DNA of 64,000 nucleotides from Mesaphorura yosii (taxonomy: Eukaryota; Arthropoda; Collembola; Poduromorpha; Tullbergiidae). The translations under genes and the position numbers were made by a program. This document shows positions 1 to 64,000 of the stretch, piece by piece. Location: contig WIXG01000030.1 of NCBI GenBank assembly GCA_009869945.1, positions 62,001 through 126,000 of the forward strand. Reading direction: 5' to 3'. The first letter of the stretch is position 1. Each line of letters opens with the position of its first letter. The notes beneath the pieces are model-generated. The model saw only the letters and a program-made list of their open reading frames with translations. It was not told the DNA's origin and did no database searches.

Positions 1-3000
1 CCTTTCTTCAGTTGAACAAGCTCCAGAAATGTGACGCGGATAACGAACTAGAAGTTGCGTAATGGCGCTGGAGCACGGCTAATGAGATGATGCTTGAAAA
101 TACGAACGAATTATTCCTTCACTTGAACCCGTTCACACTTTGAACTCGTGGGTGCAAGCACGATGGAACCACTCCTTTTCTGCGCGAGTTAAGATGGAAT
201 TGTTGAAAGCTGTGGCTTCGGCATCTCAGAAAATGTAAGTTCCTCCAGATGGTGACGATTACAACTTTCATCTTTGACTGCACAGGCCGATATTCATTAT
301 TCCTCAAACTACAAACCAAAGCTCAAATAGTCGAACGCACAAATCCTGAATCTAAGAAGCTCTGCATGCATGAATTGTTGAACGCATTAACGTGCCTGAC
401 TCTTATTTGTTTTTGCCACAATCACGTACTCGAGACGAGCTGCCATGCATGGATTTACCCGACCAATGGATTTCTTTATTCCCAAACCAATTTAGGTTAT
501 TAGTGCGCATAAACCCGAGCTGTATCCAAACCCAAAGGAATCTGTCTAGATTAGAAAGCATGACGGCATCATGCGTGCGATGTGAACCTGAGGAAGTCAA
601 AAGGGAATGTAAAATGTCTTTATTCATAAAGTCGAGTTAACTTTTGTAATGGGGAGTTTTATGTGCAGAAAATGCACGAATGAACCTTTATTAAATTTCA
701 TGATTCCCTTCTTTAAGTAAATCGTGGAAACTCTCAAGACAAAAACGGCGAGAGAGTTGGGAATAAATTAACCAATGGCCATTTCAAAATCATGTCGGCG
801 GTTGGCTCCTGGTGCTACTGGCTGTTTGCCGCCATGAAATCTTTCCGTCATCTCGTTCGTTCCTCATAACTTGATTATTTATTGTAATGGTCGGGTATGA
901 GACCTGCTTCACAAATTCGCCTGAGATGCATGCGGGTGAGCACGCATCGCGCCTGAATAATGCGTGCTCGTGGTTCGTGGTTATTAAAACCTGCACTGCA
1001 GTTCATTCCAAATTCATGACACAACACTTCCCTTAATTTTAGGCACACTTTTTCCACAGCCGCTTTCACTTCACCATTGCAGAAAATGCCTCCGTCGTAC
1101 TGCATTGTGTTCCATGGTAGGAGTAACGATCAACCGCCTCTGAACAGAAAACTTCAACCTCCTTCACTACTTTTCAAAGCGAAGCGGAGAACTTGCAAGG
1201 CCTCCGCAGTGCTATTTTAGTTTATTTTAATTACTTGGGTTGAAGCTCAGTGCTGCGGATAAGACGTTTAATTGGAATTTAATTCTTTTAATTACGTGGT
1301 TTATTTTTCATGTCCTTCTGTTTATGGAAACATAATTTGACACTTTACCTAACAGCAGCAGACTCGGTTTGAATTTCTTTGCCTGCTTTGCTCTTGCCTT
1401 CAGTGCCATGGAATCGAAAAATGACCACGCAACACAAACACCAGCTTTCCAATTACTTCAAAGAGTCACTGCACTGCGTGAGCATTGATCTGACTGAGAT
1501 CAAAGACGACCTAAACGGTTGGTTGAAATGTCATAAACACAACTGTCCAAATTATAAAAGCACATAACTATGCTAATTCGTATATTTCTACACATTCGAT
1601 GAAATTGCAGATTGCATTTTTGGCTTGGTTTTGCATACTTCGTTCCACGGAGCCTCACTCGTTTGTTTATTGGTATTTCTCCTAAAAAAATATTTGCCAT
1701 TTGCCTTGCCAAAATCTTCGTATGGTACATGAATAAGAAAATGTATTCCTGTTAGCGCTGGGCAGCCCAAGTATTAAAGCGCTCAGGTTCGACCAACCAG
1801 TTTTCTGTGAGCCAGTGTCCGTTCTCCTGCATGTAGGGCAGAACACTTTGATGCATGTATTACACAAGCACGGTCGCTGTGATATATGGGGTTTTATTTC
1901 TGTTGAATATAATCTATTGCCTTGATCGTGCGACACCTTGTAAGCTGCAGACTGTAAGTCAGGGTTTCGATTTCAATTGATGTAATGGAGAAGAACAAGT
2001 GATGGATTTCCGATATAATGCATGGATACGAGTAAGTGCAGAAAATTGTTACTCTTCTCATAACATATATTACATTGGCTGTCTGTCCTCGCATTCCAGC
2101 GGCGAAGAAAACCAGGGTTCTGAGAAGGGAAGACAAATTACGCACACTCCCAACTTACATCTATGGCGTGACACTCTGCATGGGGACTTGGAATTTGTGT
2201 TATATTGGGTCTTTGCAATTCAAGACGTTTTGTGTTTCTTAACGACATCTGTTATGTCTCCATGCTCTTGGGGCCAAACTTGTCTAGACTAGGCTGGACA
2301 ATTCTAGCACGCATCTTCTCAACTTAACTCGCCACAACGGAACGCAGCAGCGCGAGCGAGTGGGTAAGTAACATGTATTAGATGGAATGACATTAGTCAT
2401 ATAATATGTATGTTGCTCAAAGAGGCGTACGTTCATAGAACAAGAGCAAAGCGAGCGAATCTGGATAAGGAAGCAAAAGATTGGTTTGTTGGCCTCTGAA
2501 CAAAAAGAATCATTTCATTGGGTTGCCAAACCATATTTCACTTGAGTCTTGTTCTCCGCACGCACACAACTGCGGCGGAGGCAGCAGCAGGAGTGGCTCA
2601 GTTCCTGCTGCTCAGCGCCGGCACAGTGAGCAAATATCACCAGCGAAAGATAATGCATGATATACAATGCGTGGAGAAGAGAGCGAGCAAAGAAAGAACT
2701 CAAACAAATCTTAGAAAATCACCAGCAGAATCGGAAGGGAAAGCGTGAGCGAAGATCCTGGAGTGCACCACACCAGCTTGGATCCAGATTTCATGAGGGC
2801 CGAAGTGATGCGGCGAAAAAGACCCCATTACAAGTTCCTTTACACGCACGTCCCACTCCGTATAAATATTATATGAACATGTCCTCATACTGCACCAAAA
2901 ACAATTGTTATAAACAGTTTTGCAAACTACCGAATGGAAAATGAAGTCAAACTTATGCCGCTTCGAGACGCTCAACTTGCTGAAATTACACAGAAAATTT

Positions 3001-6000
3001 CGAGCTGAATTCAGAATAATATCGGTATTCTTAAAGATAAGTAGCACTACACACACCGCACGCGTCTTTCTCATGACTCAAAGATGAAAAGTATTTGGAA
3101 TCTCGGCCTGGATTTTCCAAACCGAAATCACGTTCTATGAAATCAGGCTGAGACAAAGGTTCCAAGTGAACGAATTAATTTCCGCTGTAGGACGTGTGTA
3201 AGCTGACCTCAGACGTAGCCGTAGCAGCTTAACACAGCTCAAAGGGAGGTCAAACGTACAGGATTAATGACACGATGTCTCGCACACCGGGCGTCGTCGA
3301 GGGAGCGAGGTGCGGAATTGGAAAGCACATTGATTTAAGGCTTACTCACGTAGTAGCAAGCACATGTGTACCGCTAGCGTGGCACATGTGTCAGTGTGAA
3401 GTGTTGTAAATTAGTGGAAGGTTAATTACCTTTGTAGCACGACACATACCATGCTTCGTGCTTCGTGGTAGGTGGTGTGTTCTCAAGAGGCCTCCCTCCT
3501 CCTACGAAGATTCTGCTACTTCGCACCTCTCGACTGAGTGTGTGCTGAAGAAGAGCTGCACTTAATGCTTCTAATTATTAACCCAATTAAACTCAAACTT
3601 AATCAGCAACTTTGAACCCACGTACCGCATAATTCACTTGGCTGGATGCCTTCTCTTCGTTTGAGTCTTGTCGCCTTCATTTCAGTGAGTTTTAAAATGA
3701 AAGGGCTGGTAAATCAGTCAGCACAATATCGGATTCTTAATTGTTTTCACAATAAATTTTATTTTATTTTCCAGAAGCCTCGAAGAAGGGGCACAATTTA
3801 TTTTCTGATGCCGGGCGTCAGCATGAGCGTGCTCAGTGCTTGTGCAGTGACCGTGTCCGATCGTATTGACATGAAATATTAGTGCGTAACTATTACTGTC
3901 TCTCCTTATGAGCATTGTGTCTAATTTGTGAGATGGGCATTGAGAGCAATAAAGGAGGATTTAGCCCAAATAAATGAGTGGACGTACAAAACCTGGAGGC
4001 GAAAGTTTATATGAATCATCAAGGAGCGGTGCAGCTGCCGGCTTGGCGCCACGACGTGTGGAAATATTAGAAGTGACTGGGAAGAATGGATACAGTTTAA
4101 GCCCGTTTCTCTGCCGCCGTTGTATTGGATTGTGGCGGCTCAGTTTCGGGCTTTTGTGAGTCGAAGAATGCTGGTCTCTGCACCTTTACTCATTTTGAGC
4201 ACGTATCCATACTTATCCTGGTGGCAGAAGGAAAAGGTTAGTTTTAATACTCTTGTGGATTAAGGATAAAACAATGTGTAAACACATTCCCGTATTAGGC
4301 CTATTACGTACCTTTGCGAACTAAAAGCCTTCTAGTTTGTACAACTGATGGAACATCAACAACATAGCACGGGCCAGGAATTTGGTGGGAGACGAAGACC
4401 ATCCATTACATCTTATGTCATATTTCCCAAGTCCCACATTCCAAGATGCGTACAAGAATCCAAGTAAAAATAAAGAAGAAAAGGACCAGAAAAGCAGAAA
4501 AAATGCACTGAAGAAAGAACGAAAGTGAGAGAAAGCAAAACGGAAAGAAAGAATTATTGATCGTCTGCTTGCTTCCACTTTTGCTCTTTGCCTGTTTCAC
4601 AAAGACTGCAGCCGCTGCTGATGCTGTTTGAGATTTCAAAAGCAGCAATGAGCGAGACGCGGAATGTAGAAGGAAGCGTTCCGGTGGAACATGTGCGTGA
4701 GTTATCCACATGTAATAATAATCATAATGTGAATGTGAGTGTGTTGCGTATCACTGCTGGGTGGCTGTAAGAATGCTGGCTTCACTTTAGAGTTTAATAT
4801 GTAATGGAATTACTGTTGATAATAGCACGCGTAGAGACAAGATTCTCATACCTTTGCATGCTTCTGATTTGTTATTCGCAATACTTGTCTCAAGTTACAC
4901 ATTCTCCAATTTTTGCTCTCAGTTTCCTTTGTTTTATCAATCATCCCCAGACATCAAAGGCAATCAAAATCAAATTATTGACTTTATTGTTAGCTTGATA
5001 AAACGACGACAGGGAATGTGAGCGCGTAAATCTTCTCTGACATCACACGTTGCCCGTGCACGGAATTCACTTTTGCACTCACTCCTTCATTTATCATATT
5101 CCAAACCTCTCCGCGTAACGGGCACATAAATCCCAAATCCAGATAAATGTCGGAATATATATTACAGCTGTAGATACATCAAGATCATTCAGACAATGAC
5201 ATTGTGCGAGAAAAGTCATTCCACAGTGAGCCCTTAAGCACTGCTCCTGCAAGAATTGCATTCAAACGGTGTTTCGTCAAATCCGTTTCTTTTCACCAAA
5301 TGTAGTTCCACTGCCAAGGGAAGCTAAAGCCCTTCTTTTGCCCGATGGGAGAGTTGGATACAACACTTCAAATTGTATTTCGATTTTCCCTTTTGTGTCC
5401 GTGTTAATTAAAATGTCACACCCTCGTGCTCACAAAGCCACTCTCACTTGACATTGTTGACGTTCGAAATGTATTTAAGCACGAGTTGGCCTTTATTGTG
5501 CTGGGGCAGCTCTTGCTTCGACGGGTGAAATTAATTTCCTATCCTGATTTTTCGATCAGAGATCAACAACACTAAGGATTTCTCTCCGACAAAACAGATT
5601 GCTGAAATGATGGTTAGAGTGAAATTCTTTGAATGACGACAGCACAGCAGTGCCAGATCCCATTTGGTTCATCGCTTTATCTCGCCACGTTTGACAAGGC
5701 CCAAATCGAAGAGATTTTATTTTGCATGATAATATATTCGCATTATTTTTATTGAGTCTTTTCATAAGCCAACATAAAATTTTTTCTCCTCGCTCGGCTT
5801 CCTGCACTTCACGCATGGCATGCGCAGAAAGACTTTGCTCCGTCGAAATTTCAATTCATTCATTAACAGTTTTTATGGTTGGCTGAATTGAGTTGAACGA
5901 TGGCTATGAATTGAAGGATAAGAAACAGGCCCAGACAAAATTTTCATACAAAAGACGCGACTGAGAATTTTTTTGTTGAGCGTCTAGGATTTTCAAAGGA

Positions 6001-9000
6001 TGATAATGTGATCTTGCAGTGAAAGCTTTCTTTTTCCCTTCTGGAGCTCGTTTAGATTGCTTGCATGCAGCAGAAGCAGCAGAGTATTAGACAGTCACGG
6101 AAAGAGGAATACATTATAATATTTGATTTTTTATCGTCTTCTTGTTTTGACTATTCGACTTCCTCCACTCACCATCTTCTTTAATATCAAGTCATCATGA
6201 TTGAAACTATGGGCACGTGGCCATAATCTTTATGCCTTAAGAGAGATCTTCTTGTGCTCGTCTCTTCTTCGAGTAATTTTTATATTGGAATGAATTTCTC
6301 ATGCCTGAAAATTGTTGTTTCTATTGCGAAGGCTTACGATGAAACCTGACAGGATTTTCACCGGGTCGGCACTTTCCAGAGTGCATTCGCCTCCACACGC
6401 ACACACACTTTGGTCTCCCCAGCTACTGTGCCTGGCATCTAATTCTTGCGTTAAACTCCTCGTATCTACGCATTCCGGTTTGCGATGCCCCAGTCAGGAT
6501 TCACTAAACTGCTGAATTAATTACGACACCAGTCGGCGCTTGTTACGCAACATGAAACGCGTAAAGCGAAATCTTGGATACGCAATAAATTCGCGAAAGA
6601 AAGAAGACAAAATATATATAATTTATGAGACAAGAAAGAAGAAAAAAGTGGAAAAGGAAGAAAATTATAACCTAATGCATATTTATATTTGTATAATACT
6701 TAACTCACTAAACCTTAAGCAAGCATTAGCATGAACAAGAGCAAGGATCTAATTTCGCAAAAATACTTCGAGAAAATAGTGAAAAGGAAGAGTCCCCTAA
6801 TTTATTCATTTGACTTGAAACAAATCTTGCTCATCTTTCATGCCTCTTCCACTGTCAGATTTCCTACTTCGTGATAAATTCATGCTTTTAGCTGGCAGGA
6901 TGGCACGGATTACAGAAAATTTTAAATTCTCTTCTTGAGTGCATTCGGACGCCCAACCTGACACAATTTTTCCAAGTGCGTTGAATGTGCGAATTTCAAG
7001 TACTTTTGTAGGCACTCTTGCATACCCAACCTTTTCGAGTGATTTAACATCCATTGCGTGTTGATTTAAATGTTTAGAGTTTCTTTCTCAAATTGCATTC
7101 CTAATATATAGCATATGAAATACTAACGCAATCCTTCCATTCACAGTCTAATTTGGACAGACATGACAACCAATAAATGTCTCTCAATAAATTATCATTC
7201 TGTTGCTATTTTACTCCGACGCTTTTTCTTGTTCCGATCAAATGATGATGTCTTATCAAAGACTTGAGCATTTTTTGCTAACATGTTAAAAATCCGCTCA
7301 GAATGCTGCAAGTGCAATTCAAAATAGCATCTCCACCTCGCTAAAGTAATACTCGAAGCATTCACGTCAACATAAAATTTTGATGCAGTATCTCAAAGTG
7401 TCATTTCTCGGACTCGCCTTCATTTCTCATAAGTGCGTTTTCGCATGCTCCTGTGAGAAACTCAAATTCGAGACAAGATTTGCACGTTCTTCCTTTCGGC
7501 AGCAATCCATGTCGTGATGTTCTGCTGCAAGGTTGTGTCAACTTGAAGTTTCGCTCACAGTCTGAGAAATTTCCAGCTTCGTGAGAATATGTCTTCATCC
7601 CTTGTCGGCCCGTCGGTGTGTGTGTCTTGTTTCATAAAACGAAACAGCAGTCTCTTTTGTGCATGGCGTGTACGCGGCCTGGATGGGAGCTTGAAAATAT
7701 GAAAAGCTACGCACGGCGGCGCGATCCATGAGCCGTTGTGAGTTTTGAAAAATAGAAATTCGTTGTTGGAGTTGATAAAAGAAAAGAGAAGACACAGGCT
7801 TTCTCCTGTCAGAAGATTCTTCCAAAATATATTTTAATATCACCACATTACATCTCACGTCGGGTTCATGTCGCGTGTCCCTCGGTGTGGCGCCACATGA
7901 ACAGCAACATGCCGCCATTGTACATTGTCTTTGAGTCCGTTTCTCGGATCAGATTATCTACACTCGCTGGGGGACGTGAGGACTCATGTGAAAATCTTCA
8001 ACATCCATAAATATCTCATTTTCACATGCTTAGTCAACTCACTAAAGAAAAGTTAATGCTATCGTATGGATAAACAGTTCTGGCAACTTGCGTGCAAAAT
8101 GTGAAAGACCACGCATCAAATTCACGTCTCGGGCGCATTGAGCCTCGAGCTCGGATTTTTCTCCCAAGTCATTGCTAACTTGGACTTTTATCTCTTTCGC
8201 CCGGTTTATTGCTCCGCTTGACAGCGACGACATGACCAACGACAAACAGCACTCCAGCCATGGGCAGACAAGACGGGAGTAGAGCGCAAGCTTCGGGTTA
8301 ATGGTACCTAAATTTATGCGCAGAGTTGTAAGAACAACAATGTGTTGCATGGCAATTCCACGACACATTTAAGTTTATGCAATACAACATTACCGGTTTC
8401 AAGGCAATACTACAGAGAGTCCTCTACGATTTTTACGTGCTGTCGTGCTGGTGGCTGAACTATCCAGTCCCAGCTGCCTTGTATTTAGATTTCGGCGCTG
8501 AGTAACTTTTTCCGGTCCTGCCTCCTGCCTCGACTACCTCGGCGTCACCAACGAGTGAGTTGCAGTCGTGTGCTGCAATGAGTCGAGACTACTTTAGATT
8601 CTAAAGTTTTCTTGAAAATACGAGATAGAGGATTCTTCTTTGTACTGAGCAGCATTAGATATGGTAGATACTCATAGTACGGGCAAAGGCTGACTCTGAA
8701 AGTGGTTCAATGATGATGGCAATACCGAAGATTTTAGTGCATACATTTACAAAGGGGCAAGAGAAAATTGTGTGTGCATGCGCTCATTTTTCTCAGACAG
8801 AGAAAGGAGCAAGGGCAAGTGAAAGCATGATGCTTTTCTTAGTTTAAAATGAGTCGCTACAATTTTCCTCATACTTTGTCACTTTTCTACCTGCTTGCCG
8901 TCGATGCTAAAGCTTAGTGCGAAAGCAGTTCATTATCATTCGACTTTTGACCTCACCATCACTCTTCGTGATGCCACGCTTGATGAGGCAACGGTTCTAT

Positions 9001-12000
9001 CGGTTCAACTGATTCCTCTGTGACATGCTCAAACTCCAGCCCACGAAAACTAACAGCGAAGAAAATATTTCTTAGTCGGTGGTAGGTTGTTTAGTTAGAG
9101 AAATAGTGTACTCAAGGGAATCATTTCATTCAAATTCATTTTAATGAGCAAGCAGAAGATTTCTGGCCTCGTAACAGTGTAATATATGCAAGCGATACCA
9201 TTTTACTCAACTTTTATATTCAGCAACAATGCATAAAACCGCGCTCCACACTTTTTTTTTAGTTTTTTATTGTTTCTCCCAAGGTACTTCCCTTGTCTCA
9301 TTCTCATTAGATAATTTCGTTTCTTTGCTTTACTTCTACAAGTCCAAACGAAGATCATGCTTGGATTATCTCGCTGTAGTGCTCATGACTGTTTCTGAAT
9401 AAATTCATGGATGCTCTAATTTTGTAGTTGACTAACAACCACATTAGGAATTTGGTTCACGAGCAACAAGACCTCATTCCGGGCATTAATGAGATGCCAC
9501 GGCCTATTTTATCAAATTAAACCCTGTCCGCAATTGAATATGCAAACTGGGTTTATGCTACTCATTTCAGCAATGAAACCCTACTGAAGATTGTTCAGTA
9601 GGCTCATCAGCGCTACTATACTAAAGTTAAGCGCTGGGTCCTCAGTTGAATAAGCTTGTTTGTAGTTAATTCAGCGCTACTTGAATTTATTAGATAAACT
9701 GTTGCCATTACAGGATTCTTGAACTCCTTGAACGGGTTCTTCGTGCATGCTACCTTTTGTCTTTTATAATCTTCTCAAGAGAATACTTCAATTCGTGTCT
9801 CATTTGATGCTTCTCGTTGCTGACTCGTTTCTCGGTTCAAGTTTCTGTGCCAAATGTGTCTTTATTTTTTGGCTTGCTCGCCCAAACCTTGCCTTTGTCT
9901 TTGGACCAACGTCGAAAATCTATAATAAACTCGTTTACGCTTGTATAACGCAAGCGATACAAGACACGCACTGAGTCGGGGAACACCTCCAAGGGTTTTG
10001 GGCTTTCCGAGTAAATCAAGCAGCACGAGTCAAGAACTTGGGTTTCCCCAAAGGTATGTCACACTGCTGCAAATTCTCCATTCATGCAAGATCCTTTGAA
10101 TTTTACTAAGCCGAAAATATTTCCACTTCTCTTGTTTCCACTGCACGTCGTCTTCGGCTTGTTCTTACTTTTGTATTTTGTTTTAGCAACGAATTAGCTT
10201 CACGCTACGTTATAAAAGAGCTCAAAAAAGGTTGAGGATTATTTTACTCAAAAGAATCACGAAGAAAGGTGCGAAGAAAAGATACATGGTGAAAGAAGAT
10301 TAAGTCGAACAGAATAACGAAATTTGGTTACTTCTCGATGTGCTTCACCTTTTAATGTTGCGTCACGTCGCCGTCACGAGATTACAAAAGAGATGAATCG
10401 GTTTATTGTTTTCCTGGGCAATTGCTAAGCTGCACGTTTCACACATTTGTTTCACACGGGCTTTTCAAGTCCGTCCAGCATAAAGAGCAGAAAATTGAAT
10501 TGCCTTGACATAGCGCATGGACGTGGCCGAAATGGTAACTATTTGGAGTGAGGTGTGCTCGCCACTTTAAATTTCAATTAAATTTCACCAGCTCAACCCG
10601 ACACTTGATGCTGCTGTCTGCATTTGAACCCAGGAATTATGTCGGGGACTCTCGCAGCATTCCGTGTGCAAGAAGAGGGCAAAGGCAGCAGCGTGGAGTC
10701 TCATTTAATTCAGTTTAATAATACGAGAATTCCACGGGATGGGCGAGTTGTCAGGCCATCATGCGGAGGAAGACGAATAAAGTGTATTTCCATTGTCATA
10801 GAAGTAGCGCCCCACCCGCCGGAGTCTGCTGCCTTCATCTTGTATGCAGATCGCCGGAATTCTAACGATGTGAATTGTGCTTCACAAGGAAGAAAAATGC
10901 GTTTGATTTGCAAGCCCGAGGAGCAGTGGCGAGGGCAGTCAGAGAATCTAAACTGGCATATTATGCACATTTTTTGCATATAAAATGTAATACATGTACA
11001 TGAATGACTTTCTTCTGCTACAATTTCTTTCCATTCATCTCCTCTGGTCTCTGGACGCGTTCAGTGTGCATGCTCGTGTTTTACACGCACTCGTGGAAAG
11101 TTATTCTTCACACCAATTTCCACTCCTTTCTTGAATACATCAGGAAAAGAAGACGACGAGGTGAGAGAACATTTTCTTCTTGGATTTGAACTAACAAGAG
11201 GCCGACGCACGAACTCTGGCCCACAAACTAAATTTCAATATGATCCTGGAGTTTGTACGGCGTGGATGCAAAACTTTCACCTCGTCGCATCCTTATAAAT
11301 ATATGCAGGCACCGCGTTGAGAATTGGATGGCAGCAGGATCCAAACTTACTTCACAACACCAGTAGCAGCGGAAAACATGCTTCATGTCCTGTGGAGGAA
11401 GGAGAAGAAGCGACTTCCACTTGACTCGAGGCGATGCATACTTATCAAGTACATATTGCATCGACCGATTTCAGCGCAGCGCGTGGTAGTTGAACGATTG
11501 GGCAAAGTGTCTTTTCACTTTCTCAGATATCTGAGTTTTAACAAGTTTGGAAATCCACATAATGTACATTGTGCGCAATTTGAGAGTGAGATTCAAGTTG
11601 AAATTGAGAAACAGACGAAAGAAGCGTCAAAGAAAATTGTGCACCCGATCAAAACGTCTGTGTGGTCTACCGAGGACGGTGTTTAATCTTCAAGTGTGTG
11701 GAGAGTCTTGAGGGAAGATGATGCATGGCATTCACCTTCTCACGGCAAAGCAAATGACATTGACACTCTCGGTGGTGATGTCGTATGAACAAGAATTTGA
11801 CTTTGGCCTTTCTGCACTGTCACTCGACTGAACCTCTGTGCAAAGCATTCGTAATAATGACTTGTCCTCCTCGATGCTTGCTTCGTGGATGGGCGACAAG
11901 TCTGCATCTCCCGAGATGAAGAAAGTGGGAGAAAGGTCTCCATTTATGAGCGTTTCATCAACAACAGCGAATGCTTTGTGCTTGAAAGCTTTTCTTGGTC

Positions 12001-12600
12001 CGTGAGTTTATTCCCCAGCCTGCAGTGGTTGTGGTAGTAATTCTTTTCCCTCAGCACACTCGAAAGCCATGAGATGAGCTGCGCTGATGACACGCATTCT
12101 TTGGTGTTGCTTCACTGACTGACTGTGTAATGTTATTTCACAACCTCTTTATTCCTGGCTTATCAAGATAAGATACTGCTTCTGCTGTTGCTCGCAGAAA
12201 AGGATGCGAATGAGTGTGACCCAAGTAGTTTTGTGGATGGAGATAATAATGGAAGTGGAGAAGAGTCGACCGAGCCCTGCCTTGCCTTGATGGAGGCTGG
12301 GCTTGCGGGTGAAAGTGGATAAGATGTCATAAACGGTCGTGGCGTGAGAAAATCACACATTGCGAACGAACCCAAACATGGTAAATCCTTCAAATGAGCT
12401 TTTCTCTTTAACATACATTACCACCTCGCATCGCATCGCTCGCATCGCGGCCTGGCTTAGCGCAGACACGCTGCAGCCCAACGCAATGGGTTGTTTCTGT
12501 TTTTCTTGAGAGCACGTCTTACTACAAAGTGGCACAGTTTCTGGCTCGAGATTCTGCGAGAAGGAAATGAATTTCTACTTCTCATGTCATTCTGCATGAA
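1..12600. other. gene-poor stretch, part 1
   Basis: No gene is supported here. The longest open readings are 119-124 codons (for example 2700-3074 minus, 10624-10983 plus and 11324-11686 plus). Lengths like these are expected by chance in 64 kb at about 40% G+C, and none shows a recognisable domain. Purine-rich tracts lie at about 4465-4555 and 6590-6666; they create stop-free, Phe/Leu/Ser-rich readings on the minus strand. I see no tRNA, rRNA, transposase or reverse transcriptase. Small isolated exons of a large gene cannot be excluded by reading alone. Confidence 0.6.
3361..3390. repeat. 30-bp imperfect palindrome
   Basis: The 30 bases form an inverted repeat in which 12 of 15 base pairs match. 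The outer arms are cacatgtg on both sides and the centre is ccgctagcg-like (gctagc core). The three mismatches are consecutive and lie between arm and core. It lies in gene-free DNA. It could be a binding site for a dimeric factor or a chance palindrome; no second copy was noticed. Confidence 0.6.
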
Positions 12601-15600
12601 GTCTTCTTTTTCACGTGCTTGCTCTTTCACATCCGCACTTCACATGCACACAACCACTTAGGCTGCTACTCACTCCTGAACTAGATGAATGTATTTTATT
12701 TCGTTTCACGTAAATAGAAAAAGTTTAGAAAATTTATATATTTTTTATCTCGGAATGTACAACCATATTTTAAAGTTTCATGGCACGGTAGGCGAGCTGC
12801 GTGCGATTTGAGTGCTTAACGAATACACACTTGTAACTCTTTCATCCGCCCAGATCCCCATTATACGCAAAATCCGCACTTCACCTTTTCGGTAGTGCCG
12901 TGCTTTGTAAGATACGGTAGCCAGCATACTCAGGCACTCACTACCTGGTCGTCCATAATGAGCGGGATTAAAGTTTTAGACGAAAGTATTCACGAAAGGA
13001 CATTATGAAAGTGACGATACTTGTAAACTCTTTCGTTTCAGAAGCTTATTAAGCCCTTTCGACGAACTTCAGATGAATACGAGAGCAATATTTCCCTTCT
13101 ACGTTGCACTGAGTATGCTAATTAATGAAGCTCCTGTGAGTGAAGTTTAGCTCAATTCGGTGCAATTGAGCAAGAGTTCATGAACTCTGCAGCGATAGAG
13201 CATACAGCAGAATGCAGGGCTACCACAGCAACCATTGCATGCCACTTTGGCTCGTATCTGCGCGAATGATTGTCCTGACGCCAGAACAATATAAATTATG
13301 AAACCAACTCTTTCCGTTCAAAGTTGTTTTTTCTGTCTCCACTTTTGTGATGTCCGCGTCCGTGGCAGAACAGCGGACCATGATTGATATAAAGTTGCGA
13401 CTCGCAAGAACTAAGGAAACTTTTCGGACAACGTAGAAAAAACAGAGATGCTGAAGTCGACTTTTTGTCAAATTTATTTTCGATATGACAATGACACCGT
13501 TGCGCTGTCGTTCGTCTAATGCGAAAGTAACGTCTCAGCGTGTGCGTGTGAGTTTCCGAGCACAAGTGGTGGCAGAGGCGCAAGTGTGAAGTTACATTAT
13601 TGGGTTCATCATTGTCGCGGCGCGTCGTACCCGTCGCTTCGTTGTCCCGTAACGAAGACACATTGTTCACTCGTACATGAAGTGAGAAATTTTATATTCA
13701 TTAGTTTCCTCTTTTTCTCCATCTTTCTCTTTTCACACCTTCCCTTTTCAAATATCTTGGAGGCACAGATGAAATTTGGTGCATTTCCTGCTCGATGGCA
13801 CAAATTGCAAACATTCTAATAATACTGCTGCATTTTCTCTCGGCTGCGCTTCCAAAGAATCTAAGCTGCCTCCTCGCAAGAAAAGGGCGTGAGTTGATTT
13901 CACATTCAGAGAGCAGGCGAAACATTTCCCTCAATCATGACACGAGGAAAAGAAGAGTGAGTCGCTTACTAACGCATTGCATATTGCGCGTTTATTTACC
14001 GGCACTCTGTATTCGCCTCTTCTGTTCAGCTTTCCTTTCAGTCTTACTTGCATGAGGCTTATTTCGTGAAATGTAAAATTCTAAAACAAATTATAAGTCG
14101 CGGTTTTTAAATAGAATTTTTCCCTCGCAGAGTCAAGCAAACTAGACTTAAATTACATTATCCCATAATCCTGCACTCTGCACGGAAAGATAATCTGGAG
14201 CCATATTTTAGTTTTTAGACCTTACTCTCAAATTCTAAATCATTCTTCTTCATTTCATCCCCAAACTAAGGCAAGCTGAAATTTAATGCCATGCCAGCAA
14301 GGCTCGAGTCAAGATGAAAAATAGTTACCCAGAGAAGAGAACATGGAAGATCAATAGTTTTTGAAAAGGAAAAATGAAAAAAAATCGTATTGGAGAGGAT
14401 TGAGGGAAGAAAGACGAGAAAAGTCAAAGATTGCCTGAAGTGAAGGTACAAAGTTCTTTATTCCGCACACATTTTGTCACCTTTTCTGTTTTACTCAATT
14501 TACTCCCAAGCTGAGATTATTCGATTCTGTTCACCACATTACATTGTACAGTTACCGGCTCTCCCATTCAAACGCACTGCGTGCCAAATTGTGCTCTACA
14601 TTTGGCCGGTGTATTATTAACCATCACAAGGAAACGTGTGAAGCAGTCCATTCTCTGAAGCAGACAGAATTATTATTACCCTTTTATGTGGACGAATCTT
14701 TTTCTTCTTTTTACGTAGTAAAACCAAAACATTATTTGCCATTCATAGAAAGGAGTGCCTCCACCCGAAGGTGCGAAAAAATCCACAGTCCCACAAATGG
14801 CCCATTTCGCTGCTTTAACGTGGGCAGTCGGAGAATTTGTGGGTCGATCTGAGACCAGTATTACACACTGAAATCCTGTGAAATATTCGCGTGAGTGTTC
14901 ATGAAAGCAACATGGAAGAATTCTGTCTGCATTGTTCACTAGATATTTTCACGTTTTATGAACTCGGAGTACTCAAATATTACACCATTACACGTAATAA
15001 AATAAAAAATTCAAAGAAAATGTAATATCGCACGCAATTCGCGCACCAGAGACTTTTAGGAGTCGCGGGGTATATTGAACGTGTTAATTTATGACCGCGA
15101 ACTCTGCCCAAGGACCAATTCCACTGCAAAACTGTGGCAAGAAAAGGCAATCAATTACGTCAGTAAAAATTAAAGGTTAAACTTAATTAGATTTTGCACA
15201 TTGTAAATTAGCAGTAAATCTGGGCGAGGCAGAACGATAACTGAGATCAACCCACACAGGGCCGGGAAACTTAGGACCTTTCTTAACGAGAAACGCCGTA
15301 AAATTTTTATTGTGCGTAAAGGAAACCACACGAAGCAGCTTCGTAATCACGAATAGCGAGTATAATGTGCAGTGAACACTTTAAGGACTTTTATTACAAT
15401 CCGTGCTATTACTTTTAATGCATTCTACCCGTTGAATTGAATCGCCATTGAATCACAAGTCTTCTGGCCACAAACGCAATAAATTTCGTTACATGGACTT
15501 TTAAAAATTGAAATGCAAAATGCTACCCTGCTGCTGCTGGAAGCTGTTGGATGAAATAATCCAATCCGAGTGGATGTGTATTTGTACGGATAATCCAATC

Positions 15601-18600
15601 AGTTTAATTCCTATTCAGCCAAGCTCAAGAACCATCACGCCTCCGTCGTAGCACCGCCACATGGCAGAGCAGCAGTCAACGATTTCCTTTTTATTTCCTC
15701 TCATGTGAAGGAATTTAATTGAAAACAAAAACAAACAGAACGCCAAGATGAAAGCGTGCAACTCCAATCAATTTTCTATCTCATCTTCTTGTTGAATGAA
15801 GGAATCGACTCGAGCGCGGGTCCGGCATTCATTTCTTACCAATGCTTTCTAAACTAGGACTCTTTCTTGTGCTGTTCTACTTTAGATCTTCTCTTTTCGG
15901 AGCAGGGCTTACCATTCATTCAATAAGAACTCATCTCGGATCGGTGGAATGCAGCACTGGAACGAGTATCTGGATACCAGTTTGGAGCACAGTCAAAATT
16001 GACCAAACTCATTCATTTAACCCACAATTCTTAGCAATTTACTTCCTTGTTTTTTAACCAGAGAGTGCAAGACCAGAGCCGGACAAGCGAAAGCAGTATA
16101 AACTAGAAATTGAAGGTGGACTCGGATCAAGACTTCATCCACGAAATACGTTGGTTTGCCGTTCCCAATCTCGATGCAGGAATTCACTTGATGCAACTTA
16201 ACCACTTTCCTATTTCTTGTCTTGTTTCAAGCGTTGTGGTGCCCCGAAAGACATACGCGAAATGTTCCAGCCGTTGTAGCAAAGAATTGAGTAAAGAAAG
16301 CGTGAAAAGAAAGTCGAGGAAGACGGAGACGGAGAAAATGTTTTTCTTTGTGGTCTATTTAACACGTAATATCATTGCGCTCTGTGCCATAATAGTAAAG
16401 AAATGAGTTAGTGGCAGCAGGCTTAGCAATAATATTATTATTGTATAGTCATCATCATTGCTGGTCATTCAGGCGGTCCTCAACCAACCTACCTTGCCAG
16501 TGCCATAATATTCTTATTATAATAGCCAGTAAACTCTTACTTTGCGGTTGTGAGCGGAGCATTTCAGTATGACGGAATCAACCTCAACCACTCAAACTCC
16601 GTGCCATGCGACGGATGGATGGTCAATGGAATTGGAATTGTAGTGCCACTTGCGAATTGTCGTTACTATTGCGGATCAATATAACGGACCATTACGATTA
16701 TGATACATTCTGGACCCTGCACACCGCCACCGCCTGCCTAGCCAAGCGGGTCCAGCACACCATTATTCCGGCGCCTTCAGCCACTGGGATCAGATTTTGC
16801 CGGTGCAGCCACTTTTCTATTGCTTGCTCAGTCTGCAAGCCGTGCCATAGTGCGGTACTAAGTTCTTTATAACGTATTGCATTTTCGTAACTCACTACTT
16901 TCACCAGCACTCAGCAGATGTGCGGCCACGGACCCATGAGCTAGATTGGCATGGGTTCGTGTATGCGTGTATCATGCTACTGGTGACATTCCAACATCCA
17001 CTACAAACCCATTTGCCCGTACCTTATCCTTGCTGAATTCAATGCGTCTCGACACGACGAAGTTTACATGATATGAAACACATTACTTCGCCCGACCTGC
17101 ACGTGTAACGGGTAGAATTATTATGATTCCTCGCAAAAATGCACAAATAACCGCTCTCTCCTGCAGTCGTTATTCATCCTACGCATAATCTTTCTTTCAA
17201 AGGCATGCACAGAAGCGTACTGCATGCAGGAGCGTCGAGTGCGCTGGCTTACGTTACGCAGGCTGCATTCGCATTTGTACGGATGAATGTTTTAAAAATA
17301 AGAATTTGCAGTATTATTCAACCCGATGATTTATTGCGACTAACGAATAGGCGAAGGAGAAATACGGAAGCAGAAATAACGTTATGAAAGAATCCAATTT
17401 CTCGTTTCTTTTTGAATACGATCCGTCTGCTTTTCTTCGTCTTGTGCCTTGGCATTGCCATCCCTTTCTGGAAATATTTGATGTGTGCTTTCCTATAAAT
17501 GTGCAATTTTCAATATATGAAGCTATTACGTTTCAACAAATTTCATATACTTATCCCTTCCGCGTACTCCTCCAGAGGTTGGCTTATCGCGTTGCAACCA
17601 GTCTTTTGTCAAAGTCTCTCCGTGATACGTTTCAAGTAATTGGAAAATGTACAAATGCGGAGCGAGAAAATGTCTTGCACATCGTAGAATTCCGGATAAA
17701 CATTTAAGGTTAACTCAAATTCAATTTTAATTGTCTTTAGATTTGATTCTTCCACCCACGTAATTGATATCGCTATGCAAATCCACTGATTCATTTCTAA
17801 ATGTCTCATAAACGTACAGTCGGTTCAATCGATTGGGATTACATTAATCGTATTTACGGCGTGTGTTGTCAACATACGTGCGCAATTTGCGCACATGGAC
17901 AGACTGGCGATGGGTGGAAAGGTTCAGTAACCTCATCATTCACCACAATAAATACTGCTTAAGTTTTGTTGCGTCGGACTTTTTGGGAGACCGGGAGGGA
18001 GCTTCACTCCGAACTTTCTGTTTTTCGCCCAGCACATGAACGTACAGCACACCACACCAGAAACTTAGCGGCAGGGCCGAGTTGCGGGTGTTAACCAAAG
18101 TTTATGTGTTGAAATAGTTCATGGGAACAAATGCCCCGTAAATGATGTGAAAGAGCAAGAAATATAGACAAAGTTTAAACTTGTATTTAGGTAATCCTGT
18201 CCTGAGACAAGTTGCTGTCTCTCTTTGCAGCTCGACAATAAACATTTCGTGCCAGCAGGACAGTCGTGCGTCTGTTGCCCACTACACCACGCGTTTTGCA
18301 TTACACTGTTGAGTATCCGTAGGTGCATTGGATACCTGTGATAGGGCGAAGTACACGCGTGGATATAAAAGTTGAGAGAGGAGAGGATTTTCTCTCGTGA
18401 GCCAAGGCCAGAGTCACGCTGAGCGGTTGAGATATGAAATGCGAATTAGCTGTATTAAATTACGTGGCTCGTTCCTACCTCGTAAACAAACGCAATTATT
18501 CTTTGAGGTGAAGGGTTGCAAGACTGCAAATAGATGTTAGCACAACGTTCATATTCAGTTCCCAGCATACAAATCCGGTCTCCACCAGCTGCTGCTGTCG

Positions 18601-21600
18601 CTGGCACAGGTCTGTTCTCTGGCAAGAGAAAAGGAAACGTACCCTCAGGGGTTAAACAAATACGCACGGACGGAGAAAACGAATGTGTCTCGCTGCTCAG
18701 ACCACGAAACCGCGGAAATAAAACCGTGTGCGCTTCGAGTAGGAAGAATGCACACACAAAGCGACGGCTGACTTAGGTTCATCAATCTCTGTATTTTCAG
18801 CCCAGAGTTGTACGAAGCATTTTCAGCTCAGACTCAAAAGACTCACACGCCGTCGCCTGACTCGAACATTTCATTTAGTGGGTTACCAACCCGCAAAAAA
18901 CAGAATGCTATAATGCAGTTAATGCCGATACAGCATGCATGCAGGGTCCGGAGCCCAAGCTGCTGCGATGCGAGTAGATAATTCATGTGAAAACACACTC
19001 TAACTCTTGTATGAGAAGATGAAGGAGAAAGTTTGCTAAACCAATTTTCAAGCGTCTTCCACACAGACGAGAGCCTTTCCGATTCACTCTCTTGTTTGAA
19101 CCACTTTCCAAAATTTTATTTCATCTCTCCCTTGCTGTCTGTTCACGTCAAACTGCTCCATGCGCCAGTTTCCAATTAATCCCTTACTAAACTAACTAAA
19201 GTAGTCAGTGCTGCTGTGTAGCTTGGATTAGTCAGCTTCAAAGTGATACAACAAGGTTGTTGGTGAGTGAAACTAATACACGCAATGCGGAGCGATGTTT
19301 GAGTAGATGGAGCAGTCTTTAGTGGAACCTAATTTTCTCCACCTTTCCTTTCAACAGCTAGTTTGGGTTCTTTCGTAATCGATTGGCATCTGTTCCTGAA
19401 ATCACTCTCCTCAGCTTGCAGCAGTTCAGTAGTGGAAGTGAGAAAAGGGAAAAATACGAGTGAAATGTTGGTTGACTTGCCTGCCATTCGTTCTCCAAAT
19501 TGGTTTTCCGGTACCAGAGTAGAGTCGGGCATGAAAAATCGGGACTCACACACTTCAATCATTCATAAACAGAAATTTGTTTCACCACAAAGAACAAATT
19601 CTCGAACTGCGAACACGCAAGTCGCGCTCAAAGTTCGTCTCACGCTGCACGCCAAACGCAGGAGGTCTTGTTATGTTTGTGCTCAAGAGTGAAGCAATAA
19701 ATAATTACACTTGCTTGACAATTCTGGAAAGAGGAAAGACAGTAAAATGTTTACTGTTTAATAATCTCTTTACAAATACTTTACAAGTGCACATGCTTTG
19801 TTCTAGGTTCAATCTCGCGCTCTCCATGTCGGAATGAAATCTATGATGGAGGAAGAGAAGGTAATAATTACCCGACTGCACATGGTCCAGGATTTATTTC
19901 CCTTTTAACAACCATGCACAAAGAACTACGAATGCGGATTCAGCTGCCGATGTTGTTCAGTATAAAATAGCAAAGTATAGATCCAATAATAAACAGCAAG
20001 ATCCACGACTCCATGAGAACGGCGACGACGACGAGTAGAGCACAAGCACAAATGGACTGGTGCTCTTTGAAAGAATTCTGGTATCAGGGGAATTAATTTA
20101 ATGAAGTAAAGGGCAAAGCAAATAAATCTCCAGTGAGATTTTAGAAATCCATTAGATGATGGCGAGGAGGAGCGTCGATTCCCTTTCTGCCTAGCCAAGT
20201 GCCCGATGCGGCCAACTTGTAAGTCCCCATCTGTATTTACTTTTATTCAGGCGAAGACTGTAATCAACACCAGAATAAGCTCTTAAATCCTTCAGCAAAT
20301 CAGTATCGGCTCACTTTCCTTTGATGTCTGCATTAACAATCGGTAGTTTGGGCCTAGGAGCACTATCGACTCATTCCATTGAAGCTCTTCATCACAGGAA
20401 ACATGCACGACAATTTGGCGATCTCTCCTTCCTGCCACAACCTTCGACGAAGCTAAACAGGGCTATTCGGTCGCAAGTATGATGATAGAGTGGATTCGAT
20501 TCATCGCCATCACAAACTATTTTTCTCATATTCCCATCCAATCTTTTCATAAATAATGCATTTCTAGAACAAATCGCTCAGCCCATATTTATTGTGCACC
20601 TCAACCCGGACGTGATTTATTCGCTTGTATGACATGCCTATGATTTATTGATGCCGTTACATCCACATCGGACCACATTCACATTCTTGGCGGATCTCCT
20701 CAAGCGAAGATCGTCGCTGCTGAACAATTGATATTAATTTACAGTCATCATAGCCCTCTTATCGCGATTCACGACGGGAAATCATTCGTGCTGGCGGTCC
20801 ACCCTCCCTCCCTTTTCCTTGACTCCGGTTGGAGATTGAATGAATTTATGAAACTGCTAATTTGGTGGTCGAGACACTGACGTAGTTGCGCTTCTTGGGT
20901 GACTTGAGTTAATCAAACGACGCTTACAGGTGACAGATTTTAAAACCTTTGAAGTTGTCGACTCGCACTTGTTCTTGTTAAACAAACACAAACCGTGAAA
21001 TGATGTCTTTGCTAGCATTGGCCAGCCCACAACCACGCCGAGCATAAATTACAATGAATTCCTAGGCTCTGTGGCAGAGTGCTCTGACTGTCTTCAGCCT
21101 CGGTCGCTTTCTCTTTTCAGCAGTAAATCTTGACACAAATAGTAATGAATTATTGGGAAGAAGAAGTAAGTCGAGAGACAGGAAAGTTTTTAATGAAACA
21201 TTAATATATTCAATCGGAAATCTTTGATTTGACTTTGAATAAATTATTCTCTGTTCAGTTCCAAATTCTTCCAGTCCGTCCATCAACATGAGTAGCGATG
21301 GTTCGATGGCGAATGTACCATTTTGGCCGTGTTTGCTGTGAGACTTTAGCCGAAATATGAAATGTACGTTAGGAGAGGGACTAACTGAAATTCTGTCACT
21401 GCTATCAATCAGTTCTCAGCGTAGTCCAGTCCAAGAGACCTAACATTTGATTGATACTCCTGTGCTGTACACTTTTGACAGTCTATTCATTCGCTTCATT
21501 CCTTCATCTTTCCCGTCGTAGATTGTGCACGGATGCTGCTCTACGTACGAGGTGACATCCTCCTCAGAAGTCGCAACCGTACCGATTTCTTTCTTGTACA

Positions 21601-24200
21601 GTTTGCTCGTATGCTTCCATTATGTAATTCTCATTAGTGCAACAAGAAAGAAGGATAAAGACGACATGAGTAAAGCACGGAGGAGAAAGAAGCAGGAAAA
21701 GGTTTGAAGATGAATTCACTTCATTCTCCGTTCTATTAATTCCGTGTGCGTGGTGAGCGGTAGTGCACTCGTTACCGGCAGAGCAGGATGGGGTTTAAGA
21801 GTTCAATGGTAAGTCAGAGGCAAACCAGCTCGTTTGTTGATTTCTCCTTACTTTCCATATTACGACGGCCGCATAGGTCTATAATTCCAATTCTTTATTG
21901 CACATCTAGTCCCAATTCATCATAAAATATTACGTCAAAGGAATACACAAGTACTACGAACGTGCTGTGCTTTGTACGGCATGATGAAGTCAAAGGAAAA
22001 GCGGATGGTCAGATCTAGACTGTTTTACGGAGGAATGGAAGAAAGCAGTCGGTATTAATAAGCGGAGAAGAATAGTTTCGAGAAATGGGATTTCACATCT
22101 CTTGTACAAAAGCACAAGATTCATGCTGCCATTCTCCGTAACTATCTGTATTAATAGTCTCAATACGACGGGTGTAGAGCGCCCAGTTGGTGCTCGAAGA
22201 AGGACTTCATTAGTAGTTCAGTTAATTCCCTGACCACACAAATCGTCGCGTGTTTGCGTGTTTCTAGGAATTTTACCTTCGGCTATTATCCACGAATAAT
22301 CGAAGCATCTTTCTTTAAAGTGAAATCTTTTCTTTACGACGTGATTTTAATCAAATGAAGAAGCATCGACTGTTCGCCTCAATTTTGTCGTGTCGCTCAT
22401 CACTTCAACTGAAACACAATTCAATTCATTCTTCGCTTCAACGATGTGAAAGCCTATGAAATGGTTTCTTCATGCCGCAATCTTCGGTGTGGAGGACATG
22501 CAACAAATCATACAAAGACTTTGAGTCGGGCAGGATTGATCGGGCGTAGGTTCTTGGTCTGTAATGATACGCGGATGACAGAATGACAGGAGCAGGAGCC
22601 GGAAAAGAAGAAAATGTACCGCACAACAGGATGTGTTCGCGGAAATATCAGCCACTGCCTCGAACAGCACAATGGAAGACGACCACCGAGGAGCTTGTGC
22701 GATTTGTAAGAATGGGATTATTACCGACTGGTTTTGTGTTATTATTGCAAGAAGACTCACACGGAGACACGATACGACAAGACGCGCGGCTCAGCCGAGC
22801 CAAGGTATGAGTCGCAGAGAAAGGAAAAGATCATCTGAGGATGAACTGCGTGCGCCTTTTACCATGTCATGTTGGATTGTCAACTTTATGATAACATCCA
22901 TCTCTCCATCTGTCTATCGGAGGAAAATCCATCTTTGTTTGGTCGGACGGATTTTCGTTGCAAATCTTGCACTGTGTACTGCCCCACCTTGTTATTTCTC
23001 GCTATTGGTTTGAAATTGAGAGCAGTTTAAAATCACTTCAAGCATTTACTCCCGTGGCGTTCGTTCTCTCTGTCAGTAGTCGGCGGTTCACATTGCATCG
23101 CTAGACCAAGACAGGGTAAGGCGATTGTCGGAATAAGAATCGAAATCCGTGTTGTCAAGAGCAGGGTATTAAGAGTGTACAAGTGTAAGCATGCATTCTC
23201 GCCTAGCTGAGGCCGCGCAGCATACCTTGCTTAGGCGAATTCGAGAGGATCAGAGCCGAAATCGGATGTGTTCTCTGGTGAATATATATTAGCCTCCTGT
23301 GCCGACTGTGTACCTTGCCCGTGTCAGACGCGCAGAGAATAAGATAAATTCAACAACAATAGTAGTAACTTTATGCCCTGCAGCATTACAATGCATTCAT
23401 GCTTAAAGGATAATGGATACTACATGCCAGACAATGCGTGTAAAGAGGATTTATGAATATAAATTTGACTTCTCGCTTTCTCTCGCTTCAGCTCCTCCGT
23501 AGCTTAGCCTCTGATCGCGCTCCGTGTTTTGAGCACAATGAAGAGGAGAGTGGCTGCTCAATAATTTCACCTTCGGCTCGAATCATACGAGGTACGGCCG
23601 GAGTAGCAGACATAAAGAGAAAGAGATGAGTGTTTTGAAAATGGCCCTTTGAAGCGATGCATTGTTGTGAAGTTGAAGTTGTCACCCTTTTATTGCGACC
23701 AATTACCAGCTTGCCATGACGCGAGTGCGATAATGGGAACATGAACATGAAAATTAGAGCGAGGAGCGAATGAAATTTGTATGCGCTCTTACCTTCTGAT
23801 GAGGCGATGGTGGAAGTGAAAGCAGGTCAAGAAAGCCAGAATCACCGACCGTGGTAAGAGAATATAATCTATGGCTTTCTGGCTCAGTGTTCAGCAGCCC
23901 GTTGGCGTACTGGTCCAGCCACAGTCGCACGACACAATGAGCAGGATACAACGACAAAGAATCAGAAATTATTGAACAAAGAGGAGAAATATATTATATT
24001 TATGTACAAGTGGCGAACTCGATGAAAGAAATCACACACGGCCACTTTCCCCCATTCTTTCGAAAATTTTTCCACTTTCGTCTCCCTTGTTTTTGTTTTT
24101 GCTCTGGTTTTCTCCTTTTGGCATTTTTGTTCGTGTATTGGCGTCGCGCTGAACGAGCCAATGTTCAAGTGTATTAGGAGAAATAAATGTAAGTAAGTGC
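12601..24200. other. gene-poor stretch, part 2
   Basis: No gene is supported. The longest open readings, 22633-23013 plus (126 codons) and 13296-13670 minus (124 codons), have no recognisable domain and are of chance length. A purine-rich tract lies at about 14325-14425. The one structured item seen is the inverted-repeat remnant at 20753-20795. A stretch near 21748-21815 faintly recalls a tRNA but does not fold as one. Confidence 0.6.
20753..20795. repeat. partial copy of MITE-like terminal repeat
   Basis: The 15 bases at 20753-20767 (gccctcttatcgcga) match 51258-51272, the inner part of the left terminal repeat of the element in the nucleoredoxin intron, at 14 of 15 positions. The following bases also match the outside of that element's right end in order: tcgcgat, then cggga, then attcgtgct. 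This looks like a decayed or internally deleted copy of the same family. Short length keeps confidence moderate. Confidence 0.5.
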
Positions 24201-27200
24201 TGTAAGTACCGCGAAGAGAAAAGAAAGTTTTTAGAGTCAATTTCTTGACAGGAAATTCAAGTATCGTTTGGGATGACTCCTTCGGGTGCTTTTAAGAATC
24301 AACCTATACACACCACTCTTCTCGTCTGCTCCGCTTTACTACTCCATTTTAGTCTGTCAATGGGAGCGCGGAATGACTTTTGTCTGTGTCTACGTATGAA
24401 TGTAAATACGCAAATGCTCGTGTACACTAAACAAGTGGCACAGAGGGCAGAGAACGAACGGTCGCACCATTCACAAACTCAAAACTTTCGCCGAATTTCT
24501 TCACGCTGTCCTGAATGCCCGGCTCCCAAAAGAAACACTAAGCAAGAAATTTCTTGAGCTCGTTCTCCGCTTCTCATGAATCACTTTCTCTACACGGCCT
24601 CATTATTCGCTCCCGCTCTCGCTGTTGCCATTACGTTTATGATTAGTGCCGCACAACATTCTCACCCTTCCCCGTTTAGTACACCGGCCACGGAATTCAG
24701 GCAAATTCTCAGCGTTCACGGTGACGCTGCCGAGACGAGGTGTAGAAAATTTAGTGTAGAATCGAGTCTTGAGTGGTGAACTGCGGCTGGCAGGAAGTGC
24801 GTGATTTTTACAACTTTTCCCTGGCAGTGTCTCTCATTCAATAATGAATGTAATTCGCCACTGTGAGCTCGTATGTCATCTACTGATGAGCGTCAAGGAA
24901 AATCAGAGCGCTGCTCTCAGGTAGAAATCAGCAGTGCTTGAGTCAGGGTAATTTAAGTCTTTCCTCCTCGACTGTGTCCTCTTAATGATTGCAGAAAAAG
25001 AAAACTTTTCCTGCAAGAATCTTCAGATTGTACAAAAATTATTTCTAGGGACACGAATTGTTCTGAAAGTTTCCTTAACTTCGTTGTACGTTTGGAAATG
25101 CATCCGCATTTTTGTGCTGGGCTCTGCAGATAGTACGCTTTGAATCGGCACAGGAGTCGGCAGAGAAAGCCGTCACAGTTACGATATTCACAGTTGGTGG
25201 AAGGAGAGTCTCGTTTATGATATTCGCATAACCATCAAGTCGTTTTCCTTTTCGGCTGTTGACTGCTCGCAGTTTTTAGATTTAATGAGGTGGATGAGCG
25301 CTAGTCTTCAGACGTCGTCGCACTGATTTCTCCTCTCCAGTCAAATGTTTAGCACGATATTTTTACAATCCACCTCACAATCAACTTCTCCCTCTTTTTA
25401 TTTTAAGAGCACAAGCGATGATAATAACTCAGGGAAGTAAGCTGTAAAGAAGCCAGGAGGAAAGTCGTCTCTTTTGAGTACTGTTTCCAAATGGAATCTG
25501 AAGCCTGAATGCTACGCTATGACAGCACGCTCTTCTTATCTCTGCAGTTCGGCTCGGTTTAACAGTTGTAGACAAGGCCGTCAGCGAATTCAAGTTTTCG
25601 CATTGTCACTCAACTGCACCTGGTGCATGCATTCTCCGCAGATTCTCAGATTCAAACCCAAACCAAGTGCACACGACTCGATGAAGAAATGATGCTGATG
25701 AAAAATCTTCCGTAAACTGAATTTCACATTTCCCAAAGTCGCACTTCGCATCCGACAGCAAATGCAACAAAATCCATTTTTTACTGCTTCGTTACAGTGT
25801 CTCAAATGCAGCTTTTTTTCGTACTGCCGTGAGAGTACTGACTGGAGGGTTGAGAATACGAGAAAGTTTATTTCAGTTTCACTTAAAATTCCTGTGCACG
25901 TGGGTTTGAAGAATCGTGGGTTGAGTTTTCGTTTCACTAATTTCACGCTGCAAAGCTTACATTTAACGAGAATCGTTTTGTTTTGAAATTGTCAATTTGT
26001 GTAAACAATCGAGGTCGTTGGTTGATGGATTCAGAGGAGAGCCGGTATCGAAACAGTCTTGAAATTAAATGTTAATTTGAAACTTCATAAATATGAACTC
26101 AACTTGCCTCATTCAGTTTTTCTGATTGCACCAAAATGTGTTGATCTTTCAACACTCGCTACGGCTCGTCTTCCGTTGATGAGCATGAGCGTTTTACTCG
26201 CACGCACTGCAAGTGAAACTCCGGTGGTTGTTGGAAGAGAGGAGAGCAGAGTCGGACTGAAAGATAAAACTGTGAGTCTGTGAGAAACCCTGCTCGCCTG
26301 ATGCAGTATAAATGAGATTTAGGTTCACTGCTCTACTCCAAGGAGCAGAAGAAGAAGGGTTCAAGCGCTGCTGTGCTACACAGCACCGCTTTCCAGTTCT
26401 GTGATATAAAGAATTCTGTGCAGGCACGGGAGGAGAAAGTTTGTTTTTTACTTGTCGTGCCGTTCTCGAGTTCGAGAATAAGCGAAAGACAGTCTCGCCA
26501 AACGGGCAGGCAAACAGCAAGTCTTTACACCCGAAAGCGGTACTTTCTCTCTCAGAAGGCTCTCTCTTCGGCACCAGCACCAACGACTCGCTCACAAAAG
26601 TACGGTTTTCTACTCAGCAAATTCTTATTCCTCGAGCACATCCGCAACAAAACCCAGTTTTGCATCGGGAGCTAAGATCAGCACCAGAGTCATGTTCTGG
26701 GCTTGTTAACGTGCACGTCTCCCGCGTATTCGTCTTAGTTTTGCATCGAAACTATTACGAGCATTTGTGACATGCACGCTGGATCTAAAATCTGATATTA
26801 ATACATTTCTTCACCGTGGGGCCTGCATATTTACTTATCGCATTTTTAAATATGTGAAATTCTAGCAAGAAGTTGTCATAATTTAACTGGAGGGTGTCCT
26901 CTTAAAACTTCGACTGAAACTTTTTTCTTTCTGGCGAGCATTTATTTCGTTTTATTAAAATGTGCGCTCAGCCGTGCACATTTTAAGCGACTCATTTTTT
27001 ATTTCATTTTGTGTGCCCGCTGACCGACTAAATAGTTTTGCCTTGCAGCCTGTTTCAACCAGCCAGCGTCCAACAAAATACGATTCATTTTCAGCGCCCG
27101 CAGACCCCGAAATCAAAACTCATTTAAATTGAATCTGACCTAAATTTGACAGCGGCGAAATGTTTGGTATTAAACCCCGCAAGTCATTTACCATTTTAAT

Positions 27201-30200
27201 AATGCAGTTGTCACATCCCGTCTTTCATCGCATGCAAATTGCGCAACAAAATAAACAGTTATTAACCTCAGCTTCAAAACTTCTTGACAACATGGCACAA
27301 TATCTGTGTCCCACAAATCTGAACTGAAAACACACTTTGAGCTACGTGCCTATGAGTTAAGTAATTTGTTGTGTTCGGCGCGGCTGACGGAAGTTTTTGT
27401 TTACCATCCTTGCTAACCATTGACTCCTCCAGTGATTTAGCCCGACTTTTCCAGCCATGTAGCTGGGAGCTGGGTTTGGAATCAGGAATCTTGCAAGCGT
27501 TTGACGACCGGCCACCTTCTCCACGGCCCTACATCACGTTTAAAAATCTCTTAAATAGTCCCTGCATGGGTACGTCTCTTGTTCCATATCACTGCTCTCC
27601 TCCGTAACTCGTACGCAACGGTTCCGCGAAAGCGGTGGTTGCAGTTTCCAGAAACAAAGGAAGCCAACTTTGATAATATATTACCCAGTACTAAGAACTA
27701 TGAAAGAAAAAGAAAAAACTGGCCGAATTTTGAATGTCTTCTTCAAAGCAACACCTTCGCTAAACAGGCATTAATATGAGTCTCAACTTCTTCTAAGCCA
27801 AGGAAAGTTTCCTTAATTTTTAACACGCAAAAGCATGAGACTGTGGTGCGTATGCAGTTCTTCCAAGATTTGCATGCGAGGGCATAAAAGTCAAAGGAAT
27901 TTACACTTCATTATAGTCTTTGCCTTGTTGCTTGTGGGGTCGAGTTGCACAAAACGAAACGACAAAAGTGTTTTTATCATTTTAACGAGAAAGGAGAACA
28001 AAGCAAAATTTGAGATTGAAAGTGAGTGAAATGATACGTGCACGCTGAGCGTGCAAAGAGATAGCCTTTAAGAAGGAACAAGATAAGAAGATGGAAAAGT
28101 GAAAGCATAACTTAAAAGAAGAGCTTAGTTCAATTGCTTAAATAAAAAGCGAATTCTTCCCTTTATGTTTATATTCATTGTTAACGTTATATTTTACATT
28201 GAAACAGCAATGCTTACTCTCTCGCGGCGGTCTCGCACTTGAATCGCCCTGTCGTCTGTGTTTTCTTCGCTGTAAATTGTGAAGGGCATAAAACACGGAA
28301 ACCGAGAAGAGAAATGGATAAAATCAATCCAACAACCAAGAAACCGTCATCCATTCGATTTTCAATATCCATGCAGCTGGCTATTTTGTTGGCTTTTGTT
28401 CTATTGAAAGAAAAGGGCTACTGCTTAAATGGATTTCAAAAATACAGTCCATTACGACAGTGTCTAATGCCTGGTCGCGCAACACAGCATTACGTCTACT
28501 CTATTCACACACTAACGCACTGTATCAGGTCGGGGATGGAAGTAAGCAATGGATTTTATTTTATATAGTCGTCAATGGCAATGGTGTCGGCTCTCGAAAT
28601 GGCATGTGTATGTTTAAATACAATCTGAATGCGTCATTTGATTTTTATTTCACCATTTAGATACTTCTCTTATAATAACCTGCAAGGCGAGGCAAGGACT
28701 TCCACTCCACGGCCAAGTACATTCACTTCGAGCCTCCATTCACCATCTCCCTCTTCGTCAGGCCTGCACTACTGGATTCCTTTTATTGTCGACGAAGAGT
28801 TAAGCATGAAATAATCGTTGTATTTCTACACTACGGCGATGCTCCCTCATTGCTCTTAATATAATCTTTGCACTTATCCCATTTTCTTCATTTTCTCTCC
28901 AGTATTTCTCTCCTGATAACAATTGCTATCTTCACGTTTGCTTTCTCTCCAAGATTCTTCCGAAGCAATTCTCCTTGCAGGAGTTGTCTTACATTGTCTG
29001 ATTCTGATTATTTATACTCAATGCTAACTTGTCTAATCTTAATACGCGCCCTGAAATCGGGGTTCCTTATTACTCTTGCACAATAGACTCTGGACACGTT
29101 ATTATCGAAGCGTTTTGAATACATGAAAGGAAAGGTTAACAGAGAATGACATAAAGAAGCTATTAAAATGAAGATTTAATCTCACTACGTTAAATATTCA
29201 TAACCACGCGCTCCATTCCGATGATGAAACCTGCTAAATTTACTAAATTTGATTCAATAGAAGGATAAGAATGTGCTTTCGAGGCCAAGTCTTCCAATGT
29301 ACCTTGATAGATATAAGCTTGTGATTAATGAATTACTGACGTTACTTATGTACTCCCACGCGACAGGCGGCAGAAGCAAGCTCAATTAATGCTGCTTGTA
29401 ACTAAGAAGTGGAGCGCAAAGTAAAATACAAGACCACAACATTTCACTTTGAATGTCTGGTGCAATTCTCTTTGAAAAACAGGAGCATATGAGATGGAGA
29501 GGCAATGGCAATGATTGCATGGCTGTAGATGTTCACGGAGAGACACGTTTCTGTCTGATTTTGTCAACAGTCAACATAGATTTATGGAGCAAACCTCTAC
29601 TTCCTCCACTATCCGTGCTTGTCTTGATCTATTTACATTGTCTTTCCTGTCGCTCTTAGTTTCGTCGGCTCTGGCTTACTTTTAGAATTCAGCTTCTGTT
29701 AAGTTGAAAGTTACTGCGCTTGATTCAGTCTTCAGCTTTGAGCAACAATCAGCTTGCAGTGCTGTCACTGGAGCAGAGACTCTACGCGGGACGGGACGCA
29801 TCTCATTATGAACAAAAGTGACTCGAGTTGGAATTTTGCAACATCACATAACTTTATACAGCCGCATGTGGTCTTAAAATTCAGACAACAATGCCCCATA
29901 CTTTGATACTCTGGGCTGGGCTGAAACTTTAGTTTTCTTGGGAGTGTGAGTATTGCGCAATTTCGTTGAAGTTATACTTTTGATCCATACAAATGGGTGC
30001 TCATTTTGAACCATTCTGGTGCACGAACCATGGCATGGCGTGGAATGAGGCAAAAGTAGGAAGTCACCAGTGCAGTCAAGCCGAGCTCACCAGTGTAGTT
30101 CACAGTACCTTGTGGTCGACTTCAGATAAACAAAGAAGCAAAGTATGATCATAATTTTAGTTGCTGTTTCGGTCGGTCGCCGCCTTATTATGATATACAA

Positions 30201-33200
30201 CAATGTCATGATTACATTCTCCCAAGTGTTTGGAAACGAGCTGGCATAAGCCAAACCAAGCAAGCTTCTGTCGGCCACATGACTGCTGCTCCTAGTCGGG
30301 CTCAAATTCTATAGCGTGTTAAGTTCATGGACTCATATAACTTGGACGCGCTTTCTGTTGTGTTGTGCCGTGTTGGATGACTCCCGCTTTCGTGCATGTA
30401 CGCGTTCATGTTTGTGTTCATGTATGATAAATCAAACTGAAACAATTTATCTGCGAGAAAGCGAGAAGAAGCTGCAGAATGGCGAGACAGCACCAAACAC
30501 CAAAAGTAGCTCCCAAGGAGGAAGGAAACCGGCAACCGAGAAAACATTAGCCAAGTGCATGCGGGTACGTGGAAGACGGAGCGGCACTGAGGAAAGGGAG
30601 AAAATGTCAGAAACATTCGTTCCCGCTGGTGGAACAGGAACCAGTAAAGAAACTCAACAAAGCGTAAAATCAGACAAGAAGAGAGCGAAAAAATATTATA
30701 TTGTAAATTTATAGAATAATAATATAATGGGATAAGTAGACCAACAGCCTGGAAATAGTACGAAAGAATGCACTGCTTACCATATTTACATTAATAGCTG
30801 CGTACGTAACCAGAAATAAGAAGTAAATATCACAATTGTGAGGCACGCGCACATATTAATATCATGCACGAAATAAATATGTGTGTGGTTTTCGAAGAAG
30901 ACTTCATCCGACTATATCTTTCTTGTCATTGTTTCAGTAGAACAGCAATCTGCAATTTCAGCTGCAATTTTCCCCTGAACTGAAGCGATGACTGTTTAGT
31001 GGACAAATTGATATCACTTAACTTAATATTTCCCTGCTAAAAATTTCTGTAAAGTTCGAAATCAAAAGACGTTCCATTCATTCCATTTTACATTTGATGA
31101 CAGCAATAACAGTTACGAAACAGAATTTCAGCCATGTACACAAAATCTAGTAATCTTCTCGTCAAAAAGTACGCAAATACAGCTTTCTCAATCTTCCTGA
31201 CACGTATCATGCTTTCCTCATTTTTCATGTTTTCCTGCAAGAATATTAAAATTGACCTACATTTATAGAGCATTGCCGCCAAATAATTTTACTTCGTTCA
31301 TGCATACAGATTCCTCATTTCATCAATCTTCGTTGTTAAACGGTGTACATAAGATTAAAGCAGACGAGCGGATGAGCTCATCTTCGCTCAAACATTTTAT
31401 TCGCAATTTTATACGCACAAGCTCTCACATAAGATGCAGTAATTAGTGGACTTATTTGCTCTATGTTTCAGTTACTAATTTAATTAAATTACTCTCATTA
31501 AAATCGTTTTTTGCATGATTTTCGTGTCTGGAGGCAACTCGCAAGGCTAAACAATAGAGTCATTTTAGAGAGCGAGTTGTTACCAACTAATAAAAAGGTT
31601 TACTTAAAAATGTAATCTACAAACTTTTAAGAACTTACATTCTTAGTACTTGTGGTTAAATAATAGGAATTACTTTTTTTAGAATGACGGGAAGCAAATA
31701 ACAACATTGAAATTGCCCACATCCAAAACACCCGGGAATTTTTAAAAAAATCAGAATCCGTCCGAAGAGCTCCAAGTTCGCACACATGTCATTTTAATAT
31801 TCATGAGGAAATAAATCTTGATTTTTCTCTGATATGATAGCGGAATGAAGGAAGAGTTGCCGACAGTAAGGAGAATAAAGTGAATGAAGACAGACGAAAA
31901 AATGAAAGTCAATGTGGAAGGTGGAATGTTAGGGAAAACACAGAGCGGAGTTGGAAAAGGTCTTCATGACTTCTCATGAAAGCAGTTAGATTGATGTAAT
32001 GTATAGGCCATGAAGGATGCAAGGTAGAGAAAGGAGAATCCGGAACACATTGCAGATATTGCGTAATAAAAACATAAGTTGGAGAAAGCAGACACAGTCC
32101 ACAGAGAAAGCAAGTTGTAATTTGGTTGTTTGTTGTAATGATAAATATTGCAGTTTACGACTCTCCTTCTTTGGCTTTTCTTTCGTCTACTTCCAACGTA
32201 GGGACGCGCTTCCTCAGCGACTTTCTCTGGATGCGTCTCGGTCTCGACGCGGAAAGGGCTTGGCAATGGTTCTCTTTCTCCCTTCTAAATTACCTATTCG
32301 TGAAAGATGAGAAAAAAGATTAAAGGTGTTTGTTCTCCTTTTTCTCGGAAATAGTAAAGGACTTTGCCTTGATTTTATCTTCACATGCAACCCAACGCAT
32401 TGAAGCGGACGAGTTTTGCCTTGCCTCTGCATGGCAAAAGAAAGGATTCAACCGGGAAGAGGAGACATTGCTCCAAGGGATTTTCAAATTCACTTAGGAA
32501 CTTACTCGGGGCTAAAAACAAGAAAGTAAAAGGAATGGCGGACGCGTCAACGGACAGAAACGCGGATCCGTGCGGGATCCAAACCAACCACAAAGCCAAA
32601 GATATCTGTTATGCTCTCCATCATTCAGCGTTGGTTCGCACAAGTTCAGGTAACATAAAGCAGTGAATACCCGATCGGTGAGCGAAAAGCAAAATAAATA
32701 TTCATTAACTCAATTGTTTTATTACGGTTACCAGGCTGCTTTTTAGGGCTCCATGAAAATTTATTTGTGTCGATTTGACTGCACAAAAACAATTTGGTCT
32801 TGCAATTTGGGGCTGCAACCCTTTTTGTCTCCCGATACGCTGCTTGATGCCTGCTTTGAGCTCTGCTGCGGTTGCTTTCAATACGTAAAAAGGGAAATAA
32901 TTCGATTTATATTCACTGAAAGCCACAAGCCATGCCAAAATTGAATTGAAAACAAATATTTAAAGTGTTAGAAAGTGACAGGCCTTGGAAGCAAGCAGTT
33001 CTGAGAATTCGGACACATTGCAGACTGCCTGGCTTGGCTGGCATGACTTAATCAGGTGTGCAGTGGTAAGGGCTGGTTTTAGTCTGGAGAATCGTGTTGG
33101 CAATTCGAAGAGGTGGATAACGTGATTATTCGAGAATTAAAGGCACAGTTGTCAGAAATGAAGACAAGCATCGGCATTGGAAGTCGACGGACGAACTGAT

Positions 33201-36000
33201 GAAGCAGCTTGATCTGAATGAATGACTCTTTCGAACAGAATAATTCCAGCCTCCTGTGTTGTACAAACTCGTATTTCGCTCGAATTCCGAGAATCACGTT
33301 CCAGTGTCGTTTTCTTGCACTTTCTCAACGAACGGAGTAAAATCAGAAGCACAGGCCCACGGAGACTATTCAACTACGGCAGTGCACGTACTTGAAGGTC
33401 CCGAAAAGAAAAGAGCGTAAATGGTATGCTCATGCACGTTGCGTTGGCTGACTGCACGACAAAGAAACTGCTCGTTCCATTTCATTGAGGAAAAACTGGA
33501 GAGATTAATTTGATTCATTTTTTTTACTTTCCCAGTCTTTCTTCTCTCTCTGAAAGAGAAACTATTTTCCTGATATATATTTTTTATTTCACTTCTCTAC
33601 CTCTCGTCACTTATAAACATGTGATGTTGGTGCGCACTACATTTATAATGTATACGATCTTGGTATTTTCTTGGTTTTGGTTTGATTTCTCCCGAAATTC
33701 GAGCGAGAGCAAACTCGTGCTAATTCAAACATGTCATTGTACATCGAATTCTCATCTTATAGATTCCAGGAATTTACGAAACTAACTTTTCTTCACTCCA
33801 CTCACGAGGCACTACTCCTCACACGTTTTATCTGAGGTACAACAATACAACCTAATAGAACGAGACGCACCAGTCATGTAGGCTTCCGGCTGGTGGACAA
33901 CATGGTGCTGGTGCTGTGTGTACAACTAAAGAAAGCTGTTCGCATGTAATAACGTTGGTTTGAAGCTCACTTAGCACTCTGCTGGTTTGGTACAGCCTGC
34001 ACGTCATGCCCCGAGAATTTCTGTGCTCCGTATTTCTCTTATTTCTGAGTTGCGTGCCTGCTGTTCCAATCTTCTGACCATTTAACTTTTGGACCACGTC
34101 TGGAGCGCAAAGAACAAAATTGCAACTTGCCTGTGCTGTCAGACCGTTAGCAGCAAACACATAAGTATGAAAACCCAAACATTCGCCTGTGGGTTCGCTT
34201 TTCACTTTTCAGTGCCCAGTTGCTCACCACATCACGCTGTTCTACTACGAGATTTTGAAAACTGAAAGCTTTAACAGGCTAGGCTGTGTGAAGGGCGGAA
34301 AATGTCATAAGGAAAAGGAAATTCAACATTGAACGGGCAATTATTTAATTAAATAATCTTGAAAAGAATAGGCTGTATTCGCAATGCGACTTGACATAAG
34401 CCCTTGTTTTTCTCTGTAAAACTGGGCAAGTCCACCTGTTTGCGTGACATGCGTCATGCGATATGTGATTGTGCATTTCACTGGCAACTGCGTTGTATGG
34501 AAAGTGGAAGGCAAGCGAAGGTCTGCTGCCGCGGTCTATTGTTAGTGGTATTTTGATACACGGGAAGCGCAGCCTGCATTGACCGGGCTGGTCTCCATCC
34601 ACTTTCAAGTTGTAGCTGTCAAGGCCTGCGTTCAAAATCTGTCTGGCGAAACCTGTAAAAAATTATGGTTTCACGCTCAAAAGCACCAAACCATTTCATC
34701 TATTTCATTTCAACCTGCAAAGCGAGCGAGTGTAGGCGACTGGCCACATTTGGTATATGAAATAAAAGTTTAACTTTGATGTGCTGCCTAACCAGAAATT
34801 ATGATGTTTTCCACTCGCCAACGCCTACATGACGCCTGTAATTTCTCAGCTTTTATCGTTCTGCAGGAGAATATTAATTGGGCCATTCTTAACGAGGTGA
34901 ATGTAGTCGCTCAGAAGAAGGTGCCAGGCTGCCGAGTCAAAAGAGCATCGTAAATCTGCACATTACCCATCCCCGCTTGTTTAACTGCTTTGCATAAAGC
35001 AGGCAACTGTGACACAATTCATAAAACAGTCTGTAATTTTTGCATTACAGCTGCGAAAAGTAGGCCCAGATTATTAATAATAAAGTGAAGAATGACAAAA
35101 AAGTTATTTCATCAAGGTGTAAAATCTTGCATTTTAGTGTACACGTTAAGAATTAAGTGCGGTTGCAGAGTTACGGATACAACCAAACAGGGTTAACACC
35201 ATTACAGCCTTGTTACACCATCAACGTGCTCCATAACCATTTTATTAGCAAATGCGCAACTTTTATGAGGATGTCTTGCCCTGCTCCCGCTTCTTTTCGT
35301 CCTGGACGACGCCTGCCTTCGCCTTCGGTCATTATGTTCGACGCTATAATGGCAGTAATAATCATCATAGCATTAACAATGATTATAAAAAATGAAAGGA
35401 ACCTCCAAGAAGCATGGGAACACGAGAAAGAAATGAAGTGAGTGAATATAGATTTTAGGTGGAAGTAATCAGACCATAAGACGCTGATGGAATCCTGACA
35501 CGGACGTCCAGTAACCCTGCAATATTAGCAGTCCTATTTATTCAAGCCTCGCCGTTCACAAGAAGTTGGTAGAATAAGAAGATTGGAGGATGATCAATAA
35601 TACTCAAATTACGCTCGGAAAGCTCGGCAGGTTGTGCGAAATAGAAACTAATTTAGCAAAATATAAAACGCAATTGCGGTCAGCTCGGTCATGCGGTTAC
35701 TGAACGTGAACGCTACCGGAAGAAGGAAAGAAGTCCAGACGTTGTGCCTGGTCAGAGTTATACTGAGCCACATTTGCACGTACAGCCAGCCTTCTGGTTG
35801 TGGTCAGAGTATTGAGTGGCCATGGCAGGCAACACACGGCAATAATAAAAATGTGGTGTCGAGCTTTTTTTATCGCAAATCTAAAACAGCTGGAACACAT
35901 CAGCCGGCGTATTTTTTGTTTTACCACCATGATCATCATTGAGTGTGAATGCGAAAATGAGTAACTGTACAAAATTGTTGCAAAAAATTCACTAATGTGC
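24201..36000. other. gene-poor stretch, part 3
   Basis: No gene is supported. The longest open readings are 26194-26595 minus (133 codons) and 30316-30714 plus (132 codons), both of chance length and without a recognisable domain. A purine-rich tract lies at about 31840-31927. No transposon protein, tandem repeat array or structural RNA was seen. Confidence 0.6.
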
Positions 36001-39000
36001 CCACGCGGAAGTGAGTGTTCGTACTCTCATAGTGCACTATGCACGGGCTTTGGTATGAAGTGCTTTTCTCATACAACTTTCCTCATGAATGGCTTAATTT
36101 TACAAACAAGAAGCGAAATACAAATACTAGCTCTGCAATAATACCTGATCACCGGCAAGAGCACGGTTCGGAAAGGAGCCCACCGGAAAAGGAGTACCAC
36201 ATAATTATACAAAGGAAGCAAAATCATGGTAATAACAATAATAATCATATAATAAAAATACAGCTTCTTTTCCGCCGCCCAGAAAGATGCAATTCACCGA
36301 AAAATAAGGAAATAATCGATGAATTGTTGTGTGTCTGTATTTCTGAGTGCGAGTGAAAGTAGCTGAGCTGGCCCCTTTTCGGCAGGGCATCACGAGACCA
36401 ACTAGTTTCCTATTATCATATAATGATGATGCGATAGTTATTTTCTAACCATTGTAAACCAACCAAAAGAAAAATTCAGTCTTTTCGCCTTCCTTTGCAT
36501 CTTTCCTTCGTAGACAAGTGCAATTTTTCTTGTTCTAGTAAATAAGCGCCCAAGCATGCGCTTTAATAGAAATCCGAACCGATTTTACGTATGATTATGA
36601 TATGCACTTCCATTTCTGACTTTCTATCTTCTTTTTTACTGCTTCTCCTTTCTCTCATTGCTGTTGGCCCTTGGCCAGAAGCACACTTAAGCAGTAATGG
36701 CTCCGCACCGCCGCCACTGGATGCGGATCGTATTTTACGCCTATCCTCGTACATCTGTGCCGGCGTTTCTGTTCGCCAGGGCACTTTCATAAATATTATT
36801 ACTGGCATTATTACTGTTATTGTTATTTGTCGGCAAAAGTTTACTGCTGTTGAAACAAACAAACGAACGACAGAAGCTAAACTCGAACGAACCCTCGCTC
36901 GACGATATCGAAATAAAAATAATCTCGAATGGGTTCATTATCAAATTACGAAAAGCGAGAAACAGTCAGACTAGTGAATAGACCAAAAAGCAAAAGTAAA
37001 AATTATCATTGACCCGAGCACATCAAAACCCGGCTTAAAATTCCGTGGCAAAATTCTTTATTCCTTTAAACGTGCGTTCTTCTTTGGAATCTTTGAAGCG
37101 GAATTTAAGTCGCATAAACTCGCCCACAATCCAAACACACAAAAGAGCCGTCCTTTGTGGCAAAATTGAATCGAGTTCAATCATAAAGTCAAAAGGACAC
37201 TCAAATCTTGCGGTAAATTGAATTGCGGGCTTGATACCACGTTTGATTGGATTTAAAATTCCAAGTATGATAAATGTAATAACATTTCAGTTAGCTACAG
37301 GACTCGTTTCAAGATTCGCTTAGGCGACAAGCGTGCAGTCATAATTTTTCTCACATGACGAGGAAAGCATTGATGCCTTGAAGTTGGAGTAGCCATTATT
37401 TTTTATTTCGTCTTGTCCTGCCTCAAAAATGGTGAGGATAATTTTTGTCGCTTTGGAATATTTCGTATTAAACTCTTTCGGAACTTTGGTTCATTCAAGT
37501 CAAGTTCATTATGGTAAGGCTACTGAAATCTGCAAATGTAAAGTTCCAAAAACCTCTACTCATTTTCCGTATGTCATGTCACCTCAATCTGCATCCAGTC
37601 TCTTGATAAATGTATTTAAATTTGGTCGGCCGTTTTCTTGCCGTAATTCACTGCTCAAACTTCTTGATGGTTGTTGAAATTACATTAGGAACATTTAACT
37701 TGACATTGACATTACTTTGCATAAGCATTTTGCTTTCACTTTCCATTGTATGGATGCCTTTTCTCAGCGCGGCTTTCTCTCGCTCGTCGATGTCAAGAGT
37801 CATTTCGGAATGGAAAGCAGCATAATTTGAGGTTCATTTGGGATTATTAATAATGCGTGCGACACATTTTCTATTCCCCGTGCAGAGCTGTGGAGAAGCG
37901 AAAACTTCATCAACCTAAATAGCAAAAACCGCATGGCTTCTAAAGTAAACATGAAACTGGTTAAGAAGTTCTTGAGCATAATTAAACTAACATACCAGTG
38001 AAAGACCGAACAAGCATGCGGGAAGTGAAAAGGTTAACCGAAGAATCTTAACACCAATTTGGCGTGAATCTCTAAAGAAAGCTGTGAGGGGCATTGCTAG
38101 TTTGCGAACCCGTGTGATGCGATGAAGCTTCATTTTAGTTGCTGCTGTTATGCAGCATTAAGTGGAAGTGAAAGTTAATTAGATTAGACAGTTAATTTTA
38201 CAGAATATGGTGACTCGGTGGCTGACGTTAGTGGGATAAGACTGATGGCATCACATCACTCGCGTACAGAACACTGTCTTGCTAAAATGTCAACATGTTT
38301 TCATCACATTGCACCACTCGGTCGCTTTCGCTCGACTTTTTTATGATTATGTACTGTTTTTATTATCAGCGTAGCATGCTTCAGCAGTTTTTAGTCAATC
38401 TAGTGCGTCTTGCGTCAGAAGCATTCAACTTTACCAGCAGCAGACACTACTACTTGGTCTGAGAGTATCATCGGCGTGTGTCACATCGCTTGTACGAACC
38501 CGTGACTTTTCGCCATGCGTCATGCAATACGACGTTCTCATGCTTCTGAAATTTAAAGAGCCTGTTCCGATGCTATGCTTTTTTCACAGTGGTGAAACAT
38601 TAATAAGCGCAGGCATGCTTCGAAAACTGAAAAATTGAGCATGACACAGGGCCACGAAAATGTAAACTTGATTACACTTGCAAAGTGCAGCTTGAAACCA
38701 GCAAACTCACATCAAGAAACTATCTTTTAATCGTGTAGTGAATCAGCCGTCTTAACATCATCGCTATCAGAATATTCCGAAATACTATTGCTTGATGATT
38801 GAGCAAAGATCGCACTTCTTATGTTGTTATCAGCAGAGGGCAAATGTCTATGGCACGTCTTGGCCGTTGGCCGTAAACTGAAAAACTGGCATTGAGTTAG
38901 GGAACGTTAGTGTCAGCCTTGAAAGACTTGGCTTGACTGTTGAGCTTCGCAGACATTTCGCATTTTGCCCGTTGCATGCTCTTTTCAACTTCAAAGAACA

Positions 39001-42000
39001 AAGCTGCATATTATTTCGTGGACCAAGAGATAACATAGAAGCACGCCGACTCGAGAATTTCATTTTTATTTTTCAACTCGAGACAACGCATTATTCCAAA
39101 GAAATAAACCACGCACCAGAGCACGTGTCCCTCTTGGTGAACTGTGAACGGACACGACTTGTTTTGCTATCTCCCACGAGCGAACGATTTCCCTTGACTT
39201 CCAAATCATACACGCAGCTGCGTATCACACGGCCGTGTCCACGGTGCTGCCACTGCCTATACACTGCGGCGTCCGCCATTATATTCTTAAAAAGTACTTG
39301 TGTGCGTTTTATACCAAAAATTTTTTTGTCTACGACAGCATTGAATTTTTAAGAGGTCGTTTCCCAAATCTAATCAGCAATAAAAGGGAGCTTAACAGAA
39401 GATTTTCTTTGACCGTTTAGCTCTTTCGCTCCTAGTACATTTTTATTTCAGAACCTACTGCAGCAGTTGCTGTACAATGCAGTCACGGGCTGTATTTATT
39501 TACGTTTTGTTCTCCGAGTCGCTCTTTTCAAAGCCCGGTTGCACGTAGAAAGTCGCAGGCTTTACAGACTTTCTACTATTATTCACGTATTGGCGTTTCG
39601 TATTATTTTCTCTCCGCTTCCTTTCTCTTGTTACTCGTATTTATTTTGTTTTCTCGTCTCATGTCGTCTGCTGCGCGTCCCATGCTTCGAGGTTTATGAT
39701 CACAGCCACTTTGACGATTTCCTTCCAACAAAAGTTGGTGTCGGTTGTCCTCTCGACGAGCGCCTAACGGCAGGCTGCCGCGTACATTTGAAGTCAAGGC
39801 TGCATCCTCCGTTGATCTACAAACAATTTTAATCAAGCTCGATTAATAGCTCTCTTACCTTTCCGAATGTTCAAGCCCGAAACTTTAAAAGTTAATCCTG
39901 ATAAGTAGTAAAAGAATAGCAGCACTGATATAAACTGAACCAAAATCTGATTGTGATTTTAGGAGCATCATGTGACACGCTATGGGAAATTAAGCAGATT
40001 AATGGCATAAAGTTTTGTTTAAACTATACGCAAGTACCGGTGAAAGGCTTATCGAGAAAATTCGACCAGAAAGGAAAGATTTATCCGATAGAAAACTAAA
40101 GATCGAGAGTAAAGGCAGGATCCTTCGGGTAATGAACTGAGATTTCAAAGGGTTGCAATGTCAGAGGTTATCGAACACAGATGGACAAAGTGATGGTCTC
40201 GAAATTGAATCCCATTTATAAGAGACGGCATCGCAATGACCATGCTTCTAAATGGAGAACTGCACTGAAGTATCGTTCTTTGGGGTAATGATGGAGTCAT
40301 GGGATCACCATCGGGGCCACGGTTGAGTTTACTGATACAGAATGCAATGATGCCTGAGCTGATTCTGCCGACTGCGTTGGTTCGGATTTGTTCTGAAAGC
40401 GGGTCGAGTAGATTAAAGAGTTCATTGAAGCAAAAATGTATTTTCTAGAAAGTCGTCCTCGTCCACGCAAGACTCGAGATAACTAATTCAGGGCAACGAA
40501 CATCATCTCTTGCGTTAATCTAACCAACACTAACACGCTGCTGCCGGTCTCTGATGCAGCACAGGCGGGCGGAAGAAAGAAAGTTACGGAGAAACCAAGT
40601 TTCTTTTTCTCACAGCTCATCACTCGCGATCTATTTCCCTCGATGATTCGCCTTTCCTCCTCTCTTCACATGCTTGCCTTTACGGCTATACGCATTTCTA
40701 CCGCCATACGGTCACCAATTTCCACCGATTCTCATTTGCAGTGCATCGAAGCAGATCACACTTTGTCTCTGATGTTCCTCGCGGACATCACGAAACACTT
40801 CAACACACATCAGCATCGCACCACCAGACTTTCTTATCCTCCCGCCGCGAATGGTCGTTCAGTGGTTCAGCGAACACTTTTAGCTGACTTCCGAATTGTG
40901 ATTGGGCGTTCAAAAATAAATTTGAGCCCGTGCAATTTTTAAGCATAGATTTATGTCCTCATACCGAAATAAATTATATAGATTTTACATGAAAATTATT
41001 ACCAGGAAATTTAAAGGGAAGCCGCGACGCATTGCCGGTCACTGGCTCCGTATAAATGATTAGATTTTGAATCTGTATGAACTAAATGATGTGGAAGGAA
41101 AGACAAATTCATGTTACAAAAGTAAGCGATAATATTTCATGGTTTGTTGGGTATTCCAATTCTCCGTCTTCTTTCGCGGAGTTGGCCACATGCACCTTTT
41201 CTTCTTTGGCTTGCGCTTCTCTTGGCAGCAATTTCAGGCAGGTATGGCGGCACAATTTAATACTCATTTCCCTCCGCCCGACTACGGCAGCAAGAGAGTG
41301 AGCATCCTCGGTCTGGAATTCCCTGTTACGGTGTATGCACACATGTGCTCATGCTTTGACGTGAATTATGCTGGGCTGAGAAACTTCTTCTACACCCTGA
41401 TGTACACGAAAATAGGTATAATCCTTAGATATGCATGAGTGAGAATGGAAAGTGCACAACGAGTTTCAATACCAACAAAGTGACAAGGCTTGATTTCATT
41501 CAAGAGAAACGAGGAGTGATAGCATTTATGACCTTACAACGAACATGCCAACCTGGAAACTGGTCTACAATTCGAAGAGCCCTGCGGCTCAATTATCCAT
41601 TGAAACGTGGTTGGTGATTTTAAATTCTTCGTGAGACAATGTAACCCCATCATGAGATTTTACGTCCAGCCGGTAATGGTTGAAGGTAAAAGTCAAATTT
41701 GGGAGATAAAACGACGTGCTAGGACATTCGCAACGAGAGCAAGGAGTAGTAAAAATATAGAAGTGCGTATGAGAGTCTTGGGAGTGAAACTAGTGTCAAG
41801 AAAATAAAACTCATCCAATAAAAACGAAAATATCGCGAACGGTTGGAGAAACGCTAACATTGACACATTGAAGAAACACTTTTAAGCATCGGAAAGAACA
41901 GTTCATTGCTACAGCGTCGTGTAAAATAAGTGCGACTGAGAGGCGACAGAAAAGCGGAGAAAAACGGACAATAAACTTAAAAACACCGTAAATGACAAAA

Positions 42001-45000
42001 GACGTACCGGTGAAGAATCGCCCCTTCTAGATTACATTTGACAATTCTTCCATAACAGGTTAGATTAACCGGTCAATTTCCAATGTACCGTCCACAAAAT
42101 CGACCTGGGTTCGAAATATTTCACCCGAATTGAAACATCGGCATGTTGAAGTCTATTGCTGAACCGTACGTTCTATGTGTTTCAATTTTATTTACTCCTT
42201 CAAGAGGATCATGTATTATCAATAGGAAGCAATGTCTTTCAGATGCAATTCTTTCTTGATCTTCGTCGAGAGTAAATTTGAGATATTCGCAAGATTTCCT
42301 GGCAAACTTTTATCGTAGCTCATATCTCATACTCTATGAATCCGGAAATACGTTACCACAATATTTTGGATCAAATTCAGAAAGAATGCGTTGATAAACA
42401 ACACGTAAAGAGAATAAACCCATCGAGCATTTCAATGCGAGCTTTGAACAGGGGCTGGAATAGAAAGTTTGAGACCAGAGATACGGATTTTAAGATTTGA
42501 AAGGGCCAAGGGAAAGGAAACGGATCAGAAGAGATTGCCACAACAAGAAACAAATGAAAAAGAGCAGAGAGAAAATGAAATAAGAGAGTGAAGAACGGAG
42601 TTGGCTGGCTAGCGCGGGTTGATGCATGCATATTTATGGAGTTAAAGTTTAAATTATTATCACCAACTAATTTTATACTTTGTAAATTAATTTTCTTTTT
42701 CATATTGTGAACGCTGCACGGCGAAACCAGAGAGGAAGAAGAAACGACAGAAAAGTTTTGTCATTTGTCTTTGTATATATGCACTAGACGCAATCGTCTT
42801 TGCTTACTCACTCCTGTACGTGCATACTGCACTCACTCGGTCTAGTTAGAAATGTATAATTCAATACACACAGAGAGGAATGCGTCGTGCTGTTGTTGTG
42901 CTGTTCAGAATTCCGAAAGTCTTGTCTACTCCGCTCAGCAGTAAATGCTAATGTCTTGTAATATACATTATTATTGAAATTAATGCATTGTACTTATGGG
43001 ACCACGGCCGCTAATGTAATGTGCCTTGTTCTTGAGCCGTGTTATTTTGTGTTGAGCACACTCCCTCCGCAAAATTGTATCAACTAAACTGTTAATAAGA
43101 ACAGGAATGAAATAAATTGAAATCTCTCCTCAAGCAATGGCACAGGCTTACGTCAATCCCACTCCCATAAGAACAGTATGTGGTGACGCTGCTTTAGAAT
43201 CGACTCGTTGAAGTTCGAAATCCAAAGTTGAATCAGAATTTCTCGGTAAAAACTTTTGATTACAAACTTTTCCTAGTATTCGGTCCATTTCAAGAATACT
43301 CTGCTGGTTAGCTTGAATCAAATGAAGTCCACACTTTGCACTTTACGGGGCATAATAAATAAATTGGCAAAATCATCACGGCGATTAGTTTTTTGTGAGG
43401 CTGGACTAGGCGCTGTGCGGCAGCAAGTATCGTTTCTTGCCACAAATCCCCTGTAAGGGCATTCGAGTGGTCGGAAAGGGAATTCCACGTTTCACCCGAG
43501 AATCAATTGCCGTTCAAGAATATTCGACGAAGTGACATATGAGCGTTAATCCCATTTTTGCGCATGCTTGATCCTAGCTGAATTGTTTCAACAACTATCA
43601 TATTACTTGTCATGGAGCTAATTTGCGTTTCTGCCAACGCTCTGCAGCGTGTCTGCTCGTCCTCGTCATTGAAAGTGGAAGGAGCCTTTTCCCAACGTGG
43701 ACTCTGGATAATGAGAGTCTCCCTAAAGTTTTTCGAGTGTGCCAACGCCGCCGGTGCTTCTGAATTGGTGAGAATGTACTTAGAATAATGACGACAGGAA
43801 AACATTTTAAAAAGATGAAACTTTTTTACTTCTGTGAGTGGAACGCAATGGAACGGAAGGAAAAGTAGAAAAACTGGGAGTATGCGTAATGAAATGTTGA
43901 TTGTACATTTCAAGTTGGAAAAGGAATTATTTCGGGCAACATATTGCGCGCGGGACGCGGACGACTGTGAGAGATTTTTCTTCCGGACAATGAATAGTTT
44001 CTTCTTGTTGTGAACAGAATAGGAACGGCTGACCCAAAAGAAAAGAAATGGAGGAGAATTTTCCTGAGAAGATTTTTGTGGTCGACTGACTTAAAGGGTA
44101 GACCGGGAAACAAAACATGACAGAGAGATGTTTTGTGAAACTACAAATACGGGTTTCTTTCGAACCAACTTATTATGTCTACGTCTTCATAATAAGTGGA
44201 TATGCTCTCGGCAATGTCCATTGTGAACAACGTAATTTTATGTGAGAGCAATACGGACACCATGAGGGAATGCCCAGCATCTGTCTGTGCAGCTGGCAAC
44301 TGGCAGAGCGAATATGTGTCTTGGTGGCACAACTCAAGCATTATGGGAGGAAACGGCAGAAGTAATGCATTACTTAAGAGGATACGCGGACGTCCACGTC
44401 AGTGTCATTGCGCTTTTGGTGCCAGGAGAAAGCAAATGACACGAACCTTGAGCCATGGTACAAGAAATACATCCGAAACAATAGCACAGCCCATATTTAA
44501 AGGAGAATAGAGTTGCTCTTATATCGAACGCTCGATTCAAGGAAATGAAAAAGTTGTTCTACTGTTACGAACTTTTTAATTGCCAAAAGCGCGTAGTTAG
44601 CTCATTAGGACAATCCCAAGTTGTTTAGACTCGAAACAATTGGCACCTAACTTCTGGCGCTGATTGAAGCATATAGAGATCATTTACAAGTGATGTGAGC
44701 TCCGTGATCTAATCTGAGAAACGCAAACGCTGAGGTCACTCTGTGATACGTCGGTGCAGTTTTTGTACAAATAATATTTAGCGTCAGCGAAAGTTTCGTC
44801 ATACGACAAAAGATTTGACTATACTTACTTCACATTTCAAAAATCCTCCAGGTCCGGAATACTAAATAATTGTCAAATTTCGACTCAAATTCTTGCATCT
44901 GGAGCTCGCTGAACTGATCGGAGCACCCACTCACAATGGGCTTAGACTTCACTTCATTTGTAGTGGTGTGCCAGCCATTCATTTCGTCGTGTACATATCC

Positions 45001-48000
45001 ACGCTTCCAAAATTTGAAGGATGATACGGCTGGGTTTCTTTGAATTATGCGAGATCGAATGAGATGCGAGCGATTTTGCAGTATTTCCTACAGAAAAGTT
45101 CTACGTTTCGTGAACACAATTAGAATAGAAGAGCGTGAAGTACGGAGACAAAGATTAGGGAGGAACCTTGAAAAGAGGTAAAAAGTAGAAATTGTTTAAA
45201 ATTATTTATGTAGATTTCTTTTGATTTCCTCATGAGATATCTTACAGTATCACTTGCAATTCCCACTCTCACCATTTGTACTTTTCAAAGTGAAACTAAA
45301 GTGAAAGTGAATGTCTTCTGCTATCGCATTGCAGTTGCTGCTTTACGCATTCCATTCATGTGCCCTAGTCTGTCCCGGTACGTGTACGTCGTCATTACGA
45401 AGCTCCGCTCCTGCTGCTGTAAATGAATACCATTTTGAGTAAAAGCATAATTTTCTCCCGAGTTGTTTTGACAATGTATTGCAATTGAAAGAAGGCATTC
45501 TTCATTTCCTTCCCCTTGGAATGGGAAAGCATGGCAAAGTGAAACGCGAGCAAATGAGATAGATGAAGGTGAAAATAAATTTTGCATTTTATTGTAAATA
45601 TTCCGTATGCATACGACGTGCCTTACATTTTGTTGTCGTAAGCAGACACTTACGCCACGTTTCTCTCCGTTGATAAATGTGGCACTAACCTACATTGAAT
45701 TTGTTGCCTTCCTGCGAATACATTTAGATTTTGAAATAATAGAAATGCGAGAATACATCGCAATCGCAACACATCTCCGAATGGAAAGAAAGTGAGTCTT
45801 ATGGGAAACGTTCCATATCTCTCTCGTTCGTCTTGGCAAATGAAATTTTCTCTTGTCCACTTCCTTTCACGCTGCTTCTTCGTTCAGTGCAGCAGCTCAC
45901 GAATTTGCTCCTTTCAGTCGATTGACTGATCCTTGTATTAAAACTCGCGGTCAAATTAAGAGCCAGGTTGAATCGGCTGGCTAGTCTCACGAAAGCCGTG
46001 CAATAAAAATACTTCGAGCGATTGTGGTATCGGGATTTATTTCCTTCATGTAATTTTATGGTGCTTATATTATTTCATCCGAATCCATCCCCGCGAGTAT
46101 CCTGCTTGTTTCCTATGGACCAATACAGAAACGAGTCTCTTTTGACTGGTTGTTAACCAAGTATTTTTATGATGTACGATGGTGAACTGAATCATTTCCC
46201 GAAATACACGGTAAGGATTTATTGTCAGTCTTCATATCCTTTCGGGGTCAATCCTTCCTGCAAACAGAAACACAAAGACAGCATTTTGTATGACGGAAGT
46301 CTCTGGGAACCCGGTACTGGGAATGAATTACTCGGCAATAATGAACTGAAAAATGACGTTCATTTTTGCAAGTAAATTCCAGTTCTTCTACTTCCTTTTC
46401 AACTTCAAGTACTCCCACATTATATGCGGCTTGACATCCTAATAAAAATCTAATGTTCGCACATTATACTCTCCCGCGAATAGCTCGGCCACTTGGCTTA
46501 TTGTTGTTGCTGAAACCGTAAATTGTTGGCAGTGTAATAGAAAAGTAGCGCAGTAAACAATGAAGAGCGTTCTCCTCTTGCCCTTGTGATGCGCGAGTTG
46601 GTTCGCAACTTCCGGCTTCCTGCTTATGAAATATGACGAAAATAAGCCTCATTATTTATCTTGAACAGTGCACTGTTTTGTTGTAGAATGATGCAAAGAA
46701 CACAACATTTGTAATGTCCAAACCGGCTCCAGAACAGCCTCCACCATGCCTTGGCTCATTGCAAAGTTATTGTTTTGTTAAGACTAAATGTGTGGAATCA
46801 CTCTACTCTTATAAACATTTCTTCAAAGTTGGGTTCCAGACATTTCAAAGTTTGTACGAAGGAAGCACCAAAAGGAATATTTATTGTTCTTGTAATTTAG
46901 CAAAGCTGATTTGTGACTTTCGTCGAAATGTGTGCAGTTTGAACTGCTGCTTGCAGATTGAATCTATGCTCGAATTATTGGCTAACTGACGGGGTTGACA
47001 ACCAGAGTCGTGCGATCCTCATCGCAGGACAGACAGGCAAGACAGGCGTGGATATTCTAATTGCTGTTCACTATTGCATCTCGGCATGCATTTGCATTAG
47101 AGTGCTCCTGGTATTAATTAATTTTATGGTCGCGTTACCAAAACACATTCTGTCCACCGGCCCAGAAAGCGTAGGGTCGTCAAAAATTCATGCATACACT
47201 GCAAGCTTGAATTATGTGCTAATGTGACGACCGCGTGCAAGCACGGAGTGAGCGGGTTGGGCGGCGTGATTCATTTCATTCATGTGTCATGTGTCATGCC
47301 ATGTCCTCATAAAATGGCTGCTAACCATGTCTTGAGAGGCAATGAAACACTTATGATGTATCATAAATTGTAGAGTAGTAACATTTGAAGGTTCTAGCGA
47401 ACGATTAAAGGAGCTTGTCATGCAAGTTCACAATGACAACGACCGGTAGAATAACATCGACTCCGATTCAAGATGAGATTCCGTCGCACCGTTTGTTTAG
47501 AAAGAAGAATATCCAGTATTGCGTACTTCTCGACTCGGTTTAGAAGCAGGCCACTTTTGCCCTGTTGTTGCACGCTGCGACAAGCACAGGCACGGGCAGC
47601 ACTGGAGCTCTAGTTTATCTAAAATTATGCGTTGTGTTTATGTAAGTTTATGGGTCTGTTTCCAAGAGTATGGCTAAGAGTGGCAAAAAATAGCATCGAC
47701 GCAGGCACAAAAATGGAACCGGGGTGACGGAGGAATCTTATCTTGCACCGTCCTCACCAAGATATGTTGAACGTGCGTAACTTACCCTGCTGCTCGTGGA
47801 GTTTGTGTCTTGCCTTCATGCTCCGTCTGCATTCGAGTTGCCTCCACAGTAGCACGTAAATAGGACCCCGAGGAACACGAGATATGGATTCATTGTAGTG
47901 AGACACAATGCAGTGGTAGCAGACGTGGTCGAGTCAACCCAGAGTCAGTGAGTAACATTTTTGGTAGTGCAAAACTCTAATATTCAGTGTCGCAATAAAA

Positions 48001-48601
48001 ATCTAAACTTCACTTTTGTCAATGCGCAGCAGTGCCAGTGCACTTCCCTGCCTACTGCACTTGAGTAGATAGAAGGACGAGTAATGCGGCAGTAGAAAGC
48101 ATTCAGAGAAAAGTTGTCTCATCGTCTTCGATTTAAACTCTTTCGTCGGCGCACTGCGAGCACTTTCCTGCTCTGACCATTAAGCATTACTCATGGTCTT
48201 TCTCTCCCTTTTATTGCCTGTACTACTTTTCCAATAATGACAATGAAGTTTGACTGCACCCATTCGATGCAAGTTCCCTGCTGCTGCTTGCACTGCACTG
48301 TAAACAACCCCTGTGCACGAACTGGCTCTGCTGCTTTTACTGGTTAACGCCATCACCATGCTGCACAAATGAATATCGGCCGGTTGCTTCCCTCCTACTT
48401 ATTCCACTCCACTTCCATAGCAGAAGAGCAGCTGCAGCTGAGTCTCCGACGCCGACGTGCTAAAATCCAAGTTAGATACGGGGAAGAAGCATTTTAAAGT
48501 CAAACGCAGTTAATATTTGAAGCAAATTTAGCCGAATTTTTAAGGTGTCCAAGTATACAATAAGCCGCGTTACAAAATTGCATTAGTGGAAAACAATCGC
48601 A
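36001..48601. other. gene-poor stretch up to nucleoredoxin
   Basis: No gene is supported. The longest open readings are 38933-39352 plus (139 codons) and 43503-43913 minus (136 codons). Both are within chance expectation and show no domain; the hydrophobic start of the second reads across purine-rich DNA. ATT/ATA-rich simple sequence lies at about 36228-36262 and 36789-36833, and a purine-rich tract at about 42500-42595. The last few hundred bases before 48602 should hold the nucleoredoxin promoter and 5' leader, but no TATA box or initiator could be assigned. Confidence 0.6.
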
Positions 48602-51600
48602 ATGAGTCATCCATTCAAGCTTGCGAAACTACTTGGAGCCGAGCTTCTACTGCACGAGTCTGAAGAGACTGTGCCCGTACACACGGAACAAATTCAGCAG
48701 CCGAATACTGTCATCGGTCTGTACTTTGCTTCTTCAGGTAAGATCCACAATTCCGTGATCCGAGTAGAATGATCCGCGCACGTAGCATGTCAGAGACGAA
48801 TAAACATTAGGTTTAGATTGAACTTTCTTCGTGAATGAGCTGTGCAAGCACCGAATCTGAAACCTCTGTTTTGAATCTTCTTTCAGCACAAGAAAAATCA
48901 GTCAAGACAAATGAATTCACCGAACGACTCACTGAGTTTTACAAGCACATGCAAGAACTTTCATCCGAATCCGCGTCAGCATCTTCGTCTGCCTCCTCGT
49001 CAACCATTTCTCCAGACGACGATTACCAAGAGCACGCACACTCAAAAACCTCCAACGTATTGAGCTACAATTTCCAAGTAATTATGATTTCCTTTGATGA
49101 TTCGGAGAAGCGCGTCGCTCCAATTTCAAATGATTCTCAAAATTCATCGCCATTTCTCATCTTCAACAACGACACCAAATCAATACTCCTTCAGGTAGGC
49201 CACACGTATTATCTCGTATTTTAATTTTCATGTATCCAACATTCGTGACGAGTGCGACGAGTATTCACTGCTTTAAAAGAGCTAATTTGGAAATTCATGA
49301 GCACACGCGCGTTCATTGCCGAGTGCAATCACCACAAAACTCTACGTTTGGCACTGGCGACCTAAGAATACTCACGAAAGGGGTTGGGTGCAGGCATGCC
49401 CCTTTTTCACTGAAGACGTTCACTCTTAGAAGAATGGCTGGCTAAATAAACAAATTAAACGTTTAGCAAAGGGAAGGATCATGTGTGGGTTTCGTTCAGT
49501 GAAATATAATAAGAGTAAGCGTGCTATTGATGCAGTTGGTGTTCCATGTCTGTCATTGAAACGGTTTGTTTTTGTTTGGCTTAGCATGAGCTATTACGGA
49601 AGTGCAACGATCACGAAAGTTTGGCGATGTGCATGGCACTGCCACACATTATTAGCGTGCTCATTGATGCTTGACCACTAAATTGCATTTCTTAATTTCC
49701 ACTCGTAAGAGTGGCACTTGAAAATCTCAACAAGAAATAGCAGGACTTATATGCCTAATCAACTTGAGTCGTGACCAGGCTGAAGGCACTGCATGATCAC
49801 TGCCAGAAAGATCTTGAACGAAACTCAACACAACGTTGGTGTGCCTGCGCTGCGAACACAACAGCCATGTATTTCAATTACTCAAGAAATGGAAAAGTGA
49901 AAACTCAGGACAAAGTTCGCAACAAAGCGACATAGAAAGAATACATCCCTTGGCGTAGCGTTGTAGGCAGGTTCCGATTTCTGTTCCTGTAGCAGGATTA
50001 TTTATTACGTTTTGTATCTAATTGAAAGGTATCTTGAGATGTAATGCGCTCAACTCTAAATCCATTCTAATGGATATTTCAGCCATTAGTTTTATGCCCC
50101 ACACATAACACACTTTACATTTATAGTAGGTACTTACACTCTCCACTCTCGCAGCAGCAGCATGCAGACACAACATCGCCTCCAAATTGCACGGCTCGGC
50201 CCGGGTCCGCTCTCCTCTGGAGCCGGTCGGATAAAAGAAAGCTGGAGTCTTAAAACTAAATTTATCCCGTACTTTAAGTTTATTATATTACATCATCATC
50301 ACAGCTATCTGCTGCAATTCCTATCTTGCGAAATTAAATAATTCTCTCTGACTTTCATCTCAGGAATTAAAATCCGTTTTGCGCAAAGGAAAGCTGTGAC
50401 TGTGCTGTGCGAGCATGGAATCATATTTCCATGTGCCCACCTTACCCAGCTTGTCACTTGTGTGGCCTCATCTTCGTATCCCACATTCATATCAGAAAGA
50501 TAATTTCTTTCCAGCTTTTTCGTAAGAAATCTCTCTTGAATTTGCATTTTGTAACAGTTTCTTAATTCCATCCAAGAGAATAAATTTTACGATGGAAATT
50601 ATAATTACAGAACACGCTTGGAAAAAGTCATGCACAAAGCCAGGGCAGATTCGTACAGTCGCCCGAGTGCTTTCAAATTGGAGACTAAATATTTGCATAT
50701 ATTTCGGATAGCAGCGTCTAGTTCATAGAAGAGCAAGTCAAGCCTTAGGATTAACTTTCATCGAATTTGTATTAGTGGGATAATGGTAGCAGAATGACGG
50801 CACATGTGAAGCGATCTCGCATTCGACCATTATATTCACTATGAACATTCATATAGGCTTAATCGATACAAAATTACGGAGGCAAGCACATAGATTAAAG
50901 TTTATGGCTGCTTTTAATATCTTGTTGCACAACGATTGTAACTGTAAGTACTGCAAGTCTGAATGGATGAAGATTGATCTTTGCATTTCTCTCATCACTA
51001 CACTACCAGCATTATGTAAGATCGCTGAATGGGATGGGAACGCAATTCAAGTGTGCACTAGCGACATTAATGCTGAAGCAATCCCTGAGCGGAAGTCAAA
51101 GCGCCGCCGTGCTCGGCGAGAGTTCAATGGTTCCGAATAAAATTACAATATCCATGCAAACTTCATAACCCGTCAAGAATTTGTTCGTTGGGATTCATGA
51201 CAATAACAACGCGTCTGCAAGCGCTTCTGTCGCTGGATTCTACGACAGTTTATCGCGGCCCTATTATCGCGAGATTACATGATCACCTAATCTAAGGCCA
51301 CCCCGCTATGAATCCCGCTCACCCGAGCTATAAATAGCCCAAGGGGCCACCCCACAATGATCCCCCTCCTCACCAGCGATAGGTCAACTTGCAATAAAAC
51401 TGGTCGCGATAATCGGGTCGGGATAACGATTCGTGCTAGGCTGTCGCTGTACAGGAAAATATCATGTGCCAATGCAACGCATCACTGTTGCCATCTGAAA
51501 GTGCATAATAGGAAATTGATCCAAACCACAGTCACGTGTTTGCGATCTGCGAACACAAATACTTAATAATGAATGTTATTGCCAACTGGATGCTGTTTTC

Positions 51601-54600
51601 TATTTGCTATTCTTGCGTGTGCATCAAAATTGTGAATCTTTCCAGTTCACGATGAATAGTTGATGCAAACGAGGTCCATGAGACTGCGCGTACGCGAGAA
51701 TACGTGAGACTCAACTTGATTATACTCGGATTCACCGTCAACAGATTAACCCTTCGAGACGACTCAACGTAAGCGATTTGAAAGAGATTTTCGCCCCATC
51801 CAGTTTGCAGGCATTTCTGTCGCCTTGATTGAATTCCCCAAAAATGAGAATGGGAAATGGGACGGAGGCTTGGACGCAGCGCAACGTAATGTCGAAATCA
51901 CTGCGCGCCTTTATTTGTGCTCCGCTGTCACAGAATAGATCATATCAGATTAATTTAAATTTTGGTAGTTTGCGGCACTCCGTGTTAGCGATGGACCGTT
52001 GAGAGCATCGCGAGTTGGAAGCAAAATTTGAAATTACTAATGCATGTAATGTCTCTTCCGATATATTCCATTCTATTCCGCAATATGCGCGTTTTATGGC
52101 GCAAAGTGCTTCAATTTACTTTACTACGTGGCACAGCAACAATAATTTCTTGAATATTTTGTCGTGCCATCGCCTTCTATTCTCGGGTGTCCGACGGTCG
52201 GTCGTGGATTTGCTTTTGCACTTTTGAACTCTTGTCGCCATTTCTTGCTTCCATTATCATACTCTGTGCGAATTTCACAAGTGAGAGCAGCAAATGTTAG
52301 TCAAGATCTGAATGCTAAGTAAAGGCTGAATGGTGCCTCGGAGTTTTTACATGTCGGAGATGGCCCTTGCATTGCTTTGCTTGGATTTTGGCCGTGCGTG
52401 GGAATTGAGCTCCCAAGTCGTACGCACGGTTTTCGGCTTAACACGACATGATGCTAACTTACTCGTCTCTCTCCTTCCTCGTTGCTTTCGCCCTTCACTT
52501 TCTTCGTTGTCCTTCCACGGAAACCTGGTATGATGAGAAGTACGTGGTCAGAAACTATGTTGGCGTTGGCGATAGCTTTTAGGAAAATGGAGCACGAACT
52601 AGGAATTCAAATAAACCTGCATTTCAAGCAGATATAGAAAAAATAGAGCAACAAATTGACAAACTATTATTTAGAAGATCGAGTAGAAGATAAAGGTAAA
52701 AGTAACACAAGTGGAACGAGTTCCATTTTAGCGGCGCATGCCAGAGAGTGAAGATCATGCTGGTGCGTGAGACGTGACAAGAGAAAGCAAGGCACTGACG
52801 TTCATTTTCCATTTACTTTGCCTTCAGTTTAACCAAGCTTGGAGCGTGTTCAGTAAACTATGAAATGAATTATTATTTGAGCTTTCATTTCAACGATCCC
52901 GCTTCAAATTCGTTCAAGTGACTTCTCATCGGGATAATGGCCAAAGTTCACGAGAGGGAGAGTAAAACTAGAACGGTGTCGCAGATTTACGCTTTCATCT
53001 CTTTACTTCTAATTTGAGCATAGCGTGCATTACACTTTTCGCTGCCAGCACACCTGCGTCGCGAGTCGCGAATTGGTGTAGAGCGGCAGAAAAAGCCTTG
53101 CTACTTGCTTTGCTGGTCCTCGTCGGAAAAAATGAATCGCTTTACAACTGCCACGCAGCCGCTGGTGCAACTGCGACCAAAGCATCAGAGCACGGGTTTT
53201 AATTAATTCCATGGTGTTGAGAAGTACATCCTCTAAACTCATTGGATTGTCCCCTTTATAAAATTATGTATTAATTATGACAAGCTGCACGAAATGAGGT
53301 CGCTTGGCCTTGTAATTGGATGTCAAGATGGAAGAATATAATTTAATAGCGTTTTGTGGGAGCGATTTGTCACGTGGTGGGTGGAAGTGCTTCTAATCAA
53401 GCCCTTTGGATTCACATTCTCTCAATCAAAGAAAGCAGGCTTTCCTGCACGAGGCCAAAGTGCCCGAAGACATTCAAAACTGTTTTCAGTTACGATTTTT
53501 ATGCGAGTTTCTAACTTGTTTGTAATTAAACGCAAAACTGGTGAAATATCAGCCAGACGAAGAATGAACCATCTATGAATTCCTCACACTAAAAGAATCG
53601 TGGTGCCTTGCGTAACTTTCACTTTTGTTTCGAGTAGTCTCTGAAGTGGAGATAAAAGTAGTTGAAATAGATTTCGGAGAAGAATTTACAACTTAATAAT
53701 AATCGTAGAAAAATTCCATGCCACTAGAACTGCACAAAGGCCCTTTGTCTGTTTCTGTTTTCAGAACAAAAGGATATTAAAATAATTTAGCTCATAAACT
53801 TCAGAGACACGGTGGATGAATAGCCGAATACAGTTTGCTCAATTTAACTCAAAGTTCTCGGGTTTTGTTCAGACAAGTGTCCAACTTTGAGTGCTATTCA
53901 ATGTGGTTGATAATGAGGCCATGAGAATAAACCCCCAAATTCACGCGACACGCCCGTATCAAGTCATGAACGTGTATTCCCGCAACCTGCAGAAACCAGG
54001 CAACAGGTGCAAATTATCAAGCCAACGTTTATTTATGATCTCCCTTTCCTGAAATACAGGAGCATTTGCTTCGAAAATACAACGTGCAAGAGAGCCCAAC
54101 CTTGATCGTTTTGGACGCTACCTCTGGGAAAGTGATCAACTTTGACGGAGCCTCCAAAATTTCTGACGATACGAGTGTTATCAAGAAGCAGATGGAGTTT
54201 CCTTGGCGGCACCCGTCTTGCTCTGAAATCATTTCCTCCTGTCATCTGGTAAGACCGATGCAGACTGGTGCGGAGACAAGCTTGCCAACTTCGCCTACAG
54301 CGGGTCCTGTGATAGAGACTGTGGACCCCCGCACGATTCTGGACAAATCTAAAATTCGCGGTTACCTATTTTGTGCTTATTGGGTGAGTCACACAAGCCA
54401 GCACATGAATCTACAATTTGTCACTATTTCCCTTTGTTTTTCGTTTGCGTGAAACATTTTAGTGCCCACCATGTCGCGTGCTGGTGGATCAACTTAAGGA
54501 AGTGTATCAGCGTCTGAAGGACAACTTCGACTTCGAGGTCGTGTACATCAGTTCAGACAGGTAAGAAAAACACTACTCCATAGTGAAAGTTTTGGGACGC

Positions 54601-57600
54601 CGACATTTTGACCACGGAAAACGGTTTGTTCTGTTCCGTCGATTTAACATGCTGTTAGCCGTCGTAGCCACTGCTTCACGCATTTCAATCCACGTCCTCA
54701 TAAAACAAAACAATCACAAACCATAGCACGAATATGTACAACTACTGATCACCGAAAAACTGTAGACTCGTGCACTCCGCAAGTGAAAGTGCACAGCAAG
54801 GGCAATTTCGTGTTTGAAAGAAAGACAGTTCATAAAATATCTACTGTGCTCATTCATCTCAATAAATGTCATCATTTCTCCTTGACTTGGTGCACACTGC
54901 CACGCTACAATATGTAATCTCTTATTTTCATCATCGCTCAGCCCGATTCGCTGCTTCACTTTTTTAATATATTGTGATTTGCAGTGTCTCCTCTGCGCCC
55001 GCGGAGTATCATACACACTTTCACGCGTATGATATACGTAATAATAATCACAATTATGTCAGTTTGGAACGTATTGGACAAAGATTTATGTTTGCGCACA
55101 TTTTTAGGAGCGCATCTTCTCTGCCGTAATGACAAAGTCAACATCAGCGAGCAAATTCCTTTATACGCCAAAAAGCTATAAATCGTGAATAACGCATTTG
55201 TGAACAACTTTCTTATCCTTTGACTTTGCGTGACCTTAGTGGCCTATGGTCCCGTATTTGATTAAGCGAAAACCCGCTTTCACCTTTAGAAAGTGACGAC
55301 TTTAAGTCGACAATTACACAAATACGTATCAATTTTAGAATGACGACTTTGTAGGAGTCAAGACTCGTTTGACCGTTTCTTGGCGTCGATGCCCTGGTGT
55401 GGAATTCCATTTTCTAACGAAGAACAGAGGCTTCAGCTGACAGCAGCACTGAACGTCCGTGCCATCCCAACACTTGTGATTTTGGATTCCGAGGACAATA
55501 TCATAACCACCGAGGGTCGGGAGCGCCTGAACGATGATTTGGACGCGATTGTAAGCGAATCTGCCTCCGCAAACGAAAAACATGACATAAAAGAGAGCAT
55601 TCACTTCTATCTCAGCCCCGCCGATGTTTCTTTGCAGGATTTTCCATGGCCCGCAAAACTAATTGAAGAATTGCACGACCGGCATTCCTCAATCCTGAAC
55701 CATTATTCGGTGTGCCTGATTTATTTCATAGGTAAACTCTAAAGCATTCACTATTTGCCATTTGGGGAAGAACAAATTGGTAGGAGAGAAAAAAGGGAAA
55801 AAATCTAATTAGAAAAACCACAGTGTTTATACATACAAATGTGGTTGGTTGTGCGCAGCGATATCTTTGGAATACGAAATAGGATCTTTTGTTTTCTGTG
55901 GAAGCGATTTATTCAAGCCACTCTTCAAAGGAGTCGATAACACAGCAGTTCCACGAATGTCTCCCATCGTTGATTCGTATTACCTCAGGAGCACGAAACG
56001 AACACTCCAAACTTGTACAATTGTTTGATGCAGTGTGCCTTAGTCATCCTTAATTGAAATTTGAAATGCTGCAGCTTCTTTTCCGTTGCGAGTTGCAGTG
56101 TATTTCATATCAGACTCGATGATCATGATTTGAAAGATTATGACCGCAGCACATCCAACGAGAGAGCAACGAGCGTTGTAATTTAGGGAGGAAAAGTTGG
56201 AGCGCAGCGCAGAATGAATAGGTGGGACGAGGGAAACCTGCAAGGAACAAGTTTTTAAGCCTGGGTTGGTTCCATAAAATAAAATGGGTTGAAACAAAGT
56301 AGTAATATACATTCATTGAGTCGAGTAAATCTGTGGAGATGCTGAATGCAAGTCGTCGAGGTAAAGATAAGAAGCGAAACTGTGCTGAATGACAACATAA
56401 ATTGTAATGAAAGGAAGAAATATTCAAGAGGAGAGAAAGAAATTTTACTTTCCCTTTATTATTTCCCTTCCTAAATGCCTTCGCAGAGACTGAGCTAAGA
56501 TCCAAAGAAAGAAAGAGACTACTGCATTGCAACTGCAGTCACGACCAAATGATAAAGAGGAGAATGTGAAATGTAAGAAATGTAAAGGCATTTTTCAACT
56601 TTTAAGACTTGAAATAAATTAGTGAAACCCCGTGAATTACGGTGGTACGGATGAGCGTATGTGGAGTTGAAGATTGCGTATGCAGTTTATGGAAATGGGT
56701 TACTGTGAGGAAGCCTTGGAGCAATGGAGACTGAGAATGCGATAGCCTGCACACATGAGGAAACTTTGTCTGACTCAACATGAAGGCTGTGGAAGAGAAA
56801 GTCTCCTTCTTAATTGAATAAATTAATAATTCTTTATTAAATGAACACCTCCAATATTTCATAAGTCGTTTTGACTCATGTACAATCACAGTTGAAACAA
56901 GCAAATCAGGGAATACAAATCTTATCCAGTAGTACTAGAATATCAGTTGGCTCAGCATGCAAGACAAAGAAATAGAAAACTCTCTTCACAGACTAGGTTT
57001 AGCTTGACAAGTAATCCAAGGCAGAAGATACCCAAGCAAGCAAAGATTTATAAAAATATAAATAATTTGATTTTCAGGAGACATCGAAGCTGAGTATCAG
57101 AATGTGGAGACAATTTTGCAACCAGTTGCAACCCAGATTGCAGAATCTATTGTTGAAGAGGCACTCCAAGTCAAATTCTTCATCGCCACAGATGTAAGTC
57201 GTCCTAACATTATCTATGATTCAAATTGTATGATTCTGTACAATTCGGGGACGAAATTTCGATGCAAAAATTAAATTCAAAATTACGGCTCACCGCAAAC
57301 ATGCTATCACAGAAGTTTTGTTTCCTAATCTGATTATCTCATACTAACTACTTATCAGTTCCACTACGGTTCTACAATTATACTAGAGTAACATTATTTC
57401 CGAGTCTCGGCGAGTTAAAGCTTCATTTTGAATAGACATTGACTCCTTTCTCTTTTCGCAGTCTGAGCTGGCGGAATCCCTTCGATTGTTCGCTGACATG
57501 GAGGACTCAAGGTCCTACATTCTGATTCTGGACATTCCCAACTTTCGTTATTCACTCACATCAGCACTTCGCACTCACGATGAAAACCTGGTCCGAGACT

Positions 57601-57662
57601 TACTACATAAGTACCAAACTGCTCAGCTGAAGTATTGCTACATTAATAGTCAGTTTGTTTAG
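48602..57662 (+). CDS. NXN: nucleoredoxin, thioredoxin-fold protein with WCPPC site
   Basis: This is a nucleoredoxin, a cytosolic/nuclear thioredoxin-like oxidoreductase; the vertebrate protein binds Dishevelled and restrains Wnt signalling. Exons: 48602-48737, 48887-49194, 54060-54383, 54463-54560, 55355-55550, 55638-55731, 57078-57193, 57462-57662. Together they encode 490 residues; all joins keep frame and use GT-AG. An N-terminal thioredoxin-like domain spans about residues 35-200, with cis-Pro in SPTLIVLD (160-167). A central domain carries WCPPC at 256-260, split by an intron after the Trp, followed by MPW (301-303) and IPTLVILD (326-333). FPWPAKL (356-362) opens the C-terminal thioredoxin-like part. 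The first domain lacks the usual CxxC (FASSAQEK stands there) and carries a Ser-rich run at about residues 71-87, so only the central site looks redox-active. The protein is longer than the human one (435 aa, from memory). The ATG was chosen because MSHPFKLAKLLG aligns with the family start. Confidence 0.93.
51249..51427. mobile_element. MITE-like element with 24-bp terminal inverted repeats
   Basis: The 24 bases at 51249-51272 and the reverse complement of 51404-51427 agree at 20 of 24 positions, including an unbroken 10-base core (attatcgcga and its complement). The 179-bp unit has no coding capacity and an internal 49-base duplication. Short length, terminal inverted repeats and an intronic location fit a non-autonomous DNA transposon (MITE). 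No clear target-site duplication could be defined. A partial copy of the repeat occurs at 20753-20795. The superfamily is unknown. Confidence 0.65.
51296..51392. repeat. 49-base diverged tandem duplication inside the MITE-like element
   Basis: Two copies start with ggccacccc at 51296 and 51345, a period of 49 bases. Copy similarity continues through atga/atcc, ctc, cacc and a gc(t/g)ata(a/g) motif, but with many substitutions and small gaps. The element is unusually C-rich on the plus strand here compared with surrounding intron DNA. Confidence 0.55.
54561..55354 (+). other. 0.8-kb intron 4 of nucleoredoxin
   Basis: The donor is GACAG|GTAAG and the acceptor TTTGTAG|GAG, splitting an Arg codon in phase 2. 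Nothing recognisable was seen in it. Confidence 0.85.
55551..55637 (+). other. 87-base frame-preserving intron 5 of nucleoredoxin
   Basis: A consensus donor (gtaagc) and a pyrimidine-rich acceptor (tttctttgcag) bracket 87 bases that hold no in-frame stop, so the frame runs straight through. Removing them joins LNDDLDAI to DFPWPAK, which matches the family's LND...FPW spacing without a gap. Keeping them would add 29 residues. I infer that it is normally spliced out. Confidence 0.8.
55732..57077 (+). other. 1.3-kb intron 6 of nucleoredoxin
   Basis: The donor is ATAG|GTAAAC and the acceptor GATTTTCAG|GAG, splitting a Gly codon in phase 1. It contains purine-rich DNA (about 56400-56435 and 56505-56580), which gives a stop-free 140-codon minus-strand reading at 56110-56532 that I do not regard as a gene. 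Confidence 0.8.
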
Positions 57663-57863
57663 AAGGGAGAGAAAGACAAATTTGCATTGGTCAAGTTGTT
57701 AGAAGGTGTACAGAAGAAATGAAATGAAATGTACGCAGGAATGAGTTGATAGTGTAAGGAACTAAGGAGGAAGCACATCGGATTCCTCGTAAAAACACTT
57801 ACACAAATCTAAAGTGTAGCATGAAAATCTGTATGAAGACGATATACGCTATTTATAGACATC

Positions 57864-57882
57864 AAACCAGCTGAGCTGGTTT
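57864..57882. repeat. 19-base perfect palindrome in nucleoredoxin 3' UTR
   Basis: The arms aaaccagct and agctggttt are exact complements about a single central g. It lies about 200 bases after the stop codon and before the poly(A) signal, so it would be in the mRNA. With a one-base spacer it would need a few pairs to open to form an RNA hairpin. A third aaacca(g) follows at once. Function is unknown. Confidence 0.6.
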
Positions 57883-57967
57883 AGCCAAACCAGATTATTT
57901 AACCCAATACGTCTAGGACTAGAATCTCAGTTCTCTGTCATCCTTTCTTTAGCACACTTTACAACAT

Positions 57968-57973
57968 AATAAA
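57968..57973 (+). promoter_or_regulatory. likely poly(A) signal of nucleoredoxin
   Basis: A canonical aataaa about 300 bases after the nucleoredoxin stop is followed at once by a GT-rich run (gaatgtgtgtgtcc), the usual downstream element. Further aataaa copies near 58137-58150 lack this context. Confidence 0.6.
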
Positions 57974-58268
57974 GAATGTGTGTGTCCTGCCTTCTTCTAT
58001 TCCTTCTGTCATCTTTAATCATATTAGCAATCATTTCATTTACTTAAACCTGGCCTGAAAGGCAACAAAAGACATCACTACGCGCGACTGACTAATGCGC
58101 TTACATAATGGAGCTGGCGGTATCTTCAGTTAAACAATAAAGAAAATAAACAATAACACCGGTAAAGCGTCGCGTCACCAAATAGAATGTCAAAAATCTA
58201 AAAATAATTACTGAAAGTCTAAAGCAATCAATAAAGCAGAATCTACCAACTACGACTAAGTTCTACAA

Positions 58269-58274
58269 TTTAAT
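58269..58274 (-). promoter_or_regulatory. likely poly(A) signal of CDC45
   Basis: The minus strand reads ATTAAA, a common variant signal, about 76 bases after the CDC45 stop codon. No canonical AATAAA was noticed on the minus strand closer to the stop. Confidence 0.45.
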
Positions 58275-58349
58275 ATTCGCGCATTCCCAAGCAACTAAAG
58301 AATTAGAATCACCTAGAATTACTACATAGGGTGCCTAAGTTAGCTACGG

Positions 58350-60926
58350 TTAAGGAGTAAGAACAGCAATTAATTTCTCGACGAATTCATATCTGTATTC
58401 CGTTTTCACTTTACACATTGCAGGATCGAAGTGGTCAAGCACAACTTGGTTCTGATCGTTCATTTTTTTCGCAGCCTGCTCGTACACTCTCTTAAATTGC
58501 CTGTGAAAAATAATGTTTCTTCAGTTCCTGCACTTGATACCAAGCACGACTAATTTTCAATTGTGACTTACGTCTTTGGAGAGTTGAAGATAAGTGGGGA
58601 CTCGCCAATCACCATCGCATACTCATGATCAATAGGGACTATGAACACGAAAGGCATGTATCTGTACTTGCGCACTTTGTGATCCATTACAAATGCTTCT
58701 TGTGTGAATCTTGCAAACATTTTCATGTACGATGTGGCCGTGTTATATTTAAAGTTGAATTCTCTCTAAAGGATCAGAATGCAGCGCTGAGTGTCATTGT
58801 CAGGAATGCTTCCAACTGAGCGAAGGCTGAGGTGAACAGACTGAGAGTGATCGAACCGGCTTTTTTACCTCAACGAATTTTCCAACTAGAACAGATGCGT
58901 AAGGGATTACCAGTTTCATCACCAGCGCCAATCGCACTTGCTTGTAGAGGGTTTCCAACATTATCTTGCTCAGGTCAATCCCATGTTTGACGACCTGCAA
59001 CCCTTCCCTATTCACCACGCATGCGATTATCAGATCTAGCATTCAAGCCTCCCCGAAAAAAGGCATAGTGTTTCCAACTCATGACTCACTTCTTCAGGCC
59101 TTCCAACCCATCCTGAAACTTCTCCTGGAGGCTGGCCGAGGTAGAACGACCATCCATAATTCCCATCATAGCTAGCTGAATGTCTATTGCAGTGAACGTA
59201 TACGTACATCCATAGCTGGCCGTGAACGTTCCCAATAACCAATCATGGAAATTGTACTTGTCCCCATATTTCTTAAGTGATAGCACTAATTTCTCCTGGA
59301 TAGGCTTCGGCATGTACGGGTAACTCTCTCTCAATCTCACCAGGGGAAGGCTACATTAAAGAATACGCAAAATTAAGTCAAATAAGCAGAAGATAACAAT
59401 ATCGCGACAAGAAATTCGGCATACCCGCTCTCGGCGAAAAACAACTTAAGCTTGCGAAAGCCAGTATCAGTCCATTGCATGAATGATAGAATCCAACTCG
59501 GTGTGTTAGTGCAACTGTGCCAGACTGTCCAATTTTTGTAAAGAAGTAAATCCAATCTAGAAATATAATACGCATTGAAGATTTTTTCTCAAGTACAATA
59601 TTTCAGGAACGTACTCGTCCACATAGCTAATTTTAAAATCAAATCTTGTCTTGTGGTTCTTGCCGGCGACTCTGCTGACTTCTTCTTCGACCGATGAAAC
59701 GAGCTTGATGTAGTCGACCCGGTCAATTCGTCGCATGTGGAAGCAATGAGTCACACCAACTGCGCCCCACCAGATGACCTGCGGAGTTGCTTGTCCTAAT
59801 TGCATTGCCAGATTTAATGCAATGAATGCAGACTGCAAAGACAAGGTTTTCATTAGACTCGTCTAGCCAAACTGTCCCTGGCCTTGCATACTCACGTCAG
59901 ACACTTGCAAGATATTGATAAGGTCATAGCTGTGAGTAACACCTACCGGCTTTGAGAAATAGTGGTACTGCGTGTAATCGTACAAATACTGTGTCTTTTC
60001 TGCCATCCTTCTCAATCTCCTGTCTCTTGCAGCGTGCCTCTTCTTCCGTCTGTGTTGTATTTGCAAGAAACGGATGTGTTCGTCAAGGCTCAGCTCACCG
60101 TCATCATCTGACTCAAGCCATTCATCTTCGGACTGCGAAGATATTCATACGGAGTATTACTAACTTGTCAAATTCAATTGCCCAACTGTAAAAACCAGAT
60201 TACGCTGTTACACACCACTTCAGCAAACACGTCCTCAGTTGCAGGAATTGTTTCACCCTCCAGAATAGCGACAATTCGAACCTGGAAAGACGAAGTAACA
60301 GAACAATTGTCACTGGGATAAAACAATTAATCTTTGCTCGCTTTAACAGTATTGAGATCAGTCAGTCACGAAGCAAAACTTGCTTGTGGCTCGTCAGAAA
60401 ATGTGGAACAGCAAATACTTAGCATTTACCCGTTTTGATGAGTCATATATATTGAAAACATGAAGCGGTCTTTGGTGATCTAAGATGTAAAAGACAGTGT
60501 CGCGGGGAACATCTTCAAAGAGATCCAGTATGTCGATAGTTGCTCCGCAATTTATCAGAACCACGTGCTTCATCTACGAAAAGAATGATGCAACAGAAAT
60601 GTGAAGTACTTTCATAAGCCGAAGTTGAGCACTCGGAAACGCAAGTTTAAATTTCCTTACGTGGCCAGCGAACGGACGGTATGCTTCTCTTAAGTGTGTA
60701 TAGTCTGACACAGGAACCAAAACATTGCATACGCTATCCACTCGAAATAGATATAACAGTATTTTAACAGTTGCGAGGCTATCCACGTCACCCGTCGCGA
60801 GAATCAACACATTCTAGAAGTCAAAAATCACAAGTTAGAAGCTGGAGCAGTGGTGACACGGAAGTCTGTGGATACCTTTTTTAGCAATTGATCATAGAAT
60901 CCTGTACGTAGATCACTTATGATCAT
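58350..60926 (-). CDS. CDC45: CDC45, CMG helicase subunit
   Basis: CDC45 joins MCM2-7 and GINS in the nuclear CMG helicase that unwinds DNA at replication origins and forks. Exons in coding order: 60876-60926, 60661-60813, 60430-60573, 60216-60281, 59947-60132, 59597-59832, 59425-59556, 59090-59350, 58869-59007, 58572-58765, 58350-58500. They give 570 residues (human 566, from memory), and every join keeps frame. The start MIISDLRTGFYDQLLKK matches the family's MFVSDFRKEFY opening. The DHH/RecJ-like N-terminal core shows GDVDSL (25-30), LINCG (74-78) and DHQRP (100-104). A charged linker follows (WLESDDDGE, then a basic helix rich in RR and KK), then IWWGAVG (220-226). The C-terminal half aligns nearly without gaps to the C-terminus. 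Exon 9 is placed at AATAG|G because only that acceptor keeps frame and alignment. Introns are 40-148 bases. Confidence 0.95.
59891..59896 (-). promoter_or_regulatory. alternative splice donor for CDC45 exon 5
   Basis: The annotated exon 5 donor is CCG|GTAGGT at 59946-59947, chosen because it aligns without a gap to other CDC45 proteins. Fifty-one bases further on, GAC|GTGAGT (exon end at 59896) is a closer match to the donor consensus, and the sequence between is open. Using it would add 17 residues (starting VGVTHSYD) just before the WW motif region. Confidence 0.55.
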
Positions 60927-62253
60927 CTTTGCTTCTATGAGTGTCTGTGTACTGTGTAGATTTTAATCCCGGCTCCAAGGCATAAAGAAATTAGGAACAC
61001 GTGAACCAAGAGTTTCTGAAACGCAACTGGAATAAGAATGACATCACGGGTTATGGTCATGAAATAGGGCGTTATCCGGCATTCTGAAAATAAAGGAGCA
61101 TTGTCTTGTCATTACATTATTACCAATCCAAAACTGAGGCTGCGTTTGACAAGTACGTTCTTTGCAACAGAACTCTACCGAGATGAACCGAAGTAGAGAG
61201 TACCGTTAGTGAAGGGAAACGCCAGAAAGTATGGCCGTTCTAATCTAATCGTCTACACTTATGCAAAATAAATAATGTGTCTCTAAAATGTTCAAATACA
61301 ACTAATGGGATATCACCACTACACTAAAATATTCATGAAAGACTAAAACGATTAAATTCACCGGGCACGATTCAGACTATTATTAATTGGCTAAAATTAA
61401 TTGCTACAGCGGACTAGTAACTTAATCTTATTGCGCAATTGTTGCAAAATTGCAAATGAAAGGGAAAGTAACCGTCGTCACTTCTGCCAAGACGGAGAAA
61501 TCCTCACTGCTGATGTTAGCGCGCAGAAGATTTGCAATTGCAACTAAGGAGTCTCAAAAGCGAATGAAGTAGGATTCCTGGACAGACTCCATAATTTCCA
61601 ACTCCAATTCCGTTTGGTCTTTCACTTCAAGTCCATGCCAAATCTTTGGCATCGTCTTAATCGTTCATTAATTGTCTGTCGGCAGTGTTCAATGAAGTTT
61701 GTCCATTATCCGTAGCAATTGTCCAGGGCCGCCTGCCTTTGTTCATGGTACAATAACGAGTCAAAAAGCTCTAGAATCAAGCAGCAGATGTCTCGGTCTG
61801 GTATCTGGTACTGATCCTCCTCTTCGACTGCCTTGAATCTATCATCCTTATGTACAACATTGCACTACCTTAGCCGAACTGACTTTAACCAACAACTACT
61901 CGCTGTATAGTGATATCGTGCAAAAATACGCGTAGATTTCCAAAACTTGGGTGTAGTCTTCTTGCACATTTGCATAATAGTCATAATATAATTTAATTAA
62001 CGTGAGGTATCCACCGCCAGGAGTTCGATCGAGTTTATTCTACTCACAGCCATAAAAATTAGTGATTCTGTGACACGACAGTCAGAGCTTCAGTTATTTC
62101 AGTGAGAACAATTTAATTGTGCTAAGGTTTGTGAAGAATTCTACTTCGCCACTCGAGCTGAAAGCTTAAATACTGGTAATAATACAGCAACCTTGCCATT
62201 GTTTTGCAGATTACTGCGGTCACCAACTTTAACTAGTCTTGTTTGGAAGAAAA
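60927..62253. other. head-to-head spacer between CDC45 and V-ATPase G
   Basis: This 1.3-kb interval should contain the promoters and 5' leaders of two divergent housekeeping genes. No TATA box was identified. The part at 61428-62039 has several coding-like but interrupted readings on the minus strand, listed separately. Nothing else is recognised. Confidence 0.65.
61428..62039 (-). pseudogene. interrupted coding-like readings, unidentified
   Basis: Consecutive minus-strand readings look protein-like: 61896-62039 (contains LDRTPGGGYLTLIKLYYDYY), 61706-61864 (contains PDRDICCLILELFDSLLY), then about 61560-61660 (contains DQTELELEIMESVQESYF) and 61428-61555 (contains VAIANLLRANISSEDFSV). The first two can be joined by a 61-base GT-AG intron (61839-61899) in frame. 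Beyond that, stops and a frame change cannot all be removed with GT-AG introns. It may be a decayed gene, a real gene with unusual splicing, or chance: the plus strand also has a 55-codon open frame here. I do not recognise the family. Confidence 0.25.
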
Positions 62254-62868
62254 ATGGCTTCACAAACTCAAGGAATTCAGCAGTTGCTTGCAGCGGAGAA
62301 AAGAGCAGCTGAAAAGGTTGCTGACGCTCGTAAACGTAAGCCAAGCTTGCCGATATTAAAGTGACCACTGTCAGCAGAAATTTCCACGAACTAGCACTCA
62401 AAGGGTATGAATAATTAACTAATTGTGTGTCATTAAATGTAGGCAAGGCGAGAAGATTGAAGCAAGCCAAAGAAGAGGCTCAAGCTGATATCGAGAAATA
62501 CAGACAGGAACGTGAAAAGGGCTTCAAGGACTTCGAAGCCAAGGTAAGGCCAAAGACTTTAACCTGTCTTGGCACTCTCTTGGAATTATTCCAACAAACT
62601 GAGGATTAACTGAATTTATTCTAGCACATGGGTTCCAAAGAAGATATCGCAACAAAGATCGATGGAGAAGCTACTAGGAAGATTGAAGATATGAAACAAC
62701 AAGTAGCTCAGAATAAAGAAAAGGTAAGCATAGCGCCGCGGTCAAATTTCCAAACCAAAACTGATTCACTAAATTCACTAAATTGCGCTTTGGCTGCAGG
62801 TTATATCCAGACTCTTGGAACTAGTTTGTGATATCAAGCCAGAACTTCACAAGAATTATCGTCAATAG
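62254..62868 (+). CDS. ATP6V1G: V-type proton ATPase subunit G
   Basis: Subunit G is part of the peripheral stalk of the V1 sector, where it pairs with subunit E and holds the ATPase ring against rotation while protons are pumped into lysosomes, endosomes and other acidic compartments. Exons: 62254-62335, 62443-62543, 62625-62723, 62800-62868, giving 116 residues, the normal family length. The N-terminus [20 protein letters not shown] is the family signature, followed by a long charged helix ([17 protein letters not shown]) and [11 protein letters not shown] at about residues 59-69. The C-terminus, [15 protein letters not shown], resembles animal proteins. Introns are 107, 81 and 76 bases with good GTAAG donors. 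The start is fixed by the signature. Residues 1-60 match animal versions closely. Confidence 0.97.
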
Positions 62869-62942
62869 AGGAATCGCGTTATCAATTGTGAACGGTAGTG
62901 CTAGCCAACGTAGATTTAGTCATACTACATATGATCTGAAAT

Positions 62943-62948
62943 ATTAAA
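62943..62948 (+). promoter_or_regulatory. likely poly(A) signal of V-ATPase G
   Basis: An attaaa variant signal lies 75 bases after the stop codon. No aataaa was noticed on the plus strand before the convergent lysA gene begins, so this is the best candidate. Confidence 0.5.
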
Positions 62949-63002
62949 CATTCCAGCTCGATTTATCTGGTAGAAGAGAAGACAACTCAACTTTGTATTC
63001 CG

Positions 63003-63008
63003 TTTATT
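63003..63008 (-). promoter_or_regulatory. likely poly(A) signal of lysA
   Basis: The minus strand reads AATAAA 42 bases after the lysA stop codon. The implied lysA transcript end is only tens of bases from that of the convergent V-ATPase G gene. Confidence 0.6.
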
Positions 63009-63049
63009 TCATCCTAGTCGATATTATAAATACAGAAGAAAGTTACAAG

Positions 63050-64000
63050 TTAGTGTATTTTTGAAATCAAGTCATCAAATTGTTCTCGGTCTCGAATGAA
63101 TTTGTAATTCTCGCCAGTTACTAGAATCTATTGAGAAATGTATGAACATTTAGCTCAGGAATAAGAACCGATTGTGAAAGCAACATACTTCAGCTGGTTT
63201 AGGCCTCATATTATAATTCGATCCCATGGAAGCACCATAAGCACCACAGTCCATTATGGCTAAATACTCTGAGTCAGCAGGCAGTGGCACACCTTTTCCT
63301 AGAAAATCAGCTGACTCGCACACTGGGCCCACCACGTCGAAACTTGTCCACTAGAAAAATGAGCAATAATCTATCCCAAACAACTTTGACGTTTTCGATA
63401 TTTATGACTCGTTTAACCGACCTCCTTTCTGTACTTGAGCTTGGTGGGAAGAATCTGATGAGCGGCTCCGTATAAAGGTGGGCGTATGAGCTCTGTCATC
63501 GCGGCGTCTACAACGGCGTAACTTTTGTTCCCAACCTTCTTTCGACCAAGTACTTTAGTGACGATAATTCCTGCGTTTCCAACCTTCGGAGCAAAACAGA
63601 ATGTCAAAATCTGAAGGTGTACTGAAATACATAACAAGAGAAGAGACCAGCGATCGTCCTGGCTCAATGAGAAGTTTCTTGTTGGGTGGAAGGAAGTTCA
63701 CAATTGTTTTAATGAATTCATCCACACCCGGGGTTCCTCCCTGGTGCATCGTGTCTTCAGAATGTGCCTGAACGTCTCCATTTTTGAAGCCAGGGATCTG
63801 CTTTTTGTAGTCAATGCAGATTCCTCCACCGACGTCGTACAGTTCGATTTCTATGCCTTTGTCGTCTAGCATTTTCGTTGCAGAAGACAGAAAATTTCCC
63901 ATGTACGTGTACACACTCGGGTCACGAATACTACTGCCCAGGTGGCAGTGCAGTCCAATGATTTGAATGTTCTCGCAAAGAGTTAGGATCTTATCAACTT
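63050..64000 (-). CDS. lysA: diaminopimelate decarboxylase, 5' part beyond window
   Basis: LysA is a PLP-dependent fold-type III decarboxylase that turns meso-diaminopimelate into L-lysine, the last step of the bacterial and plant route. The visible C-terminal 250 residues (of about 420 in the family) lie on exons 63648->64000, 63422-63583, 63189-63350 and 63050-63127. Numbered from the window edge, the conserved sites are HCHLGS (17-22), the phosphate-binding GGG (57-59), EPGR (112-115), VDAAMTELIRP (142-152), GPVCES with the catalytic Cys (179-184), GAYG (207-210) and SNYNMRPKPAE (215-225). All expected active-site motifs are intact. CESADF and SNYN separate it from ornithine decarboxylase, which has a different Cys motif. 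There is an insert of about 20 residues after GGG. Two of the three visible introns have GTC donors (GTCTCT, GTCGGT). The missing start lies to the right. Confidence 0.92.

Follow-up and report, generated by a model that had tools for sequence, protein, structure and literature searches.

The analysed window of 64 kb (bases 62001-126000 of contig C30, 372,122 bases long, in an assembly of 93.0 Mb and 1127 contigs) ends within a minus-strand gene for diaminopimelate decarboxylase (lysA), only the 3' half of which lies inside it, at 63050-64000. This half had been described beforehand as four exons with short introns, and the spliced model indeed places four minus-strand exons here: exon 5 (63648-64000 for the part in the window; the exon begins outside, at C30:126114, 114 bases past the window end), exon 6 (63422-63583), exon 7 (63189-63350, which carries the Cys-Glu-Ser and GAYG motifs) and exon 8 (63050-63127, ending in TAA). 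The introns between them, 5 (63584-63647), 6 (63351-63421) and 7 (63128-63188), measure 64, 71 and 61 bases. Extending the contig past the window, as the preliminary description had proposed, recovered exons 1 to 4 and with them the whole frame of 456 aa. The full gene runs from C30:126940 down to 125050 on the minus strand, with 456 codons from ATG to TAA, eight exons (116, 117, 159, 110, 467, 162, 162 and 78 bases, in order) and seven introns (85, 94, 76, 69, 64, 71 and 61 bases). All seven introns are GT-AG and the frame is complete, as expected of the intact, spliced gene claimed earlier, and there is no stop or frame break that would mark a decayed copy. The donors of introns 5 (gtctct) and 6 (gtcggt) are weak. 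For the end of exon 5 there is an alternative in-frame donor, gttatg, with which the protein would be four residues longer, and the junction chosen is our best guess between the two. A candidate poly(A) signal, AATAAA, is found 41 bases past the stop (63003-63008, minus strand). The GC content is 28-39% in the introns and 45.7% in the coding sequence (GC3 46.4%), to be compared with 43.9-49.9% (GC3 29.6-60.5%) in five neighbouring or host reading frames.

The gene is embedded in the host chromosome, as shown by its introns and by eukaryotic genes on both sides. Convergent with it is the gene of V-ATPase subunit G (62254-62868, plus strand; Pfam PF03179, 6.8e-38), whose four exons were read by eye; the distance of 181 bases reported previously is exactly that between the two stop codons, tail to tail. 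Further along this side are two exons of CDC45 (PF02724; 59560-60813, minus strand), which score 30.4 and 28.1 bits, each alone below the curated cut-off of 34. On the other side of lysA, a Pyr_redox_2 exon exceeds its cut-off with 74.4 bits, and a PH-domain-like exon falls short of its own with 20.3 bits. Symbiont or contaminant DNA as the source of lysA was rejected in view of the introns and the eukaryotic neighbours. The LysA family is unexpected in animals, which could make one think of a foreign gene joined to animal DNA by contamination or misassembly. Such an artefact, already disfavoured, is hardly credible for a gene with seven short GT-AG introns that sits between eukaryotic genes in the interior of a 372-kb contig. 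Elsewhere in the window, a Thioredoxin_8 exon (55344-55739, plus strand) is presumably nucleoredoxin-like, and Rfam and tRNA scans of the 64 kb gave no matches.

The host itself had been called an animal and can be named more exactly as an arthropod. At least 40 Wnt-domain matches (several in a stretch of about 32 kb on contig C565) and at least 66 matches to the cuticle domain Chitin_bind_4 were found in the genome, and neither domain matched in any of 14 prokaryote controls; we take such numbers of Chitin_bind_4 to mark arthropods. A search of the assembly for COX1 gave no match. We conclude that this arthropod has a genuine LysA gene, complete and spliced.

LysA is a PLP enzyme with an alanine-racemase-like fold that catalyses the final step of lysine synthesis in bacteria and plants. 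The protein encoded in the window scored 341.9 bits against the NCBIfam model for lysA (TIGR01048, E 3.9e-102), above the equivalog cut-off of 297.9, and only 146.6 bits against the model for D-ornithine/D-lysine decarboxylase (DokD), whose cut-off is 700. It contains the PLP-binding barrel (PF02784, 120.4 bits) and the C-terminal sheet domain (PF00278, 72.1 bits), and its best relatives of solved structure are all diaminopimelate decarboxylases, from Aquifex (2p3e, 239.2 bits) and Arabidopsis (6n2a and 6n2f, 238.8 and 235.9 bits). The earlier identification as LysA, and not as an ornithine or arginine decarboxylase, is thereby upheld, and the ornithine decarboxylase identity was dismissed on the TIGR01048 score. 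Three other matches to the LysA Pfam domains in the host genome (C860, C1002 and C471) were judged by eye to be ornithine-decarboxylase-like, from motifs that we assume to be telling.

The preliminary description had also listed the PLP-site and catalytic motifs. In an alignment with 36 other LysA rows the residues of the PLP lysine, the GGG loop, EPGR, R-P-x-x-Y, CES/CET and GAYG are all present, and we take them to have the corresponding roles in the active site. Of the 21 positions checked, 18 are invariant in all 36 rows and the window protein matches every one of these, including Lys82, His225, Gly263-265, Glu318, Gly320, Arg321, Arg357, Tyr361, Cys388, Glu389 and Tyr415. The remaining positions vary among the LysA rows themselves: position 223 widely, 319 (Pro in 34/36) and 390 (Ser in 30/36, Thr in 6/36). 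Judged by these features, the window lysA is probably functional.

Relatives of the gene in prokaryotes are all distant. The best bacterial match by tblastn was 38% identical among the best 80 loci listed; 81 of 84 genomes from the phylum of a Poribacteria record matched (best 43%), as did 381 of 387 from the phylum of a Verrucomicrobia record (best 40% among the matches listed). Plasmid and phage records gave 252 and 19 matches, all below 60% identity, with best rows of 36.3% and 33.2%, respectively, among the matches listed. A recent bacterial donor was rejected, the best prokaryotic identity being 43% among the bacterial, plasmid and phage matches listed. Among viral contigs no relatives were confirmed, either for this gene or for the second LysA-family gene described below.

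The phylogenetic trees, made of prokaryotes with Arabidopsis as the only eukaryote, placed the window lysA beside, and not inside, a clade of plants and Poribacteria. In a quick tree of 84 rows it joined two Arabidopsis and four Poribacteria rows with an SH-aLRT of 100, a result that carried a warning of long branches meeting at this very join. A more careful tree of 40 rows recovered the window lysA with Arabidopsis and the four Poribacteria at 100/99, and so did a larger tree with the subfamily of the second gene as outgroup (100/99), in which the Poribacteria rows were the nearest. By path length in the 40-row tree, Aquificota and other bacteria were the nearest (3.15-3.18), with Arabidopsis at 3.56. 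The 40-row and the larger tree took 37 and 22 of the 80 kept bacterial loci and one of the two Arabidopsis chains (eukaryotic rows came from solved structures only); the larger one also included 3 of 12 loci from the Poribacteria phylum, 6 of 20 from the Verrucomicrobia phylum and 5 from the plasmid collection. The end branch of the window lysA is long in all three (2.5, 1.35 and 1.47 changes per column in the 84-row, 40-row and larger tree), and long-branch attraction may contribute to its position. A clade of the window lysA with 28 other bacterial sequences, a group named after the tree had been seen, was rejected by the AU test (p-AU 0.009). The wording of the protein had been considered at least as plant-like as bacterial, a view borne out by the grouping with Arabidopsis and Poribacteria and by this test.

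A way to look at the same question is to dissect the individual positions that separate plant-type rows (at least 5/6 with the same letter) from other bacteria (at least 70%). The window protein has the plant letter at 20 and the bacterial letter at 20, positions where it has a third letter being left uncounted, and such an even split is what one would expect of a lineage that diverged close to the base of the plant-type clade. The Poribacteria LysA (L016, L018, L019, L041, L098, L099 and L104) themselves reach 64-65% identity with Arabidopsis DAPDC1, and Arabidopsis appeared among the Poribacteria rows in the larger tree (98/88) and beside them in the 40-row tree (83/64). This hints that plant lysA derives from, or shares its source with, the Poribacteria type.

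The seven introns and the deep position next to plant LysA are also what one would find if the window gene were an old eukaryotic lysA, inherited vertically and lost from most animals. Candidates for other remnants exist, since the available text of two papers mentions lysAC in choanoflagellates (PMC7971027) and, in an anthozoan gene list, the diaminopimelate decarboxylase Seriatopora_29443 (PMC4878875). However, the authors of the coral list give their gene as acquired from chlorophyll-c algae, the choanoflagellate lysAC was flagged by alien index though it fell short of the orthology filter (dapF is given there as a transfer), and many losses would be required. We regard vertical inheritance as rather improbable; an old horizontal transfer seems the likelier history, and the window lysA is probably of foreign origin.

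The preliminary description had suggested looking for dapF and dapB elsewhere in the genome, and neither turned up. A whole-genome search gave no match to diaminopimelate epimerase DapF (PF01678; 9/14 controls matched), to the C-terminal domain of DapB (PF05173; 11/14) or to aspartate kinase (TIGR00657; 14/14), in a profile search that runs exon by exon and that genes split into tiny exons could escape. NLPC_P60 peptidases, which we take to be one family that frees diaminopimelate peptides, were likewise not found in the genome (9/14 controls matched). Since aspartate kinase, DapB and DapF were not found, the likely substrate of LysA is meso-diaminopimelate obtained ready-made, from food or microbes. 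Salvage of this compound is the simplest reading, with diet or a symbiont as its presumed source.

Two other explanations have to be weighed at this point. The first is that LysA finishes a lysine pathway shared with a symbiont, which would make the diaminopimelate and leave the last step to the host. The three partner families unmatched in the host genome would fit, and there is a precedent in whiteflies, backed in the available text of the reports by RNAi and complementation (PMC8659303, PMC4607527), but the whitefly has dapB and dapF as well and neither was found here; we consider a shared pathway unlikely, if a serious contender. The second is that LysA has changed its specificity and has come to decarboxylate a different amino acid. 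The long branch would agree with such a change, as would the lack of matches to three pathway partners, which leaves no known in-house substrate, but a score above the LysA equivalog cut-off and the retention of all 18 invariant positions (of 21 checked) argue against it, and we think a switch of substrate improbable, somewhat more so than a pathway shared with a symbiont.

A genome search for the two Pfam domains revealed a second LysA-family gene on another contig (C255, 115,995 bases), at C255:99938-101616 on the plus strand. It encodes 432 aa in six exons separated by five GT-AG introns of 67-88 bases. A TM2 gene flanks it on one side and a sodium/hydrogen exchanger gene on the other, further open frames lying in between. 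The nearest relative found, 46.1% identical, is a Ruminococcus albus protein annotated as diaminopimelate decarboxylase, with which it clusters at 100/100 together with two plasmid-collection proteins (Agrobacterium and Nonomuraea). Its score against TIGR01048, 268.1 bits, is below the equivalog cut-off of 297.9, and in this protein and its subfamily a His replaces the GAYG tyrosine and the His225 position is changed. We therefore describe it as a LysA-family gene of a Ruminococcus-type subfamily whose substrate is only putative. This subfamily is distant from that of the window lysA, so that the animal carries two members of the LysA family from separate branches of it.

The surroundings of this second subfamily offered two further observations. 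Directly beside the C255 gene is a single open frame of 824 aa (L097:650-3121) with a P-loop GTPase-like start, which by eye looks like an AIG1/GIMAP-type GTPase. The Agrobacterium plasmid gene of the same subfamily (L131) adjoins a 2OG-Fe(II) oxygenase, a context which suggests, for part of this subfamily, a role in some specialised pathway instead of ordinary lysine synthesis.

Lysine is an essential amino acid for animals, normally obtained from the diet. On balance we favour, with fair confidence, the reading in which the window gene encodes a working meso-diaminopimelate decarboxylase, anciently acquired, that salvages microbial diaminopimelate to lysine. An arthropod ancestor would have acquired lysA long ago from a non-animal source whose LysA was near the plant/Poribacteria type, and after the transfer the gene would have gained introns and a host-like base composition. 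The enzyme would now take up meso-diaminopimelate derived from bacterial peptidoglycan (of the gut, food or symbionts) and convert it to L-lysine. Expression, activity, the source of the substrate and the direction and date of the transfer are what we infer from the genome. If true, a stand-alone decarboxylase would let an animal draw lysine from microbes while lacking the rest of the pathway. An origin near the plant/Poribacteria type would enlarge the range of sources from which metabolic genes are known to have been transferred. More speculatively, the two LysA-family genes, from different sources, might form a dedicated route of cell-wall diaminopimelate salvage and allow a symbiont-free partial escape from dietary lysine, an idea that we put forward as possible though doubtful.

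Among known systems the closest is the whitefly Bemisia tabaci, whose lysA, according to the available text of the reports, has acquired introns, rescued an E. coli lysA knockout and upon silencing led to lower lysine (PMC8659303), and groups with Planctomycetes (PMC4607527). Both are arthropod nuclear genes with introns, but the window lysA goes with plants and Poribacteria, a comparison made by published description and not by sequence. As far as those reports describe, the whitefly also has dapB and dapF, with no match for either in this genome, and its second lysA copy is a truncated duplicate, whereas here the second gene is of another subfamily. The two chloroplast enzymes of Arabidopsis, DAPDC1 and 2 (PDB 6n2a and 6n2f), have the family and the wider Poribacteria clade in common with the window lysA. 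DAPDC1 is 41% identical to the window protein and shares 20 plant-type letters with it, but is far nearer to Poribacteria (64%) than to the window protein, which has the bacterial letter at 20 other positions of this kind. Seriatopora_29443 is likewise an animal LysA, though from a cnidarian and likened here only through its description in a gene list (PMC4878875).

Other reports, in their available text, are more remote. Diaminopimelate decarboxylase is among the putative bacterial-origin genes of some trypanosomatids (PMC3990616), and a crab transcriptome contains a LYSA transcript named with the words "thetaiotaomicron diaminopimelate decarboxylase" (PMC12070891), which may be of the second LysA type or come from gut bacteria. 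A survey of animal gene loss names other lysine genes, with diaminopimelate unmentioned in the available part (PMC4339202). In a literature search mostly without subscription papers, we recognised no report of an arthropod with two spliced genes of the LysA family. A spliced, working arthropod lysA is already known from the whitefly; what distinguishes the present case is that the partner genes were not found, the clade from which the gene appears to come and its pairing with a second member of the family.
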